From positions 186,001-250,000 of the forward strand of contig JAHHHZ010000024.1 in NCBI GenBank assembly GCA_019359095.1: a DNA stretch of 64,000 nt. Direction: 5' to 3'. The translations under genes and the position numbers were made by a program. Shown one piece after another: positions 1 through 64,000 of the stretch. Within the stretch, counting starts at the first letter, position 1. Each line of letters opens with the position of its first letter. The notes under the pieces were generated by a model. It had not been told where the DNA came from. It made no database searches and saw nothing but the letters and a program-made list of their open reading frames with translations. The stretch comes from Pleurocapsa minor HA4230-MV1 (GTDB lineage Bacteria > Cyanobacteriota > Cyanobacteriia > Cyanobacteriales > Xenococcaceae).

Positions 1-198
1 AACCAGCGTTTTATCGATCTAGGATTAGAACCCACTACCCTGAGTCAAGGATTACTGAAAGAAGTAACAGAGGTAGCTGGAAAATATACTCATCGTTGCG
101 ACAAGAGCAAAATTCCCTGCACTTCTTTATGGATTCAAAAACAAAAAGCAAAATCCTCAAGTAATGGTCTAGAAGCTGCTGAAACTACTAAAGTTTAG
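1..198 (+). CDS. C-terminal end of probable UDP-sulfoquinovose synthase (SqdB-like), cut by window edge
   Basis: Only the last 65 residues are present; the gene starts before the window. The frame is open from base 1 to a TAG stop. The tail contains LGLEPTTL, a KYTHRCDKSKIPC stretch and a final SLW segment. I recognise these as resembling the C-terminus of the cyanobacterial SqdB family, NAD-dependent enzymes that make UDP-sulfoquinovose for the thylakoid sulfolipid SQDG. The nucleotide-binding part is outside the window, so the call rests on recall of the tail and is moderate. A related NAD-dependent epimerase remains possible. A palindromic repeat and a good hairpin terminator follow. Confidence 0.5.
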   Translation, partial: NQRFIDLGLEPTTLSQGLLKEVTEVAGKYTHRCDKSKIPCTSLWIQKQKAKSSSNGLEAAETTKV

Positions 199-250
199 TC
201 AACACTTGAGAGGATATCTGAAAAGTCTAATTGCTACGTTTCCAGTGGGT

Positions 251-328
251 AGATCCCCCCTAGCCCCCCTTAACAAGGGGGGAATCGGAATCAAAGTCCC
301 CCTTAACAAGGGGGATTTAGGGGGATCT
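251..328. repeat. C-rich/G-rich palindromic repeat element
   Basis: The segment begins with GATCCCCCCTAGCCCCC and ends with GGGGGATTTAGGGGGATC. Inside are two smaller palindromes of the form CCCCCTTAACAAGGGGG. The whole can fold into one long imperfect hairpin. Elements of this sort are scattered through many cyanobacterial genomes and are probably non-autonomous mobile or REP-like units. It lies in the 3' region of the sqdB-like gene, before the terminator. Confidence 0.75.
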
Positions 329-385
329 GCTAGGGTCTAAGCATAACAGAATTGAGTTCTCAGACATCCTCTGAGGGTAATTCTG

Positions 386-416
386 AGGGTGAGCAACATT
401 GCTCACCCTTTTTTTT
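386..416 (+). terminator. Rho-independent terminator
   Basis: Stem AGGGTGAGCAA pairs perfectly with TTGCTCACCCT across a 2-nt loop and is followed by eight T residues. It would end transcription from the sqdB-like gene, although the repeat element lies between the gene and the terminator. Confidence 0.85.
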
Positions 417-653
417 GGTTGATTTTGGAGTAGATACGCTTTTTCTAGAGCAGGATTATCAGATGACGATCATCGATTTATTGATGAGTTTTCTATGAGT
501 TTTTTCATGAGTTTCTCATGAGATTTATTAGTATTAAGTCAAACTAATATCTAATGAGCAAACCCAATTTGATTTTGTTCAAAACTTAGACGACATCAAT
601 CGCGATCGCCCTCAGAAATTGGTAGATCGTTTATAAAGTAACCAACAAAAGCC

Positions 654-1985
654 ATGTCTGATGTGATACTTCATGCCTTTAATTGGCAGTACCGAGAAAT
701 TATTGATCGCATTGAAGAAATACGCGAAGCTGGCTATGGTGCGATTCTCATCCCACCACCTCTGTATTCCGATCCTAATAATGAACAGTGGTGGCAACGT
801 TATCAACCTAAGGATTACCGAGTTCTTTTATCCTATTTAGGAGGTAAATCAGAACTGCAAGAATTGATTGAGAGATGTCATCAGACTGAGCCAATAATTC
901 GAGTTTATGCCGATATTATCATCAACCACATGGCGAATGAAAATCGAGAGGATCGCTTGAATTTCCCAGGAGCAGCTGAACTAGAAAGATATCGACAAAA
1001 TGCCGCTTTGTTTGAGGAAAATCGTCTCTATGGAGATTTAAGTGAGGGATTATTTTCACCAGATGATTTTAATCAGTCAGGGGATATTAGTGATTGGTTA
1101 GATCGCAATCAAGTACAATTCTACGATTTATCAGGATTGCCCGATCTTAGAGATTCTCCTAGGGTACTGTCCCAGCAACGAGAAATGTTTGCTGCTTTGG
1201 TTCAAATGGGCTTTGATGGATTTCGCATTGATGCAATTAAACACATGAGTGAGGGGATGATTGATAATTTCGCCGATCGCGATTTTATGGCTGATAAATA
1301 TTTATTTGGCGAGATCTTTACTGGTAGCGATCGCGAGGAAGAGATCTTTTTAGACCCTTTTCTGGTAGAAACTTGGATCCCCGCCTATGATTTTCCTTTA
1401 TTTCAAACAATGCGCGCAGCATTTAGCTTTGGTGGTTCTCTGAGGAGTCTTGCCCGTCCTGAAATCGAAGGTAATGCCTTGCCGTGGAATCGAGCGCTGA
1501 CTTTCGCGGTTAACCATGACATTCCTTATAATGATTCTTTTCGCTACTTGCTGCTAGATCGACAGGACGAGAATTTAGCTTACGTCTACATTTTAGGCAG
1601 AGACGGGGGTGTTCCTTTATTATTATGCGATCGCAATGAATCAGCAGTTAATCACCCTGAAGATCGCGATCGCTGGGCTAATGTCATCCAACGAGAAGAT
1701 CTTAAAAGCGCGATTCAATTTCATAATGCCGTTCAGGGGCAACCCATGGCAATCTTGTATGAAAGCGATGTTGTACTGGTTTTTCGTCGCGGGAATTTAG
1801 GTATCGTAGCCATCAATAAAAGTGGAACAGAAACTTGGGTTGAATTTAGTACTTTCGGCTTAACCAATCCAGGTGTATATCAAGACCTAATTCATCAACA
1901 CGAGATGGAGCTTTCCCAAAATCTTTTCACTCTCTACATTCCACCCAGGACGGCTCAAATGTGGTTGTTAGTGGTTAGTAGTTAG
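654..1985 (+). CDS. Alpha-amylase family (GH13) glycoside hydrolase
   Basis: The 443-residue protein has all four conserved GH13 regions in order. Region I is D87-IIIN-H92. Region II is GFDGFRIDAIKH (186-197) with catalytic nucleophile D193. Region III is the acid/base E220 in LFGE. Region IV is VNHD (286-289). It should act on alpha-1,4 glucans such as glycogen breakdown products or maltodextrins. There is no signal peptide, so it is probably cytoplasmic. It stands alone between spacers, and no operon partner is apparent. Exact specificity (amylase, maltogenic or transferase) cannot be read from the motifs. A compact C-terminal beta domain (about 340-443) fits the family. Confidence 0.88.
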   Translation: MSDVILHAFNWQYREIIDRIEEIREAGYGAILIPPPLYSDPNNEQWWQRYQPKDYRVLLSYLGGKSELQELIERCHQTEPIIRVYADIIINHMANENREDRLNFPGAAELERYRQNAALFEENRLYGDLSEGLFSPDDFNQSGDISDWLDRNQVQFYDLSGLPDLRDSPRVLSQQREMFAALVQMGFDGFRIDAIKHMSEGMIDNFADRDFMADKYLFGEIFTGSDREEEIFLDPFLVETWIPAYDFPLFQTMRAAFSFGGSLRSLARPEIEGNALPWNRALTFAVNHDIPYNDSFRYLLLDRQDENLAYVYILGRDGGVPLLLCDRNESAVNHPEDRDRWANVIQREDLKSAIQFHNAVQGQPMAILYESDVVLVFRRGNLGIVAINKSGTETWVEFSTFGLTNPGVYQDLIHQHEMELSQNLFTLYIPPRTAQMWLLVVSS

Positions 1986-2090
1986 TCAAGTTATTAATCA
2001 ATCGGTAAGACATAAAAAATTATTGTAACCAAAATGTTCAAATCTCAAAAACGGTATGATCATTTTTAGTGATTGAATTTATTATGTCTA

Positions 2091-2669
2091 TCATGGAAAT
2101 ATTACTCCATCATTAATACCATGATTAGTTCGACGGTCAAATTCGTCATCAAGATAATTATACTTATTAATAATTTCGGCTCCTAAACGATTGGCATCAG
2201 ACTCAAGTTGTTTACAAGTAGGACGTGATGCCATATTTTTAATTTTTTGTTCGATTTCGTTAGCAGCCCCAACACCCATCTTTTTGTGTCCAACTTCATG
2301 AGCTGTCAAGGCTTGCATATAGTTATCCCATTTTTGCTGTAACGCTTGAGGTAATGGGGTTGCAACCGCTAGTTTAGGCAAGATGTATTGAATATCTACT
2401 TTGGTTGTGACATTGGTAATTGAGCATCGACCATGAGACTCATTCCACCAAAAATCCCACTCCACATACCAGCTTGTCTGTGCATCATATTTAACTTTAT
2501 TTTCCTGAACAGGAGTTTTTCGGTTCAAATCGTTTCTAATTTCTTTTGCTGTTCTACCACTAACTGAATAGTAATCTGTTTTTACCTCAACAATTGGTGA
2601 TGCTACTACATCGATAGGCATGACAGCCACTGCAAACGACATAGAGGCAAACATTGTAATTCGCTTCAT
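2091..2669 (-). CDS. Exported DUF922-type putative zinc metallopeptidase
   Basis: The 192-residue product begins with a hydrophobic signal-like stretch (about 3-24, ending VVASP). It carries a HEVGH zinc-binding motif at 124-128, preceded by ALTA and followed by a helix containing GVGAANEIEQ. This arrangement matches the DUF922 family of small secreted proteins thought to be Zn-dependent proteases. A region with paired Trp residues (68-75) and a central beta section lie before the motif. Substrate and role are unknown. It is monocistronic and is followed on its strand by spacer before the GH13 gene. Confidence is good for fold class, low for function. Confidence 0.75.
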   Translation of the reverse strand: MKRITMFASMSFAVAVMPIDVVASPIVEVKTDYYSVSGRTAKEIRNDLNRKTPVQENKVKYDAQTSWYVEWDFWWNESHGRCSITNVTTKVDIQYILPKLAVATPLPQALQQKWDNYMQALTAHEVGHKKMGVGAANEIEQKIKNMASRPTCKQLESDANRLGAEIINKYNYLDDEFDRRTNHGINDGVIFP

Positions 2670-2737
2670 AATTATTTAACACTTTCTTATACTTAGTTTT
2701 GATTTTAAATAATCCTCATAAATTAGTGTTTTCAAGC

Positions 2738-2774
2738 AAAAAAAACGATCGCCTTCAAGCCAAAAGCGATCGCT
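2738..2774 (-). terminator. Terminator downstream of leuA
   Basis: On the minus strand a CGATCGC arm (2766-2772) pairs with GCGATCG (2746-2752) and is followed by eight T. The stem is built from HIP1-related sequence, so the repeat may have been recruited as a terminator. Confidence 0.8.
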
Positions 2775-2794
2775 TAATCCTTAATATCTAACTA

Positions 2795-4396
2795 CTAAAT
2801 AGCAACTTGGGAAGCTACTTTTGCCGACTCTTGTTGAGCAGCATAAAGACGGTTTAACGCCTTAATATAAGCCTTAGCAGAAGCGACGATAATATCAGTA
2901 TTAGCTGCACGACCAGAATAGACCCGATCCTGATAGCGTAGTCGAATTGTCACCTCACCGATCGCATCGATCCCAGCAGTAACAGACTGTACCGAAAATT
3001 CAATCAGCTCATTGGGAATATTTGTCACGCGATTGATCGCCTTGTAAATCGCATCAACAGGCCCTGTACCAATGGCTGCATCGGTAAGTTCCTCACCATC
3101 AGGAGTGCGAATAGTTACAGTAGCAGTAGGTTGAGAGCGATCGCCACAGGATATTTGCACTAACTCTAAACGAAATAATTCAGGAGGTTGTCTAATCTCG
3201 TCATTGACAATCGCTTCAATGTCCCAGTCACTAATTTCTTTTTTCTTGTCGGCAACATCTTTAAAACGGATAAAGGCTTTATTGAGGTCGGTTTCAGAAA
3301 GTTCAAAGCCTAATTCAGCCAAACGAGTACGGAAAGCATTACGCCCAGAATGTTTACCTAAGATAATCTGTTGGTTATCATTCAAGCCAATAGACTTGGC
3401 ATCCATAATTTCGTAGGTCAACCGATTTTTCAATACTCCATCTTGGTGAATTCCCGACTCGTGGGCGAAGGCGTTTGCACCGACAATTGCTTTATTGGGC
3501 TGTACTATTACCCCAGTGCGGTTAGATACTAGACGAGAAGTTTTATAAATCTGCTTGGTATCTATATTAGTTAGAGGATCGGTAGATTCTGCTGGTCTAC
3601 CTAAAAAGGGATTAAAGTACTGACGGCGCACATGAAGCGCCATTACCAACTCTTCTAAAGCAGCATTTCCTGCTCGTTCACCAATACCGTTAATGGTACA
3701 TTCTAACTGTCTAGCGCCATTTTTAATTGCTTCAAGGAAGTTAGCTACAGCCAAACCCAGATCATTATGACCATGAACGGAAACAACTGCTCGATCAATA
3801 TTTGGTACATTTTCACAGATACCTTTAATCAAGTCCCCAAATTCTGTCGGAGTCGTATAGCCAACAGTATCGGGAATATTAACCGTAGTTGCCCCAGCAG
3901 CGATCGCCGCTTCTAATACTTGATACAGATACTCTGAGTCAGTCCGCACCGCATCCATGGGGGAAAATTCCACATCATCCATAAAGGACTTGGCATAAGC
4001 CACCATCTCTTGAGCAATGTCTAAAACTTCACTACGAGATTTCTTCAATTGATATTCCAAATGAATATCAGAAGTCGAAATAAAAGTATGAATTCTACCC
4101 TTAGCAGCAGGTTGAAGTGCTTCGGCAGCAGCCTCAATGTCCGCTTTAATAGCTCTAGCTAAACTACAGATCACAGGGCCGTTTTCAGTTCCCACCTGCT
4201 GCGCAATTTTCTGTACAGCTTCAAAATCTCCAGGACTAGCAAAAGCAAACCCAGCTTCAATTACATCAACTCCCAGTCGGGATAGAGAATGGGCAATTTC
4301 CAGTTTTTCTTCAACGTTGAGGGTTGCCCCAGGAGACTGTTCTCCATCTCTTAAGGTGGTGTCGAAAATAATAATGCGGTTGTTTGAATTGTCCAT
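2795..4396 (-). CDS. leuA: 2-isopropylmalate synthase
   Basis: LeuA condenses acetyl-CoA with 2-oxoisovalerate in the first step of leucine synthesis. The 533-residue length is normal. The N-terminal TIM barrel shows [11 protein letters not shown] (13-23) and the metal-binding HGH (208-210) followed by NDLG. It also has [14 protein letters not shown], typical of the family, and a C-terminal allosteric LeuA dimer domain (about 390-510) used for leucine feedback. The gene is alone, with its own terminator. No leader peptide with leucine codons or T-box is evident upstream. Confidence 0.97.
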
Positions 4397-4623
4397 AGTC
4401 CAAATACTTTGGGGGAATTTGCAATATTAAAAATTATAGGCGATTTGTCCCAGAGGATGAATGCCGAATAAGTAAAATTATAGGTATTTATTCTTTCCCA
4501 TACTGATCGAGGCGATCGCCTCAAAATTATTAGTGTAAGAAAAGTAACTTGCAAAGAGCAAAAATTCTACGAAGAATATCAATTAGGTTAATGATAAGCC
4601 GATCGCACTACTCATAAAATTCC

Positions 4624-4854
4624 TCAACGTGCTTTTTGCAAAAATTCTTCTGGATTGATGTTTGCTTGTTTTAAAATAGCCCGCAATGTTCCTTCAGGCA
4701 AATCACCTGTATGTTTGGGAATTGTTGTATAGCAATTTGTTTCAGCATTAAACCAAATTTCATGGCTACCAGCAGCCTGACGGTGAAATTCAAATCCAAA
4801 TTCTTGCAAAACTTTAATGATTTTGCGATATTTAAACCCTGATAGTCTTCCCAT
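4624..4854 (-). CDS. hicA: HicA-family toxin (mRNA interferase)
   Basis: The 76-residue protein has the double-stranded RNA-binding-like HicA/YcfA fold signature: a KIIKVLQEFGF helix, then AAGSHEIW with the presumed catalytic His31, then TTIPKHTGDLPEGTLRAILKQA. HicA toxins cut mRNA and are neutralised by HicB. It lies 6 bp downstream of the HicB-like gene on the same strand, so the two are probably co-transcribed. The order antitoxin then toxin is the less common one for hicAB but is frequent in cyanobacteria. All key segments are present. Confidence 0.88.
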   Translation of the reverse strand: MGRLSGFKYRKIIKVLQEFGFEFHRQAAGSHEIWFNAETNCYTTIPKHTGDLPEGTLRAILKQANINPEEFLQKAR

Positions 4855-4860
4855 AACTAA

Positions 4861-5079
4861 TTACTGACCAATCACTAAGGGATAGTCAAAAGAATCTGCA
4901 ATAGGATTAAGAGTTATGTTTGTCTGGGATTCGATTAGCTTGTGAGCAACGTCGCGAGCAATTTCTAGAGTTTCGGCAATGGTTCTACCCTGAACAACAA
5001 GTCCTTGAAGGTCATCTGTCGTTGCTAAATAATAACCTTCTGGAAGTTTCTCTATGTGCAAATTAATAATTTTTTCCAT
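4861..5079 (-). CDS. hicB: HicB-family antitoxin
   Basis: The 72-residue protein has the partial RNase H-like HicB fold: a strand with LPEGYYLATTDDLQGLVVQGRT, then a helix with ETLEIARDVAHKLIE. The usual C-terminal DNA-binding helix-turn-helix or ribbon-helix-helix is absent, so this is the short HicB form. It should bind and inhibit the HicA encoded just downstream. Without a DNA-binding domain, autoregulation would need another factor. Confidence 0.82.
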   Translation of the reverse strand: MEKIINLHIEKLPEGYYLATTDDLQGLVVQGRTIAETLEIARDVAHKLIESQTNITLNPIADSFDYPLVIGQ

Positions 5080-5305
5080 TCCTTAGTTTGCTTTATTTAA
5101 TCAACTTTTATTTATATATTTTATGCGTGAAAAGCAGAATTAAAAAATTCAGCATAAAGCGATCGCTTTTTCAAACAGAGCAGACGTAAGGCGATCGCTG
5201 TACTGCTCAAGCTCCGTTGTGAACCCAGCTAAGTTTCAGAAAGCCTTATACTAAAACGTAGTAAAATTGATGTATTTTATAATTCTTATTTTAAATTTCG
5301 ATAAT

Positions 5306-5689
5306 ATGAAACTTTTAGTATCGTTCATCGCCTCGACATTTTTATTTTCTGCTACTTTGGGTTTATACCCAATTATCTCTACTGAAAAAACGACTGTTCA
5401 AGCCCAAGAAGCAAACCTTAACTCTGCCGAAGCTTACTATAATCGCGGATTTTCTTACGCTGAGCAAGGTAAATATGAATTAGCTATTGCTGACTTTAAC
5501 CAAGCAATTAAAATCGATCCTAATAATGCGCTACCTTATATAGGTCGAGCAGACTTGTACGTTGTGCAAGGTAAAAATAAGTTAGCCAGAACCGATTTAG
5601 AAAAAGCAAAACAGTTACTTCGAGTTCAAGGTGATGCAAGTGCAGTCTTGACAGAAAAGGTTGATCACTTGTTGAGAGAACTTCCTTAG
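5306..5689 (+). CDS. Exported tetratricopeptide repeat protein
   Basis: I choose the ATG at 5306, giving 127 residues that begin with a classic signal peptide (MKLLVSFIASTFLFSATLG). TTG/ATG triplets upstream (5267 and 5270) are in frame but would put a hydrophobic extension ahead of it. The mature part holds about two TPR units; AEAYYNRGFSYAEQGKYELA followed by DFNQAIKIDPNNA is a textbook repeat. TPRs mediate protein contacts, and this one would act in the periplasm or thylakoid lumen. Partners are unknown. HIP1-rich spacers flank it on both sides. Confidence 0.75.
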   Translation: MKLLVSFIASTFLFSATLGLYPIISTEKTTVQAQEANLNSAEAYYNRGFSYAEQGKYELAIADFNQAIKIDPNNALPYIGRADLYVVQGKNKLARTDLEKAKQLLRVQGDASAVLTEKVDHLLRELP

Positions 5690-6074
5690 AAATTAATCAA
5701 CTTTTAGATAATTTCTTTTTAAATAAATCAAGCGAGCTAAATCGTCATCGCCAAAATTATGCTTAAAGCGATCGTTTATCCTTTAGGGCTTTTTTCAAAG
5801 TATCAGATGTAAAGCGATCGCTCTAGGGAAAAGTTTCGCGATCGCTAAAGAGAAGCCTAATCTCGCTTATCGACTCGATAAAGTTTTTTGAGTTTTGTTT
5901 CTCGCCTCAACAACCAGCCAAATTTCCTGCCACCGATCGATGATTATTTGTCTCATTTTGTTGGATTGCCATTGAGGAATACTACGGGTTTGAGAGTCTT
6001 TAAGTTGAGTCATGATCTTATTTTTCAATCTAAATCTAAAAAAAGCGGATATTTAGGAGTAACATTTGGTTTGT

Positions 6075-6270
6075 GCTAATTTTCTCGTGGGAGTCTTGCC
6101 ACCATTGGGTTTCATACAATGCTAAGAAAAAGTATGATTCCAAGCTTGAGCAGCATCATTAAATAATCCAGCTTGACTAGTGTCGCCAGCGATCGCTTTA
6201 ATGACCTTATCAAGGGACTTGCTATCTAAGTCTGTTCCCTTGACGGCATCATTGTATTCACTAACAATTG
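6075..6270 (-). pseudogene. Fragment of iron superoxide dismutase (SodB-like), disrupted
   Basis: Reading the minus strand gives VSEYNDAVKGTDLDSKSLDK, then VIKAIAGDTSQAGLFNDAAQ and AWNHTF. This is the helix and metal-site region of Fe-SOD, including the conserved AAQAWNHTF. A stop follows where Tyr-Trp would be expected. The next codons give CMKPNGG, which continues the family sequence, and then similarity is lost. The N-terminal HHxxHH-containing part and the whole C-terminal domain are missing. It is a decayed remnant rather than a functional gene. Confidence 0.82.
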
Positions 6271-6436
6271 GTGATCGTAACGTAGTTTCGAGTAATAAAA
6301 AATACTCATCCCCTGGAGGGGGAATAGGTCTACTTGAGCGTCAACGAATTGAGACTAACCCTGTTTTAAACAAGTAAAGACTTTACTAAGTAGGTAGGCA
6401 AAATAATTGATCAAACCCCTACCCTTAGAGCTATGT

Positions 6437-6471
6437 GTTACTCGTTACTCGTTACTCGTTACTTGTTACTC
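6437..6471. repeat. Heptanucleotide tandem repeat (GTTACTC)5
   Basis: Five consecutive 7-bp units, four GTTACTC and one GTTACTT, lie just past the 3' end of the RNase Z gene. This is the short tandemly repeated repetitive (STRR) type known from cyanobacteria. Confidence 0.9.
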
Positions 6472-6507
6472 CCTAACCTCATTTCCAATTTAATTACACC
6501 CACCTAC

Positions 6508-7476
6508 TTATTTCCCCGCAGTAGCCACTTGTTGCTTTTTCTCTGTTCTACGTCTTGGTATTTCATAAGAGTAGAAATCATAAGCTAGTTTAGTCTGCGG
6601 AAAAATTGCTCTCGCCTCTTGCTTGAGGTCATTCAACTGGATCGGGTTTCCTGGAGCATAACGAGGACTAAAGTGAGTCATGATTAACTGTTTAACCCCA
6701 GCTAATAAAGCTACCTGGGCTGCCATCGTGGTTGTGGAGTGCATTTTTTCAAACGCCATCTGTGCATCCTGATGGGCAAAAGTTGCTTCATGAATTAAAA
6801 CATCTGCATCCTGAGCTAATTCTACTGCCGCCTCACAAAATACCGTATCGGTACAATAGACAAACTTACGTCCCACCTCTGGTTGACCACATAAATCTTG
6901 GCCGTTAATTTTTCGACCATCTTCTAAGGTAACTACTTGTCCTTGTTTTAACTTGCCGTAAACTGGGCCTGGAGGGATGCCTAATGACTTAGCTTTTTCC
7001 AGGTTAAACATTCCAGGACGGTCTTTTTCAACTACGCGATAACCGTGAGCAGGAATGCGATGCTTTAATAACTGACAGCTAACGCTAAATTCATCATCTT
7101 CATAGAGTAAGCCCGTTTTAACCGTATGAATTTTCAGGCGAGAACCAAAATTCATATAAGAATACTTAGCAGCAGCATGAAGATATTCTTTTAATCCTTC
7201 GGGGCCATAAATGTCGATTGGTTGACCAGTTCCAGCTAAGCCACAGCTAGCAATTAAACCCATCAAGCCAAAGGTATGATCGCCATGCATATGTGTGACA
7301 AAGATGCGTCGAATCTGAGAACTTTTTAGGTCGCTACGCTGAAGCTGATGTTGTGTTCCTTCTCCACAGTCAAACAGCCACACCTCAGCACGTTGAGGCA
7401 GACGCAGGGCTACACTTGAAACATTTCGCGATCGCGTTGGTACTCCAGAACTAGTACCTAAAAAAGTTATTTCCAC
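6508..7476 (-). CDS. rnz: Ribonuclease Z (tRNA 3' processing endonuclease)
   Basis: RNase Z removes 3' trailers from tRNA precursors. The 322-residue protein is the normal short bacterial form of the metallo-beta-lactamase fold. It opens with MEITFLGTSSGVPT and FDCGEGTQ, has the zinc motif THMHGDH (61-67), and has an exosite-like lysine/proline-rich arm with GPVYGKL. Later come a YCTDT metal ligand segment and LIMTHFSPRY. The C-terminus is basic (RRRTEKKQQ). It stands alone; the heptamer array follows its stop. Confidence 0.96.
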   Translation of the reverse strand: MEITFLGTSSGVPTRSRNVSSVALRLPQRAEVWLFDCGEGTQHQLQRSDLKSSQIRRIFVTHMHGDHTFGLMGLIASCGLAGTGQPIDIYGPEGLKEYLHAAAKYSYMNFGSRLKIHTVKTGLLYEDDEFSVSCQLLKHRIPAHGYRVVEKDRPGMFNLEKAKSLGIPPGPVYGKLKQGQVVTLEDGRKINGQDLCGQPEVGRKFVYCTDTVFCEAAVELAQDADVLIHEATFAHQDAQMAFEKMHSTTTMAAQVALLAGVKQLIMTHFSPRYAPGNPIQLNDLKQEARAIFPQTKLAYDFYSYEIPRRRTEKKQQVATAGK

Positions 7477-7914
7477 GCTAGTTTGAACAATGAACAGTAA
7501 TCAATCAACAGTGAATAATTATCTTAGCAATTAAGTACGACCCTTGAAAATATTTAAGTTTCGCTTTTTCCTTTTTTTCTTTCCCTGTCTTCACCAGGAA
7601 GTTAATTGATTAAATGTAGAAATAATACAATTGCTCAATATTTATTCATGATATCCATAATATATATATTTCAATCGTTAATAGATTCCCATAAAGGATC
7701 GATTTATCTATTTTTCCTACCGATTAATTGTGAACAATGCCAAGATAAAAGAATATTTAATTATGTTCAAAATTCTTCTAACATTAGTTAGGTAGTTAAG
7801 TAAAATATTACGTTTTAAACATATAGCTATTTATTTGGCAATTAAATTTAAGGCTTACTTAATTTTCTAGAAGAAATAAGTTGCAATTTTTGGTGTGAAT
7901 GAGGATTGGGGATA
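7477..7914. other. AT-rich intergenic region between divergent genes
   Basis: This 438-bp spacer separates rnz (leftward) from the porin gene (rightward) and must hold both promoters. It has T-rich runs (about 7565-7580) and an alternating AT run near 7660. I see no convincing RNA gene, repeat or conserved ORF. Confidence 0.5.
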
Positions 7915-9582
7915 ATGTTAAGAAGTCGAAGTATGCTCTGCCAAATGGCATCTATTATTGGTGCTTTATTGCTATTGGCATCAAATGGTGAAGCTATTGC
8001 CGAATCAAGGAATAAAGGTGATATTTCTCAGAAGCAAGATAAGATTAACTTGCCGAACAGCAGTCGTCAAGAATATTTTGTTAATAATTTAGAGCAGGAA
8101 AACTTGTCAACCAAGACAAATCCAAATTTAATTAGTCAAAACAACATTATCCAGCAATTTCAGGATATTCAACCAACAGATTGGTCATATCAAGCTCTAC
8201 AAAATTTAATTGAACGTTATGGCTGTATTAGTGGATTTAACGATCGCACTTTTCGCGGGGAACAAGCTATTTCCCGTGCTGAATTTTCCGCTGGTCTTAA
8301 CTCTTGTTTAAATAAGATTGAAAAAATAATTGCTCAGACCAAAAATGTACCCCAAATAGATATAGATACAGTTTTGCGCTTGATGCAGGAGTATCAGTCA
8401 GAATTAGCGATCCTTCAGGGTAGAACAGACGGTTCTCAGGCACGACTACTAGATTTAGAAGCGACACAATTCACTACCACTAGCAAACTACAGGGAGAAG
8501 CAATCTTGGGCTTAGGTAGTATTTTAGCTGGAGATAGCGATCGCACCAGTACAATTTTAGGTAGTCGTTTGAGGTTAGATTTTAAGACTAGTTTTCAGGG
8601 GGATGATCTATTATTTACCAGGTTATCGCAGAGTGATTTTTCGGGTTTTGCGTCGGAAATTGATACTTTTCAAGGCGGTTTGGCTTTTGCCGAACCTGAT
8701 AGTTCAGATGATTCTAATATACGTCTGGATACTTTACATTATTCCTTTAATCTTGGCGATCGCTTAGGTTTAATTGTCGGTGCAGCAGGGGTAGATGCTG
8801 ATGATATTGCCCCGTCAATCAACTTCTTAGATGGCGATGGCGGTTCAGGTGCAGTTTCTCGTTTTGGCACCAGAAATCCCCTTTACTATCCATCATCAGA
8901 TGCTGGATTAGGGGTTAATTATCGTCCGACTGAACAAGTTAAGATTGATGCGGGTTATCTTGCCTCCTCTGCTAATGAGTCAACCTCTGGCAACGGTTTA
9001 TTTAATGGCCCCTACAGCGCTTTAGGACAAATTACCCTAGAACCCTCTAAAAGCCTGAGTCTAGCTGCTACCTATATTCATAGCTACAACCAAAGCGATA
9101 CGGAAACAGGGACTAGTCAATCTAATTTGCGCTCGCAAACAGCAGTATTGTTTGGTGCAGAAGTTCCTACAGTTAGCAATTCCTATGGCTTAGAATTGTC
9201 TTGGGCAATTAGCGATCGCATCATTATCGGTGGCTGGGGTGGCTTGAGTAAAGTCAGAAACCTTGATACCTTAAACGAACAGATTGACCGTGGCACGCAA
9301 AACATTTGGAATTGGGCAGCAACTCTGGCAATACCAGACTTAGGGAAAGAAGGTAGCCTTGCAGGTATTGTAGTCGGCAGCGAACCTCAAGTGACCAATT
9401 CCACTATCGAAAATCTGCCAGAAGATAGTAGTTCTTTGCATTTAGAAGCTTTTTATCAATATCAGGTAAGTAATAATATTGCCATTACCCCTGGAGTAAT
9501 TTGGATTACCAAGCCAGATAGTAATACGCTAAATACTGATGACTTAGTAATTGGCACTGTTAGGACTACTTTTAGCTTTTAA
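7915..9582 (+). CDS. SLH-domain carbohydrate/iron-uptake type porin (OprB family)
   Basis: An outer membrane channel of the major cyanobacterial porin type. I start at ATG 7915, with GAGG about 10 bases upstream; a TTG 9 bases earlier is in frame. The 555-residue product has a signal peptide (about 1-30). A single SLH domain (about 80-130, with FQDIQPTDWSYQALQNLIER and SRAEFSAGL) would anchor to peptidoglycan-linked polymer. A short coiled coil follows (about 140-180). The rest is a long beta-barrel rich in Gly/Ser/aromatic strands ending in TFSF, the terminal Phe expected for BAM-inserted barrels. Confidence 0.9.
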   Translation: MLRSRSMLCQMASIIGALLLLASNGEAIAESRNKGDISQKQDKINLPNSSRQEYFVNNLEQENLSTKTNPNLISQNNIIQQFQDIQPTDWSYQALQNLIERYGCISGFNDRTFRGEQAISRAEFSAGLNSCLNKIEKIIAQTKNVPQIDIDTVLRLMQEYQSELAILQGRTDGSQARLLDLEATQFTTTSKLQGEAILGLGSILAGDSDRTSTILGSRLRLDFKTSFQGDDLLFTRLSQSDFSGFASEIDTFQGGLAFAEPDSSDDSNIRLDTLHYSFNLGDRLGLIVGAAGVDADDIAPSINFLDGDGGSGAVSRFGTRNPLYYPSSDAGLGVNYRPTEQVKIDAGYLASSANESTSGNGLFNGPYSALGQITLEPSKSLSLAATYIHSYNQSDTETGTSQSNLRSQTAVLFGAEVPTVSNSYGLELSWAISDRIIIGGWGGLSKVRNLDTLNEQIDRGTQNIWNWAATLAIPDLGKEGSLAGIVVGSEPQVTNSTIENLPEDSSSLHLEAFYQYQVSNNIAITPGVIWITKPDSNTLNTDDLVIGTVRTTFSF

Positions 9583-9622
9583 CTCGTTGCAGCTTAATCA
9601 TTTTGCTTTGACTTTTGACTTT

Positions 9623-9781
9623 TATAGCCATACGTCAAAACCTTATGACATTTTTGAAATACTAGTTCCGTCTTATTTCCTATTTCTTACTTCCTACTTC
9701 CTACTTCCTATTTCCTATTTCCTATTTCCTACTTACGAGCCGCTCACCCTAATTGTCCTAATCTAACTTTATACGGCTATA
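9623..9781. mobile_element. MITE-like element with internal heptamer array
   Basis: The ends are TATAGCCATA and TACGGCTATA, an inverted repeat matching at 9 of 10 positions. Inside, GACATTTTTG is answered by TTGTCCTAATCT near the other end, and an eight-unit array of TTCCTAT/TTCCTAC (9677-9732) lies between. A second copy in the opposite orientation is at 38349-38454, with the same ends and the same TTACGAGCCG and GTCCTAATCTAA segments. No coding capacity is visible. A TA target duplication would fit a Tc1/IS630-type mobiliser, but that is inference. Confidence 0.72.
9677..9732. repeat. Heptanucleotide tandem repeat (TTCCTAT/C)8
   Basis: Eight units of 7 bp in perfect register, five of them differing only at position 7 (T or C). 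It lies inside the MITE-like element between the porin gene and murF. Confidence 0.9.
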
Positions 9782-9846
9782 ACTCTTGACTCTTAACTGA
9801 TATAACAATTAAGCTAGCGGGAATTAATTGGAACAGTTGATCTAAT

Positions 9847-11190
9847 ATGCCTCTCTATTTTTCTCTGGCAGAACTCGATACAATTCTCAAGCACAATCTT
9901 TTAAAAACTACTGGTGCGGATTTAAACGTATCTGTATTGGGCATCACCACGGACACCCGCATTATTAAACCTCAAGAACTATTTGTCGCTTTGGTAGGGG
10001 AAAACTTCGATGGACACAATTTTGTTGAGCAAGCAGTAGACCAAGGTGCGATCGCCCTAATTGTCAATCGTCAAATTGAATCTCTAGCTGTTCCCCAATT
10101 TATCGTTAGAGACACCCTCAAGGCGTATCAGCAAATTGCTCAGTGGTGGCGCGATCTCTTTAACATTCCTGTCATTGGTGTTACGGGTTCAGTGGGTAAA
10201 ACTAGTACTAAAGAATTAATCTCCGCTGTGTTAGGCACTAAGGGAAAAGTACTCAAAACTGAAGCTAATTTTAATAATGAAATTGGTGTGCCGAAAACTC
10301 TTTTGCAAATTACCTCAGAACATAGTTATGCCGTAATCGAAATGGCAATGCGCGGCTTAGGGGAAATCGCCCTGTTAACTGATATTGCCCGCCCGACAAT
10401 TGGCGTAATTACCAATGTGGGAACAGCTCATATTGGTCGTTTAGGTTCGAGAGAGGCGATCGCCCAAGCTAAATGCGAACTTTTAGCACAGATGCCTGAA
10501 ACGAGCATCGCTATTTTAAATTACGACAATCCTCTGTTAATTGAAACCGCCCAAAAAGTGTGGCAAGGAAAAACCATTACTTATGGTTTAACAGGGGGCG
10601 ATGTTCACGGAACAATTAACGGTAATAACATTACAGTTGCCGAACAAGATTTACCTTTACCCCTACCAGGAGAACATAACGCCAGTAATTATCTAGCAGC
10701 AATAGCGATCGCTCAAGTCCTCAAGATCGACTTTGCACCTTTAATTGCAGGATTACAAGTTCAATTACCTCAAGGGCGATCGCGTCGTTACGAGCTACCT
10801 AATGATGTAGTAGTACTAGATGAAACTTATAATGCTGGTTTGGAATCGATGCTGGCTGCGGTACAGATGCTCAAAGCAACTCCTGGTACCAGACATATTG
10901 CGGTATTGGGTACGATGAAAGAATTGGGCGAACATTCCCCCCAACTACATCGTCAAGTGGGTCAAAAAGCCCAAGCATTAAACTTAGATCTATTGATGGT
11001 GTTAGCAGACGAGGCAGCAACTCAAGAAATAATTAAAGGTGCCGCAGGAATTAAAACTGAATGTTTTAGCGATCGCGCAACTCTTACTAGTAAGTTAAAA
11101 CAAGTTATCCGCCCTGGCGATCGCATTTTGTGTAAAGCCTCTAATTCGGTGGGCTTAAACAAGGTTGTTGAGGAGTTAATTAAAATCTAA
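9847..11190 (+). CDS. murF: UDP-N-acetylmuramoyl-tripeptide--D-alanyl-D-alanine ligase
   Basis: MurF adds D-Ala-D-Ala to the UDP-MurNAc tripeptide, the last cytoplasmic step on the peptidoglycan nucleotide precursor. The 447-residue protein has the three Mur ligase domains. These are an N-terminal UDP-binding domain with ITTDTR (33-38), a central ATPase domain with P-loop GVTGSVGKTSTKE (111-123) and NNEIGVPKTLL, and a C-terminal domain with DETYNAG. It is monocistronic, 66 bp downstream of the MITE-like element. A GTAGGGGCGATT palindrome follows its stop. Confidence 0.96.
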   Translation: MPLYFSLAELDTILKHNLLKTTGADLNVSVLGITTDTRIIKPQELFVALVGENFDGHNFVEQAVDQGAIALIVNRQIESLAVPQFIVRDTLKAYQQIAQWWRDLFNIPVIGVTGSVGKTSTKELISAVLGTKGKVLKTEANFNNEIGVPKTLLQITSEHSYAVIEMAMRGLGEIALLTDIARPTIGVITNVGTAHIGRLGSREAIAQAKCELLAQMPETSIAILNYDNPLLIETAQKVWQGKTITYGLTGGDVHGTINGNNITVAEQDLPLPLPGEHNASNYLAAIAIAQVLKIDFAPLIAGLQVQLPQGRSRRYELPNDVVVLDETYNAGLESMLAAVQMLKATPGTRHIAVLGTMKELGEHSPQLHRQVGQKAQALNLDLLMVLADEAATQEIIKGAAGIKTECFSDRATLTSKLKQVIRPGDRILCKASNSVGLNKVVEELIKI

Positions 11191-11194
11191 TTCT

Positions 11195-11222
11195 GTAGGG
11201 GCGATTCGGGAATCGCCCCTAC
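11195..11222. repeat. Palindrome GTAGGGGCGATT / AATCGCCCCTAC, possible shared terminator
   Basis: A perfect 12-bp inverted repeat with a 4-nt loop lies between the convergent murF and folE genes, so it could end both transcripts, although a T tract is lacking. A related GGGGCGAATG/CATTCGCCC palindrome occurs at 38484-38505, so it belongs to a dispersed repeat family. Confidence 0.65.
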
Positions 11223-11229
11223 TAGATCT

Positions 11230-11955
11230 TTAGCCAAAATTAGGCTGATGGCGAATGAGATTTAGAAATTCCTCACGACTTTTCTGCTCATCCTGAAACA
11301 CACCAATCATCGCGCTAGTAACCGTCCAAGAGCCAGGTTTTTGTACTCCCCGCATCGACATACACATATGAGAAGCTTCCATCACTATGGCAACTCCTTG
11401 TGGCTCTAAAATTGCTTGAACTGCTTCGGCGATTTGACGAGTAAGGCGTTCTTGTACCTGAAGACGGCGGGCATACATTTCGACGATGCGAGCCAGCTTA
11501 CTCAACCCTACCACTTTTTGATTGGGAATATATGCTACGTGCGCTCTACCCATAAACGGTAACATATGGTGTTCGCAGAGACTAAAGAAGTTGATGTCTC
11601 TCACTAACACCATTTCATTGTGTCCTTCGTCAAAAATCGCGCCATTAACTAAATCATCTAAGGATTGGTTGTAGCCACTAGTCAAAAACTCCATGGCTTC
11701 AGCAACTCTTTTGGGAGTTTTAAGTAATCCTTCTCGCTCTGGATCTTCCCCCACTGACTCTAGCATAGTGTAAACTGCCGACATCATTTGTTCTTTAGCA
11801 GCTTCTGAAGTCGCCTTGATTTGTGCAGCTTGTCCGTTGTGGGTGTTGCGATCTGGTCTACTGGCAATTTGATCTAACAAACTAGATTTTAGCGGGTTAG
11901 AATTATTGCCCAATGATTCAGAACGATTAGAACCGTTAGAAGAAACTGTTGTCAT
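11230..11955 (-). CDS. folE: GTP cyclohydrolase I
   Basis: FolE converts GTP to 7,8-dihydroneopterin triphosphate, the entry to folate and pterin synthesis. The 241-residue protein has a variable N-terminal extension (1-55) and then the tunnelling-fold domain. Zinc ligands are C127 and H130 in [10 protein letters not shown] and C198 in [12 protein letters not shown]. The substrate-binding [23 protein letters not shown] helix lies between them. All are present, so it should be the active zinc-dependent type IA enzyme. It is convergent with murF. Confidence 0.96.
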
Positions 11956-12014
11956 AATGTATTAATGTGAGTAAAACTCGATCCTTTTGCTGTTAAATAT
12001 GCGATCGCCTTGGT

Positions 12015-12746
12015 TTATAAAGCCCCTCCACTGGGCATAACGATCATTTCCTCAACTACCGCTTGACTGGGTAGTAAAGCTGTATGGAGTATCGACTGGG
12101 CAACAATTTCTGGGGTAAGCATTGCCGAGCGATTAAAATCTGCTTTAACCGTATCTGTATCCCAAATAGGAGTATTTACCGACCCAGGAGAAATAATTAC
12201 GGTACGAATCCCATTACTCCTCTCCTCTAGCGATAGCGCTTTACTGAAAGCCACCAACCCTGCTTTACTGACACTATAAGCGCCCCACTCAGGAAAAGCA
12301 TTCGAGGCTGCAATTGAGGCAACATTAATGATAGTTCCTGAATTGCGATCGCGCATCTGGGGTAGAACTCCCTGGACACACTGAAAAACGCTAGTGAGGT
12401 TAAGCTCAAGTATTTTTTGCCAATCTACTAAAGTTGTATTTTTTAGTAAATTGGTATACCCCATTCCCGCATTATTGACTAAAATATCAATAGGGCCGAA
12501 AGAAGCGCAGATGGCAGAAATAGCCTGATCAACTCGATCTACTACAGCTAAATCTAGCGGATAAGCTTTTGCTTTAGTTTGGGTTTTTTGCTCGATTTCT
12601 AAGACTAAAGCTTGTAGTTTAGCTTCAGAGCGGCTGACTAAAGCAAGCTCAATCCCAGATTCGGCAAAGGCTAAAGCCGTTGCTTTGCCAATGCCACTAC
12701 TCGCCCCTGTGATGATTGCTCTCAGTTGATTTGAGGGTGGATTCAT
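12015..12746 (-). CDS. Short-chain dehydrogenase/reductase
   Basis: A classical SDR of 243 residues if started at ATG 12746, which places the nucleotide-binding TGASSGIG at 13-20. A longer in-frame start at 12815 would add 23 hydrophobic residues with no family counterpart. Other signatures are NNAG, catalytic Ser144, and Y157-x3-K161 in the YSVSK motif. It is an NAD(P)-dependent oxidoreductase of unknown substrate; the family includes 3-ketoacyl reductases and general alcohol dehydrogenases. It is near folE on the same strand with a 59-bp gap, but a functional link is not evident. Confidence 0.9.
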   Translation of the reverse strand: MNPPSNQLRAIITGASSGIGKATALAFAESGIELALVSRSEAKLQALVLEIEQKTQTKAKAYPLDLAVVDRVDQAISAICASFGPIDILVNNAGMGYTNLLKNTTLVDWQKILELNLTSVFQCVQGVLPQMRDRNSGTIINVASIAASNAFPEWGAYSVSKAGLVAFSKALSLEERSNGIRTVIISPGSVNTPIWDTDTVKADFNRSAMLTPEIVAQSILHTALLPSQAVVEEMIVMPSGGAL

Positions 12747-13249
12747 TATGTTCTTAAGATGATTTGTCCAACTCAATAAATATAAAAATTCAACATAGCA
12801 GATGCAATCTGGCAAACAATTGAAAATATTTTTATTTTTCCAATGCTGTTTAGATAAATTGCTGTATTGAGCGTCAAGATTTTGTCCTGGCTAAATGTCA
12901 ATTGCGACTCAGGATGCTAAATGTAAGGCGGAAACGGTCGGGTTTCCCGACCATGTTCCATATGCGAAGCGGTATGCCACGGCACTAGCTTCGCGTCGTC
13001 CTTTAGGACGCCGTAAAATATGGCAGGTGTTACTATAACCTGATTTACTGTCATTAATCACCTCTGGTTTAAAACTCTATTGCCAGTAGAGTTAAAGTCA
13101 ACTACATAGATAGATTTGTGCAGTAACGCTAGATGAGAATTTATGTAACAAAATGTTGCTTTTGCATTATAGCATTCTCAAATATACATCTGTTTAAGGA
13201 GTAAATATCGCTAATTTAACCATCGACTAATAGCTCAAGATTATTTAGT
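12747..13249. other. Intergenic region with small repeats
   Basis: This 503-bp spacer holds a GGTCGGG/CCCGACC hairpin (12936-12952) and a copy of a GCTTCGCGTCGTCCTTTAGG-type repeat (about 12990-13013). A related CGAAGCTAGTCCTTTAAGG lies at about 63612-63630. No gene, terminator with T tract or riboswitch is apparent. Confidence 0.5.
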
Positions 13250-14230
13250 TTAATTAGCAACTGTCTCAAAACGACCCATCTGGCGAAATTTCTCATAGCG
13301 CAGTTCTTGTCTTTGCTGAGGAGATAGCTGTCTTAACTGTTCCAAATTACGCCCAATAGCTGCTTTTAATTTTGCAGCTGCTTCTACAGGATTAGCATGA
13401 GCGCCACTACTAGGTTCAGCAACAATTTCATCAATCAAACCTAATTCTTTTAAATCCCAGGAAGTAATTTTTAAGGCTGCTGCTGCTCGGTCAGATTTTT
13501 GAGCATCTTTCCAGAGAATTGCCGCACAGGCTTCTGGACTGGCTACTGTATAGACCGAGTGTTCTAGCATCAACAGACGATCTGCTACGCCAATCCCTAA
13601 TGCGCCTCCCGAACCCCCTTCACCAATGACGGTGCAGATAATCGGTACTTCAAACCCAAACATAGCGCGCAGATTATAGGCGATCGCTTCTCCCTGACCG
13701 AGCTTTTCTGCTTCCACTCCCGACCAAGCTCCAGGAGTATCGATAAAAGTCAGAATCGGCATACCAAAACGATTGGCGTGCTGCATTAATCTAAAAGCTT
13801 TACGATAGCCACCAGGAAAAGCCATACCGAAATTACGGGCAACATTATCTTTGGTATCTCGACCTTTTTGGTGTCCTACCACCACCACAGGACAACCATC
13901 AATCCGTGCCACACCGCCAACTAAGGCTGGATCGTCATAGCCACCGCGATCGCCATGTAGTTCAAGCCATTCATCACTAATTGCCTGAATGTAATCTAGG
14001 GTGCTGGGACGACGAGGGTGACGAGCTAGCTGTAGTCTTTGACCTGGAGTAAGAGTACTAAATATTTCTTGACGTAATTCTCCTGCTCGAACCTCTAGCT
14101 GTGATATTTCGGTGGAAACATCCACCTGATTTTCTTCAGCTAAAGTTTTAATTTGTTCGATTCTGGATTCTAATTCGCTTAGAGGCTTTTCAAAATCTAA
14201 TAAGAAGGTTTTACGTTTAGTCTTAGCCAT
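13250..14230 (-). CDS. accA: Acetyl-CoA carboxylase carboxyltransferase subunit alpha
   Basis: AccA pairs with AccD to transfer the carboxyl group from carboxybiotin to acetyl-CoA, making malonyl-CoA for fatty acids. The 326-residue length is standard. The N-terminal helical part ([16 protein letters not shown]) and the crotonase-fold core are clear, with [30 protein letters not shown] and the oxyanion-region [12 protein letters not shown]. It is alone on its strand, with no accD nearby, as is usual in cyanobacteria. Confidence 0.97.
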
Positions 14231-14410
14231 GGCTTACAGATAGTTATTTTGGTTTAGTCAGCATCCCCGCTATCATTATCTGCTATTAGGCATCTTTTTA
14301 ACCAATTTATGTGATTCAAGATACGAAAAAAAAGAGCCGATCGCACCCTGATTTATGGTGCCGCAATTAAGATTTAAGGCTTACTTTACTGTTGAGCATG
14401 ATTCAACAGT

Positions 14411-14438
14411 GAGCAATGAGCAATGAGCAATGAGCAAT
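14411..14438. repeat. Heptanucleotide tandem repeat (GAGCAAT)4
   Basis: Four identical 7-bp units lie just beyond the stop of the REC/HD-GYP gene. They are preceded by an ACTGTTGA/TCAACAGT inverted repeat (about 14389-14410). They share sequence with the CTCATTG units at 39971-40047 when read on the other strand. Confidence 0.9.
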
Positions 14439-14440
14439 GA

Positions 14441-15454
14441 TTACTGTTCATTGATAAAAAAGGTGAATTGCTGGATCAACTCTGGGTTACGCCAGCCTTT
14501 TTTGGTTTCTTCCTGCATAATCTCTAAGGCTTCTGCTGGACTATAGGCTCGTTTATGAGGGCGATCGCTAGTCAAAGCATCATAAATATCAATTACCTGG
14601 AATACCTGAGCTAAATAGGGTATTGTTGTTCCAGATAGACCGTCAGGATAACCTGTTCCATCCCACCGTTCATGATGGTGGCGCACAATCGGCAGAACGC
14701 CACTACGATTCCGTAATGGCTGACAGATTTCTTCCCCAATTAGAACGTGTTGTCTAATCAGTTCTCTTTCTTCAACAGTTAGCTCTCCTACTTTGAGCAT
14801 CACCGCATCAGGAATAACAATAGTGCCAATGTCATGTAAATGAGCAGCAAAAGCTAAATCATCAATCTCATGTCCACTTAAACCAAGATACTCACCAAAA
14901 GATTTTACCAACGAGGCAACGCGAACCATACCACCCTTGGTAACAGAACGCTTATCGATCGCTCTGGCAATAGTAAAGAGTACCTGCTCTGTTTGGTTTA
15001 ATCCATCATTAATTCGTTTTTGGTTAATTAAAGACTTGACCCTAGTAGATAGTTCAATTCGATTGAGGGGTTTAAGCAGAACATCATTACCACCAGCTTC
15101 CATTGCTTTGATTCGCTCATCGCGATTGTTGATCAAAGTGGTAAATACTACGGGTATATTATTGGTGCGGTAATTTTCTTTGAGCTGGCGACATAAAGTA
15201 AAGCTATCTATATCTCGCAGCTGCGTATTAAGCAAAATCAAATCTGGCTGTTGTTCGATAATCTTACTCAAAACTGAAGTGGGATTGTCCGCTTCAATTA
15301 CCTCATAGCCATCTAGCAGTAGAAGATCTATTGTTGTCATTCGACTTAGAGGATTTTCATCGACAATGATAATTTTGGCAGTCGGCAAATCAGGGTAGGT
15401 GCTTACGAAAGTATTGGTTCTGGTAGCCACAGGATAATCGCCAACTTTTTTCAT
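14441..15454 (-). CDS. Receiver/HD-GYP regulator with degenerate receiver
   Basis: The 337-residue protein has a receiver domain (about 26-145) followed by an HD-GYP domain (about 155-335). HD-GYP domains usually cut cyclic di-GMP. In the receiver the acidic pair (D32, E33) and the conserved Lys128 are present, but the phospho-acceptor Asp is replaced by Asn76 in LILLNTQLRD. In the HD-GYP part, HD is at 207-208, the paired His at 260-261, and GTGYPDG at 266-272. The first metal-ligand His expected in the TxxH-like motif is Gly175 in VTKGGMVRV. Phosphorylation control and possibly catalysis are therefore doubtful. It is monocistronic. Confidence 0.87.
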   Translation of the reverse strand: MKKVGDYPVATRTNTFVSTYPDLPTAKIIIVDENPLSRMTTIDLLLLDGYEVIEADNPTSVLSKIIEQQPDLILLNTQLRDIDSFTLCRQLKENYRTNNIPVVFTTLINNRDERIKAMEAGGNDVLLKPLNRIELSTRVKSLINQKRINDGLNQTEQVLFTIARAIDKRSVTKGGMVRVASLVKSFGEYLGLSGHEIDDLAFAAHLHDIGTIVIPDAVMLKVGELTVEERELIRQHVLIGEEICQPLRNRSGVLPIVRHHHERWDGTGYPDGLSGTTIPYLAQVFQVIDIYDALTSDRPHKRAYSPAEALEIMQEETKKGWRNPELIQQFTFFINEQ

Positions 15455-15768
15455 TATTTTCTTAATTTAGGGAAAATTTTTTATTTGATTTGGCTAAAAC
15501 TGATCTTATTGATTCAGAGAATTTTAGAGTTCTGATCCATTTGATTGAGAAGTTTCATACATTAACTCACTTTAGCCTAGCTCGGATTTTTGGATCAAAC
15601 GACAAAATTAAAACAAAATTTGTTTTAGCGATATCGATAAATATTATGAAGATAATTTCGATATTTGGGATCAGGTATTATACGGAGTCTAATTCTTAAT
15701 TTAGCTTAATAAAAACACTTTAAAGTTAATACTTCCTTGATTTTACGGTATATTAAGGGCTATTTTTT
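15455..15768. other. Intergenic region, AT-rich
   Basis: This 314-bp spacer separates two leftward genes, the REC/HD-GYP gene and the MnmC-like gene. A T8 run lies at about 15763. I find no hairpin terminator, RNA or credible ORF in it. Confidence 0.45.
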
Positions 15769-16635
15769 TTACTTCATCCACCGTTTACGCCACTGAGATG
15801 TTGATTCTTGAGGGCTTTGTTGCTGTTCTTGCTGTCGACGAACAATGATTTGTTCTGCTCGATCTTGAAAAGAGCGATCGCGATAGGGAATTGCAGCACG
15901 AGTTTGCAGGTGTTCTTGCTCCATTATTGAGAGCTTCGGTAAATTTTTATACTCAAACGCAGCAATTGTCCCAGGCGATTTACGTCCAGCACCTGTAATC
16001 GAACCAATATTTAATCCAGCACTCAACAATGCGGTGCGAACTGCTGCGGAGGAAGAATAGGTTGCGAGTCTTCCGTGAGGGGTGAGACATTTGCTTAACA
16101 AGCTAATAAACTCTACCGTCCAAAGTTGAGGGCATTTTGGCGGAGAAAAAGGATCTAGAAAAATAGCATCAGCCTGCCAATTTTCGGTGACTAACGATTG
16201 AATTGCTTGTCTAGCATCATTTAAGAGCAATTTGGCAAATAAAAAATCCTGACAGACTTTAAATTCACTAGCTAACTCAGCCAACAGACTGGGAATAGGC
16301 AATTGCCACTGTGCTAAGAGATTATATTGGATTGCTTGACGGGGGACATCCGCCGATATTTCCAAAGCAATTAATTCTACCTGACACTGGGGATTAACTG
16401 ACCAGATCGCTTCTAAAGCAGCAGCACTATTGTAACCCAACCCATAACACACATCTAAAATACGTACAGTAGACTGCTGTGTCGCTAACTCTTTAATTTG
16501 ACAGGGTTCAATATATCTTACTTCCGCTTCTTGTTTAGCACCGAAAGATGAATGAAACGTTTCTTGAAACTCTGGGGAGAAAAAAGTGTATGAGCCATCT
16601 TCCGTAAGCTGAGGTGTGAACTGATTACTATTCAT
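15769..16635 (-). CDS. MnmC-like SAM-dependent methyltransferase (tRNA wobble-uridine modification)
   Basis: The 288-residue protein matches the DUF752/MnmC methyltransferase domain. A signature N-terminus reads QLTEDGSYTFFSPEFQETFH. A SAM-binding loop LDVCYGLGYNS (60-70) follows, and a catalytic-region DAIFLDPFSPPKCPQLWT begins at 156. In bacteria this domain makes the final methyl transfer in 5-methylaminomethyl-2-thiouridine at tRNA position 34. The oxidase half of bifunctional MnmC is absent, so it is a stand-alone (MnmD-type) form. The C-terminus is Gln/Arg-rich. It is single-gene, divergent from the DUF3172 gene. Confidence 0.85.
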   Translation of the reverse strand: MNSNQFTPQLTEDGSYTFFSPEFQETFHSSFGAKQEAEVRYIEPCQIKELATQQSTVRILDVCYGLGYNSAAALEAIWSVNPQCQVELIALEISADVPRQAIQYNLLAQWQLPIPSLLAELASEFKVCQDFLFAKLLLNDARQAIQSLVTENWQADAIFLDPFSPPKCPQLWTVEFISLLSKCLTPHGRLATYSSSAAVRTALLSAGLNIGSITGAGRKSPGTIAAFEYKNLPKLSIMEQEHLQTRAAIPYRDRSFQDRAEQIIVRRQQEQQQSPQESTSQWRKRWMK

Positions 16636-16731
16636 AGCAGTTTCCAGAAAAATTAAATAGCTTGTAGACTCAGCTTAAACTAGAACCAAATTCCCCGATC
16701 AGAACTTCTAAAATAGAATAATGTATCCCTA

Positions 16732-16773
16732 AGTAACCAGTAATCAGTAATCAGTAATCAGTAATCAGTAATC
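16732..16773. repeat. Heptanucleotide tandem repeat (AGTAATC)6
   Basis: Six 7-bp units (the first AGTAACC) end only 4 bp before the ATG of the DUF3172 gene, so the array occupies the place of a Shine-Dalgarno sequence and 5' leader. Confidence 0.9.
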
Positions 16774-16777
16774 ACCT

Positions 16778-17362
16778 ATGGCTCGTAGAAATCGTAACCC
16801 TAACAATAACTACAATAATGGTCGAGTAGACCGCTATGCTCAGTCTGAAAACTATCGCTCTAAACCTAATCCACCCGAAAAGAAAAATCCCTTAGACATA
16901 GCAAAAATAGCGATTATAGCCAGTGTTTTTATAGTCGGTATAGTTATTGGGCTATCTCTAAATTTAGCTAGCGGTTCTAGTAATTTGGCATCAGTTGATT
17001 CTAGTTTACAAATCGATCGTAAAGCACCCAACCCAGAAGTTTGTCAGCAGTTTGGCGCTAGTGCGATCGTTACTGATATGCGTGTTTTTCTGACCTTAAA
17101 TCCTTTTAGCGTCTATTTAACTCAGCCTCAGATGCAGCCTGGATGTGTATTACGCCGAACTAACTGGGCAATTTTAGAGCAGCAAAACTTGGTGAGTTCG
17201 CAACAGGTAAGAGATTGTAAGCAACGGATGAATACCTTCGGTTTTATAGGTGCTTTAGAAGGTAAACCAAAAATTGATTGCATCTACCAAAACGATGCTG
17301 CGGGCAATTTATTCTTAAGTAAAAATGGCTCTGGTGCATTACCAGAATCAGACAATTTCTAG
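16778..17362 (+). CDS. DUF3172 family membrane-anchored protein
   Basis: The 194-residue protein has an Asn/Arg-rich cytoplasmic N-terminus (1-38), one transmembrane helix (about 42-63) and a conserved outer domain. That domain has NPEVCQQFGASAIVTDMRVF, FSVYLTQPQMQPGCVLRR and a CIYQNDAAGNLF ending, with four Cys in all that may form disulphides. This matches DUF3172, a family restricted to cyanobacteria and relatives, of unknown function. The heptamer array directly upstream leaves no Shine-Dalgarno; translation may rely on another feature. It lies 65 bp upstream of glmS on the same strand. Confidence 0.82.
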   Translation: MARRNRNPNNNYNNGRVDRYAQSENYRSKPNPPEKKNPLDIAKIAIIASVFIVGIVIGLSLNLASGSSNLASVDSSLQIDRKAPNPEVCQQFGASAIVTDMRVFLTLNPFSVYLTQPQMQPGCVLRRTNWAILEQQNLVSSQQVRDCKQRMNTFGFIGALEGKPKIDCIYQNDAAGNLFLSKNGSGALPESDNF

Positions 17363-17427
17363 TAATTATTTTCATATCTGATATACACTTAAGGCGATCG
17401 ATCAGTTGTTTATCAAAAAAGCTTAGT

Positions 17428-19311
17428 ATGTGCGGAATTGTTGGTTATATCGGTACTCAAGCAGCTACAGATATCTTAATATCTGGTTTAGAAAGATTAG
17501 AGTATCGAGGCTACGACTCGGCAGGGATTGCCACCGTTGAAGAAGGTCAAGTAAACTGTGTTAAGGCCAAGGGTAAATTATTTAACCTCCGAGAAAAGCT
17601 AGAACATACCATCAATCAAGCACAAATTGGGATTGGACATACTCGCTGGGCAACTCATGGTAAACCAGAGGAACATAATGCTCATCCTCATTTAAATACC
17701 GATCGCACTTTAGCAGTGGTACAAAACGGCATTATTGAAAACTACCTGGAGCTAAAAGAAGAATTAATTAGTCAAAAAATTGAATTTCGTTCAGAAACAG
17801 ACACCGAAGTCATTCCTCACTTAATTACTCAGTTTTTGGCTGATTCTAATTCTCTGATGGTAGCTATCCAAAAAGCGATCGCCAGATTAGAAGGGGCATT
17901 TGCGATCGCCGTTGTTAGTGCAGATCATCCTTATGAATTAATCGTTGCCCGTCAACAAGCCCCATTAGTACTAGGTTTTGGACAGGGTGAATTCTTCTGT
18001 GCGTCTGATATGACAGCCATTTTGCCCCATACCCACACCATCCTTAATTTGGAAAATGGGGAAATAGCCAGACTAACACCTTTAGGAGTAGAAATCTACG
18101 ACTTCAAGGGAACAAGAATGTCTCGTTTTCCTCGTACCTTAGATTGGAATCCCGTACAGGTAGAAAAACAGGGTTTCCGCCACTACATGCTAAAGGAAAT
18201 CTATGAACAACCTGCGGTAGTACGTACTTGTTTGAATACTTATCTTAATCCTAACTGGCACGCTGATGAAAATCCTGATTATAGTCCTGTCAATCTCGGT
18301 CTAACCCCTAATTTGACAGATAATCTAGAGCATATTCAAATACTTGCCTGTGGGACAAGTTGGCACGCTGCTTTAATTGGCAAATATCTGCTAGAGCAAC
18401 TTGCGGGTATTCCCACCACCGTCGATTACTCCTCAGAGTTTCGCTATTCCCCCAAACCAATCATTGCCAACACTTTAACTATTGGTGTTACCCAATCAGG
18501 AGAAACTGCCGATACCATTGCTGCCTTAGAATCTGAAAGAGCGAGAAGAGCAAATTTAGAACCAAAATTCCAAGCAAAACTACTGGCAATTACCAACCGC
18601 GCGGAAAGTAGTATTGCTCAGATTTGCGATCGCATTATCGACACTCACGCAGGTATCGAAATCGGTGTAGCTGCCACTAAGACTTTTATTGCTCAGACAA
18701 TGGGCTTTTATTTCCTCTCTTTAGACTTAGCTTATCGTCGTCAGTCTATATTGAATCAGAAAATTGGTGCAATTATCGAAGGATTACGGCATATTCCTAG
18801 CCAAATCGAAGCCATCCTGGATACTCAAGCAGATGCGATCGAAGAATTAGCTCATGACTTTACTACCGAAACCGAAGACTTTATCTTTATTGGACGAGGT
18901 ATCAACTTTCCCATCGCCCTAGAAGGTGCTTTAAAGTTGAAGGAAATTTCGTACATCCATGCAGAGGCTTATCCCGCAGGCGAAATGAAACACGGGCCGA
19001 TCGCTTTATTGGATAATAAAGTTCCTGTAGTCGCTGTAGCTATGCCTGGCAGCGTATATGACAAGGTGATTTCCAACGCCCAAGAAGCCAAAGCTAGAGA
19101 TGCTCGTTTAATCGGTGTAACTACGGCGATGAATGCCACTGAAGCAGCCCACACCTTTGATAATATCTTGACCGTACCAGAAGTAGATGAATTGATTTCC
19201 CCTATATTAGCGGTTGTTCCTTTGCAAATGCTGTCTTATCACATTGCAGCGATTAAGGGGTTAGACGTCGATCAGCCAAGGAATTTGGCAAAAAGCGTCA
19301 CTGTTGAGTAG
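17428..19311 (+). CDS. glmS: Glutamine--fructose-6-phosphate aminotransferase (isomerizing)
   Basis: GlmS makes glucosamine-6-phosphate, the first step to UDP-GlcNAc for peptidoglycan and outer membrane sugars. The 627-residue protein starts MCGIVGYIG, giving N-terminal Cys2 as nucleophile of the glutaminase domain; GHTRWATHG follows. Two SIS domains form the synthase half, with LACGTSWHAAL and SQSGETADT in the first and FIGRG and EISYIHAEAYPAGEMKHGP in the second. It ends LAKSVTVE, the conserved C-terminal lid. A terminator follows. No glmS ribozyme is expected in this phylum and none is visible. Confidence 0.97.
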   Translation: MCGIVGYIGTQAATDILISGLERLEYRGYDSAGIATVEEGQVNCVKAKGKLFNLREKLEHTINQAQIGIGHTRWATHGKPEEHNAHPHLNTDRTLAVVQNGIIENYLELKEELISQKIEFRSETDTEVIPHLITQFLADSNSLMVAIQKAIARLEGAFAIAVVSADHPYELIVARQQAPLVLGFGQGEFFCASDMTAILPHTHTILNLENGEIARLTPLGVEIYDFKGTRMSRFPRTLDWNPVQVEKQGFRHYMLKEIYEQPAVVRTCLNTYLNPNWHADENPDYSPVNLGLTPNLTDNLEHIQILACGTSWHAALIGKYLLEQLAGIPTTVDYSSEFRYSPKPIIANTLTIGVTQSGETADTIAALESERARRANLEPKFQAKLLAITNRAESSIAQICDRIIDTHAGIEIGVAATKTFIAQTMGFYFLSLDLAYRRQSILNQKIGAIIEGLRHIPSQIEAILDTQADAIEELAHDFTTETEDFIFIGRGINFPIALEGALKLKEISYIHAEAYPAGEMKHGPIALLDNKVPVVAVAMPGSVYDKVISNAQEAKARDARLIGVTTAMNATEAAHTFDNILTVPEVDELISPILAVVPLQMLSYHIAAIKGLDVDQPRNLAKSVTVE

Positions 19312-19385
19312 TAAATATCGTTTTTTATACTTTCGATGCTTTCTGTCTTAGCATTTCGCTTAAAATTACAGCTTAACAATGTATC

Positions 19386-19423
19386 ATGCTCATTTGTTGT
19401 TTAAAATATTTGAGCATTTTTTA
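19386..19423 (+). terminator. Probable terminator after glmS
   Basis: ATGCTCA pairs with TGAGCAT across an 18-nt loop and is followed by a run of T. It lies 75 bp beyond the glmS stop and ahead of the DGQHR gene. Confidence 0.65.
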
Positions 19424-19556
19424 TGCCAAAATTCAATCAATTCATAAATTGCCAAAAGGTTAAGAGCCTAAAATTTAACTTGCGGTTAATTTATATTTCC
19501 GCATTGATAAAAGTAATTTCTTCTAAAATTTTTGATCTAAATTTCAAATATCATCT

Positions 19557-21305
19557 ATGCACCAAAATCAACAAGCATTGCAAAAACTTGCGGGAAAAGA
19601 ACTTGAAGAATATGGATACAAAGTTTTTAAAGATATTGGATTAAACTGCTTTTATAATTTGGGTCAAACTAAACTAAGTGATATAGCTCCAGAATACTTA
19701 GAAAATGAACACCTTGAATTTGATTATTTGATTCCTCATAATAAAGTTTGTCTGATAGGTGAGATAACAGCAAGAATAGATAAAAAAAGCATTAAATCAA
19801 AATACGATAAGTTTGTAAAACAAACTAACATTATCAAACGTATAAATTTTTCAAGTGAATTGTGGCTAAAATTAGGTGTTAAGACAGAAAATATCAAACT
19901 TTTCAGAGAAATAGAATATATTAAAGCCTTTTTTATCACTACGAAAAAAGAAAAATATGATTTAACTCTGTCAGATGTTCAAAATATGGCGATATTTTAT
20001 CAATCTGACTTTCTTAGAATTATTGAATACTCACAAACTCTAGGGAAATGGTCAAAAAACTATTTATTACATAATTTTGATATTAAACACACTAATAATA
20101 CTGCTATCAGTATTTATCAAAAAGATCATTTACTTATTAGAAAGAAAAACAGAAAAGTTAGTACTAAAGTCAAAGTTTTAGCTGACTTATATACTTTTAA
20201 TATATCACCATATAAATTACTTGATATAGCCCATGTACATAGAAAAGATGAATTGCCTTCATTACAAGATAATAATTACAATTATCAGAGATTATTAAAT
20301 TATGAAAAACTGCAAGAAATAAGAAAAACCGTCTTGGTTGATTCAGACTTTATGTTTCCATCGAATATTTTGGTTATTTTGTCCAAAGAATGCAAATATT
20401 GTGAGGATGGAGTTAATGATAGCTATTTACATATACCAAATAAATATGGAAGTATTTCTATAGTTGATGGTCAACACAGGCTGTTCTCTTATGCAGACGA
20501 GAAAGTCGAATCTATTATGCAAGATCGTTGTGAAATTCAAGTAACTGCTATTGATTTTCAAACTTCAGACGAAAAGTTAATGAGTCAATGTAGTGCTATA
20601 ACCTTTATAGAAATCAATGTTAACCAAACAAAAGTAGAAATATCTCATCTGGATCAAATTGCTTATGATTTGGGAAGTGACGATCCAAAAGTTATTGCAA
20701 CTAGAATTATAGTTGGAGTAAATGCTCGTCAAAAATATAGTTCATTTTTTGATGTCAACTTAGATAAAATTAATCAAGGACTTATTGAAGCTGGGACAAT
20801 AATAGATGCAATAAAAAAAATAACAAATATTAATAAAATAAAAAAAATTGCCAATGCTAAAAGTGACAAAAATCTATTAAAAAAAGCTGGGTACGAGCAA
20901 TTATTTAATTCTCGAATTGATGAATTATCAGAAAAAAATGTATTAGTTGATAAAGGAATTATTTTATTGGAAAGGTATTTTAATGAAATATTTATGGTTT
21001 TTCAAAATGATAAATTAGAGCCAAATAAAAAAATTAATACTTCTTTTCAGTATTCAAAATTTTGGGCGGGATTTATAAATCTACTTTATATTTTTATTGA
21101 AGAAGGGTTTTCTTGGAATCAGTTAAAAACAGAGTTGAAAAATATCAAGCATAATCTTATAAAGTTACAGAACATAGATGATTATAATCAACCTTTATTT
21201 GATCCTAAAAACTATCAGATTCCAGATGCAAAATATTCACCTACTAAAGTTTGTACTTTTTTAAATAAAAATAGACAAAAACCTTATTCTGTTCAAGATA
21301 TATAA
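19557..21305 (+). CDS. DGQHR-domain protein with nuclease-like N-terminal region
   Basis: The 582-residue protein has a clear DGQHR motif (304-308 in SIVDGQHRLFSY). It is the signature of a family that includes DndB-like proteins found with phage-defence and DNA-modification loci. Ahead of it, the first 100 residues resemble a PD-(D/E)xK nuclease core: a helix with LAGKELEEYGYKVF, then D56 in EFDYLIP and E69 in LIGEITAR, then basic helices. That nuclease reading is inference. Codon use is very AT-rich (long A runs at 20810-20885), unlike the flanking glmS and gnd, which points to horizontal transfer. It stands alone; no dnd genes are next to it. Confidence 0.75.
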   Translation: MHQNQQALQKLAGKELEEYGYKVFKDIGLNCFYNLGQTKLSDIAPEYLENEHLEFDYLIPHNKVCLIGEITARIDKKSIKSKYDKFVKQTNIIKRINFSSELWLKLGVKTENIKLFREIEYIKAFFITTKKEKYDLTLSDVQNMAIFYQSDFLRIIEYSQTLGKWSKNYLLHNFDIKHTNNTAISIYQKDHLLIRKKNRKVSTKVKVLADLYTFNISPYKLLDIAHVHRKDELPSLQDNNYNYQRLLNYEKLQEIRKTVLVDSDFMFPSNILVILSKECKYCEDGVNDSYLHIPNKYGSISIVDGQHRLFSYADEKVESIMQDRCEIQVTAIDFQTSDEKLMSQCSAITFIEINVNQTKVEISHLDQIAYDLGSDDPKVIATRIIVGVNARQKYSSFFDVNLDKINQGLIEAGTIIDAIKKITNINKIKKIANAKSDKNLLKKAGYEQLFNSRIDELSEKNVLVDKGIILLERYFNEIFMVFQNDKLEPNKKINTSFQYSKFWAGFINLLYIFIEEGFSWNQLKTELKNIKHNLIKLQNIDDYNQPLFDPKNYQIPDAKYSPTKVCTFLNKNRQKPYSVQDI

Positions 21306-21446
21306 TCAATAAAATCAAATAAACTTAACTAACCGTTCAAATAGCTTAAATTAAATAGCAAAAAAATAGGACATAGCAATTACACTGGGTGAAACTTACA
21401 AAACACCATGTCCTAAAATATTTAATCCTAACTTAAGCAGCTCAAC

Positions 21447-22901
21447 CTAGTCTGTCGTACCTGTTTGCAGAGACTGTTTGGCAACTTTTGTCCATTCAGT
21501 ATGAGTAAATTCACCTCTAGGGCGATCGACTCGTTCATAGGTATGTGCGCCAAAGTAATCTCTTTGAGCCTGAGTCAGATTCTGCGGTAAGTTAGCCCGA
21601 CGATAGCTATCAAAATAGTCTAGGGAGGAGCTAAACGCAGGTACAGCAATACCTAGTTGGTTTGCAGTGATTAATACCTCGCGCCAAGCAGACTGGCGAT
21701 CTACGATTGATTGCTTAAATTCTGGTGCTAACAACAGGTTTTGCAAAGCTGGATTTTCATTAAAGGCTTGTTTAATTTTGTCGAGGAAGCGAGCCTGGAT
21801 GATACAGCCACCTTTCCAAATACGCGCTATTTCGGCTAAATTGAGATTAAAGTTCAATTCTTTTGAGGCGGTGCTTAGTAGTGCCATTCCTTGAGCATAA
21901 GAACACATTTTAGAGCAATATAAAGCATCTCTAACCTGATCGATAAATTGTTGCTTATCTCCTTGGTATTTGCCAGTTGGAGCCGTAATTACTTTAGAAG
22001 CTGCGACCCGTTCATCTTTGTAGGCAGACATAACGCGAGCGTTAACCGCAGCATAGATAGTAGGAATTGGTACGCCTAATTCTAGAGAGCTGACCACTGT
22101 CCAACGACCTGTCCCTTTTTGTCCCGCAGAATCCAGAATTGAATCGACTAAAGGTTGGTCAGTTTCAGGATCTCTATTGCTAAAAATATCAGCAGTAATT
22201 TCAATTAAAAAAGAATTTAGCTCATCAGTGTGATTCCATTGGCTAAATACTTCTTCCAATTCCTCTCCACTGAGATCGAGGGTGTTTTTCATCAAGTCAT
22301 AGGCTTCAGCAATTAACTGCATATCCCCGTACTCGATGCCGTTATGCACCATTTTTACATAGTGACCCGCACCACCTGGCCCAATATAAGTAACACAAGG
22401 CCCATCATCAACTTGAGCAGCGATTTTGGTCAGAATTGGTTCTAAATCTCGGTAACCAGACTCAGTACCTCCAGGCATTAAACTGGGCCCCTTAAGCGCT
22501 CCTTCTTCTCCGCCACTGACACCCATGCCGACAAAACCAAGTCCAGATGATTCTAAATCTTTGGTACGTCTTTCAGTATCACCATAAAGAGAATTACCAC
22601 CATCAATAATGGTGTCCCCTTCTTCCAATAATGGTTTTAATTGCTCAATTACAGCATCTACAGGTTGTCCCGCCTTAACCATGACTAAAATATTGCGGGG
22701 ACGTTCTAAAGTTTGCACAAATTCTTCTAAAGAATAAGCTGCTTTAATATCTTTACCTGGCGCTCGGATTTCCATGAATTTCTTAGTTTTATCGGCGCTG
22801 CGATTAAATACAGCGATGGGAAAACCGCGACTTTCTACGTTCAGGGCGAGATTTTCACCCATGACGGCTAAACCAATTACTCCAAAAGTTCTTTTTGCCA
22901 T
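21447..22901 (-). CDS. gnd: 6-phosphogluconate dehydrogenase, decarboxylating
   Basis: Gnd oxidises 6-phosphogluconate to ribulose-5-phosphate and CO2 with NADP, in the oxidative pentose phosphate pathway that supplies NADPH in the dark. The 484-residue length is normal. It has the N-terminal Rossmann motif GLAVMGENLALN, GVSGGEEGALKGPSLMPGG, the catalytic Lys segment GGAGHYVKMVHNGIEYGDMQ and a C-terminal RDYFGAHTYERVDRP. All family blocks are intact. It is single, with its start in a divergent spacer shared with the Rieske gene. Confidence 0.97.
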   Translation of the reverse strand: MAKRTFGVIGLAVMGENLALNVESRGFPIAVFNRSADKTKKFMEIRAPGKDIKAAYSLEEFVQTLERPRNILVMVKAGQPVDAVIEQLKPLLEEGDTIIDGGNSLYGDTERRTKDLESSGLGFVGMGVSGGEEGALKGPSLMPGGTESGYRDLEPILTKIAAQVDDGPCVTYIGPGGAGHYVKMVHNGIEYGDMQLIAEAYDLMKNTLDLSGEELEEVFSQWNHTDELNSFLIEITADIFSNRDPETDQPLVDSILDSAGQKGTGRWTVVSSLELGVPIPTIYAAVNARVMSAYKDERVAASKVITAPTGKYQGDKQQFIDQVRDALYCSKMCSYAQGMALLSTASKELNFNLNLAEIARIWKGGCIIQARFLDKIKQAFNENPALQNLLLAPEFKQSIVDRQSAWREVLITANQLGIAVPAFSSSLDYFDSYRRANLPQNLTQAQRDYFGAHTYERVDRPRGEFTHTEWTKVAKQSLQTGTTD

Positions 22902-23245
22902 AGTATTATTCGACTTGCCCTAATTCTTGCTGGTTTGATTGGAAAAATAACAATCTAAAGAAAGGCTAGCGCAATTTACTAAGTTAAGATTAGTTCCTTA
23001 ATCAACTCTTCGATTTTTTCGCGTCAAAATTGTGTTGAAAAACTATCTGGCTGGATAATCGTATTGATTTATACAATTGGCATAGCAGTCAGACTAATTA
23101 AAGCTTAAATAAGATCGAGCTAATCATAATCATCTTAAGCGATCGCTACAGTACATATTTTTTAATCGGAAAATTATTTAGTTGACAAACTCCTGAATAA
23201 TGAATTCAGATTATCAATCTATGATTAAAATTGGAGCTATTTATT
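22902..23245. other. Divergent promoter region between gnd and the Rieske gene
   Basis: This 344-bp spacer should hold both promoters. It has one HIP1 (about 23140) and AT-rich stretches. The segment TTGACA at about 23182 is followed 17-18 bases later by AATTCAGAT and could be part of the rightward promoter, but I would not insist. No RNA gene is visible. Confidence 0.4.
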
Positions 23246-23602
23246 ATGGTTTGGACAAAAGCTTTAGCAGTGGATGCTTTGGGGACAGGTACAAGACAGG
23301 TAGTTAAATTACAAGAGCGATCGCTTTTACTCCTCAATGAAGCGGGAAATATTTATGCGGTGGATAATATTTGCCCTCATTTAAAATTACCTCTGAAGAA
23401 AGCAAAAGTTAATGCTGATGGTGCGATCGTCTGTCCCTGGCATCGTAGCGAGTTCGATCTAGCTACTGGTAACGTAAAGACATGGTGTCCTTTTCCGCCA
23501 GTAGTCGGTGGTTTGTTTGGGAAAATTTCCCCAGAAAAAAACCTAGGTGTTTTTCCCACTAAGGTGGAAGATGGGCAAATTTTAGTAGATTTATCAGCTT
23601 AG
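23246..23602 (+). CDS. Small Rieske [2Fe-2S] protein
   Basis: I start at ATG 23246 (GGAG 10 bases upstream), giving 118 residues; a TTG at 23231 is in frame but adds nothing recognisable. The cluster ligands are C43 and H45 in NICPHL and C63 and H66 in VCPWHRSEFDLATG. It is the soluble ferredoxin type found in oxygenases and NirD-like proteins, probably an electron carrier. No oxygenase or nitrite reductase gene is next to it, so the partner is unknown. The repeat-bearing region at 23612-23705 follows. Confidence 0.88.
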   Translation: MVWTKALAVDALGTGTRQVVKLQERSLLLLNEAGNIYAVDNICPHLKLPLKKAKVNADGAIVCPWHRSEFDLATGNVKTWCPFPPVVGGLFGKISPEKNLGVFPTKVEDGQILVDLSA

Positions 23603-23661
23603 TTTTTATAGGGTGTTGTTATATCTACACCCTAATCACTAGGACATCTTTGAAATATTAT

Positions 23662-23702
23662 TTCCTATTTCCTATTTCCTATTTCCTATTTCCTATTTCC
23701 TA
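23662..23702. repeat. Heptanucleotide tandem repeat (TTCCTAT)6, partial MITE copy
   Basis: Six units of TTCCTAT (the last partial/variant) are preceded by AGGACATCTTTGAAATATTA, very like the GACATTTTTGAAATACTA before the array at 9677. This looks like a truncated copy of the MITE-like element, without its TATAGCC ends. Confidence 0.75.
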
Positions 23703-23715
23703 ATCTTCCTAGTCT

Positions 23716-24675
23716 TTAATTTTTGCCATAGGTTTTCATTGGTTCTTTAATAAAGCGAATGTAGAAGTTTTTAAAGGTCGATCGCAAGACACGGGGAAGT
23801 CCAAAGTCAATTGGCATCAGTGCATCGGGTAACTTCCAATCAGCTACCTGTAAATCCGCAGGCTTGCAGTAAGGAAACTCAATTTCGGTTAGTTCGGTAC
23901 AGAGTCCCTGTTTGAATTGAGCAGCTAGAGTGGGGACAGTAGCAGGATCGACGTTGAGGATATCAATCATGGCACGGTCTAGAGCAAATACGTCAGTAGA
24001 AGCGCCCAACACTCCTAACTGTTTGGGTTCACCCCCACTAGGGCCATTTCCCTCATGACCAATAATACCGTCAATAATGGTTAAATTAGGAGCGATCGCC
24101 TTTGCTGTTTCGACAATCATTTCGCCAAAACGCTCTGCATCTTTACCCGCTTCCATATGCCACCAAGCTTTCATTTTGCCAGGGACACAGCCAAAGAGAT
24201 TTTTAACTCCCAAAGTCATGGTCAACTGCATATGAGATTTAACTTTAGGCAGATTAATTACAACATCGGCAGCCAGCGCTTCTTTGGATAAACGTAAGTG
24301 CTGAAAGTTTTCGTTTTCAGTAGCATAACGCTGTCCTTTGAATTCAATAATTGGTAGGTCTAATTCGTCGCATAAAGGTAGATAACCGTTAGCCTTACAA
24401 ACTCCCCTAGCACTACCAAAAGCAGGACTATCTCCTAAGAAGGGTTTACCTCCTGCTGCTTGTACCAGTTGAGCAACACAGTAGACAATTTCAGGACGAG
24501 TAATGCATTCTTTGGTGGGACGACTACCCGTAAGCAGGTTTGGCTTGAGCAATACGCGATCGCCTGGTTTGACGATTGCTGTCATTCCCCCCAGAGGTTC
24601 TAGTAGATATTCAATGCGCGATCGCAATTCCTTCAGTTCGTAAGATTCGGCACGAATTAAACTGACTGTATACAT
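23716..24675 (-). CDS. DUF362 domain-containing protein
   Basis: The 319-residue protein matches DUF362. It has VLLKPNLL near residue 45, ITRPEIVYCVAQLVQAAGGKPFLGDSP, an INLPKVKSHMQLTMTLGVKNLFGCVPG core, and a C-terminal half with IDGIIGHEGNGPSGG. The family is widespread and is sometimes fused to 4Fe-4S domains. Here no ferredoxin CxxCxxC cluster is present. The function is not settled in general and I cannot refine it. It is convergent with the Rieske gene and 110 bp downstream of gyrA on the same strand. Confidence 0.85.
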   Translation of the reverse strand: MYTVSLIRAESYELKELRSRIEYLLEPLGGMTAIVKPGDRVLLKPNLLTGSRPTKECITRPEIVYCVAQLVQAAGGKPFLGDSPAFGSARGVCKANGYLPLCDELDLPIIEFKGQRYATENENFQHLRLSKEALAADVVINLPKVKSHMQLTMTLGVKNLFGCVPGKMKAWWHMEAGKDAERFGEMIVETAKAIAPNLTIIDGIIGHEGNGPSGGEPKQLGVLGASTDVFALDRAMIDILNVDPATVPTLAAQFKQGLCTELTEIEFPYCKPADLQVADWKLPDALMPIDFGLPRVLRSTFKNFYIRFIKEPMKTYGKN

Positions 24676-24785
24676 TGTTGATAGTCCTAAAAAGTTTTCT
24701 CAAGTTAAAAAACAGAAAGAAATTCTCTCTGTTTTTTACTAATTACGAGCTGCTAAATTTTTTGCCTGATTTTTGGCTCAATTGT

Positions 24786-27344
24786 CTATTCTTCCGTTTC
24801 TTCTCCTTCTTCTTCTAGAGGAGGAACGGGAGCAACAGCAGCGATCGCATCGTCTTTATCTAACCTCTGAACTCTTACCCCAGTTGCATTACGAGACTGC
24901 AAAGAGATCGCCTTAACTGCTTGACGAATCATAATTCCGCGATTGGTGACGATCATTAGTTCATCTTCTAGATTAACGATATCGATCGCCACTAGTCGGT
25001 CATCTTTAGACTTAAATTTGATCGCTCTAACACCCATTCCTGCGCGATTTTGCAAGCGAAACTTACCGATGGGAACTCTTTTGCCATAACCATTTTTGGT
25101 AATCGCCAGTAACCAAGGGCCTTGATCTACCGCTTCATCAATTAACTCTTCGCCGCTGTCATCATCATCCTCATCATCAACGCTGGTACCGATTGTCGCT
25201 ACAATCTGCGAGGGAATGATATCCATGCTAATTAGCTCATCATCACCCTTGAGCTTCATCGATTTGACACCCTTAGTCGATCTGCCTAGGGGACGTAGTT
25301 GTTGACTATTGGTTTTAAAATGGATTGCCATACCTTTGCGCGTACCAATAATTACGCTGTCTTCATTGGTTGCCAAGCGTACCCAGCGCAGTTCATCCTC
25401 GTCTTGCAACGAGATCGCAATCAAACCATTAGAACGAATATTAGCAAAAGCTGACAAGGCAGTTTTTTTAATATTGCCCTTACGAGTCAACATGATCAGA
25501 TACTCATCTTCAGTAAACTCACTCACCCCAATCATCGAGGTTATTTTCTCTGACTGGGAAACAGGCAGCATCTGAATAATGGGAATTCCCCTCGCCGTTC
25601 GAGAAGTAGCAGGAATTTGATAGGCAGGAAATGAGTAGACCACACCGCGATCGCTAAAAAACATCACCGTATCGTGATCGCAACAGGTCATGAAATGTTC
25701 AATCCCGTCGTCTTCTTTCATTTTAGCGGCAGCTTTACCTCTAGTGGCACGGCTTTGAGCTTCAAAGGTACTAACAGGCATCCGTTTGATGTAGCCCTGT
25801 TCGGTGAGCAAAATAACTGACTGCTCATTGGCAATTAGGTCTTTGTCTAATAGCTCTCCTTCTCCCTGAATAATCTCAGTGCGACGAGGGGTAGCGTGAA
25901 CATTTCTAATCGTCGTCAGTTCCGACTCAATAATTTCTTCGATCCGCTCTTTACGCGCCAGAATATCGTTGAGATCGGCAATCTGAGTCTGAAGATCTTC
26001 ATGTTCTGCCTGAATTTTTTCCGCTTCTAAAGCCGTCAAACGACGTAGCTGCATTTGCAGGATGGCATCGGCTTGAGTTTGAGATAAACCAAATCCTTCC
26101 ACCAATTCGTTTTTAGCGGTAGCCGTATCAGCTGCCCCACGAATTAATCCAATAATTGCATCAATGTTTTCTAAGGCAATTAATAAACCCTGTAGTAAGT
26201 GGTCTCTTTCTTCTGCTTTGCGTAACTGGTAACGAGTTCGTCTAGTGATCGCCTCAACGCGAAATTCTAAAAATACCTCTAGGAAGCGACGAATGGTTAA
26301 TAGTTGAGGATCGTTGTTGACCAACGCCAACATATTTGCGCCAAAGTTACTCTGAACCGCAGTTTGCTTATAAAGGTTGTTGAGAACAACACGGGGATAG
26401 GCATCACGCTTGAGTTCGATTACAATTCGCATCCCCGTGCGATCGCTTTCATCACGGATATCAGAAATTCCGTCGATCCGCTTATCGTTAACCAAGTCGG
26501 CAATCTTTTCAATCAGGGAAGCCTTATTGGTTTGGTAAGGAAGCTGGGTAATAATGATTGCTTCTTTATCTGCTCTGCCTCGCTGTTGCAGAGTTTCAAT
26601 CTCCGCCACACCCCGCATGGTAATTGAGCCTCGACCTGTGGTATAGGCTTCTCGAATGCCCGACCTACCGATGATTTGTCCTCCTGTGGGAAAATCGGGC
26701 CCTTGGATATACTGCATCAAATCGAGATCGCTAATCTCTGGATTGTGAATTAGGGCGATCGCTCCATCAATCACCTCACCCAAATTATGGGGCGGAATAT
26801 TAGTTGCCATCCCTACGGCAATTCCTGAAGAACCATTGAGCAGCAACTGAGGAATTCTAGCAGGCAGAACTACAGGCTCTTGTTGCGAACCATCAAAGTT
26901 ATCGGCAAAATCTACAGTTTCGGCTTCGATATCTCGTAGTAGAGAATCCGTTGCCAAAGCTTGTAAACGACACTCTGTATAACGCATGGCTGCGGGAGGA
27001 TCGTTATCGATTGAGCCAAAGTTACCGTGTCCATTGATTAGCGGATTCCTCATCGAGAAATCCTGCGCCATTCTCACTAAAGCATCATAAACGGCAGTAT
27101 CACCATGAGGATGATATTTACCTAATACTTCCCCGACAACACGGGCGCATTTACGAAATGGTCTATCTGGGGTTAGTCCAAGTTCATACATCGCGTAAAG
27201 AATGCGACGATGGACTGGTTTTAGACCATCCCTAGCATCGGGCAACGCCCTGCCGACAATTACGCTCATCGCATATTCCAAATAGGAACGCGACATTTCG
27301 TTACTTAGATCAGTGGGGATAATCCTTTCCTGGGAAGTGGTCAT
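24786..27344 (-). CDS. gyrA: DNA gyrase subunit A
   Basis: GyrA cuts and rejoins DNA in the A2B2 gyrase that introduces negative supercoils. From ATG 27344 (GGAG 11 bases upstream) it has 852 residues; a longer start at 27371 adds nine. The DNA-cleaving Tyr is in [10 protein letters not shown] (Y122), with the quinolone-binding-region helix [20 protein letters not shown] before it. The C-terminal beta-pinwheel carries the GyrA-box-like [10 protein letters not shown]. An acidic insert ([16 protein letters not shown]) splits the pinwheel and the tail is Glu-rich, as in other cyanobacterial GyrA. Confidence 0.96.
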
Positions 27345-27548
27345 ACTCTGAAAAACTCCAAATATATGCAATAATTTGGATTAATGGCTGATAAGCTCGG
27401 CAAACTTCTTTTTTACAGCCAATAAAGCCTAATATAGTCGCATTTTATCTTAAAATTTTAACACATTTTGACCCCCAATTGGTGAGACAAAAAGCTTGCT
27501 ACAGCTAGCACACAAGTCTTTGAATCGCGCCAGGATTCTTAAGCTGTA

Positions 27549-28538
27549 CTAAAGGGGTAGTTTTCGCTGTAATTTACGCCAAAGTTGTTTAATTTTTAAC
27601 TGCTGAATTCGCTGAGAATCTAAATTTTTGATTGTAGTTTTCAGATGCGATTGACAGTCAAAAAACTGATTTATTTCCGTCAAAATCACTTGTAGTCTGG
27701 CAATTAAGCGATCGCTGCGATATTCGGCTAACCAAGAGTCTGCATTCGAGTTTGATAGTTGCAATACCTCGTTAATTCTGGTTAGGTCATACTCCAATGA
27801 ATAGCCAGCAATCTTATGGCAATTGAATCCAGGATCGAGATAGTCAGCTAGCCCATGATTAACGCTAGAAAATACTTGACAACCACAGGCTAAAGCTTCC
27901 AAAGGAGGCAACCCAAAACCTTCAGTCACACCACTAGTTGCCCAATATTCCGCCGAATCATAAAGATAAATTTTGCTGCGGTTAAATAACCCTGCCAGAT
28001 CGGCAACATAGCTATTAATAATTTCCACTCGATATAAAGCTTGCAAAGCAGGAATTAACTGTCCAAGCAAATATTCTGAAGACTTGCGCGTCTGTACCAA
28101 GATGTCGATATCTCTTGTTTGCTGAAGATTACAAAACTCGTCACTAATTTGGTTAGGTAAATAGTAAATCAAACTATTGGCAGCTTTTTCACCCCAATAA
28201 CCCATCGTGTTGCGACTTACGGTAATAATCGGCACATTAGACGGTAGTGAAAATCCGTAGTTAGCGCTATGAGCATGATAAATTATATTTTGCCCTGGCA
28301 GTTGTGCCATAACTTTAGGAACATCAAAACCCCAGCCAATGATAAATATTGCTGAGTTGCGATCGCAATTAGGCAAGATATCCGCTAAAAAAGCGTGCTG
28401 AGACTCTCGCTGCCGATAGGTAACTATTTCTGCCTCACCAACTTGCTGGGCTAATTTACAGGTGTTTAATTCTGCCCATAAACCACCTCCGCCAAATTTT
28501 CCTGTTGTCCCTGGCACTAAAAAATAGAGTTTTCGCAT
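27549..28538 (-). CDS. Glycosyltransferase, GT4-like
   Basis: The 329-residue protein has a GT-B layout. It starts with LVPGTTGKFGGGGLWAEL and has a C-terminal donor-binding segment with SGVTEGFGLPPLEALACGCQ, the E-x7-E type motif of GT4 retaining enzymes. It ends in a basic tail (KIKQLWRKLQRKLPL). It probably builds a cell-surface polysaccharide. It lies 18 bp downstream of the histidine kinase gene, so the two may be co-transcribed, which is unusual but tells little about substrate. Confidence 0.8.
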   Translation of the reverse strand: MRKLYFLVPGTTGKFGGGGLWAELNTCKLAQQVGEAEIVTYRQRESQHAFLADILPNCDRNSAIFIIGWGFDVPKVMAQLPGQNIIYHAHSANYGFSLPSNVPIITVSRNTMGYWGEKAANSLIYYLPNQISDEFCNLQQTRDIDILVQTRKSSEYLLGQLIPALQALYRVEIINSYVADLAGLFNRSKIYLYDSAEYWATSGVTEGFGLPPLEALACGCQVFSSVNHGLADYLDPGFNCHKIAGYSLEYDLTRINEVLQLSNSNADSWLAEYRSDRLIARLQVILTEINQFFDCQSHLKTTIKNLDSQRIQQLKIKQLWRKLQRKLPL

Positions 28539-28545
28539 CGAGATG

Positions 28546-28566
28546 ATTACTGATTACTAATTACTG
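28546..28566. repeat. Heptamer repeat overlapping a stop codon
   Basis: Three 7-bp units ATTACTG, ATTACTA, ATTACTG span the stop codon of the histidine kinase gene (28557-28559). They are the same units as at 39971-39998. Confidence 0.8.
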
Positions 28567-29846
28567 AGAATAAGCCAAACAATAAAAGTTGTCCCTGAAC
28601 TATTTTCCGCCAGATTATTCGGACTAATTAATTCAATTTCACCTCGCATTTTAGTCGCTAACTCTTGAGCGATCGCCAAGCCTAAACCTGTCCCAGCAAT
28701 CTCGCCTTGAGCTTGAATTCCTCGATAATGTCGCTCAAAAATACGTTCTCGATCTTCAATAGGAATGCCTGTTCCTGTATTTTTAACTGCAATACCCAAC
28801 ATTTTTTCGCGACTCATTTCTAGATCGAGCTGTACTTTTCCGCCTGAAGTTGTATACTTCAAGGCATTATCCAGCAGATTATTAAAAATCTCTCTCAGGG
28901 CAGCTAAATCCCCGACTACTGATGGGATGATCGCGGGGAGGTTATTAACTAACTCAATATTTCTTTCAGTTGCGATCGCTTGGACAGTATTTAATAATGG
29001 TTCAAGAATTTGGCTCAAATCTACAGGATGTAACTGCTCAGTTGAACTAGGTAGCAAAAAACTACTTTGATCGATATTTTTTGGGGTAGCTTCTAATAAG
29101 GGTAAAGAATTATTGACAGGATTAAATTCAGTTATTTGTTCTGATTCAGCTTCAAACTGTTCTAACAAGGCTTGAAAGCGATCGCTTTGAGCTAGAATAC
29201 TTTCTGCTAATTTGCCGTTGGGATCGTTCGGCAAAATACGTTTAATTAACAATCTACCAAAAGTCCGTAGGGCAGTTAAAGGATTTCTCAGCTGGTGCAG
29301 CAAATTATCAAGGCGATCGTGTTCAATTCGTCTTAAATTTTCTTGTCGCAATAGTTCATTTTGTGTCCAACTATATTGAAGCTCAATAAAACGGGCGATG
29401 GCGATTGTCCGTGCAATTTCTTCTACTTGTTGATGTTCGTGAGCTTGCCATTCTCGATCTTCTCGTCCAGTCACGAGCAAACCAATAAAAGTTTCTTGGT
29501 GGATTAACGGCAAAATTAATTGCTTGGTTTTAGCTAACTCTAGTTGTGAACTATCTGCTGCTTGAGTTTCTATCTGACTCGTCAAATAATTGGGTAATAA
29601 TTGAGCCAGAAAATTTGACTGGGATGCCTGCCAAATTTCAGCTAGCTTAATCGGGGGTAGTTCCCAAAAACTTTGGTTTCCCGTCTGAGGATAAATAGCA
29701 AAAGGAAATAGTTTAGTTTGCTGATCTTCACTGATGTTCTCAGTCAAATAAATCACACTCCAAACAGCACCTAGACCATGAGATAGCAAAGAGAGCTGGG
29801 ACTGGCAGAGCGTGGCAAATTCGGGACTGGAAATATGATTATTCAA
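28557..29846 (-). CDS. GAF-sensor histidine kinase
   Basis: The 429-residue cytoplasmic kinase has no membrane segment. A GAF-like sensor region (about 15-155) precedes a HisKA domain with His184 in LLHQLRNPLTALR. The ATPase domain has the N box NNLLDNALKYT, then GTGIPIEDRERIFERHYRG and GTGLGLAIA. All catalytic boxes are intact. The signal and the response regulator are not known; no regulator gene adjoins. The glycosyltransferase gene follows after 18 bp. The C-terminal codons are shared with a heptamer repeat. Confidence 0.9.
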   Translation of the reverse strand: MNNHISSPEFATLCQSQLSLLSHGLGAVWSVIYLTENISEDQQTKLFPFAIYPQTGNQSFWELPPIKLAEIWQASQSNFLAQLLPNYLTSQIETQAADSSQLELAKTKQLILPLIHQETFIGLLVTGREDREWQAHEHQQVEEIARTIAIARFIELQYSWTQNELLRQENLRRIEHDRLDNLLHQLRNPLTALRTFGRLLIKRILPNDPNGKLAESILAQSDRFQALLEQFEAESEQITEFNPVNNSLPLLEATPKNIDQSSFLLPSSTEQLHPVDLSQILEPLLNTVQAIATERNIELVNNLPAIIPSVVGDLAALREIFNNLLDNALKYTTSGGKVQLDLEMSREKMLGIAVKNTGTGIPIEDRERIFERHYRGIQAQGEIAGTGLGLAIAQELATKMRGEIELISPNNLAENSSGTTFIVWLILSN

Positions 29847-30135
29847 TATTAGTACTTCGCGAACTAAAATTCACTGCAAGTTTGAGTTCAATAGCTGTAA
29901 AAACAGGCGTAAACCTAGCCCGTATTTCAGGTTTTTTTCCAGAATACTGCTTAATGTTTTCTGATTTTAAAATTAAGTAACATTATATTATTCTAGATGT
30001 CTCCGTAAGTTGATTTTCTCTAGGTAATTCCTCTAATAGGGAGTTGATTTTTTTTGTTCATTACGATACAATAGCACTTATGAATAGTAACTATTAACAC
30101 AATATTTAGTAAGCAAATTTTAGGAGGTAAAAGGG

Positions 30136-30462
30136 TTGGCAAGGAAACGCAAACGCAAAAGCCGTCGTCGTCAAGAAGGTCGTAAGATTTTAGAAGTCGT
30201 ACCTCAGCATCACATAGAAAGCGGTGATGAAAAACCCGTCACTGCCGCTCGTAATCACATCGCCTCCCTGGGAATTGAACCTCCAGCAGTCCTAGTGGTC
30301 AAACGGAACGAACACACTACAGACCGCTATTTCTGGGCAGAGAAAGGCTTGTTTGGCGCTCAATACGTCGAAGAGAATCATTTTCTATTTCCCAGCTTAC
30401 AGTCAATCGATCTTCAAGATTGGGAAGGGGATAAAGCGATCGCTGCAGCTACTACTCATTAG
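30136..30462 (+). CDS. DUF3155 family protein
   Basis: The 108-residue protein starts at TTG 30136; a strong AGGAGG at 30122-30127 at the right distance decides this. The N-terminus is very basic (ARKRKRKSRRRQEGRK). The rest is a compact domain with VTAARNHIASLGIEPPAVLVVKR and HTTDRYFWAEKGLFGAQYVE. It matches DUF3155, found across cyanobacteria, function unknown. The basic head suggests RNA or DNA contact. It is convergent with the CCB gene, sharing a hairpin terminator. Confidence 0.85.
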   Translation: MARKRKRKSRRRQEGRKILEVVPQHHIESGDEKPVTAARNHIASLGIEPPAVLVVKRNEHTTDRYFWAEKGLFGAQYVEENHFLFPSLQSIDLQDWEGDKAIAAATTH

Positions 30463-30518
30463 ATTTTCTACAGCAATTAGAGAATCAACTAATCAAAAAT
30501 TAATTAAAAATTAACTCT

Positions 30519-30549
30519 AAAGAGAGAGAAGACAATTCCCTCTCTTTTT
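30519..30549. terminator. Bidirectional terminator
   Basis: AAAGAGAG pairs with CTCTCTTT across a 13-nt loop, with T5 on the plus side and an A/T-rich flank on the other. It lies between the convergent DUF3155 and CCB genes. Confidence 0.7.
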
Positions 30550-30600
30550 GCTGTTATAAATACAAAAATAATTCTGACCAGCTGATTTAAAAAAGCAAAA

Positions 30601-31119
30601 TTAATCCAAGATTTCAACAGCTAAATTTTCCTGCAACTGAATCAGTTCATCTCGATGAGCAGTAATCCTCACGAGATTTTGGCGATCGCTATTTATTACT
30701 TGAAGCATTATATTCTCCCAACGACCAGCTTTTTGCCAATAGAACACCCCAGCTAAGGGAGCAATCAAAATTAACAGCCAGCATAAACGATTAAGATCTG
30801 GGAAAAGTAGTAATAGAACCAAAGTTAAACATGATAAACCAACTGCGGCTAATAAGCTAAGAAGAATAGCCAAGAAAAGACTTGGTTGAACATATCCTTT
30901 AAATTCTACTTGCTTAGTTTCGGGATTGACGGAGGTTAACTGGTAGGCTCTAGCCTCAAAATATTCCTGCAACTTTTTGATTAAAACATCTTCCGACTCC
31001 GCAGGAAGCAATTGAATTTGTTTAGTACGATCTTTGACAGAAGCGCGAATAAAGAAAAACAAACCGATCATCATCAGCAGAGTTAGAAAGAAAGTAGAAG
31101 AGATAACTGGCAAGTTCAC
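30601..31119 (-). CDS. Cofactor assembly of complex C subunit B (CCB2/CCB4-like, DUF2930)
   Basis: The 172-residue protein has an N-terminal transmembrane helix (about 7-27), a short soluble part with RASVKDRTKQI and LQEYFEARAYQL, a hairpin of two further helices (about 78-125), then a soluble C-terminal end. This matches the family related to plant and algal CCB2/CCB4, needed to attach haem c-i to cytochrome b6 of the b6f complex. It would act in the thylakoid membrane. The assignment is from recalled similarity. It is a single gene. Confidence 0.72.
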   Translation of the reverse strand: MNLPVISSTFFLTLLMMIGLFFFIRASVKDRTKQIQLLPAESEDVLIKKLQEYFEARAYQLTSVNPETKQVEFKGYVQPSLFLAILLSLLAAVGLSCLTLVLLLLFPDLNRLCWLLILIAPLAGVFYWQKAGRWENIMLQVINSDRQNLVRITAHRDELIQLQENLAVEILD

Positions 31120-31265
31120 GCTAGTTTGATTTGTTTATTTATGATGACGTTGATCTAAAATATATAACAATTTATACCTAACTCTCAAAGGAATTCTGCT
31201 GATTTGCTGCTGAAGCTGGCTAAACTATGCTTAAGGTTAATCCCGATCTGAGCATTAATGCTGAT

Positions 31266-33629
31266 TTACTTGCGATCGGCGTAGTAATGATTGTAATAGT
31301 GATAAGAATTAGTTGTCTGGCTGACGTGATTTGCAATTACCCCTAAAACTGGAACATTAGACATCTGAATATTCTCAATATTTTGCTTGAGCAAAGAGCG
31401 ATCGGTTTTACCAATTCTTACCACTAAAACTACCCCATCAGTGCGATTTGACAGAACTCTGCCGTCAGCAAATCCGAGAATAGGCGGAGTATCGTAAATA
31501 ATTAGGTCATATTGTCGACTGCTTTTTAAACGCTCCATCAAAGCAAACATTTTTTGTGAAGAAAGCAGTCGAGTAGGATCGGGGGGAATATCTCCCGCCG
31601 TGATTACCGATAAATTTTCCCATTGAGGAACTTTAATAATCGCTTCTTCCACATCTAATCCTGTGGCTAAGACATTACTAAGTCCTTCCTTGTTTTCAAT
31701 ACCTATCCAACGGTGAACTTGAGGACGACGCAAATCTGCATCAATCAGCATTACTCTTTGTCCCATAGTTGCTGCGGCTTGAGCTAGATGAGAAGAAACA
31801 GTAGATTTTCCTTCAGAAGGAATAGAAGAGCTGATCACAAAAGAACGTAAAGAGGTATCAGAACCTAGAAGCTTAATATTAGTATTGAGAGAACGAAAAG
31901 ACTCCAAAAAAGGCGAACTAATGTTCCATTTGTGTCTATTATCTAGTGGATCTGCTGGAGTTACATTGATAGAGCGATTGAGATTTAAGGTTGTATTCCC
32001 AATCTGTAGCTGAGGCAGAGTAATTTTTTCCTTTTTAGGGGAGGCTGCTAGCTCGTCAGCAGGATGGAGATCTTTTTGAACGGGAATTAGACCAAGAACT
32101 GGTAGATTAATGCTCTCTTTGAGTTCTTCTGGTGAATGGAATACTGGATCGAGACGTTCAGCTAACAGCGCTGCTGCACAGCCAAGCATTAAGCCCGAAA
32201 GCAATCCTAACGCGATATTTTGCGGAATCTTGGGCGAGACAGGATCGATCAATACGGTTGGCGCAGAGATGGTTTGCCAGGGAAGTGCTTGTTGCGCTAC
32301 CTGTAGCTGTAGTTCTTCTTTAGCAGTTAAAAATCGATTTAAACTCTCTGTTGCAACGAGCAATTGGCGATTAAGATCGGTATATTGACGGGCAATTACG
32401 GGCATCTGCTTAGTAAAATTGCCAAGTTTAGCAATTTCATCCTCTAAGACTCGTTTTTTAAGTTCTAAAATCTCAATTTGATTAGCTGCCTCAATATAAT
32501 TTTGATTAAGTTCTAAGCGTAAGCTACTCGGAGAAGTGAGGTTGGACGAATTATCCACTGAATTAGCTAAATTTTGTCCTAAAACACTACCAGCTTCTTG
32601 CTGTAACAAAGTAAGTAAACTAGTTTTCTTTTCCTCTAAATTCTGTATGACTGGATTTTCGGCGGAAAAACGGGATGATTCTCGAGCAAGGTCAAGCTCA
32701 ACTTTCTGTAGCTCATTGAGCAAATTTTGATATCGAGGAGATTCGCTTAAATAACTAGCAGCCAGAGCCTGTTGCGGATTTAAATTCAATTGCTTCTGCA
32801 ATAGGGTATACAGAGATCTAGTTTCTTTTAATCTGGTTTGAGTATCAAAATATTTCAACTCAAAATTAACTCGCTGTTGCGCCAAAATCTGAGCCTGCTT
32901 TTCTGGATCGAGTAGATTATATTGCTGACGAAAGGCCTGTAATTTACCTTGCAATTCATCAACCCTGCCTGTAACCTCTGGTAGCTGACTTTCAACAAAG
33001 TCAATACCTTGCTTAGCCTTGGCTCTTTTATCATCAAGAGAATAACTCAGGTAAGATGCTGCTAACTTATCCAGGACAAATTGAATCTTATTTGGATCTG
33101 GATCGGTAAATGTTATCTCTAAAATTTTGGTTTCGTCTAATCGCTCAATTTTTAGAGGAGACCTTTTCGGCTGAATCAATTCTCCATAATTAATATCAGC
33201 ATATTTTGCCGCCAAATCTTTGATAATCGGGTTTAACACCCGAGGACTACGCAGCACTTCAATTTGAGTTTCGTAATCTAAGCCACCTAGATCTGGCTGC
33301 AATGCAGCCAGAGGATCCTCTTGTTCCTTAGCTACTGGCTCTACTAAAAGTTGAAAACTACCCTGATATTTTGCTTCCTGGGTTAAGGTAAGAATTGTCG
33401 TCGTTGCAGTCACTCCAGCAACTACAGCACAAATTAAACGCAAACGATGCTTAACCATGCTGACCAGTTGACGTAGATCGATACTATCTCCGTCGTCGGC
33501 TTCCGCTGCTTTATTTGACACAGGGAAGGAATAGGAATAAGTGTCATTTCCGTTTTTATGACTAATTCCCTTGCCGTTTTGATCTTTCAAAGGAAGATAT
33601 GTGGAACGATCTGGACTTCTATCGGGCAT
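31266..33629 (-). CDS. Wzc-like polysaccharide co-polymerase / tyrosine autokinase
   Basis: The roughly 787-residue protein has an N-terminal Wzz chain-length domain between two membrane helices (about 55-75 and 460-485) with long coiled coils. A cytoplasmic BY-kinase follows, with Walker A SSIPSEGKSTVSSH (near 600), Walker A' VMLIDADLRRP and Walker B LIIYDTPP. The tail SYHYYNHYYADRK has five Tyr for autophosphorylation. It controls length and export of surface polysaccharide with the Wza protein encoded just upstream. A GTG at 33647 is an alternative start, but GAGG lies 12 bases before ATG 33629. Confidence 0.93.
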   Translation of the reverse strand: MPDRSPDRSTYLPLKDQNGKGISHKNGNDTYSYSFPVSNKAAEADDGDSIDLRQLVSMVKHRLRLICAVVAGVTATTTILTLTQEAKYQGSFQLLVEPVAKEQEDPLAALQPDLGGLDYETQIEVLRSPRVLNPIIKDLAAKYADINYGELIQPKRSPLKIERLDETKILEITFTDPDPNKIQFVLDKLAASYLSYSLDDKRAKAKQGIDFVESQLPEVTGRVDELQGKLQAFRQQYNLLDPEKQAQILAQQRVNFELKYFDTQTRLKETRSLYTLLQKQLNLNPQQALAASYLSESPRYQNLLNELQKVELDLARESSRFSAENPVIQNLEEKKTSLLTLLQQEAGSVLGQNLANSVDNSSNLTSPSSLRLELNQNYIEAANQIEILELKKRVLEDEIAKLGNFTKQMPVIARQYTDLNRQLLVATESLNRFLTAKEELQLQVAQQALPWQTISAPTVLIDPVSPKIPQNIALGLLSGLMLGCAAALLAERLDPVFHSPEELKESINLPVLGLIPVQKDLHPADELAASPKKEKITLPQLQIGNTTLNLNRSINVTPADPLDNRHKWNISSPFLESFRSLNTNIKLLGSDTSLRSFVISSSIPSEGKSTVSSHLAQAAATMGQRVMLIDADLRRPQVHRWIGIENKEGLSNVLATGLDVEEAIIKVPQWENLSVITAGDIPPDPTRLLSSQKMFALMERLKSSRQYDLIIYDTPPILGFADGRVLSNRTDGVVLVVRIGKTDRSLLKQNIENIQMSNVPVLGVIANHVSQTTNSYHYYNHYYADRK

Positions 33630-33736
33630 TATTTTTTCAATCCTCACAACACGGATTATGTCAAATTAGTCGCATAATAACCCATCGTCCTGACAGATTA
33701 CAGCAGAACCATGGGCTACACTATCATGATTTATGT

Positions 33737-35323
33737 CTAGAAAATGGCATTAAACAAGCCAAACAAACCACCAAGAGGACTGGTTACTTTGCCAAGGCTG
33801 TCCGTAGCGGAGGTACTACCAGAGCGACCAACAACTACGACATCGTTCTGACCTAAAACAGGGTTAGTTTGTTCGTTGACTTCAGCACCAAGGTCTATCT
33901 GGATTTTACGTTTATCAACCGTGCCATTGGGTTTGAGGCTAACTAACTCTACTTCCTTGCTATTAGCACGCTGAGTATCAAATCCCCCAGCTGCTAGAAT
34001 TGCTTGGTTAAGTGGCGTATTGGGCTTCACTTTCACTGGCCCTGGGGTAACAACTTCACCGACAACATTGACGGTAATTTCATCTGGAGAAAAAGTACCA
34101 TCAGCTATTTTTTGTCTTTCTTCTTCAGTCAGTGCAGTCGCTTTAGGAATAATAATTTTATCTCCTTCCTGCAAAATGATGTCTTGGCTAGTATCTCCAG
34201 ATTGAATAACTTCCCACAAATTTACGGCAATAATTTTTTCTTCACCATTCCAAGCGGTACGCTTAACCTGAACATCTTTAATATCAGCCAAAGGCTTAAT
34301 TCCGCTAGCAGTTTGTATTGCTTGGGATAACCTAGGAGGAATAGACTCCTGCTTGCCCTGATTTGCCCCGTTGTTATTGTTTCGACCCAATAACTCAGGC
34401 TGAATAAAGTGCGATCCTGGACGATATATTTCACCCACTACTGCTACTTTAATCGGCTTATCTGACTGTAGACCAAAACTAGCCTGAGCTAATCTATCTA
34501 ACTCAGTAGTATTAATTTTGGCGGTAGTAGGTACAAAGATTGTGTCACCATCTCGCAAAGAAATATCCTGTCTGATTTGATTTTTGGTTAATAAATCCCA
34601 CAGATTAGAGTTATAGGTAACTTCTTTACCTTTGCCTCCATTGCTTCTGGTCACTCGAACGTTACGTACATCGGCAATAGTAGTAATACCACCAGCTTGT
34701 TCTAATAAATCCGTAACTGTGGGAAACTGAGGATCATCAGCAGTAAGGACAACCTCATAAGCACCAGGATTATCTACTTCTCCTGCAATACCAATTCTCA
34801 AGGGACGAGGTGCTATTAAACCGACAGTAATAATTGGTCTTTTGAGGTAAGTTGCATACTTTTTAGAAACTACCTCAGATGTTTCTTTGAGGCTTAAACC
34901 TCTAACATCAACTCGACCAACTAAGGGTAAGCTAATGGTGCCATCAACTAAAACAGGATATTCACCGCTGTACTCTGCAACCTGGAAAATATCAAGCTTA
35001 ATTTGATCACCTGCCCCCAGAGTATAGTCTGTTTCTTCGGTAGCAAAATCGGCGTTAGTGGCTGGAAGGGGTGCAATTCCTGGTGTGGGGTTAGAGCCAG
35101 GAAATTCAGAGTTATCTAAAGGGGGTAAATCTTTATAATTGACTTGGGGCTGTTGGTTGGAGTCTTCTACCTTGGGGTCTGAACCAGTATTTTGTAACTC
35201 GATAGTATTATTTTGTGCCGTGGCAGGGGCAGATGCTAAACCTATACAAAGGAATAGAGCGATCGCACTATAGCTATTAATTCTTTCTAAAAATAATTGA
35301 TACAAAACAGATGTAGTTTTCAT
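33737..35323 (-). CDS. Wza-like polysaccharide export outer membrane protein (SLBB)
   Basis: The 528-residue protein has a signal peptide (about 1-36, ending APATAQ) and a Pro-rich linker. It then has a poly-export (PES) domain with YTLGAGDQIKLDIF and VDGTISLPLVGRVDVRGLS, and three SLBB-type repeats (GEVDNPGAYEV, GEIYRPGSHFI, GEVVTPGPVKV). It forms the outer-membrane/periplasmic channel for exopolysaccharide and works with the Wzc kinase encoded 108 bp downstream on the same strand. No C-terminal amphipathic helix of the E. coli type is obvious. Confidence 0.92.
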   Translation of the reverse strand: MKTTSVLYQLFLERINSYSAIALFLCIGLASAPATAQNNTIELQNTGSDPKVEDSNQQPQVNYKDLPPLDNSEFPGSNPTPGIAPLPATNADFATEETDYTLGAGDQIKLDIFQVAEYSGEYPVLVDGTISLPLVGRVDVRGLSLKETSEVVSKKYATYLKRPIITVGLIAPRPLRIGIAGEVDNPGAYEVVLTADDPQFPTVTDLLEQAGGITTIADVRNVRVTRSNGGKGKEVTYNSNLWDLLTKNQIRQDISLRDGDTIFVPTTAKINTTELDRLAQASFGLQSDKPIKVAVVGEIYRPGSHFIQPELLGRNNNNGANQGKQESIPPRLSQAIQTASGIKPLADIKDVQVKRTAWNGEEKIIAVNLWEVIQSGDTSQDIILQEGDKIIIPKATALTEEERQKIADGTFSPDEITVNVVGEVVTPGPVKVKPNTPLNQAILAAGGFDTQRANSKEVELVSLKPNGTVDKRKIQIDLGAEVNEQTNPVLGQNDVVVVGRSGSTSATDSLGKVTSPLGGLFGLFNAIF

Positions 35324-35390
35324 AAAAATATCACAATGAAAAAAGTAAATTATTGCGACTAAACAATCATTATTATCTCTTGAGGTTAAA

Positions 35391-35657
35391 ATGTCGAAAA
35401 AGCAAAAATTAAAGTTCCCTTATTTAATTGGCTCAAAATGGACGGCGATTCAAAAAACCTGGGGCTGGAGACATTTCCAAGTAGTCGATCGCCAAAACCA
35501 AGGAAAATGGGTTTTTGCCGAAATGGTAGCCTCTTGCGATCCCCAAACTCGTTTTTGGCTTAATGCGTCTCAACTTAAGGACGATTCTCTCTGGCTACCA
35601 GGATGGAAAACTCTTCAAGAGATAGCAGCGGATCAAAACGATGGCGACTTACAATAA
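35391..35657 (+). CDS. TIGR02450-family Trp-rich protein
   Basis: The 88-residue protein has seven Trp and the family pattern GSKWTAIQKTWGWRHFQV, then W-V-FAEMVASCDPQTRFWL, then LWLPGWKTL. I recognise it as the small Trp-rich conserved protein TIGR02450, found in cyanobacteria and some proteobacteria, function unknown. It is divergent from the Wza gene and preceded by TTGAGGTTAAAATG, with GAGG as a fair ribosome site. Confidence 0.85.
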   Translation: MSKKQKLKFPYLIGSKWTAIQKTWGWRHFQVVDRQNQGKWVFAEMVASCDPQTRFWLNASQLKDDSLWLPGWKTLQEIAADQNDGDLQ

Positions 35658-36316
35658 TTTTAGCGATTAATTTTGTTTCTATGTTTAAAGATTGAATCAA
35701 GTTTTTACTAACTTTTACTAAAAAAATAGCAGAAAAAAGATAAAATAACATTATCTTTAATAATTCTTTTTTAGTTCTTTAAATCTAACTCTAGATGTTA
35801 CTAAATCATCGTCTGTTAGTAAAAGAGAATGCTGGCGATTGATAATATCGGCTTAATTAGTAGGTCAAATGTTGTTTAATAATTAGACCGAGAGTCTAAA
35901 AGGCTGCTCATAGTTATAAAATAATTGTTTATGTTTATAAATATACTACCGAAAAGTTGTTGCCCAAGAATTACCTGGTTGAAAAAAATCTTAATTCTAC
36001 GATAAGGTTCATCATATATTAAAACTCAAAAAATGGAAAAAAATCACAAGTTAGCTTAGACAAAATAGCTATTGCGATCGCCCTTGGCATCTTTATCGAA
36101 ACTTTATAATGCTAAATTAAAGCGGTTTAAACAGCAGTATAGCAAAGCGATCGCACTGAGCTAGAGAAAAAATTTATGGGTAATTAGGCAATTGATATTA
36201 TTGCTTTACTGATATGGTCAAGGTGAAAAGACTAAATTTCAATCCAGGAATAAAGGTAGCTAATAGCTAACAGCTGAAGAACGCAAACAATTTGATTTTG
36301 AGCAAGCAAACAATAA
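35658..36316. other. Long AT-rich intergenic region before hisS
   Basis: This 659-bp spacer has two HIP1 sites (about 36076 and 36149) and many short A/T runs. I looked for a T-box, tRNA, small-RNA hairpin with T tract and remnant ORFs and saw none that I would support. Its length is unusual for the window, so a small RNA or lost gene is possible. Confidence 0.4.
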
Positions 36317-37594
36317 ATGATTCAAGCATTAAGAGGAACGAGAGATATATTGCCAGAGGAAGTTGGTTACTGGCAGTTTATTGAAGCAACGGTCAAAAAA
36401 ATATTAGGTAGAGCAGTATATCAAGAGATTCGGGCGCCAATTTTCGAGCAGACAGCTTTGTTTGAGCGTGGTATTGGGGAAGCTACTGATGTGGTGGGAA
36501 AAGAGATGTACACCTTTAGTAGTCGAGGAGATCAATCAATTACTCTTAGGCCTGAAGGCACAGCCGGAATAGTGCGAGCTTATATTCAAAATAAGCTTCA
36601 TGCTCAAGGGGGAGTTCAGCGTCTTTGGTATACAGGGCCAATGTTTCGTTATGAGCGTCCTCAAGCTGGTCGTCAACGCCAGTTTCATCAGGTAGGACTC
36701 GAATTAATTGGTTGTGATGCGCCTCGTGCTGATGCGGAAGTAATTGCTTTGGCAACTGATATCCTGCAAACTTTGGGCTTAAAGAATCTGGAGTTAGACA
36801 TTAATTCAGTAGGTAACGGCGAAGATCGCGCTCAATATCGTGAAGCTTTAGTCAGTTATCTTGAACCTTATCAAAATGATCTAGACAAAGACAGCCAAGA
36901 TCGTTTGACTCGTAATCCTTTAAAAATTCTAGACAGTAAAGATCCCAAGACTCAAGAAATTGCGCAAAACGCACCCAAAATTACCGAACACCTCAGCGCC
37001 GACTCGAAAAAACACTTTGATACGGTCTTGCAGTTATTAACTGATTTAAAGATCGAATATCAAATAAACCACTGTTTAGTTAGAGGCTTGGATTACTATA
37101 CCCACACGGCATTTGAAATCAAATCTGCTGACTTGGGCGCACAGGCGACAGTCTGTGGTGGAGGGCGTTATGACGGCTTGGTCAAAGAATTAGGTGGGCC
37201 GGAAACTCAAGCGGTGGGTTGGGCAATTGGCATGGAAAGATTAGTTTTGTTGTTACAACAGATCAATTCTACTTTTGTTAATAGTCCCGATCTGTATATT
37301 GTGTCTCGCGGTGAAGTGGCTGAAGCACAAGGACTATTGTTAGCCCAGAAGTTACGCAGCCTAGATTTAGGTGTCGAACTAGACCTTAGTGGTAGTGCCT
37401 TTGGTAAACAGTTTAAAAGAGCCGATCGCAGTGGTGCAGTTGCCTGTTTAATCATCGGTGATACAGAAGCAGCCAACAATACCGTTAACTTAAAATGGTT
37501 GGCATCAGGGGAGCAGCAGGCGATCGCTCAAGCCGATTTATTAGGTACGATCACTGAATTGAAAGGGAAAATCAAGGGATTGAAAAGCTCTTGA
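36317..37594 (+). CDS. hisS: Histidyl-tRNA synthetase
   Basis: HisS charges tRNA-His. The 425-residue class II enzyme has motif 1 around IRAPIFEQTALFERGIGEATDVVGKEMY, motif 2 around LWYTGPMFRYERPQAGRQRQFHQ, the His-specific LVRGLDYYTHTAFEI, motif 3 GWAIGMERL, and a C-terminal anticodon-binding domain (about 325-420). The reading begins MIQALRGTRDILPEE as in other HisRS. The DUF2288 gene follows at 44 bp, perhaps co-transcribed. Confidence 0.97.
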   Translation: MIQALRGTRDILPEEVGYWQFIEATVKKILGRAVYQEIRAPIFEQTALFERGIGEATDVVGKEMYTFSSRGDQSITLRPEGTAGIVRAYIQNKLHAQGGVQRLWYTGPMFRYERPQAGRQRQFHQVGLELIGCDAPRADAEVIALATDILQTLGLKNLELDINSVGNGEDRAQYREALVSYLEPYQNDLDKDSQDRLTRNPLKILDSKDPKTQEIAQNAPKITEHLSADSKKHFDTVLQLLTDLKIEYQINHCLVRGLDYYTHTAFEIKSADLGAQATVCGGGRYDGLVKELGGPETQAVGWAIGMERLVLLLQQINSTFVNSPDLYIVSRGEVAEAQGLLLAQKLRSLDLGVELDLSGSAFGKQFKRADRSGAVACLIIGDTEAANNTVNLKWLASGEQQAIAQADLLGTITELKGKIKGLKSS

Positions 37595-37638
37595 GATAGT
37601 TTTAAAATAATCGGAACAAAATCATAATTTGCTTTAAT

Positions 37639-37926
37639 ATGCCTGGTTTAAAAGAAAAGCTGCAAAAAGATGTTGCTGATATCTCCTGGAACGAGTTGCA
37701 GCCTCATGCCAAACGAGATGCGATCATTGTGATTAAAGATGAGTTAGAACTTGCGGAAGTAGCAGTGGCGATCGCTGAAGACAATACAGCCTTTGTTCAA
37801 AACTGGATCGAGAATCAATCGATTGCCAAACCATCTTCCCAACAACTGACAGAATGGAATCAAACCCCTGAAAAACAGTTTGTGGCTCTAATTGTTCAAC
37901 CGTTTGTGGTAGTTCAAGAAGCATAG
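37639..37926 (+). CDS. DUF2288 family protein
   Basis: The 95-residue protein starts MPGLKEKLQKDVADISWNEL and carries the family features LQPHAKRDAIIVI and LAEVAVAIAEDNTAFVQNWI. It is small, acidic and soluble. DUF2288 is conserved in cyanobacteria and gamma-proteobacteria; function unknown. It is likely in one transcript with hisS and ends 2 bp before the convergent hypothetical gene. Confidence 0.82.
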   Translation: MPGLKEKLQKDVADISWNELQPHAKRDAIIVIKDELELAEVAVAIAEDNTAFVQNWIENQSIAKPSSQQLTEWNQTPEKQFVALIVQPFVVVQEA

Positions 37927-37927
37927 T

Positions 37928-38347
37928 TTATTGACGTTGTAGTCCTAGTTTTACCCAATCAATGCATTCTGAAGTACTAGAAAAAATCTTTGGTGCAGCA
38001 ATATTAACTAGCTTAGTTGGTGCATAGTGATCGTAAAAGCATTTATTGCCTTGCTGATGAATAATGATTAGGTTGTGGTTATAAGTATAGCGTTGGCGAA
38101 AATAATCAGATCCTTCTAAAGTTATTTGAGTATCAAGATGTTGTTGGGCGATCGCAATAATCTCTTTAATTTCACCCGAATATAATTTGGCAGGATTCTC
38201 TGCTTGATGCAAGATACTGGTATATCCTTGCTCGCATAACAAGGCATAAGAATATATATCCTGGCCATCAACATAGCTATACACAAAAGGAATAATTAGA
38301 CATTCCTGATATGTCGCAGATTTTTCGTAGAGAAACCGATCGATCAT
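37928..38347 (-). CDS. Conserved hypothetical protein
   Basis: I do not recognise the family of this 139-residue soluble protein. It is rich in Tyr, has a VDGQDIYSYALLCEQGY region and a Cys-containing YNHNLIIIHQQGNKCFYDHY segment, and ends in a Trp-containing helix. The reading frame has normal codon use for the window, so it is probably real. Its start codon lies 2 bp from the end of a MITE-like insertion, which must have replaced whatever leader and ribosome site it had. Confidence 0.65.
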   Translation of the reverse strand: MIDRFLYEKSATYQECLIIPFVYSYVDGQDIYSYALLCEQGYTSILHQAENPAKLYSGEIKEIIAIAQQHLDTQITLEGSDYFRQRYTYNHNLIIIHQQGNKCFYDHYAPTKLVNIAAPKIFSSTSECIDWVKLGLQRQ

Positions 38348-38348
38348 C

Positions 38349-38454
38349 TATAGCCGTACAAAATTAGATTAGGACATTAATAGTAATCGGCTCGTAAGTA
38401 GGAAATAGGAAATAGGAAGTAGGAAATGTCCTAACGTTTTTATCTATGGCTATA
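38349..38454. mobile_element. Second copy of the MITE-like element (reverse orientation)
   Basis: The ends TATAGCCGTA and TATGGCTATA are inverted repeats. Read on the minus strand the element gives TATAGCCATA, then GGACATTTCCTAC, a short TTCCTAT/C array, TTACGAGCCG, ATGTCCTAATCTAA and TACGGCTATA, collinear with 9623-9781 but shorter. It lies between the pdhC gene and the hypothetical gene, 2 bp from the latter's ATG. Confidence 0.72.
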
Positions 38455-38483
38455 GCGTCATTTTCCAGCAACACAAATCTTGT

Positions 38484-38505
38484 AGGGGCGAATGGTCATT
38501 CGCCC
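38484..38505. repeat. GGGGCGAATG / CATTCGCCC palindrome
   Basis: Short dispersed palindrome related to the one at 11195-11222, preceded by the same TGTAGGGGCGA. It could act as a weak terminator for pdhC but lacks a T tract on the needed side. Confidence 0.6.
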
Positions 38506-38536
38506 TCTTGTCGCGATCTGATTTCAAGATAATAGA

Positions 38537-39847
38537 TTAAAGGGTTAAAGATTGAGGATTAGTTTCAATCAAAGTCGCCAAATCTTTTAAGAAAGCTGCT
38601 GCTTGTGCGCCATAAATAATGCGGTGGTCAGAAGTAATATTCACCTTCATCTGACGTTTAACTCCCATCATGCCTGAATCGTCCGCTACTAACTGAGGTT
38701 TTGAACCACCGACGGCAAGAATTGAACCCTGTCCTTGAGGTAAAATCGCATCAAAGTTGTCTACCCCAAACATCCCTAAGTTAGAAAGGGTAAATGTACC
38801 AGTGCTATATTCGTCAGGTTGTAGTTGTTTCGAGCGAGAACGTGCCACTAAATCTTGCCAAGTGCGGGATAGAGAATAAATATCCATTTGATCGGCATTA
38901 CGCAACACGGGGGTAATTAAACCACCATCAGGCATGGCGACTGCTACAGCAACGTTGATTTCAGCATTATACTTAATCGCATCCTGGGCATAGCTGGCGT
39001 TAACTACAGGATGATTTTTGAGTGTAACGGCGATCGCTTTTGCCAATAGAGCCGTCATGGTCACGCCCTTGGACTTAATTTGTTTATATAGTTGATCTAA
39101 AGCGTCGGTATTAATGGTATAGGTCACATGAAAAGTCGGCACTTGCAAACTTGTCATCATGTTTTGTACCACTGCTTTTTGAAGGGTATTGAGCGGTACA
39201 GTTTGACCAGGAGTTATATTGGCTGGAGGAGCAGCAGGGGTTACACGCGCAGCTATTACCGCTGGGGCAGTGTTAGCAGTAGCTTGAGGAGCAACGCCGA
39301 CTGGGGTGGCAGCAGGAGTAGAAACAGGCTTGCCAGCAGCTTGTTCAACATCGCCTGCCGTAATGCGTCCATAAGGGCCACTTCCCTGAAGAGATTTTAA
39401 ATCTACACCTAACTGTTTTGCCAATTTTTTGGCTCTAGGGGAAGCAACTGTTCTACCTGAACCATTACGATTACTACTGCCATTACTCGCTACTGTAGCG
39501 GTATTAACTTCTATGGGAGCGGTAACAGCCACAGGAGCAGCTGCTTGAGGCTTAGTGCCACCACCTGCATGAGCTGCTGCTTGTTGTTTAGCTTCGGCAA
39601 TTTCGGCTTCAGTTTCTGCTATGAGAGCGATCGCACTACCCACGGGAGCTTCTTCTCCTGCTTCCACCATAATCACTGCCAGATAGCCATCATAAAAGGT
39701 TTCTACGTCCATGTCGGCTTTATCCGACTCTACTACTAGGACAGTTTCCCCTTTTTCTACTTTATCCCCAGGAGATTTAGACCACTCAACAATCTTACCT
39801 GTTTCCATGGTGGAACTAAGAGCGGGCATAAATATATCGTGAATCAT
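38537..39847 (-). CDS. pdhC: Dihydrolipoamide acetyltransferase (pyruvate dehydrogenase E2)
   Basis: E2 core of pyruvate dehydrogenase, passing the acetyl group to CoA. The 436-residue protein has one lipoyl domain (1-77) with lipoylated Lys43 in VESDKADM and an Ala/Pro-rich hinge. An E3-binding domain follows (about 132-170, SPRAKKLAKQLGVDL and GPYGRITAGDV), then a second Ala/Pro linker and the catalytic CoA acyltransferase domain, which ends in SDHRIIYGAQAAAFL with the catalytic His. It stands alone; E1 and E3 genes are elsewhere, as is normal in cyanobacteria. Confidence 0.95.
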   Translation of the reverse strand: MIHDIFMPALSSTMETGKIVEWSKSPGDKVEKGETVLVVESDKADMDVETFYDGYLAVIMVEAGEEAPVGSAIALIAETEAEIAEAKQQAAAHAGGGTKPQAAAPVAVTAPIEVNTATVASNGSSNRNGSGRTVASPRAKKLAKQLGVDLKSLQGSGPYGRITAGDVEQAAGKPVSTPAATPVGVAPQATANTAPAVIAARVTPAAPPANITPGQTVPLNTLQKAVVQNMMTSLQVPTFHVTYTINTDALDQLYKQIKSKGVTMTALLAKAIAVTLKNHPVVNASYAQDAIKYNAEINVAVAVAMPDGGLITPVLRNADQMDIYSLSRTWQDLVARSRSKQLQPDEYSTGTFTLSNLGMFGVDNFDAILPQGQGSILAVGGSKPQLVADDSGMMGVKRQMKVNITSDHRIIYGAQAAAFLKDLATLIETNPQSLTL

Positions 39848-39970
39848 AGTGTGCGATCTTCTGTTTAAAGTTAGTTACCGATTGATTTGAAGGAAGCCAT
39901 CAGCTATAAACCAAACCGAAAGATATTATATCTTTAATTCATGATGCAATTCATGGTGCAGCTTTTAGTA

Positions 39971-40047
39971 ATTACTGATTACTGATTACTAATTACTGTT
40001 CATTACTCATTGCTCATTGTTCATTGTTCATTGTTCATTGCTCATTG
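39971..40047. repeat. Compound heptanucleotide array, 11 units
   Basis: Eleven 7-bp units in unbroken register: ATTACTG (several), ATTACTA, TTCATTA, CTCATTG and TTCATTG. The right part overlaps the 3' end of the UbiH-like gene, whose stop and last residues are written in repeat sequence. Confidence 0.9.
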
Positions 40048-41293
40048 CCAACTTGGGCTTTTTACCCAATAAACCTGTCATCAGTCTTAAAGCAAAAATT
40101 CTCAGGGGCTTAAGATAGCTCATCATCCATAGCCCTAAACGACGCATTGCCACTACGGGCAACCAGTTATTAGAAAATAGTCGATCTAATAAATCGGTAA
40201 AACCTAAAATTGCTAAATTCTCGATCTGACGCCAGCTTTCATATCGCTTGAGAACTTTAACTGTACCGATATCCTGTCCTTGCTGATGAGCTGCTTGCAA
40301 AATCTGCGCCAAACTAGCAGCATCGCGAATACCCATGTTTAAACCCTGTCCGCCAACAGGATGACAACAATGTGCAGCATCGCCAATTAGAGCCAAGCGA
40401 GATTTAATATAGCGATCGCACTGCATCAGTTGCACGGGAAATACTCGACGCTGACTAACTAGTTCTAACTCGCCTAACACACTACCAGTATAGGTTTGTA
40501 GTTTAGCCAAAAAAGCTGACTCATCCAATTCGGCTAAAGCCTGAGCATCAGCATGGGGATTTGTCCAGACAATCTGGCAGCGGTTTCCTGGTAATGGCAA
40601 CACTCCCATCGGGCCACTGGGCCAAAAACGTTCAAAAGCGGTATTATTTTCGGGGGCAGTATGCTTAATCGTAAAAGCGACACAGGATTGCCAGTATTTC
40701 CAACCGCGAGTTTTGATACCTGCTAAACTACGGATATGCGATCGCGCTCCATCTGCACCAACCACTAATTTAGTTTTAATTAGGCGTTGTTCTCCCTGAA
40801 CTTTAACTGCAACAGTCGAAATATTCTTGTCTGTCGTGACATTAACCACCTCTGCTGGGCAAAGCCAAGTAACGTTGGAACAATCCGCTAAATATTTATG
40901 CAAAGCAGTAATAACTATATTGTGTTGCGCTACATAGCCCAAATGTTCTCCAGGTAAGTCCTTTGTTTCAAACTTAACTTTCTGTGAATAATCGGCATCG
41001 CTGAGACTAATGTGCTGATATTTACCAACATGAGGGAATATATCTTGCCAAATACCAATCCCTTCGTAAATATGGCTTGATAAGGGCGAAAAAGCGTAAG
41101 CCTGAGTCTTCTGAGCTGTAATTTCCTGGGACTGAGCCTCGATCAAAATAATTTTTAAGCCAGAATCTTTGAGTGCTGCTGCTAGAGTTGTTCCCACAAT
41201 CCCACCACCGACAATTACGATGTCGCAATCGAGGTTAAGAGAGCCTGCTTTAATAGTTTCTGGTTGTGCTAACATGCTGCGAATTTTAAACAA
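40028..41293 (-). CDS. FAD-dependent hydroxylase, UbiH/COQ6 family
   Basis: The 421-residue flavoprotein monooxygenase has FAD-binding IVGGGIVGTTLAAAL (about 27-41), the mid-protein VVGADGARSHIRSL (DG motif) and GDAAHCCHPVGGQGLNMGIRDA. Such enzymes hydroxylate quinone rings. Cyanobacteria lack ubiquinone, so the substrate is open (plastoquinone or another ring compound). A second start at residue 7 (MLAQPETI) is possible. The last codons (AMSNEQ, stop) come from the heptamer array, so the natural C-terminus was probably altered by repeat growth. Confidence 0.87.
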   Translation of the reverse strand: MFKIRSMLAQPETIKAGSLNLDCDIVIVGGGIVGTTLAAALKDSGLKIILIEAQSQEITAQKTQAYAFSPLSSHIYEGIGIWQDIFPHVGKYQHISLSDADYSQKVKFETKDLPGEHLGYVAQHNIVITALHKYLADCSNVTWLCPAEVVNVTTDKNISTVAVKVQGEQRLIKTKLVVGADGARSHIRSLAGIKTRGWKYWQSCVAFTIKHTAPENNTAFERFWPSGPMGVLPLPGNRCQIVWTNPHADAQALAELDESAFLAKLQTYTGSVLGELELVSQRRVFPVQLMQCDRYIKSRLALIGDAAHCCHPVGGQGLNMGIRDAASLAQILQAAHQQGQDIGTVKVLKRYESWRQIENLAILGFTDLLDRLFSNNWLPVVAMRRLGLWMMSYLKPLRIFALRLMTGLLGKKPKLAMSNEQ

Positions 41294-41781
41294 TTTGCAA
41301 TAAAAATATATGAGTATAAATACTTTCTTCTATTGTGACGCGATCGGCATCTGAGAACAAGGTAAATTTGGCAGTGCGATCGCTCTCAATCTGCTCAAAT
41401 TATCTTGATGATTAATAAGAGTTGTGTCTCAATCTCATTTATCTAAAGTTCCAGGTTATGATCATAATGTTAAGAAATATTTTCGGAGTCTTGACTAAAT
41501 TCGTAAATTTATCTCCGAATTTAAATCTCTACAGTATCTAATTAAAGAGAGATTTTATGTCAATTTATCTAACTGTCTTTTCTTTCCCTTAGCTGGGCTT
41601 GTTTTGTGGCGACCCGATTGCCTCAACAGTCAATTAGAAGAGACACGATTAAACATATTAAGGCGAAGTAAAAATATTTGGCTCGTAAACCTAAAAAATC
41701 AACCAGAATTGCGGATTCAGCTACAATTTTTCCCTAATTCTAAAATCTGAGCTAAATGCTAATAAAAATCAGGTTTTAACA
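41294..41781. other. Intergenic region, 488 bp
   Basis: It holds HIP1-like sites near 41339 and 41379 and no recognisable gene. A segment with CTGGGCTTGTTTTGTGGCGA at about 41594 stands out from the AT-rich background but I cannot assign it to a riboswitch family. Confidence 0.4.
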
Positions 41782-41973
41782 ATGCAAGTTTTATTTAATC
41801 GATCTTCCAAACGACTTGCTCAATCAAAAACTAGCCTCTCTCTGATGAGTAGACATATATGTCCTTGCTGCTCATACGTCTTGCTTCGTCATTTAAGCTG
41901 TGGAGGCATTTACTGGCACTGTAGCCACTGTTATCAGGCAATGCCAGCTTTCTCAGCAAATTATTCCCCTTAA
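41782..41973 (+). CDS. Small zinc-ribbon-like protein
   Basis: The 63-residue protein carries Cys27-Pro-Cys29-Cys30 and Cys47-Ser-His-Cys50 around LLRHLSCGGIYWHC, ending YQAMP. I recall short cyanobacterial proteins with the same CPCC, LLRH, YWFCxxC, QEMP pattern, so I regard it as a real gene. The Cys pairs suggest one structural zinc. AGG lies about 8 bases before the ATG. It ends 28 bp before the DUF1611 gene and may head that transcript. Function unknown. Confidence 0.7.
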   Translation: MQVLFNRSSKRLAQSKTSLSLMSRHICPCCSYVLLRHLSCGGIYWHCSHCYQAMPAFSANYSP

Positions 41974-42001
41974 CTTTTCAAATATTAGGAAAACAATTTT
42001 A

Positions 42002-43120
42002 ATGTTAATCGCCAAAAAAACCGCTTTGATTTACTGTGAAAATCAATTTGGCCTAATGGACGGTAAAACCGCAGCAGGGTTAGTTCGACACTCCGATACT
42101 TATAACATTGTCGGAGTAATCGATAGTTCCTTAGCTGGTGAAGATGCAGGAGAGCAATTAGATCAGCGGAAAAACAATATTCCCATTTTTGCTAACCTAC
42201 AGTCAGCTTTAGATCGATTAGTAGATATTCCCGATTGCTACATCTATGGTAAAGCTCCTTTAGATGCGACTATATCTGCTGCTGAAAGAGCTTTGATCTT
42301 GGAAGCCATGACCAAAGGAATGGATATCATTAATGGTCTGCATGAGTTCTTTTCTGAAGATGCTGAGTTCAACCAGATGGCTATAAAGTGTGGAGTCAAA
42401 ATTCAAGACATTAGAAAACCGCCAAAATTAAAAGATCTTCATGTCTTTACTGGTCAAATATCCCAAGTAAATGTTCCTGTAATTGCTATCTTAGGTACTG
42501 ATTGCGCTTGCGGCAAAATGACTACCGCAGTGGAATTAAATAAAGCTTTAAACAATTTAGGGATCAAATCGGTATTAGTTGCCACAGGTCAAACAGGCTT
42601 AATGCAAGGAGCAACTTATGGTGTATCTATTGATGCCTTGGTGTCTCAATTTGTCATCGGCGAAATAGAAAATGCCGTTGTTCAAGCCTTTAAGCAAGAA
42701 AATCCCGATATTATTCTTGTCGAAGGGCAAAGTGCTGTCTCTCATCCCGCTTTTATGAGTTCGGTAGGTATTTTAAAAGGATGTATGCCCGATGGCGTTA
42801 TTTTACAACATCCTCCTGGCAGGAAATTCCGCTGCGATTTTCCCCTGTTACCAATGCCAAGTATTGTCAGTGAAATTCGTCTAATTAAAGCAATTTCTCA
42901 AGCTCAGGTAATTGCGATCGCTTTAAGCCATGAAAATTTGACCGCAACAGAAGTTCAGAAAACGATCAAAAGCTATGAAGACCGTCTTTTACTACCAACT
43001 ACAGATGTTTTGACCTATGGTTGTGCCAAACTAATCCGTGCTTTATACAATCTTTTTCCTGCTCTTGGTCAACAAAACAAATTAAATTCCCCAACACCTC
43101 CTTTATTAACCACAGGGTAG
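42002..43120 (+). CDS. DUF1611 family P-loop protein (DgcN-like)
   Basis: I start at ATG 42002 (MLIAKKTALI), giving 372 residues; the open frame runs further upstream but overlaps the zinc-ribbon gene. An N-terminal Rossmann-like domain is followed by a P-loop region ILGTDCACGKMTTAVEL (163-179). Later blocks are SVLVATGQTG, DIILVEGQSAVSHPAFM and HPPGRKFR. Members of DUF1611 include DgcN, reported to N-acetylate D-glutamate in D-amino-acid use. Whether this one has that activity is inference. The neighbour is a PLP racemase, which supports a role in amino-acid stereochemistry. Confidence 0.8.
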   Translation: MLIAKKTALIYCENQFGLMDGKTAAGLVRHSDTYNIVGVIDSSLAGEDAGEQLDQRKNNIPIFANLQSALDRLVDIPDCYIYGKAPLDATISAAERALILEAMTKGMDIINGLHEFFSEDAEFNQMAIKCGVKIQDIRKPPKLKDLHVFTGQISQVNVPVIAILGTDCACGKMTTAVELNKALNNLGIKSVLVATGQTGLMQGATYGVSIDALVSQFVIGEIENAVVQAFKQENPDIILVEGQSAVSHPAFMSSVGILKGCMPDGVILQHPPGRKFRCDFPLLPMPSIVSEIRLIKAISQAQVIAIALSHENLTATEVQKTIKSYEDRLLLPTTDVLTYGCAKLIRALYNLFPALGQQNKLNSPTPPLLTTG

Positions 43121-43143
43121 ATATTGAACGTTGTCATAAAACT

Positions 43144-44226
43144 ATGAATGCGTTTATGCCCAGAATCGAAATTACTCTATCTCAAATAGAGCATAATGCT
43201 CGGATGCTCAGCGAACTTTACGGACAACAAGGTATTTCTTTAATGGGAGTCTCAAAAGCTGTATTGGGAGAACCTTTAATTGCCGAGGCGATGATTCGAG
43301 GAGGTGTCAAGTTTATTGCCGATTCTCGCTTAGAAAATATTCAAAGGATGCGAAATGCCAGAATATCGGCTCAGTTTGTTTTACTCCGCACTGCCCCCAG
43401 TCAAGCCGAATCGATTATTGAAAATGTCGATATTAGCCTCAATACAGAACTAGACACCCTGGAAAAGCTGAACTATTACGCAGCTGGGCAAAATAAAATT
43501 CATCAAATAATTTTAATGGTGGAAATGGGTGATTTAAGAGAGGGAATAATGCCCGATGATATTTTCCTCTTTATTAAAAAAGTTTTAGACTTACCCCAGC
43601 TCAAAATTATCGGACTCGGTTGTAATTTGGCTTGTTATGGAGGCATCAAGCCTGACGAGCAAAAAATGCGCCAATTATCAGCATTAAGCGACGCGGTGGA
43701 AAAGAAATTTCCCATTCACTTATCTTTGATTTCTGGTGGAAATTCAGCGAACTATGAATGGTATCAATCCACTAAAAACGTTGGGCGAATTAATAATCTG
43801 CGCTTGGGAGAATCAATTCTTCTAGGCTGTGAAACTGTTCAAGGTAGAACTATTCCCAAATTACATACCAATGCCTTTAAATTAATTGCCGAAGTTATTG
43901 AATCGAAAGTCAAGCCTTGTCTACCCTTTGGCAAGATTGGTCGAGATGCTTTTGGTAATATTCCCGTTTTGCGCTCAACGTATCCGAAAAGTAATGGCAA
44001 TCGCCACAGAAGAGCAATTGTTGCTTTGGGCAAACAAGACACTCTGGTATCTGGCTTAAGTCCAAATCAAGATTTAGAGATATTGGGAGCTAGTAGCGAT
44101 CATTTGCTTCTCGACTGTAAAAACTCTTATTTAAAAGTGGGGGCGGGTGTAAATTTCAACCTGAACTACGGAAGTCTTTTGACGGCGATGACTTCACCTT
44201 TGATCAAAAAGCAATTTATTCAATAA
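43144..44226 (+). CDS. Alanine/ornithine racemase-like PLP protein
   Basis: From ATG 43144 the product has 360 residues. It is the fold III (alanine racemase N-terminal) barrel, with the PLP Lys38 in LMGVSKAV, LNTELDTLEKL, GLGCNLACYGG and SGGNSANYEW, followed by a C-terminal domain. It resembles the YhfX/ornithine-racemase branch rather than classical Alr, which would have a distinct C-terminal Tyr loop. It lies 23 bp after the DUF1611 gene, so the two probably act in one pathway on the same amino acid. Substrate is unknown. Confidence 0.82.
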   Translation: MNAFMPRIEITLSQIEHNARMLSELYGQQGISLMGVSKAVLGEPLIAEAMIRGGVKFIADSRLENIQRMRNARISAQFVLLRTAPSQAESIIENVDISLNTELDTLEKLNYYAAGQNKIHQIILMVEMGDLREGIMPDDIFLFIKKVLDLPQLKIIGLGCNLACYGGIKPDEQKMRQLSALSDAVEKKFPIHLSLISGGNSANYEWYQSTKNVGRINNLRLGESILLGCETVQGRTIPKLHTNAFKLIAEVIESKVKPCLPFGKIGRDAFGNIPVLRSTYPKSNGNRHRRAIVALGKQDTLVSGLSPNQDLEILGASSDHLLLDCKNSYLKVGAGVNFNLNYGSLLTAMTSPLIKKQFIQ

Positions 44227-44243
44227 CACCTAAAGCAATAATA

Positions 44244-44459
44244 ATGACTAAAAAATATCACAACCCCGCACTGCAACAAGAACCGATAGGTGAACCCGCA
44301 GCGATTATTGCCCCCAGAGAAAATGAATCTCTTTTTAGATGGATTAAAAGTACTGGTCGATTTATGCCTTATCAATCAGATAAATTTAGCGATCGCAAGG
44401 AAACAGATGAACTGGATGATATCCTAGACCAAGATGAAGAAGTAGATCCAGAAGAATAA
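44244..44459 (+). CDS. DUF3134 family protein
   Basis: The 71-residue acidic protein has the pattern NPALQQEPIGEPAAIIAPRE, a short SLFRWIKSTGRFMP segment and a Glu/Asp-rich tail. I recognise this as DUF3134, a small cyanobacterial family of unknown role. It lies 17 bp past the racemase gene and may be in the same transcript. It is convergent with crtD. Confidence 0.75.
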   Translation: MTKKYHNPALQQEPIGEPAAIIAPRENESLFRWIKSTGRFMPYQSDKFSDRKETDELDDILDQDEEVDPEE

Positions 44460-44502
44460 CTTAGAGCTTAGAGCTTTTTGATAACTTTGGTCTTAATCTA
44501 GA

Positions 44503-46047
44503 TCAAAGTGGTTTTAAACCTGCTTCAATCTGCCTCGCCACCGTCAAAGCGGAATAACTAACCCCTGCCGTACCCTCCCCTGGATGAGTGGAGTCTCCCA
44601 CTAGCCAAAGATGCTTAACTGGAGTGCGGTTAGCAAAGCCAAAAGGGCCAAAAGTCTTGATTCGTTGTCCTAATCCACCGACGATCCCTTTGTCTCTAGC
44701 GGTATAGTTAGCGAAGGTTCTAGGGGTAGCTGCTTCGGTATAGATGATGTTTTCGGCAGAGAGATCAAAATAGGAATTTAAACGGGCGATCGCCTCATCG
44801 GTATATTGTTGTTTAATCTGCTCATAGTTTCCATCTTTCCACCATAGATCTACATCAGTAAAAGAAGAGGCAATCAAAGTTGCTTGTCCGTCGGGCGCGC
44901 GTCCATCTCCAGGCTTGCTTACAGAGACAAACAAAGAGTTATTTTCGCCAATTACTTCATCTTGGTTATAAAGAAACTGAAGATGGGGTGAACAGTCTTG
45001 AGGGATTGCCTCTCGTTTGACTCCCAAATAAATTACAAATGCCCCTGATGGTTGGGGTAGCTTTTCCACGCGACGCTGGTAGTTATGCAGAATTCGATCG
45101 TTAGTCAACCTGACTAAATCCTGTGCCGTAACGTTTGCTACTACTTCATCCGCCGATTCTGTCCAGGTTTCTCCTTTTTGGTTCTGTACCGTAACTCCTG
45201 TAACTTTTCCCGACTTAGTATGAATCTGCTTAACGGTATGTCGCATTAAAAGTTTACCACCGTATTTCTCTAAACCAGCTACCAGGCGATCGCTCAATAC
45301 CTGCATACTGCCTTCGAGATGAAATAGTCCTTGGGGTGCTTGGGAAACGGCTAAGGCTGTGGCGGCATAAAGTAAGGCTGTCTCTTCTGTTCCCACTTGG
45401 GAATATAGTTTTAGCTGTAGATCTAGAAAGGTTTTTAAGCGTTTATTGTCAGCCAAACCATAAAGCTTTAAAGCATCAGCTACAGTCATTAAGGCAAAAG
45501 GCAGGGTAATTAAGGTATCTGGTCTAACTGCCGAGATTAACTGCCATATATCCCAGACACTGCGAGGGGGAAGCACGGGATCTCGCCCCTGAAAACGCCA
45601 GCTTGCCTCAAATAACCGATTTAATAGATGCCAAAAAGGCTCACTTCCAGGAAATTGCCTTTGTCTTTCCTGTTGCCATTGTTCCGCATCACGCCAAACA
45701 CTAATTGGCTCAGTCTCTCCAGGTAAGAAAACCGCACAGGCAGGATCGCAATAGCTAGCTGTTGGCGGGTCAATTTCTAACTCCTCAAAAATACGGTGAT
45801 GAATACCTCCAGGCTCTAACCCCGCTACCTGAGTCGCTCCCACATCAAAGGTAAAACCACGACGTTTGAAAGTCGAAGCACATCCCCCTGGCACAATTGC
45901 CCGATCGAAAACTGTCACCTGATAACCACGTTTAGCCAATAATGCTCCTGCCGTTAAACCACCTATTCCAGCACCAACAACTATGACACGAGATTTTTGT
46001 CGATCTTTTGGAGCGATCGCCAAGGTAGGAAGCAGTTCATTCGTCAT
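44503..46047 (-). CDS. crtD: Carotenoid 3',4'-desaturase (CrtD-like)
   Basis: The 514-residue flavoprotein belongs to the phytoene desaturase/isomerase family. FAD-binding VVGAGIGGLTAGALLAKRGY begins near residue 23, followed by GGCASTFKRRGFTFDVGATQ and VAGLEPGGIHHRIFEEL. It ends with HLWLVGDSTHPGEGTAGVSY. These features match CrtD, which desaturates the end group in myxol and related carotenoids, rather than CrtH isomerase. An IS110-like element lies 9 bp upstream of its ATG, so its native promoter is displaced; no Shine-Dalgarno is visible. Confidence 0.83.
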   Translation of the reverse strand: MTNELLPTLAIAPKDRQKSRVIVVGAGIGGLTAGALLAKRGYQVTVFDRAIVPGGCASTFKRRGFTFDVGATQVAGLEPGGIHHRIFEELEIDPPTASYCDPACAVFLPGETEPISVWRDAEQWQQERQRQFPGSEPFWHLLNRLFEASWRFQGRDPVLPPRSVWDIWQLISAVRPDTLITLPFALMTVADALKLYGLADNKRLKTFLDLQLKLYSQVGTEETALLYAATALAVSQAPQGLFHLEGSMQVLSDRLVAGLEKYGGKLLMRHTVKQIHTKSGKVTGVTVQNQKGETWTESADEVVANVTAQDLVRLTNDRILHNYQRRVEKLPQPSGAFVIYLGVKREAIPQDCSPHLQFLYNQDEVIGENNSLFVSVSKPGDGRAPDGQATLIASSFTDVDLWWKDGNYEQIKQQYTDEAIARLNSYFDLSAENIIYTEAATPRTFANYTARDKGIVGGLGQRIKTFGPFGFANRTPVKHLWLVGDSTHPGEGTAGVSYSALTVARQIEAGLKPL

Positions 46048-46073
46048 AAAATAAATTTCATATTTCCTTTTAA

Positions 46074-47282
46074 TTAATTATTGGCTTTAATCAGTTCATA
46101 AAACAAGATCCTCGTGGCTTTAAACAGAATTCTAATTAAGCTATCTTTACCTTTAACGGTTTTTCTCAGTTCTTGATAGCGATCGCTTAATTGTTTACCA
46201 ATGTCGTTGCCGATTAAATTCCCTTTACGAGATACCAGACAATAAGCCCAAGCGTAAAGGTGAGATCTAACCATCGAGTTACCGTGAAACTTGCGCTCAA
46301 AGCTTCCCCCTGACATGGAATAGCTAAAAGATAAGCCTAAACAAGCTTGGAACTTTCTTAAAGAGCGATCGCGCTTTTGGCGTTTACCTTTGCTAGTTTC
46401 ATATTCAATCCACGATTGACCATCTACTAAAAATTTATCGATTGGATAGAGATTAATCAACAAAATTGCCCTGCAAGAAGTGGCAAACTTAAAGCGATCA
46501 AACACTTGGTTATAAACATCAAACTGAGGTAGTGCAATTAAATTGTCAAGTTCTTCTAAATGCTTGCTATATCTAAGTTCTAAGTCAATAATTGTCTGAG
46601 AATGATGGCGCGTATAAGTGCTTATTTGTATGCCTAATTCTGGTGCAATAGAAAGCTTGTACTTATTGTCATATCTAAAATTGGAGTGGTTAAAAGCTAA
46701 CCAATAAATAATTGGCGTATAACCTTTTGTTGTCGATCGCGTCATGGTGTGACGTGCGATTTCAGGGAATTCATAGCTTAATCTCTGACGTAATTGTGAA
46801 ACTAAGTTGGTTCTTAGTTTTTGGAGCTGTTCTTTTTGATTAAATAACCCTCTAATTCTCATGATAGTTAGATCGTGGTTTAAATTGATAAACCGCTTTT
46901 GCCCGTGAATATTGACAAACTGTGGATCGAAATAACAAGCTGTCAGACACAAAGCATCTTCCTCATCACGTTTGTTAGTAAATCCATAATGGGAGCGTTG
47001 ACCAGACAAGTCTGTATGCCCGATCCAATAAATGAGAATGTCATATTTTTGTGCGACCATTACCCAAAATTGACTGTACCAATAGCCCGTTGGTTCTAAA
47101 ACTATACCCGTTGGCTTGAGGGATAGTAATTTCTCTACGCCCAATCTAGAACAATCGACTTTGTGGAATTGTTTGGTATTTTTTAGCTGTTTATAGCGCT
47201 GCTGAATGTTATCAGGAAATTCAGATATACAGCACAAAACAGCCGATCCGCGACCGACATCAAGCCCGATTATTCGATTCAT
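46074..47282 (-). CDS. IS110-family DEDD transposase
   Basis: The 402-residue protein has the RuvC-like N-terminal domain of IS110 recombinases: D8 in GLDVG, E63 in VLEPTGYW, and D106 and D109 in NKRDEEDA. A central coiled region (about 140-170) follows. The C-terminal Tnp_20-like domain is atypical: SYSMSGGSFERKFHGNSMVR (321-340) stands where the SG-x-KRGN-LR motif with the catalytic Ser is expected. A long spacer divides the two. The frame is intact. IS110 recombinases are guided by a bridge RNA coded next to the gene; the folded segment upstream is a candidate. Confidence 0.82.
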   Translation of the reverse strand: MNRIIGLDVGRGSAVLCCISEFPDNIQQRYKQLKNTKQFHKVDCSRLGVEKLLSLKPTGIVLEPTGYWYSQFWVMVAQKYDILIYWIGHTDLSGQRSHYGFTNKRDEEDALCLTACYFDPQFVNIHGQKRFINLNHDLTIMRIRGLFNQKEQLQKLRTNLVSQLRQRLSYEFPEIARHTMTRSTTKGYTPIIYWLAFNHSNFRYDNKYKLSIAPELGIQISTYTRHHSQTIIDLELRYSKHLEELDNLIALPQFDVYNQVFDRFKFATSCRAILLINLYPIDKFLVDGQSWIEYETSKGKRQKRDRSLRKFQACLGLSFSYSMSGGSFERKFHGNSMVRSHLYAWAYCLVSRKGNLIGNDIGKQLSDRYQELRKTVKGKDSLIRILFKATRILFYELIKANN

Positions 47283-47307
47283 GTATTATGGAAGTTAGAT
47301 AAAAAAT

Positions 47308-47385
47308 AAAAATCTCGGATGGCTTGTGAAACTCCCAAAGGTAAATTACCTTTTTCCTTTTATAAGCACTTTGTTCGAGATTTTT
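47308..47385 (-). ncRNA. Candidate structured RNA (bridge-RNA-like) in the IS110 5' end
   Basis: AAAAATCTCG (47308-47317) pairs perfectly with CGAGATTTTT (47376-47385), closing a 78-nt segment that has an inner palindrome AAAGGTAAATTACCTTT (47337-47353). This lies between the inverted repeat and the transposase start, where IS110-group bridge RNAs are coded. Guide loops cannot be checked without the target. A plain terminator against read-through is an alternative. Confidence 0.45.
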
Positions 47386-47507
47386 TAATGGGAATTTTGG
47401 CTTAGGAAATATGAAAGCACTGAGTTTAACTACTGGCTTATTTCTTAACGAAAGCCAATACATCCCATACAGGATAGGTTGGAATTACCCCGCGACTATA
47501 GTGATTA

Positions 47508-47735
47508 CTAAAGTTTCGATCGCTGTTCCAAAGCGATACTCATCAGGCGGTTAACTTCATTTTTGACTAAAACAATTGCTTGCTCGATATCATCTTCTGT
47601 ACCCACAAAAGTATTATCTGAATCGGCTACCTGAATAAAATAGCGATGTGTACCGTTACTTAAAGTGAGTGAACCACAGACTGTAAAAGGACTATCGGCA
47701 ATGCGAGCGCCGATCTGATATTTTGGTTCATTCAT
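47508..47735 (-). CDS. Small hypothetical protein
   Basis: From the second ATG (47735) the product has 75 residues; the first ATG (47741) adds two. It overlaps the end of the upstream gene, so the two are translationally coupled. It has a beta-rich middle (SPFTVCGSLTLSNGTHRYFI) and a C-terminal helix. I do not recognise it. It is the last gene of a three-gene leftward run that diverges from the HTH regulator gene. Confidence 0.6.
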   Translation of the reverse strand: MNEPKYQIGARIADSPFTVCGSLTLSNGTHRYFIQVADSDNTFVGTEDDIEQAIVLVKNEVNRLMSIALEQRSKL

Positions 47736-48000
47736 CAACAAAACTATCTTCCGAATTCATCATGTTGTTTATATATTCTATTTTTTGAGATGAGCTTAAA
47801 ACTACGCCATATTTTTGCTTCATCTGTTGATCTTTATATGCCCAAAATGTTTCAATGCCATAAGTATCAATAAATGAGCGCATTAACCAGTATGCACTAC
47901 GGGTATTTGTGGCAGTAACAAACGCCATCCAATCAGTAAGGCTTTCTGGTGGTATATTTTGAGATCTCAACTTATGTAAATCGTAAATAATTTCACTCAT
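47728..48000 (-). CDS. Small hypothetical protein
   Basis: The 90-residue helical protein contains LTDWMAFVTATNTRSAYWLMRSFIDTYG split over two helices and a charged C-terminus. It begins 3 bp after the stop of the 58-residue gene upstream and overlaps the next gene, so the run is tightly packed like a phage early operon. No family recognised. Confidence 0.6.
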   Translation of the reverse strand: MSEIIYDLHKLRSQNIPPESLTDWMAFVTATNTRSAYWLMRSFIDTYGIETFWAYKDQQMKQKYGVVLSSSQKIEYINNMMNSEDSFVDE

Positions 48001-48003
48001 GGT

Positions 48004-48180
48004 TTAAAAAGGTGGTTGGTCAGATTCAATACCCAAAGCTTGTTCTACTTTAGATTTTAGTGATGCGATCGCCACTGCTTCATCATCATTCTCATCTAGT
48101 TCTACCGATAGCTCAAGGCGTTCTGATTCATAGTTACCCAAGTTTTTTACTCGCTGGTAAGTTATTGTCTTAAATTTCAT
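48004..48180 (-). CDS. Very small hypothetical protein, first gene of leftward early-type run
   Basis: A 58-residue frame reads MKFKTITYQRVKNLGNYESE, then RLELSVELDENDDEAVAIAS and ends GIESDQPPF. The NLGNYES-x-L pattern resembles small accessory proteins seen in phage and plasmid operons. It is close upstream of the 90-residue gene and downstream of the divergent promoter region. Confidence 0.6.
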   Translation of the reverse strand: MKFKTITYQRVKNLGNYESERLELSVELDENDDEAVAIASLKSKVEQALGIESDQPPF

Positions 48181-48286
48181 TTAACTCCATAGCTTTGTCG
48201 CTAGCAATCATAAGAGACAATTAAAGGCATCAAGTGTTTCAAAATTCCCGTTCTGAGGACGCTTGGTGTTTTTTGTTGTCTCAATA

Positions 48287-48348
48287 CATGAAGTCTACCT
48301 CATCTAGTTTCAAAAAACAAGATGTTGACTTCATGAAGTTTACTTCAT
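48287..48348. promoter_or_regulatory. Operator cluster in the divergent control region
   Basis: A perfect palindrome ACTTCATGAAGT (48328-48339) is followed by a half site ACTTCAT (48342-48348) and preceded by CATGAAGTC (48287-48295). Their position between the small-gene run and the HTH gene is what is expected of repressor binding sites. The HTH protein is the natural candidate binder. Confidence 0.65.
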
Positions 48349-48353
48349 ATTAT
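48325..48353 (+). promoter_or_regulatory. Sigma70-type promoter of the HTH gene, embedded in operators
   Basis: TTGACT (48325-48330), a 17-bp spacer and TATTAT (48348-48353). The -10 overlaps the ATG at 48352, so a transcript from here would start downstream of that ATG and use the GTG at 48385 instead. Confidence 0.6.
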
Positions 48354-48597
48354 GAAAGATAATTCCAAAAAGGAAAAAACACCCGTGAGAGTATTTAGAG
48401 AAGAGCTAGGACTAACCCGTGTTGAGCTTGGTAGGCGTATAGGGCTATCTGAAAGAAGTCTTGCTGATATAGAACTAGGTAACTCTACTCCAAAGCTTGA
48501 AACGGTTGTTGCGCTTGCTCGTGAATGCAAAAAGTCTCTGAAGGTAATGATCAAAGCATTAGGAATTGATGTATCTGGTATTCCTGACGATGACTAA
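48352..48597 (+). CDS. Helix-turn-helix (XRE/Cro-CI type) regulator
   Basis: The 81-residue protein has a classic HTH: FREELGLTRVELGRRIGLSERSLADIELGNSTP covers helices 1-4 (about 14-47), with SLADIELG as the recognition part. It probably represses its own promoter and the divergent leftward run. The start may be GTG 48385 (70 residues, VRVFREEL), because AAGGA lies 10 bases before it and the promoter -10 overlaps the upstream ATG. It resembles a prophage or plasmid copy-control repressor. Confidence 0.8.
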   Translation: MKDNSKKEKTPVRVFREELGLTRVELGRRIGLSERSLADIELGNSTPKLETVVALARECKKSLKVMIKALGIDVSGIPDDD

Positions 48598-48598
48598 A

Positions 48599-48637
48599 AA
48601 CAGAGGCTCGTAAAATTCAAGCCTACGAGCCTCTGTT
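48599..48637. repeat. Strong 14-bp inverted repeat
   Basis: AACAGAGGCTCGTA and TACGAGCCTCTGTT flank an 11-nt loop directly after the HTH gene. A T5 run follows on the minus-strand side only, so it would work best as a terminator for leftward transcription. It may also hinder read-through from the HTH gene into the next gene. Confidence 0.7.
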
Positions 48638-48667
48638 AACCAATTCAATGTTGATTAAATAATAACA

Positions 48668-49390
48668 ATGACGTGGAATAAAAAAAACGATCAATTTGCC
48701 CTAGCCTGTGGGTTAACAAGACAATCAACGTTGCTAATGCTCCGTTGGATACTAAGAAGAGCCAAGCCTAACGAAGTAGGTGAAATCGAAATTGACTTAA
48801 GGATATTTAACGCTTGGGTAGCTAAAAATCGCGGTAGACCATTTGACCCCAAAACAATCCGTGAAGCGATCGCTCAACTAGACGAAAAAAGTCAAGGACT
48901 AGTTTTAATCACAAAATCTTACACTCCGTGGATTAAGAAAATTCTCGTCCGACCGCTAGAAAATGTGTTGCAGAATAATGCCCAAGAACAGGGAAAATAC
49001 CCCAAGCTGAAAACGTCCAAGCCTGTGTATAGCGATGCTTCAAAAGAAAAGCTCAATAGACTACTACAACATAATATATCTAAGCTTGCTGACCTATTGA
49101 GTAAGATCGGTCTTATCTATAACCACTGTTCCTTAAAGCGTATTTGGGCAATTGCTGGACAAAAATTTGATGAAATAGAGCGCGGTATTGAGCTAATGCT
49201 CTATCAAAACAGCATTAAACCTGGATCGATAACTAATCCTCAAGCATGGTTAATCAGTTGTTTAAAGAATAGATGGTTTGAATCATTCGATTTAAACTAC
49301 TCGCCAGATTTACCAAAATTTGAAAGCGTAAAAGAAATATCGCGCTTTGTCAGAGAAGTATTTCAAGGTGATAAATTATGTCCCGAATAA
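48668..49390 (+). CDS. Hypothetical protein, replication-initiator-like region
   Basis: I do not recognise the 240-residue protein with certainty. The N-terminal 100 residues look like a winged-helix domain (LACGLTRQSTLLMLRWILRR, then KTIREAIAQLDEKSQGLVLI). The middle is charged, and the C-terminal part has a helical IWAIAGQKFDEIERGIELM segment and NPQAWLISCLKNRWFE. That combination resembles plasmid/phage replication or DnaD-like primosome proteins, whose C-termini carry a similar NPxAWL..LKN motif. The role is inference. The next gene overlaps its end. Confidence 0.65.
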   Translation: MTWNKKNDQFALACGLTRQSTLLMLRWILRRAKPNEVGEIEIDLRIFNAWVAKNRGRPFDPKTIREAIAQLDEKSQGLVLITKSYTPWIKKILVRPLENVLQNNAQEQGKYPKLKTSKPVYSDASKEKLNRLLQHNISKLADLLSKIGLIYNHCSLKRIWAIAGQKFDEIERGIELMLYQNSIKPGSITNPQAWLISCLKNRWFESFDLNYSPDLPKFESVKEISRFVREVFQGDKLCPE

Positions 49391-49623
49391 GTAGCAAAGT
49401 ACCTGAACGTTATTTGGCAACAGCTAAAAAGCAAGCTATTAAGAGGATAAATCAAGGTGAGTATGTAAGCGCCTATGCTTACTTTGAATTTGCATTGTTT
49501 GAACATGAAGCGTTCAAGCATCATCTTCCACTAACAAAAGCGATGCTGATAGCCAAAGAACTACAATCTGGATTAACCCTAGACAAAAACGTTTTAATCG
49601 AACATATCAAAAAAGATTTTTAA
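49378..49623 (+). CDS. Small hypothetical protein
   Basis: The 81-residue mainly helical protein (KVPERYLATAKKQAIKRINQ, then YAYFEFALFEHEAFKHHLPL) overlaps the previous gene by 13 bp, which indicates coupled translation. Not recognised. It is followed by a 12-bp perfect palindrome. Confidence 0.6.
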   Translation: MSRISSKVPERYLATAKKQAIKRINQGEYVSAYAYFEFALFEHEAFKHHLPLTKAMLIAKELQSGLTLDKNVLIEHIKKDF

Positions 49624-49631
49624 CTAGTATT

Positions 49632-49657
49632 GGACTAGCAGACTTGTCTGCTAGTCC
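49632..49657. repeat. Perfect 12-bp palindrome with 2-nt loop
   Basis: GGACTAGCAGAC and GTCTGCTAGTCC. It lies between the 81-residue gene and the next gene, with no T tract, so it is not a standard terminator. A protein-binding site, a replication or nicking hairpin, or an RNA stop are options. Confidence 0.7.
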
Positions 49658-49674
49658 CCAATTGGAGCAAGCAT

Positions 49675-50034
49675 ATGTCAGAGCAATTGTGTCTCTTTAA
49701 GACTGATAGCGACAGCAATCCTGTGTCGCTATCAAATACTGATAGCGACATACAAACCAAGAAACAACAAGCGATCCAAAAATATCTAGACCGCGCGGTA
49801 GATAAAGAAACAACGGCTTGTGTGAGTAAATATTCTCCTGGTAAACGAAAAACAGAATACTATCGTTTGTCCTACCGCGTGGGATTAAAAATGAAACACA
49901 TCCACATCAAAGGAGGTAGTACCATCGCCGAGCTGGCAAATTACCGAGCCAATGTTTTACAGGCAATGATTGACCGTGGTGCAGAATTATCAGAGGTACT
50001 AGCAGCGGTCGCGACTTTTAATAGTGGTGGCTAA
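49675..50034 (+). CDS. Hypothetical protein of mobile-element type
   Basis: The 119-residue protein has a Ser/Asp-rich head (TDSDSNPVSLSNTDSDI). A basic domain follows, with SKYSPGKRKTEYYRLSYRVG and MKHIHIKGGSTIAELANYRA. Similar short proteins with YYR-YR-G...HIPGG occur in cyanobacterial plasmids and phages, possibly DNA-binding. The head codons are written in three copies of TGATAGCGACA. Its 3' end overlaps the leftward HTH gene by 36 bp. Confidence 0.6.
   Translation: MSEQLCLFKTDSDSNPVSLSNTDSDIQTKKQQAIQKYLDRAVDKETTACVSKYSPGKRKTEYYRLSYRVGLKMKHIHIKGGSTIAELANYRANVLQAMIDRGAELSEVLAAVATFNSGG
49704..49750. repeat. Triple TGATAGCGACA repeat inside a coding head
   Basis: TGATAGCGACA at 49704-49714 and 49740-49750, with the inverted copy TGTCGCTATCA at 49724-49734. 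Arms 1 and 2 can form an 11-bp hairpin. Spacing and orientation resemble an operator or small iteron set. Confidence 0.65.
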
Positions 50035-50268
50035 TCGATAGTGAATGATTTTGCGACTACTATTATTTGAGATTGTTAATCTGATTAATTTTTCCTCTAA
50101 GTAGCCGAGCTTAACCAAGTGTCGGCAATGAGTATGAATTACATTGACGTGTTGGTCTATCAGCTTAGACAAAGCTACAGCACTAATCCAATCTGGATTT
50201 AACGCAAAATAGTCTTTAATTTGCTCGCGGTTAAAGATGCCTATTTCTTGCGCGGTCATTTTATCCAT
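49999..50268 (-). CDS. Small winged-helix DNA-binding protein
   Basis: From ATG 50268 the product has 89 residues; the frame is open to 50304, but that overlaps the recombinase gene more. The segment ISAVALSKLIDQHVNVIHTHCRHLVKLGYLEEK fits a winged helix (helices plus wing). It lies directly downstream of the tyrosine recombinase on the same strand, so an excisionase or directionality-factor role is plausible. Alternatively it is a regulator of the leftward pair. Confidence 0.6.
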   Translation of the reverse strand: MDKMTAQEIGIFNREQIKDYFALNPDWISAVALSKLIDQHVNVIHTHCRHLVKLGYLEEKLIRLTISNNSSRKIIHYRLATTIKSRDRC

Positions 50269-50270
50269 AG

Positions 50271-50849
50271 CTAAATACTCAGCGTGGCGATCGCTCGCTT
50301 GCATTCACGCGGATCGTTATCGAGATAATGTCTCACGGTCTGAATGTTCATGCCCATGGTTTCAGCAATAGTGACAATTTCAATCCCTGACTTTCTCAAG
50401 CTATTAATCACCCAACGGCGCGAAGAATGAGTTGAGTAACCAGATAAACCAAGTTCATCAAAAATAGCTCTCCAATACTTATCAACCGCGCGTAAACTGA
50501 TATGCCCGATCTCACTATCTGAGGGAAATAAATAACCTACCTGTGACGCTGGCGTATAAGCTTCAAGATAAAACTTCAAATCTGGATGAACTGCTACTTG
50601 ACGGGTAGCAGCCAATCCATGTTTTGTGGCTTTTCTCGTAGTCGCTGCAAAGGTAATAGTATCAAGTACTTGACCATTTTTATCATACACATCACTCGCT
50701 TTTAACTGGACAATCGCGCCCATGCGTTCGCCCGTAAACAGCGAGATTTCAAAAATCAACCTTTGAGTCGGAGATTTGAGACGCGATCGCATTTGACGAA
50801 TAATTTGCGGTGTCCAGATAGCCGCTTGACCTTTGCCGTGATTTTTCAT
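50271..50849 (-). CDS. Tyrosine recombinase (single catalytic domain integrase)
   Basis: The 192-residue protein consists only of the catalytic domain. Arg42 is in LFTGERMGAIVQLKASDV, H141-x-x-R144 in STHSSRRWVINSLRKSG, and nucleophile Tyr175 in TVRHYLDND. The second His/Trp of the pentad is replaced (MGMNIQ where LGHSSI is usual). It lacks the core-binding and arm-binding domains of phage integrases, like integrases of some small elements. It is the best evidence that this region is an integrated element. A 14-bp inverted repeat lies 13 bp before its start. Confidence 0.85.
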   Translation of the reverse strand: MKNHGKGQAAIWTPQIIRQMRSRLKSPTQRLIFEISLFTGERMGAIVQLKASDVYDKNGQVLDTITFAATTRKATKHGLAATRQVAVHPDLKFYLEAYTPASQVGYLFPSDSEIGHISLRAVDKYWRAIFDELGLSGYSTHSSRRWVINSLRKSGIEIVTIAETMGMNIQTVRHYLDNDPRECKRAIATLSI

Positions 50850-50861
50850 CTTTAAAAAGAG

Positions 50862-50899
50862 GTACTGGAATTGTATTCAGATATCTACAATTCCAGTAC
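50862..50899. promoter_or_regulatory. 14-bp inverted repeat upstream of the recombinase gene
   Basis: GTACTGGAATTGTA and TACAATTCCAGTAC around a 10-nt centre. Further GTAC/AGTAC cores follow at about 50936, 50969 and 50990. It may be a recombination site (arms plus central spacer) or an operator for the recombinase gene. Confidence 0.6.
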
Positions 50900-51051
50900 T
50901 AGCAACCAATTAAAAGTAAATATAAGTGGCTCAATAGTACCTGTAGCAATGCTTATCGACATCAGTAAAGGTACTTGTTCTATGTAGAAGCAGTACTAAT
51001 TATTAATAGTTGAAATGGGCATAGTAGGAAAAATTAACTAATTTTCTACTT

Positions 51052-51426
51052 ATGGCAGATTTAACCCTAGCTCAAAGATTTGGTTCAAGCGTTGCTTTAA
51101 ATGCGACTACTAAAGTTCTCTCAATTGATTTAAATAACCTTACTACCATCACTATCGCTGGCGTTAACTACGGTCTAAATATTTCAGCTTTGACCGATGC
51201 CAATAAAAATGATTACGCTTCAAAAATCTTGTGGTCATTACTGCTTCTATCTCAAGCTAATCAACCCGCCGATAACAATGATGAGACGGTCAAGCTTTAT
51301 ATGACGAACCAAGGCAAGCGCAACATTACCCGCAATAGCGTAAACCAATTTGGCTATCAGCTATTGACGACCGCCTATCAAAACGATTCATTAGGCGTAA
51401 CTTTAGATCCTGATAATATCTCCTAA
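51052..51426 (+). CDS. Unknown protein, first gene of the overlapping cassette
   Basis: The 124-residue protein has no family I recognise. It starts MADLTLAQRFGSSVALNATT and has beta-strand-like hydrophobic alternation (KVLSIDLNNLTTITIAGVNYG). A helical YASKILWSLLLLSQANQ follows, and the end is acidic. There is no signal peptide. Its TAA stop shares the A with the ATG of the next gene (TAATG), so translation is coupled. The style is like small structural proteins of phages, but that is only an impression. Confidence 0.6.
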   Translation: MADLTLAQRFGSSVALNATTKVLSIDLNNLTTITIAGVNYGLNISALTDANKNDYASKILWSLLLLSQANQPADNNDETVKLYMTNQGKRNITRNSVNQFGYQLLTTAYQNDSLGVTLDPDNIS

Positions 51427-52442
51427 TGGGTAACTGGCACTGTGTATCTTCAAGTTGTGCTGAGGTGGTTTATCAACAGTATGAACCGCCTAGAATTCGC
51501 TGGCGCTACCCAGGAGAAGTTTGGAAAGAAATAATCGGTACTGATTATTTGATTAAAAAACAAAATTGGTATGGTGGTCAAAATCCAAATATTCAATATC
51601 AACTTAAGTATGGCCAAGCGATTACTAGTAGCTCTGGATTTTTTGGATGGAGTATTTATTACTCAAATCAATCAACATTAATAACTCCGCCTATCTCTAA
51701 TGTAAGATTAAATATTGCGGGTAACCTAACTGAAGTATTAGAACATTGGGCGTTTAGATCTATAGGCTCTGGAAATCCTCCACCAGATGGCAATAGGAAT
51801 CGCTCTTATTCTGTAGATGTTGTTGACGCATCAAATGAATGGAAAAGATGGCTTACCATTACTAGCTCTAGCGGATTGAAAGTGTACGGTTTTGAACCTG
51901 CCAACGGTTCAATAGAAGAAAATGCTGGTAGTAACAACTGTACTTTTACAGTTTATAAAAACGACACAATAGTCTATCAAGAAACTCGCGAATTCTGTCC
52001 TGAAGTTGAAAAAATACCTTGCAAACTTAGTGATGTTAGGCATTCAATCAAGATTGAAAAACTACCTTTTCTAGAAAAAGTTGAGGTAGTTCCTTATCAA
52101 TACAGCGTTTACCGCGCTCCTGGTATTCCTGCACCAATAGTTCAAGCCGATCAAATTCCTGCTGAATGCCTAAATATCTACAACAACGCTATTTATGTTA
52201 TTCCACCGTCTGGACAAGGTATATATCCTAACGCTACACCGTTTGATAGCTTTATTGCTCAAATCTGTTCATACCCTGGTTGCCCTGCTCCTGAATACAC
52301 CGTAATTTGTGATTGTCAGTGTCAATCTTGTCCTGATGGCACTTGTCCGATTGAATGTGACGATCATATCTGTTGCTACAACGACTATGGTGTAAGCGTT
52401 GCCCAGATTCCTCAAGCTGATTATTGCGGAGGGAATTCATGA
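51426..52442 (+). CDS. Unknown protein with cysteine-rich C-terminus
   Basis: The 338-residue protein is rich in Tyr, Trp, Ser and Asn and mostly beta. Its last 55 residues hold about a dozen Cys in CDCQCQSCPDGTC and CDDHICC-like clusters, suggesting disulphides or metal. Two Cys also sit near the N-terminus (WHCVSSSCAEVV). There is no signal peptide. It is joined to both neighbours by TAATG and ATGA overlaps. I see no homology. A surface or fibre-associated role next to the collagen-like protein is inference. Confidence 0.6.
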   Translation: MGNWHCVSSSCAEVVYQQYEPPRIRWRYPGEVWKEIIGTDYLIKKQNWYGGQNPNIQYQLKYGQAITSSSGFFGWSIYYSNQSTLITPPISNVRLNIAGNLTEVLEHWAFRSIGSGNPPPDGNRNRSYSVDVVDASNEWKRWLTITSSSGLKVYGFEPANGSIEENAGSNNCTFTVYKNDTIVYQETREFCPEVEKIPCKLSDVRHSIKIEKLPFLEKVEVVPYQYSVYRAPGIPAPIVQADQIPAECLNIYNNAIYVIPPSGQGIYPNATPFDSFIAQICSYPGCPAPEYTVICDCQCQSCPDGTCPIECDDHICCYNDYGVSVAQIPQADYCGGNS

Positions 52443-54112
52443 ATTGTGATAACCTTTGCACCGCTGCTAAATGCGAAGAACTTGAAAATCGTCTTAATGC
52501 TTTAGAAATTGCGCTAGAACTATTACAGGCATCGTTTGAAGCACATACAAATCAAGATATTCCCGAAGCGCATAACTATGAAGAGCCTGAAGTGACGGTT
52601 AGTCTAGCTGCTAGCGAAGATCGAGATTTAAAAGTCTTTGTAGCGGTTGGCTCAAAAAATGACAGCGAGACAATTAAACTACCAGAACCTGAAGTGACAG
52701 TTAGTTTAGCTGCTAGCGAAGATCGAGATTTAAAAGTCTTTGTAGCGGTTGGCTCAAAAAATGACAGCGAGACAATTAAACTACCAGAACCTGAAGTGAC
52801 AGTTAGTTTAGCTGCTAGCGAAGATCGAGATTTAAAAGTCTTTGTAGCGGTTGGCTCAAAAAATGACAGCGAAACAATTAAATTGCCTACTCAACCAATA
52901 GATTTTGATCCAGTCATTCCTTTTATATTAAATCGTCTCAAGTTAGAAATTAGACCTGAAATTGAAGCAGAAATTAAAGCAGAAATTGAAATAGCAATCG
53001 ATCAAAAATACCGCCCTTCTAACTTGAGACTTGATGGCAGTTTCCAGTCAGAGATGTTGATTTTAACTGTAGCTGATGGCGAAAGTCAAGATACGGCAAC
53101 TATTTCAATTCCTTTAGATGAACGTGACGGAATTGACGGACGTGACGGAATTGACGGAATTAACGGAGTTGATGGACGCGACGGAGTTGACGGAATTGAT
53201 GGAATTAACGGAGTTGATGGACGCGACGGAGTTGACGGAGTTGATGGAATTGACGGAATTGACGGAGTTGATGGACGTGATGGAATTGACGGACGAGATG
53301 GAATTGATGGACGCGACGGAATTGATGGTGCTGACGGACGAGATGGACGCGACGGAATTGATGGTGTTGACGGACGAGATGGACGCGACGGAATTGATGG
53401 TGGTGGAGGTATTGAGTATGACGGCTGTGGCATCGAACTAAGTTACAAAGACTCAGAGTTAACCGCATTACTTACCGTCGGACAATGTACTAGCAGCTCA
53501 AAAACTAAAATCATGGAATTTTCGCCGATTCAAGTAGAACGAATAACCTGTGTTAATGGCGTTGCCGAATCAGAATTTGTTGGCGTGGCAGTCATTAAAG
53601 GCACTGAAGCAGCCGAATTTGAGGCTTATACAGCACGTGCAGCAATTGCTCGAGCGCAGTGTGAATTAGAACCTGTAGCTGCTGTACCTGAATGGTGGCA
53701 GCTACGGCCTGAAGGGCATCGACCACAATTAATTGTGCATTTTGGCGAAAAAAAACCAGATGACAAAATAGGCAAGGCAATGTATGCCCTAACTATTCCT
53801 CATTGGTACGGATCGAAAGATGACGCTAAAAAGATTAAATTTGAGTGGCGTAAAGGTTCAGTCGAAGGAATATTAACCCTCAAAGACAACAGCAAAGTCA
53901 TTGTTAATGCTGTCTCCAAGTCAGAATGTGAAAGAATTCTAGGCATTGCCAAAAAAAGAATATCAGCGGCAATGTTAGTCGATAGCTTTACCAAAATTGG
54001 CGATCGCAAAGGACAACCTTTCAAACAAATTACAGTTAAGCCAAAAGTTGCTCGTTATTTTCCGACGGGAACTAAGTCGATGTTACCTGAATGGGTGGTA
54101 CAGCTTGATTAG
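52439..54112 (+). CDS. Collagen-like fibre protein with 34-residue tandem repeats
   Basis: Start at ATG 52439, because GGAGGG lies 6 bases upstream and the ATGA overlaps the previous stop. The 557-residue protein opens with a short Cys-bearing coiled coil. It continues with three near-identical 34-residue repeats (EPEVTVSLAASEDRDLKVFV and the following 14), then a charged helical stalk. About 95 residues of Gly-x-Asp triplets follow (GID, GRD, GVD, GIN), a collagen-like triple helix. Last is a globular C-terminal domain with PEWWQLRPEGHRPQ and WYGSKDDAKKIKF. Phage and surface fibres are built this way. The 53.1-53.4 kb DNA is a 9-bp quasi-repeat. Confidence 0.8.
   Translation: MNCDNLCTAAKCEELENRLNALEIALELLQASFEAHTNQDIPEAHNYEEPEVTVSLAASEDRDLKVFVAVGSKNDSETIKLPEPEVTVSLAASEDRDLKVFVAVGSKNDSETIKLPEPEVTVSLAASEDRDLKVFVAVGSKNDSETIKLPTQPIDFDPVIPFILNRLKLEIRPEIEAEIKAEIEIAIDQKYRPSNLRLDGSFQSEMLILTVADGESQDTATISIPLDERDGIDGRDGIDGINGVDGRDGVDGIDGINGVDGRDGVDGVDGIDGIDGVDGRDGIDGRDGIDGRDGIDGADGRDGRDGIDGVDGRDGRDGIDGGGGIEYDGCGIELSYKDSELTALLTVGQCTSSSKTKIMEFSPIQVERITCVNGVAESEFVGVAVIKGTEAAEFEAYTARAAIARAQCELEPVAAVPEWWQLRPEGHRPQLIVHFGEKKPDDKIGKAMYALTIPHWYGSKDDAKKIKFEWRKGSVEGILTLKDNSKVIVNAVSKSECERILGIAKKRISAAMLVDSFTKIGDRKGQPFKQITVKPKVARYFPTGTKSMLPEWVVQLD
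52583..52888 (+). repeat. Three tandem 102-bp repeats
   Basis: Units at 52583-52684, 52685-52786 and 52787-52888 keep the reading frame (34 codons each). They differ at only a handful of mostly synonymous bases, so the duplication is recent or kept uniform by recombination. Confidence 0.92.
53124..53405 (+). repeat. Collagen-coding 9-bp quasi-repeat tract
   Basis: Continuous triplets GACGGAATT, GATGGACGC, GACGGAGTT and similar code for Gly-x-Asp units. The other frames are also open here as a by-product of the 9-bp period. Confidence 0.9.
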
Positions 54113-54302
54113 CCATAACATTAAATCCAAATACGATTACGATCTTGATGAATACTTTGTAAAGTATGCAGTACCATTGACTGAAGCAATCGACAAGCTT
54201 AATTATTCGCGTTCGACTTTAATTCGCAAAATTAGAATGCATCGCTTACACGGCTTTAAATGTAAGGGTAAATGGTATGTAATAATTTTCCCAACCAAAT
54301 AG
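54105..54302 (+). CDS. Small helix-turn-helix (excisionase-like) protein
   Basis: From TTG 54105 the product has 65 residues. VPLTEAIDKLNYSRSTLIRK, then IRMHRLHGFKCKGKWYV, is the MerR/excisionase-type HTH plus wing. The frame is open much further upstream, but only inside the fibre gene in another phase. GGGTGG lies 7 bases before this TTG, and it overlaps the fibre stop by 8 bp. It may control the cassette or act in excision. Confidence 0.6.
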   Translation: MISHNIKSKYDYDLDEYFVKYAVPLTEAIDKLNYSRSTLIRKIRMHRLHGFKCKGKWYVIIFPTK

Positions 54303-54416
54303 TTAAGAGTGCCATAACGTCAGTGCCTTAAGCCCCAACCGTCGAAAGCGTTTACAGTTGGTTAATACAGCAGTTAGAAAAGTGTGACGACTTAATCAAC
54401 ATATCTAACAATCAAT

Positions 54417-54911
54417 ATGACTGTTTTTACCCCTGGCACTGGCACGATCCAAGCCAGTACATATGAAGCTGCTGCTTTAGTAGCTGCTCAAATGCTTCAA
54501 GACCTTGAAGGCACTGATGTTAATAACATTGCAGTTAACTACTTTACTGGTGATAACGTGGTGCAAATTCAATGGGCTGCACCAATCGCCACAAGTTTAG
54601 TAGCTGGCAAACTGGAAATTGCTTCTGTTGACTATATAACTTATGGCGGGTTCGTATCAGGAAACAGTCTTAGTGCGACTGGATTACCTGCTGCTCTATT
54701 AGAGATTTTTCAAAACTTGCAAGAATTAGAAAAAGTTCAACAAGATCCAGAAAATCCTGATGTTTTAAACAGAGTCCAAATTTCTATCGATCTTGACGCT
54801 CTTACGGCAACTGTTAACGCTGAATTACCCATTAGTTTTACTGCTAGCAATGGCGCGGTACAAATTTCTGCTGTTGCTTATTTAGCAGATCGAGTAGTAC
54901 AGGAGGGATAA
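54417..54911 (+). CDS. Unknown protein of the cassette
   Basis: The 164-residue protein starts MTVFTPGTGTIQASTYEAAA and is rich in Ala, Val and Thr. It has beta-like segments (VVQIQWAAPIATSLVAG) and an acidic helical ELEKVQQDPENPD middle. No signal peptide and no recognised family. Position and composition suit a small structural protein. The next gene starts 4 bp after its stop. Confidence 0.6.
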   Translation: MTVFTPGTGTIQASTYEAAALVAAQMLQDLEGTDVNNIAVNYFTGDNVVQIQWAAPIATSLVAGKLEIASVDYITYGGFVSGNSLSATGLPAALLEIFQNLQELEKVQQDPENPDVLNRVQISIDLDALTATVNAELPISFTASNGAVQISAVAYLADRVVQEG

Positions 54912-54915
54912 TAAC

Positions 54916-55390
54916 ATGGCTATTGTAAAATCTGTCGGCGATCCTTTGGGTAAAGATAATGAACCTGGATCTGACGCTAATGTAGACGTTAAAGAATACG
55001 TCAAATATATTGTTGAATCGACTAAGCATTGGTTTTATGCACCAAAAAATAAATACAAGGATATTGCTAAATCTTTGGGATTGAAAGAAGTCGATCCTAA
55101 TTCCGCAAAAGGCGAAGAATCAACTAAGTTAGCTAACGGATATGGTTACATTCGTCTAAAAGCAAGGTTGAAAAATGGTGCAACCATGTCTTTAATTTGC
55201 GATCCTGAAAAAGTTGGCTCAGCTATAACTACTGCTAAAAGCGCAGGTGCAGCATCTAAAAAGATTTATGGTGTTGCTGTCTGGTGTGAGAGGCAATTTT
55301 TACAAGATCACTCCTTTTGAAGTGACTACCAATCAAGGTGCGGTGCGGGGTGATTTTGGTGTTCATTTGGATGCTAATGCTCCAGGTTAA
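54916..55390 (+). CDS. Unknown protein with an apparent +1 frameshift
   Basis: The frame from ATG 54916 ends at a TGA at 55318-55320 (134 residues). In the +1 frame a sensible C-terminus continues from about 55271 (VRGNFYKITPFEVTTNQGAV, then RGDFGVHLDANAPG) to TAA 55390. The two frames join best around 55270-55290, after KKIYGV. The last 13 residues of the short form (WCERQFLQDHSF) look like out-of-frame filler. A base error, a recent mutation or programmed frameshifting are all possible. The N-terminal part is lysine-rich and soluble, with YGYIRLKARLKNG. Confidence 0.6.
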
Positions 55391-55405
55391 CTTGGTTGTA
55401 TTGTC

Positions 55406-55504
55406 ATGGATTGGCACAATTTTAAAGATTTTGAAGCGCAAATTTGGACTCTTAGAGACAAGGAAAAAGTTCAACAAATACCCTTACATGCCTTTTATAG
55501 CTAA
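55406..55504 (+). CDS. Tiny ORF coupled to the next gene
   Basis: A 32-residue frame reads MDWHNFKDFEAQIWTLRDKE and ends VQQIPLHAFYS. Its TAA overlaps the ATG of the membrane-protein gene (TAATG), the same junction as at 51426. That repeated junction and the sensible composition support it as translated. Confidence 0.5.
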   Translation: MDWHNFKDFEAQIWTLRDKEKVQQIPLHAFYS

Positions 55505-55806
55505 TGTTGAAAAATTATAACGTGCCAGATCTAGCTTGGAAATTTACCAGTTTTGGTTTTATGTTGTTTTTGGCTGGAGCTGGCTGGTCTATTTCCCAAG
55601 CTAAAGTTTATGAGCTGCAACTAGCTAATTACAAGCTGGCAGTAGGATTAGCGATCAACGATGTAGCCGCAGCGTCAACAGCGTTAAAAGATGCTGCTAA
55701 ATCTTTGCCTCCCAAGCAACAAAAAAAGATTCAGGCTCTTACTGATGAGGCTAATGAAAAACTAGAAATTGTGGCTGATGAGTTAGACCCATTATTAATT
55801 GAGTAA
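55504..55806 (+). CDS. Small membrane-anchored protein, holin- or spanin-like
   Basis: The 100-residue protein has one N-terminal membrane helix (about 13-31, FTSFGFMLFLAGAGWSI) and then a long charged helix (LQLANYKLAVGLAINDVAAA to the end). An inner-membrane-anchored coiled coil at the end of the run is the shape of an i-spanin or holin accessory. I see no lysin gene, so lysis is inference. It is the last gene of the cassette. Confidence 0.6.
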   Translation: MLKNYNVPDLAWKFTSFGFMLFLAGAGWSISQAKVYELQLANYKLAVGLAINDVAAASTALKDAAKSLPPKQQKKIQALTDEANEKLEIVADELDPLLIE

Positions 55807-55901
55807 CAAGCATTATCTTGGGGTTTCTTAACACTTAATTATATTTTAAGGACAAAAATGCTCTGTTGCTTTGCAATTTGGCAATTATCTAAGGATCTGC
55901 A

Positions 55902-55928
55902 CAAAAAAAACGCCTTCTCAAGCGCCTT
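55902..55928 (-). terminator. Terminator of the DUF2780 gene
   Basis: On the minus strand CGCTT, a GAGA tetraloop and AGGCG are followed by eight T, 25 bp past the stop of the leftward gene. Confidence 0.6.
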
Positions 55929-55952
55929 AAATCTGATTGAGATAATTTGGTT

Positions 55953-56345
55953 TTATTGCAAGACACCTGCCAAAATATTTTTAATACCTTCGCCGCCTTG
56001 ACTTTGAGTAAAAGACAAAATGATGGGAATAAATTTAGTCGCCATGCCAGGATTTAAACCAAGTTGACTAAACCCAGCAGCCAAACCAGCCATGTTAGCT
56101 AACTGTCCGCCACCACTGTCACCCCCCATCATGCCAGCCAAGCCACCAATTGCTCCTGCAATACCTGCTCCACCAGCAGGAGCTTCGCCAATTAAATTAC
56201 CAATGCCAGGAAGAGCATTAGCTACTTGAGCAAAATCACCAGCTCCTAGCTGTTCTTGTGCCATTTTAAAAATGAGTCCAGCACCACCTTTAGCTTGACT
56301 CTCATCAACGCCTAGACCTTGGGTTAATTGTTGAATTAATTCCAT
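55953..56345 (-). CDS. DUF2780 family (VcgC/VcgE-like) protein
   Basis: The 130-residue protein has an N-terminal QQLTQGLGVDESQAKGGAGL, then LGAGDFAQVANALPGI, a Gly/Ala/Met-rich central linker and a C-terminal LGLNPGMATKFIPIILSF. I recognise this as DUF2780, a small family of unknown function. It is leftward with its own terminator and marks the return to core sequence after the accessory element. Confidence 0.75.
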   Translation of the reverse strand: MELIQQLTQGLGVDESQAKGGAGLIFKMAQEQLGAGDFAQVANALPGIGNLIGEAPAGGAGIAGAIGGLAGMMGGDSGGGQLANMAGLAAGFSQLGLNPGMATKFIPIILSFTQSQGGEGIKNILAGVLQ

Positions 56346-56633
56346 ATTTCATCTAATTTAAACTTTTCTCTCGTAATCATGCCAGAGAGTCCAGAAAATT
56401 TAAAGAAAGAAATGCTTAAAAAAACCGTATAAATTAAAACATTTTGATAAATCAAATGAATTGTGTTACAAATTCATAACCACTAGATAAAGTTGTGATT
56501 AAGTTTAAATTTGTTAAACTTGCCTTATCAGAAAATTTTCATCTATTTGGTTAGATTGACTCTGTAACCAAGAGCATAATGTATCATTTGCTTCAGTAAC
56601 TATTTCGATTTAAGTTTTCTTAGGGAGAAAAAT

Positions 56634-56816
56634 ATGAAAGTTAAATATTTAGGAACTTTATTTGCTGCTTCTGTTTTGAGTTTGGGTCTCCTCACCTCTT
56701 GTGCGACTCCTGAAGGTGGTCAAACTGGTGGAGACGCACCAGCAGATTCTACCGCACCAGCAGATCCTGCTGCACCAGCGGATCCTGCCGCACCAGCAGA
56801 AGGTACTGGTCAATAG
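56634..56816 (+). CDS. Small lipoprotein with APADP repeats
   Basis: The 60-residue product has a lipoprotein signal with lipobox LLTSC (Cys23). The mature chain is only 38 residues of Gly/Pro/Ala/Asp, including PADPAAPADPAAPAE. AGGGAG lies about 7 bases before the ATG and a terminator follows, so it is a real short gene. A wall-spanning or filler peptide is likely; no defined function. The lgt gene needed to modify it is 2.6 kb away. Confidence 0.75.
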   Translation: MKVKYLGTLFAASVLSLGLLTSCATPEGGQTGGDAPADSTAPADPAAPADPAAPAEGTGQ

Positions 56817-56848
56817 AAGCTAAATTTAATCAATTGTCAATATCGATT

Positions 56849-56891
56849 TGAGGAGCTAGAGCAGCATTTTGTTCAACTCCTCATTTTTTTT
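56849..56891 (+). terminator. Terminator after the lipoprotein gene
   Basis: TGAGGAG pairs with CTCCTCA around a 21-nt loop, followed by T8. Confidence 0.8.
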
Positions 56892-56946
56892 GCGTGGAGA
56901 TATAGCAATACTAGACAATGTTAGGTCGTTTTTGTACTACTACCTA

Positions 56947-58644
56947 CTAACCACTACCATCGATCGATAATCTAGAAGGATAGTCACCCCCTGAATGAAT
57001 CTTGATGGTAATGATGCCATGATCGATCTGACGAGATTCATGAGGTAATTTGCCATCGCCTGAATTGAGAGGATAAGCTGGAAAACAAGCTCCACTGAGA
57101 CTAAGACGTAAGCGATCGCCTGCTGGAATATACATACAGGTTGGTTGTAGGGGGATTTTGAGTGAGTCGATCTGAGAATTTGGCGCAACTACTCGAATAT
57201 AGCCCTGAGTAAAGTTAAATACTGCTCCATTTGGATTTACTGTAGATAAGACGGCACAGATGTCAAAGCTAGGATTATTAGTCGTGTAGTAGATTTCTAA
57301 GGTTATTGTTCCTGTTAGATGTAAATCTGATTCTAAAGCGGGGGAGGTGTAGGTCAGAATATCGGCACGACAGTCTAAAAGCGATCGCTCAAAAGAGCCA
57401 CTAGGATAGGTAGCATGTCCCCCTAATGCGGGTACTGGTCGCCCAGGATCGTGAACTAAAATATCTGTATTGTTGTCAAATTCAGTAACTATCTCGCCCA
57501 GATCGGTAACGATTAGTTCTTGAGGAGAAGGATTGGCAAACTCTTCGTATTGCCACAACATGCCACTATCTTCTCTGACACCAGCTAAACCATCACTCGC
57601 TAGGTAAAAGGTGGTTTGCTCGCTAGGTAAACTATTAAACTCTCGCCAGCTATTGCTGCCCATTTCAAATAGACAGATAGTTGATTCTTCTAGTAATCCT
57701 GTATCAATGTCTTTTAACCAGTGATCGAACCAGCGCACTTGAATTTCGTCAATTGGGTTTTGCGCTTCCACACCATAGTTCACCTCACCCAATTTACTAC
57801 CCCAGGGAAGATGCGCCCAAGGCCCGATTAAGAGATGCTGGGGTTGGCTACATTGAGCAATCATTGCCTGATAAAGATTCATTGTTCCCCGAAGATAGGG
57901 ATCGAACCATCCCCCAACATGAAGCATTGGCAGATCTACCCGATCTAACCAATATTTTGGCGATCGCTTTTGCCAATATTCAGCAGTAGCATCAGGATTA
58001 TGCAACCATTGATGATAAAAGGAGTCGGGAGCTAATTCTTGCATTAACTCAGGATTAGCAGCAATAGAGCCATTTAAGGGCAGATTATGGGATGCTGCTT
58101 TGAGTTTTAAATAGGCTGCTTCATCTCCTTTAAGGCGCGCCGTTTCGACTGCCAGTTGAATTGCCCAGGCAAGATTAGCCCATAAACAAAAAGCACCGTT
58201 TTCATAAGCCCAATCGCTGTGTAGATCGTAGGCTACCATTGCTGGGGCGATCGCTTTTAAACAGGCTGGCTGATGGGCAGCGGTATACAGCTGAGTCATA
58301 CCCTGATAGGAAAAACCATACATCCCGACTTTGCCAGTGCTGTACGGTAAGCTTGACACCCAGTTAATCGTATCTAAGCCATCGGCAACTTCATGGGTAA
58401 AAAGATCGAACTCTCCTTGTGATGTTCCTCTTCCTCGTACGTCTTGAATGACGACAATGTATCCCTGGGCTGCATACCAACGGGGATGAGCATAGACCAC
58501 CGTTGAGGCGATTTCTCGACCATAGGGTTGACGCATCAAAAGCACTGGCAGCTTTTCTGGCGTATCAGGACGATAAATATCTGCATCCAGCCTCACGTTG
58601 TCGCGAGTCAGCATTGATACTGTCTGTTTGCTAATTTTGACCAT
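56947..58644 (-). CDS. CocE/NonD family (S15-type) hydrolase
   Basis: The 565-residue protein has the alpha/beta-hydrolase core with nucleophile Ser112 in GMYGFSYQG. It also has the oxyanion-region DVRGRGTSQG (68-77) and a C-terminal jelly-roll domain (about 330-560), as in cocaine esterase and X-Pro dipeptidyl peptidases. GPWAHLPWGS carries the likely catalytic His. No signal peptide, so cytoplasmic. Substrate (ester or acyl-peptide) cannot be told. It overlaps cobM by 14 bp and is the third gene of the lgt-cobM run. Confidence 0.88.
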   Translation of the reverse strand: MVKISKQTVSMLTRDNVRLDADIYRPDTPEKLPVLLMRQPYGREIASTVVYAHPRWYAAQGYIVVIQDVRGRGTSQGEFDLFTHEVADGLDTINWVSSLPYSTGKVGMYGFSYQGMTQLYTAAHQPACLKAIAPAMVAYDLHSDWAYENGAFCLWANLAWAIQLAVETARLKGDEAAYLKLKAASHNLPLNGSIAANPELMQELAPDSFYHQWLHNPDATAEYWQKRSPKYWLDRVDLPMLHVGGWFDPYLRGTMNLYQAMIAQCSQPQHLLIGPWAHLPWGSKLGEVNYGVEAQNPIDEIQVRWFDHWLKDIDTGLLEESTICLFEMGSNSWREFNSLPSEQTTFYLASDGLAGVREDSGMLWQYEEFANPSPQELIVTDLGEIVTEFDNNTDILVHDPGRPVPALGGHATYPSGSFERSLLDCRADILTYTSPALESDLHLTGTITLEIYYTTNNPSFDICAVLSTVNPNGAVFNFTQGYIRVVAPNSQIDSLKIPLQPTCMYIPAGDRLRLSLSGACFPAYPLNSGDGKLPHESRQIDHGIITIKIHSGGDYPSRLSIDGSG

Positions 58645-59446
58645 TGATGATTAATTCAGACTTTTTGACTGGTCGAAATAGATGATTGTGTTCGGGATGA
58701 TAAAGACGTGAACGAGTCGTTACCGCCTGTTGCAATGCAGGACTAATTAAATATAAAGTTGTCCTGATTAAATTGTTTTCCCTCGTTACCTCAGCCATTT
58801 TAGTTAGAGGTACGACCCAGATTTGCTCATCTTGCCAGCCCACACGATAGCAAACTGCCACGGGAGTATCTGCGGGGTAATGTTCTAATAGTTGATCCTG
58901 TGCTTTTTCGATGTGGCGGGCAGCTAGATAGAGACATAAACTAGCTTTGTGGGCAGCCAGAGAGGCTAATTCTTCGGTTTCGGGGACAGCAGAGGCTTCA
59001 CCACTAACTCGGGTAAGAATGATCGTCTGTACTAGCTCGGGAATGGTCAACTCCGTACTAAGTTTGGCAGCAGCAGCCTGAAAAGCACTAATCCCAGGAA
59101 TCAATTCAAAGGGAATATCTGCTTCAGTAAACGCCTGCATCTGTTCAGCGATCGCACTATATAAAGTTAAATCGCCCGAATGTAGACGCACAACTGATTT
59201 ACCCTGTCTGACTCGTTCAATTGCCAGGGGAATGATTTGCTCTAGGGTTTTGCTACCCGTTGCCACCAGTTCGGCATCACTGCGAACATCCTCTAGAATC
59301 TGCTTAGGTACTAATGAATCAGCATAGAGAATGACATCAGCCTGAATTAGAATTTTATATGCCTTAATAGTCAGTAATTCTGGATCTCCTGGCCCAGCAC
59401 CAATAATATAGACCGCAGGTTTTAGAGTAATTTGAGTTAAATTCAT
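58631..59446 (-). CDS. cobM: Precorrin-4 C11-methyltransferase
   Basis: CobM methylates C-11 of precorrin-4 in cobalamin (or pseudocobalamin) synthesis. The 271-residue tetrapyrrole methylase has the SAM-binding VYIIGAGPGDPELLTIKA (about 12-29), YADSLVPKQIL, VRLHSGDLTLYSAI and a PGISAFQAAAAKL block that identifies the C11 enzyme. No cobalamin riboswitch is apparent upstream. It lies 19 bp after lgt. Confidence 0.93.
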   Translation of the reverse strand: MNLTQITLKPAVYIIGAGPGDPELLTIKAYKILIQADVILYADSLVPKQILEDVRSDAELVATGSKTLEQIIPLAIERVRQGKSVVRLHSGDLTLYSAIAEQMQAFTEADIPFELIPGISAFQAAAAKLSTELTIPELVQTIILTRVSGEASAVPETEELASLAAHKASLCLYLAARHIEKAQDQLLEHYPADTPVAVCYRVGWQDEQIWVVPLTKMAEVTRENNLIRTTLYLISPALQQAVTTRSRLYHPEHNHLFRPVKKSELIINGQN

Positions 59447-59465
59447 TCAATCAATATTTGATGAG

Positions 59466-60347
59466 TTATGGTCTGTAGTTAGCTGATTTTTGAGCATCTG
59501 AGTTGGCAACAACATCAGGCAAGGGTCTTCTTAACCAATACAGCCAGGCAAGTATTAAGAGACCAAGAGCGATCGCACTCAAGCTAATCACCTGAGCCAT
59601 CTTTAAAGGCCCAATCATTAAACTATCGGTACGTAACCATTCAATCCAGACTCGACCCAGACTATAGCCAATTAAATAGACCGCAGCGAGTGTACCAGTT
59701 TTGAGCCGATTAGCTCTGGTTAAACCCCAAAAAAAGAGCCACAGTAGTAAGGCAAATATCCCCAGATTCCACAAGGATTCATAGAGAAAAGTTGGATGAA
59801 AAAATTCACGGTCAATTAGCTCTAAAGGACGGTATTGAGGAGCAATATATAATTTCCAAGGCAGATCTGTCGGTTTACCAAAAGCCTCAGAGTTAAAGAA
59901 ATTACCCCACCGTCCAATGGCTTGACCCAAAATGACCGAGGGCGCAACTAAATCTAATAGCTGCCACACAGAAATCTGATTTAGACGGGCAAAAATAATT
60001 GTGGCGATCGTCCCACCAATAATTGCACCATGGATCGCAATGCCACCTTCCCACACCGCTAACATATGCCACCAGGGACGTTGGGCATACTGTTGCCATT
60101 GAAAAATAACATAATAAAGTCGAGCGCAGGGAATAGCACCAATAACCAACCAAATCGCCAAATCTCCCAAAAGGTCTGGATCTACCCGACGAGCCTTGGC
60201 TAAATATTGAGCTAAAGTTATCCCCACTAATACCGCCGTCGCAATCAACAAACCGTACCAACGAAGCACGATTGGGCCTAGCTCAAAAATAATTGGGCCA
60301 GGAGATTGAAACTGAACCGAAAAAATCATATCTGTGTAAGTTGGCAA
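59466..60347 (-). CDS. lgt: Phosphatidylglycerol--prolipoprotein diacylglyceryl transferase
   Basis: Lgt adds diacylglycerol to the lipobox Cys of prolipoproteins at the membrane. The 293-residue protein has seven hydrophobic segments. It also has the motifs [14 protein letters not shown] and [13 protein letters not shown], and a late [11 protein letters not shown] with the conserved Arg/Glu. All are intact. The start at 60347 gives MPTYTDMIF; a later ATG (MIFSVQF) is also possible. First gene of the lgt-cobM-hydrolase run. Confidence 0.95.
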
Positions 60348-60437
60348 GATAGAGCTGAGGCTAAGTATATTATTCTAAAAGATATTATCTCAGGTTTATT
60401 AATTTAAATATATTAGGTCTTTGTTAAAGTTCTTTGT

Positions 60438-61196
60438 TTATCGCATGGTTTGAGCATCAGGCAGATCGGCAATTTCCAATAGCCGTAAATAACCTTTGAA
60501 AAAATAGGGGATGATGCCGCAGGTTAAATCTAGAACATTTTTATCCATCCTGAGCGCCAAATCTCTCAGGGTTTGCTTGCCATTTAATAAGCGAGACATA
60601 TTGGCAAAAATAAAGTCTGGCAACTGCTGCTGTAAATCTTGACCGCGATGGAGTAGAGGAGCGTGATGGGGCGAACAAGAAGCTAATCCTTTGCTCCCCC
60701 AGGTAGACCATGTTGTTTGAGATTCAAACAAAATTTGTTGGAGATTAATCGAGATTAACGACAAACTAAAGCCAGCCTTGAGTAAATAATGAGCCGAAGT
60801 AGTCTCAACACTATAATTGAGAGTTCCAGTATATTCTGCTTGTAGCAAATCAAAGAAAATTTCGGCGCTGAGATTACCAATTAAAGCCTGAACCTGTTTT
60901 CGTTGAATTATTTTTCGTTGCAGCAATACATTGAGCAAATAGTAATGAGGCGATCGCATTTCGGGCTGATATCTCAGTAGCAGTACTTCCTTATTCACTC
61001 CAGGACAATAATGATTAAAGTTTCTCCGCCAAGAACGATTGGCATGATATCCTCCTTCTGTCCACAAATACTCTCCCTGGTGAAAAAACATCTCCCACAT
61101 CTGTTGCTCGTTTTGAGCTGTGATGGTCAAAATACCAGTAAATTTTTGCCGATGTAGAGAAATTAGTTGTTCCCCTAACTTACTATTTGCACTCAT
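60438..61196 (-). CDS. Stand-alone PATAN (PatA-like N-terminal, DUF4388) protein
   Basis: The 252-residue protein starts KLGEQLISLHRQKFTGILTI and has the MFFHQGEYLWTEGGYHANR pattern of the PATAN domain. This domain usually heads PatA/PixG-type response regulators in cyanobacteria, controlling phototaxis or heterocyst patterning. Here the receiver domain is absent. A helical second half with TLRDLALRMDKNVLDL ends the protein. It may compete with or bind partners of PATAN-REC proteins. Confidence 0.75.
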   Translation of the reverse strand: MSANSKLGEQLISLHRQKFTGILTITAQNEQQMWEMFFHQGEYLWTEGGYHANRSWRRNFNHYCPGVNKEVLLLRYQPEMRSPHYYLLNVLLQRKIIQRKQVQALIGNLSAEIFFDLLQAEYTGTLNYSVETTSAHYLLKAGFSLSLISINLQQILFESQTTWSTWGSKGLASCSPHHAPLLHRGQDLQQQLPDFIFANMSRLLNGKQTLRDLALRMDKNVLDLTCGIIPYFFKGYLRLLEIADLPDAQTMR

Positions 61197-61314
61197 GAAA
61201 TTTAAACCAAAGTGAGCAAAAAATTGTTTACTGCAAAATTGAACGATTAATTAACCCGTTCTAACATAGCCCATCTCAGAACGGATCAAACCAAGTTTTA
61301 AACTCAGGGTCAGA

Positions 61315-61410
61315 CTAGTATGATCGATAGACATCTGTGTATATCTAGAAGACGGTAAGTAACTTAAAAAGGGAATCTCGAAGATATTATTTTACGGGCG
61401 ATACGTATTC
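61315..61410 (+). pseudogene. Truncated duplicate of the rsmI leader and first codons
   Basis: This segment matches 63668-63791 in the same orientation: CTAGTATGATC at the start, ACGGTAAGTAA in the leader, and GGGAATCTCGAAGATATTA then TTTACGGGCGATACGTATTC in the coding part. It has lost 31 bp between two GGG triplets, removing the start codon region. It is a dead copy and marks one edge of the restriction-modification insert. Confidence 0.88.
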
Positions 61411-61437
61411 CTTAATTTTCGGGGAAAAAAGCACTGG

Positions 61438-62454
61438 CTAAAACTCAAGGTAGTATTTACCTTCATCAATTTTGTAAAACACTAGTTCGTCTGAACCATA
61501 TTCTACAAGTGTTTCTTGGGTTATAGGTTCGTATTTTTTGAGAGCATCACAACGTTCCAACTTGCCTTTAAGCCACATACCAAATATTTGTAGGCTATCT
61601 TTAGAGCGAATATTTTTATAGTTAGTGCCTTGTGTTCTCATTGGTATGACATAGCCATCGTCGGTATAAGCTATAAAATCACCTTTGGGATATTCTACTT
61701 GTGAAATCAAATCTCTATTCGCTATCAACTCAATTTCATACCAAGGACGCGGTGTGACTATACCTGTCTCAGTGTTTAATCTACCTTTGCCGAAATAAGT
61801 ATTCAAATTTGACTTAGGTATATCGGCTACTCTGGACAAAGGAAAAATAAATTTTGGCAGATTATTGTTCGATATAGTTTCAGGTTCGTATCTTTTTAAT
61901 TTCTGCCACTTGTTTTCAATTGTTGATAAAACTTTTTTCTTGCTGCTTGAAACAATATTCCCAGCTCGATCTATTTTTATGGCGTATTCTTGTGAATATA
62001 ACTCTTCCAGAAATCTAATAATCTCTTCTCGTTGCTGAGGAATTGTGACAGGTAAAGTACACTCAATATTAGTTTTTGTGCCACTAGTAGAAAAGTTAGA
62101 AGATCCGACATAAATACTTGATTCAGATTTTTGCTCAAAATAGTAAACCTTGCCGTGATAGCGTCTACCATTTGTAACATATACCCCAGAATCGTTACCG
62201 TAGCCTTTAAGTTTAGAGTTAAGCTTAATCAGAGCATCATACTTTTTCTGACTCAAACCCTCATAGAAAGCCATTCCTAGCAGCAAGCGAGAGATTCCAC
62301 CAGAATTAGCAATTTTAATAAATTCTGACTTATAAGCGTTAATGATATCAAGAGATGCATAACCAGAAGCTATGGTGACGTTTGTAGCTTCTTTAAACTC
62401 TGAATCAAGCACCTTAAGAAAATTACCGCCAAAAGCAGCTAAATTGGTAAACAT
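61438..62454 (-). CDS. NgoFVII-family restriction endonuclease (PLD-type)
   Basis: The 338-residue protein has a phospholipase-D nuclease domain with HKD motif H100-G-K102 followed by SSIYVGSSNFSTSG (Ser118, Asn120). It is preceded by NVTIASGYASLDIINAY. The C-terminal 150 residues fit the DNA-recognition half of NgoFVII-like enzymes, which use a dimeric PLD active site and need no metal. It overlaps the methyltransferase gene by 16 bp. The site cut is unknown; NgoFVII itself reads GCSGC. Confidence 0.85.
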   Translation of the reverse strand: MFTNLAAFGGNFLKVLDSEFKEATNVTIASGYASLDIINAYKSEFIKIANSGGISRLLLGMAFYEGLSQKKYDALIKLNSKLKGYGNDSGVYVTNGRRYHGKVYYFEQKSESSIYVGSSNFSTSGTKTNIECTLPVTIPQQREEIIRFLEELYSQEYAIKIDRAGNIVSSSKKKVLSTIENKWQKLKRYEPETISNNNLPKFIFPLSRVADIPKSNLNTYFGKGRLNTETGIVTPRPWYEIELIANRDLISQVEYPKGDFIAYTDDGYVIPMRTQGTNYKNIRSKDSLQIFGMWLKGKLERCDALKKYEPITQETLVEYGSDELVFYKIDEGKYYLEF

Positions 62455-63557
62455 AATTCTGCTTTTACTTTTTCTAAATAAGGTTTGATCGCTTGGGCAA
62501 AGGGTAATATGCCAACAGGAGGGACTGAATTGCCTATTTGCCTTCTCACTTCAGTGATTGTACCTTCAAAAATAAAATCATCAGGGTAGCCAAAAAGCCT
62601 TGCTCTTTCTCGATTAGTTAGTGGTCTCGGTTCAGAATAATGATAACCCCAAGTACCGCCTCCTCCCGCAGCAATAATTGTTGTGGAAGGTTTATCAGGA
62701 TCTAAACGTCGGTATACGTGGGAGATCATACCTTTGACATAATGAGGAGAATTTTGGGGAATATCTGTAAAGTTTCCCCCAGGAGGAATAAGCTTGAGCT
62801 TCTCAACAGTGCTACTTTTAATGTTTTGATGTTCATTGTTATGTTTTACTCTCTCAACACCATCAAGTGCTTTACCCGACGAAACATAATTTTCGCATTG
62901 GTGAGTTGGTTTGGGCAGATCGAAAGTACGATTTATATCTTTCCGAATACCAATAATTAATACTCGTTTCCTAAGCTGAGGCGTTCCATAATCAGCAAAA
63001 TTAACTAGATAAGGTTTAGTTACGTATCCATATCGTCCCGTTAAAGAAAAATCTTCAATAATTTGTTTAATGGCTTTACCTTTGTTAGCAGTCATCAAAC
63101 CTTTAACATTTTCGGCAATAAACATTAAAGGTTCTTTGAGTGAGACAAGATTGACAAAGTTTCGATATAGATTACCCCGCTCAGTTGTAATTCCCCCACG
63201 CTTCCAAATCATTGAAAAGTCTTGACAGGGAAAACCACCCAGAATCAAATCTGCGTCAGGGATTGTCGAGTAATCAATTTCTTGTATATCTCCACAAACA
63301 ACGTGCTTGCCTAAATTTTTCGCGTATGTTTCACAGGCTTTTTGATCGATATCGTTTGCCCAGAGAATACGAAATCCAGCTTGACTAAAACCCAAATCCA
63401 TTCCTCCACATCCTGAAAATAAAGAAACAACATTGATTTTTTCTTCAGGCTTTGGTGTTGATAGTGGTTCATCAAATATAGTTAACTGAGTCATAAATTG
63501 AGATAGTTCGGGAAAATCTTGCCTAATCGCTTTGATAGTAGTTTCAGTATTATGCAA
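62439..63557 (-). CDS. DNA (cytosine-5) methyltransferase of the restriction-modification pair
   Basis: The protein has all main C5 motifs: I FSGCGGMDLGF (47-57 from the TTG start), IV GGFPCQDFS with catalytic Cys111, VI ENVKG (149), VIII QLRKRVLIIG, and IX/X ending in RQIGNSVPP. The target-recognition region lies between VIII and IX. It protects host DNA from the adjacent nuclease. The start is uncertain: TTG 63557 (372 residues) or ATG 63494 (351); neither has a Shine-Dalgarno. It is upstream of the nuclease gene, as expected for safe establishment. Confidence 0.93.
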   Translation of the reverse strand: MHNTETTIKAIRQDFPELSQFMTQLTIFDEPLSTPKPEEKINVVSLFSGCGGMDLGFSQAGFRILWANDIDQKACETYAKNLGKHVVCGDIQEIDYSTIPDADLILGGFPCQDFSMIWKRGGITTERGNLYRNFVNLVSLKEPLMFIAENVKGLMTANKGKAIKQIIEDFSLTGRYGYVTKPYLVNFADYGTPQLRKRVLIIGIRKDINRTFDLPKPTHQCENYVSSGKALDGVERVKHNNEHQNIKSSTVEKLKLIPPGGNFTDIPQNSPHYVKGMISHVYRRLDPDKPSTTIIAAGGGGTWGYHYSEPRPLTNRERARLFGYPDDFIFEGTITEVRRQIGNSVPPVGILPFAQAIKPYLEKVKAELCLPI

Positions 63558-63718
63558 GATCTATGACTATATAATCTACAAAATGATTCTTCCTAATATA
63601 TTTTGCGATCGCGAAGCTAGTCCTTTAAGGAAGCCTAATCGTTCTACCTCAAGAAACACTGCTAATCCTAGTATGATCAGTAAACACTAGCAGATTTAAG
63701 ACGGTAAGTAATTTAAAA

Positions 63719-64000
63719 TTGGGCAAATTATATTTAGTCGGCACGCCAATCGGGAATCTCGAAGATATTACTTTACGGGCGATACGTATTCTCCAATCAG
63801 TAGATCTAATTGCTGCTGAGGACACTCGACGTACGGGTAAATTATTACAGCACCTAGCAATCTCAACGCCTCAAATTAGTTATAACGAACATAATCATCA
63901 CAGCCGTATTCAAGAATTAATTAACCGTTTACAACAGGGAGCAAGTCTAGCTTTAGTTACTGATGCGGGAATGCCTAGTATCTCCGATCCTGGAGTCGAA
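63719..64000 (+). CDS. rsmI: 16S rRNA 2'-O-methyltransferase RsmI, 5' part
   Basis: From TTG 63719 the frame is open to the window edge (94 residues). The start [43 protein letters not shown] and [13 protein letters not shown] are all signature blocks of RsmI, which 2'-O-methylates C1402 of 16S rRNA. No in-frame ATG lies nearby upstream. Its leader and first codons are duplicated at 61315-61410. Confidence 0.95.

Follow-up and report, generated by a model that had tools for sequence, protein, structure and literature searches.

The window analyzed here is a stretch of 64,000 nucleotides from Pleurocapsa minor HA4230-MV1. Two congeners (G016 and G017) carry an uninterrupted version of one site within it, and comparison with these empty sites allowed the element/host junctions to be read exactly. 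The element spans positions 46067 to 55823 (9,757 bp), between a left target core TTTC (46063 to 46066; first element base 46067) and a right target core TTTC (55824 to 55827; element end ...TTGGGG at 55823). An initial annotation had placed a possible satellite or integrative element at 47508 to 55806; these limits proved too narrow, leaving out 1.4 kb on the left with a transposase and a structured RNA, and that account named no mover, guide RNA or ribozyme, all three of which we located at the element's left side. Given the boundaries set by the empty sites, the IS110 transposase and the RNA before it are parts of the element. The description as an integrative element without recognizable hallmark genes was upheld by the empty sites, the sporadic distribution and the plasmid copies.

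The left side is read on the minus strand. The transposase (46074 to 47282) scored 362 bits against NF051857 (transpos_IS110_2; cut-off, 180), which places it in the DEDD IS110 family, and its residues D8, E63, D106, D109 and S324, invariant in nine of nine aligned relatives, are presumably the catalytic ones. Before it lies a putative bridge RNA body (47283 to 47493; 211 nt downstream of the predicted ribozyme cut), supported by guide matches and by a minimum free energy fold with two large stem-loops. A type I hammerhead ribozyme motif (47490 to 47550), with core and stems but one mismatch in stem III, comes next and has its predicted cut site between 47494 and 47493. Three small leftward genes complete this side: one at 47508 to 47741, whose 3' end overlaps the hammerhead and whose product resembles a protein at locus L037 (39% identity, 51 aa), an open reading frame at 47728 to 48000, and a gene at 48004 to 48180 with a relative at locus L014. 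On the plus strand, the divergent regulator noted initially is of the Xre type (48352 to 48597; HTH_3, 1.6e-11) and is followed by conserved genes E (48668 to 49390; a 16-ORF family across the loci) and G (49675 to 50034; a family of 21 ORFs). Gene E had been called replication-like, a label with no family match behind it, though the gene is conserved in relatives. The single-domain tyrosine recombinase (50271 to 50849, minus strand; 73% identical in L037) was correctly recognized, as PF00589 (2.6e-10) and phrog_216 (3.8e-23) match a catalytic domain only.

The remaining genes form a rightward chain on the plus strand. It opens with J (51052 to 51426), a small structural-type protein from a family of 82 ORFs (window member, 5.3e-16), and K (51426 to 52442), which has a Cys-rich C terminus and the position of the relatives' K; the family K profile does not recover the window protein, for which we obtained only a short match in L016. 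The next gene, L+CTD (52439 to 54112), encodes a collagen-like shaft (PF01391, 3.9e-13), in line with the fiber protein first proposed here, and a conserved C-terminal domain (CTD). It is followed by a weak HTH_17-like protein (53997 to 54302; E 0.0042, below the cut-off), by N, a tandem-domain protein (54417 to 54911), and by O, a small structural-type protein (54916 to 55320). The chain ends with P (55504 to 55806), a coiled coil with a hydrophobic stretch and a weakly spanin-like character (phrog_2466, E 0.0071), whose relatives adjoin an M15 gene in L014 and L037. All genes of the initial list are present, and the other chain proteins lack a confident family in PHROGs and Pfam, but a gene between O and P had been omitted. 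This is a broken transpeptidase-like gene in two pieces (55229 to 55501; in-frame stop at 55388 to 55390) that match a family built in this analysis (3.1e-19 and 4.9e-8); that family weakly resembles Tlde1/YkuD, under the Pfam cut-offs. The packed junctions were as described, with TAATG at 51424 to 51428 and 55502 to 55506 and an ATGA at 52439 to 52442 overlapping the preceding stop. Fold searches, run for J and the CTD through models of their L038 relatives (pLDDT 94.8 and 88.1, respectively), returned no PDB match at E 0.001.

When the 18 window proteins were compared with PHROGs and Pfam, no credible terminase, portal or major capsid protein emerged, nor was a credible packaging ATPase found in the window. 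A Zot-like morphogenesis ATPase, by which an inovirus would be recognized, was also absent among these 18 proteins. The head and packaging matches that did appear were weak or repeat driven. The C terminus of the tyrosine recombinase gave side matches to the small-terminase PHROGs 7067 (E 0.0014) and 51 (0.16), the collagen repeat drove a match to "virion structural" PHROG 38766 (2.3e-7), PHROG 19200 was a side match among the window proteins (E 0.13), and the K of one relative matched a large-terminase PHROG at E 0.079. With no credible hallmark among the 18 window proteins, we rejected an ordinary tailed prophage; nor does every gene match a known tailed-phage protein, an outcome that the initial annotation had itself held against its proposal.

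The seven-gene chain is part of a module that recurs in named genomes, at 40 loci in all, of which 39 are labeled cyanobacterial. The module sits sporadically on chromosomes and plasmids, and an episomal form was found. Core genes, the other outcome held against the proposal, are ruled out by the empty sites and by this sporadic presence across genomes: the gene at 54417 occurs in 3 of 27 genomes of the family, its own included, and the CTD was found in 16 of 195 genomes. The CTD had no match in 50,697 phage records, CTD and J had none in IMG/VR scans, and most particle-type genes of the family had no known-virus match in the searches made. The family is apparently undescribed so far.

Three stretches of the RNA, all on the minus strand, match the element's end or its target. 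The donor guide (47353 to 47362) is complementary over 10 nt to the left element end TTTCCTTTTA, the left-target guide TTTCATATTTC (47406 to 47416) is identical over 11 nt to the left target, and the right-target guide (47441 to 47449) is complementary over 9 nt to TTTCTTAAC, so that both target halves have a guide. Across seven elements and 5,040 permutations, the pairing of each guide with its own target was the only maximum on the left and on the right alike, with summed matches of 62 on each side (permutation means, 45.1 and 40.4, respectively), although some wrong pairs also reach 9 to 10 nt, five of the seven loci tested rely on an end motif derived from the ends seen in the window and in Calothrix, and L177 joined the set only after the first guide comparison. 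The Calothrix ends belong to two identical tandem copies with ends of the same type, in a metagenome-assembled genome where the duplication may be an assembly effect. The window's donor guide matches its own left end over 10 nt and the other six left ends over 4 to 6 nt, whereas its right-end donor guide, at 5 nt, does no better than mismatched pairs. L050 and L169, with the right end alone located, were left out of the test; the right guide matches 9 nt in L050 and poorly, as read by eye, in L169. In the guide comparison the right flank of L135 does not fit its own guide. L101 and L050 are one plasmid and L121 and L123 overlap; a second transposase match in L039, a fragment in L102 and, in L097, an additional right-end motif (at 7941) were also left out. 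On these matches, the structured RNA appears to act like a bridge RNA that chooses the element's insertion site, and the in silico case for RNA-guided insertion is well supported.

The IS110 copy could instead be an ordinary insertion sequence beside an unrelated island moved by the tyrosine recombinase. The window does encode a phage-type tyrosine recombinase, as do many relatives (33 ORFs), and among the 23 module loci that extend 9.5 kb or more upstream, a ribozyme was found at 8 (the window copy, which the hammerhead finder missed through its stem III mismatch, being counted by hand), a transposase-family match at 11 and either at 12, leaving 11 with neither. We nevertheless consider this reading very improbable: at the empty site the transposase and the island are missing together, as a single insert with a 4-bp core, the RNA guides fit both outer flanks, 9.8 kb apart, and the same transposase-island arrangement recurs at other loci. 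Since only 12 of the 23 roomy loci have ribozyme or transposase, other module loci may integrate otherwise.

A pattern scan for the hammerhead gave 16 matches in 13 of 195 genomes; the reversed pattern gave none in the same genomes, and a search of 1.81 Mb of reversed sequence was likewise empty. In 14 of the 16 an IS110 transposase follows the match (the window, L037 and 12 of 14 further loci); at the other two the contig stops within 1 kb. Using fixed anchors, we found the motif before 11 of 12 transposases picked by protein alone. The motif has the CUGANGA / GAAA / UH core and the three helices of a hammerhead, and the anchors placed this core in 22 of 23 regions, 11 of which had been collected through the motif itself. 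The motif might be a conserved fold at the 5' end of the bridge RNA rather than a working ribozyme. It falls under the Rfam thresholds (13.3 bits in the window versus a gathering score of 48.5 for Hammerhead_3, and no relative reaching gathering score among the 6 of 11 that were searched), the window copy has its stem III mismatch, and under fixed anchors, where pairing was not required, individual stem positions pair in 14 to 22 of 22 sequences. Against this, 20 distinct sequences keep the catalytic core letters while their stems vary by compensation, part of those pairs having been demanded by the finder. We thus regard a mere fold as unlikely, and the hammerhead seems, from its sequence, to free the guide RNA by cleavage. 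One tailed-phage contig bears the same ribozyme-transposase pair.

A particle made by the rightward genes is plausible because the M15 gene of one relative is endolysin-like (phrog_894, 3.6e-24) and other relatives bear other wall enzymes; the genes added in relatives include varied replication genes and genes of endolysin, GH10 or transpeptidase-like type, and some relatives encode primase-helicases. A cell-surface or contact structure that carries no DNA would suit the collagen-like and helical shaft proteins and the lack of packaging genes, but it is quite unlikely in view of the relatives' wall enzymes, some accompanied by spanin-like proteins, the sporadic distribution and the episomal form. 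Somewhat less doubtful, yet still on the improbable side, is a phage satellite that integrates in the same way, with J to P serving as components for tail or adhesion, while capsid and packaging come from a helper. The absence of a credible capsid or packaging gene, the collagen and tail-fiber-like matches and the relatives' primase-helicases and wall enzymes speak for it; neither a helper nor a packaging signal is known, and the failure of the CTD to match phage records and of CTD and J to match IMG/VR speaks against it.

We consider the locus to be probably a temperate virus-like element with ribozyme-processed, RNA-guided integration and a particle released by lysis. Leftward transcription out of the divergent regulator region would cover the three small genes, then hammerhead, bridge RNA and transposase, and cleavage between 47494 and 47493 would separate the bridge RNA from the genes upstream of it. 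The host site ...TTTCATA-TTTC-TTAAC... would be bound by the RNA's target loop and the element end by its donor loop, and the IS110-family transposase, as the element's integrase under bridge RNA guidance, would insert the circular element by recombination at the 4-bp core, an activity suggested by the guide matches and the empty site. To judge from relatives, J-K-L/CTD-N-O-P may form an adhesive particle, with release by a wall enzyme and the spanin-like protein; the wall-enzyme-like gene is broken in the window copy. More tentatively, the family may be a new cyanobacterial virus group with structural proteins of unknown fold and RNA-guided integration, whose bridge RNA is hammerhead released from a lysogeny-regulated transcript; swapping two short guides could therefore change its target.

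Filamentous phages with IS110/Piv-type recombinases are viruses that use an IS110-like enzyme, and they have a Zot-like ATPase, unlike the window, where none was matched. In IS110/IS621 the bridge RNA is located in the left end, and to our knowledge the known members are simple insertion sequences, whereas this element has about 8.3 kb of further genes between its RNA and its far end and a hammerhead motif before the RNA. As described in the available text on IS110/IS621 bridge-RNA recombinases (Durrant 2024, PMC11208160), those systems share with it a DEDD transposase, a short core and an RNA that lies upstream of the transposase gene and has guides for target and donor. Cargo between the ends of IS1111/IS110 elements has been moved experimentally with seekRNA (Siddiquee 2024, PMC11187229), whose RNA words also match both target strands; the accessible part of that report describes no natural virus-like cargo and no hammerhead, its ribozyme being an added HDV. 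Bacterial hammerheads of the same motif type lie near prophage integrases, also a mobile-element context, with their function left open and, in the portion available, no tie to a guide RNA or IS110 (Perreault 2011, PMC3088659). Charybdis elements are likewise mobile, lack hallmark genes and have a putative structural module, but they are about 4.6 kb long, have marine archaeal hosts and, in the text available, no guide RNA is mentioned (PMC12324425). Among the literature matches listed, which did not cover bioRxiv, no report joined a hammerhead with IS110 or a bridge RNA; two contain both words (PMC12643982 and PMC4524478) but, in the parts available, are unrelated to such a link.

Bridge RNAs are known from tiny insertion sequences. 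If the preferred reading is true, a natural unit moves virus-like genes, about 10 to 15 kb of them, to sites specified by its guides, a ribozyme sets the 5' end of a bridge RNA, and the system would show how a virus makes use of RNA-guided integration. This reading would also give a function to some of the prophage-linked hammerheads whose role was left open in the available text of Perreault 2011 (PMC3088659). The structural module, widespread in cyanobacteria and without a match in the phage records or IMG/VR scans, is a candidate new particle type, and natural large-cargo IS110 systems would become available for study. The same genome holds a second such element, whose own left target word matches at 8 of 9 positions and whose donor word matches over 8 nt, as read by eye.

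The window (positions 186001-250000 of contig C24) belongs to a 5.64-Mb cyanobacterial genome, and the site of the element is uninterrupted in two congeners (G016 and G017). Homology between their DNA and the window runs as far as the TTTC at 46063-46066 and resumes at TTTC 55824-55827. Because these empty-site matches stop and restart at TTTC cores, we place the element at 46067-55823, a larger unit than the initial annotation had drawn; ORF and family searches bore out the reading frames, their junctions, the Xre regulator, the single-domain tyrosine recombinase and the collagen-like protein as first described. The insert is also absent from a third congener (G021), in which homology is less exact. 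An IS110-family transposase (46074..47282, reverse strand) lies inside the element, with its stop codon 7 bases in from the left boundary; the intergenic DNA that precedes the gene likewise falls within the element. At 7 of 12 transposase loci the right end has the sequence TGGGG|NTTC. Outside the element, at about 56900-56958, the window carries an ~60-bp repeat with many copies across the genome.

Conserved non-coding blocks upstream of the transposase are common to 12 loci, which were picked by transposase similarity. In the window, the putative bridge RNA at this position (47283..47493, reverse strand) carries the left target sequence unchanged, as TTTCATATTTC, and the right target, TTTCTTAAC, as its complement. 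We compared RNAs and targets at seven loci whose ends were defined independently of the guides: by the empty site for the window, by tandem copies for L121 (a Calothrix locus), and for the other five by an end motif learnt from the window and L121 ends. Each RNA was scored against each target by the longest word common to both. Own pairings summed to 62 on the left and 62 on the right, compared to permutation means of 45.1 and 40.4, and on left and right alike they were the sole maximum of 5,040 permutations. Own scores (left+right) were 11+9 for the window, 10+9 for L121, 7+9 for L097, 8+9 for L104, 10+11 for L095, 8+10 for L177 and 8+5 for L135, whose right target was not matched by its own guide; a few mismatched RNA-target pairs also scored 9 or 10. 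The window RNA further holds a 10-nt complement of its left element end, compared to 4-6 nt with other left ends. This complement spans 8 or 9 nt in five other loci, where it is non-specific because their ends resemble each other, and 5 nt in L095, an extract missing the donor loop. For the right element end, the RNA match was not above chance in the seven-locus comparison. Insertion as a single unit, the core, and the guide-target and left-end matches are demonstrated in silico, by sequence comparison.

The RNA begins at its 5' end with CCUGAUGAG-stem-CGAAAC-stem-GUCGCGG, a type I hammerhead motif (47490..47550, reverse strand) that did not reach Rfam thresholds. A pattern search returned 16 matches, spread over 13 of 195 genomes; the reversed pattern returned none. 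All 16 were inspected, comprising 14 newly fetched loci, the window and L037. Among the 14 fetched loci, the transposase comes next in 12 and the contig ends within 1 kb in the remaining two; structural-family genes are present at 11 of the 14. By fixed anchors, the hammerhead was found in 22 of 23 upstream regions (11/12 chosen by transposase alone, 11/11 fetched via the motif), the lone exception (L014) having a variant motif. When pairing was not required, the number of these 22 sequences that pair at a given stem position ranged from 14 to 22. Across 20 distinct sequences the core is kept and stems II and III vary by compensation, as counted with a finder that itself demanded part of the pairs. 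Under a strict scan, the loci yielded 13 matches and their reversed sequences (1.53 Mb) none.

The motif alone is frequent in IMG/VR (at least 120 matching stretches), and one of 80 such loci, L245 (IMGVR_UViG_3300035633_001189), has the transposase too. A major head protein (phrog_283, 4e-50) is encoded there alongside a scaffold match, so L245 is a tailed-phage contig with the same hammerhead-IS110 pair. Two other IMG/VR loci (L198 and L253) each carry four hammerhead patterns within a few kb of a single viral contig, resembling the multiple arrangements described in Perreault 2011 (PMC3088659). Among the matches listed in literature searches, we found no report joining a hammerhead to IS110 or bridge RNA, nor one joining a virus-like element to a bridge RNA. 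The word hammerhead is absent from the bridge RNA (PMC11208160) and seekRNA (PMC11187229) papers; papers containing both terms were, in the portions inspected, unrelated to such a pairing.

The divergent regulator region is followed on its left by the genes at 48180-47508, the predicted ribozyme, the putative bridge RNA and the transposase, each of which is oriented leftward. IS110 elements have their RNA in the transposase-side end. In this element, about 8.3 kb occupied by other genes lies between the RNA and the far end. Given this separation, the predicted ribozyme may set the 5' end of the bridge RNA, which it would supply by its own cleavage. Of the module loci, 23 extend 9.5 kb or more upstream from their first J or K gene (both module protein families); the ribozyme is present in 8 of these, the transposase in 11 and at least one of the two in 12. 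L121 and L123 overlap in this count, and the window's ribozyme was added by hand. Loci with neither may integrate by another route, perhaps via the tyrosine recombinase.

Within the order, 16 of 195 genomes, the source genome included, and 11 of 94 genera encode the C-terminal domain (CTD) found in the collagen-like protein (52439..54112); a CTD profile matches 20 of 386 phylum genomes, several in the N-terminal part only. In named genomes, a profile of family J (51052..51426) detected 40 loci; 39 of these carry a cyanobacterial label, and the remaining one comes from a proteobacterial MAG. Some genomes of the comparison are MAGs. CTD had zero matches among 50,697 phage records, and IMG/VR scans found no relative of K, CTD or J. 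The recurring order, with letters for module families, is regulator, E, G, tyrosine recombinase (reversed), J (1-3 copies), a variable protein, K, L, CTD, N and/or O, W, a wall enzyme and a spanin-like protein, varying among relatives by losses and swaps; W was not detected in the window by profile search. The wall enzyme differs between relatives, being an M15 peptidase (PF08291, 7.3e-13; phrog_894 endolysin, 3.6e-24), GH10 (E 8.6e-72) or a weakly Tlde1/YkuD-like protein. The xylanase-type GH10 gene lies in or adjoining the module (L039, 7168-8097; L041, 2407-3351), where it perhaps fills the wall-enzyme role. In the window, a transpeptidase-like gene (55229-55501) is broken by an in-frame stop at 55388-55390. 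Some relatives have VapE/DUF3854 or AAA_25/Toprim replication proteins; in the distant relatives L106 and L107, such primase-helicase genes adjoin structural genes. One module copy is on a 178-kb plasmid, and another, whose J match is partial, is carried by pHT582-2, a 15.6-kb plasmid that also encodes ParA/ParB and an integrase.

Calothrix FI2-JRJ7 (L121/L123, JAHHGX010000010) has two tandem 15,393-bp copies, 100% identical and with the same ends, possibly a concatemer or an assembly effect. The source genome itself carries a second related element (L167, contig C23 around 45936), which shares long blocks at 73-85% identity and runs past the 20 kb examined. Its ribozyme differs by one base and its guides differ; by eye, it matches its own left target word at 8 of 9 positions and has a donor word of 8 nt. 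The genome has two full-length members of this transposase subfamily, both within such elements, and a partial third copy, above the cut-off, is on contig C33.
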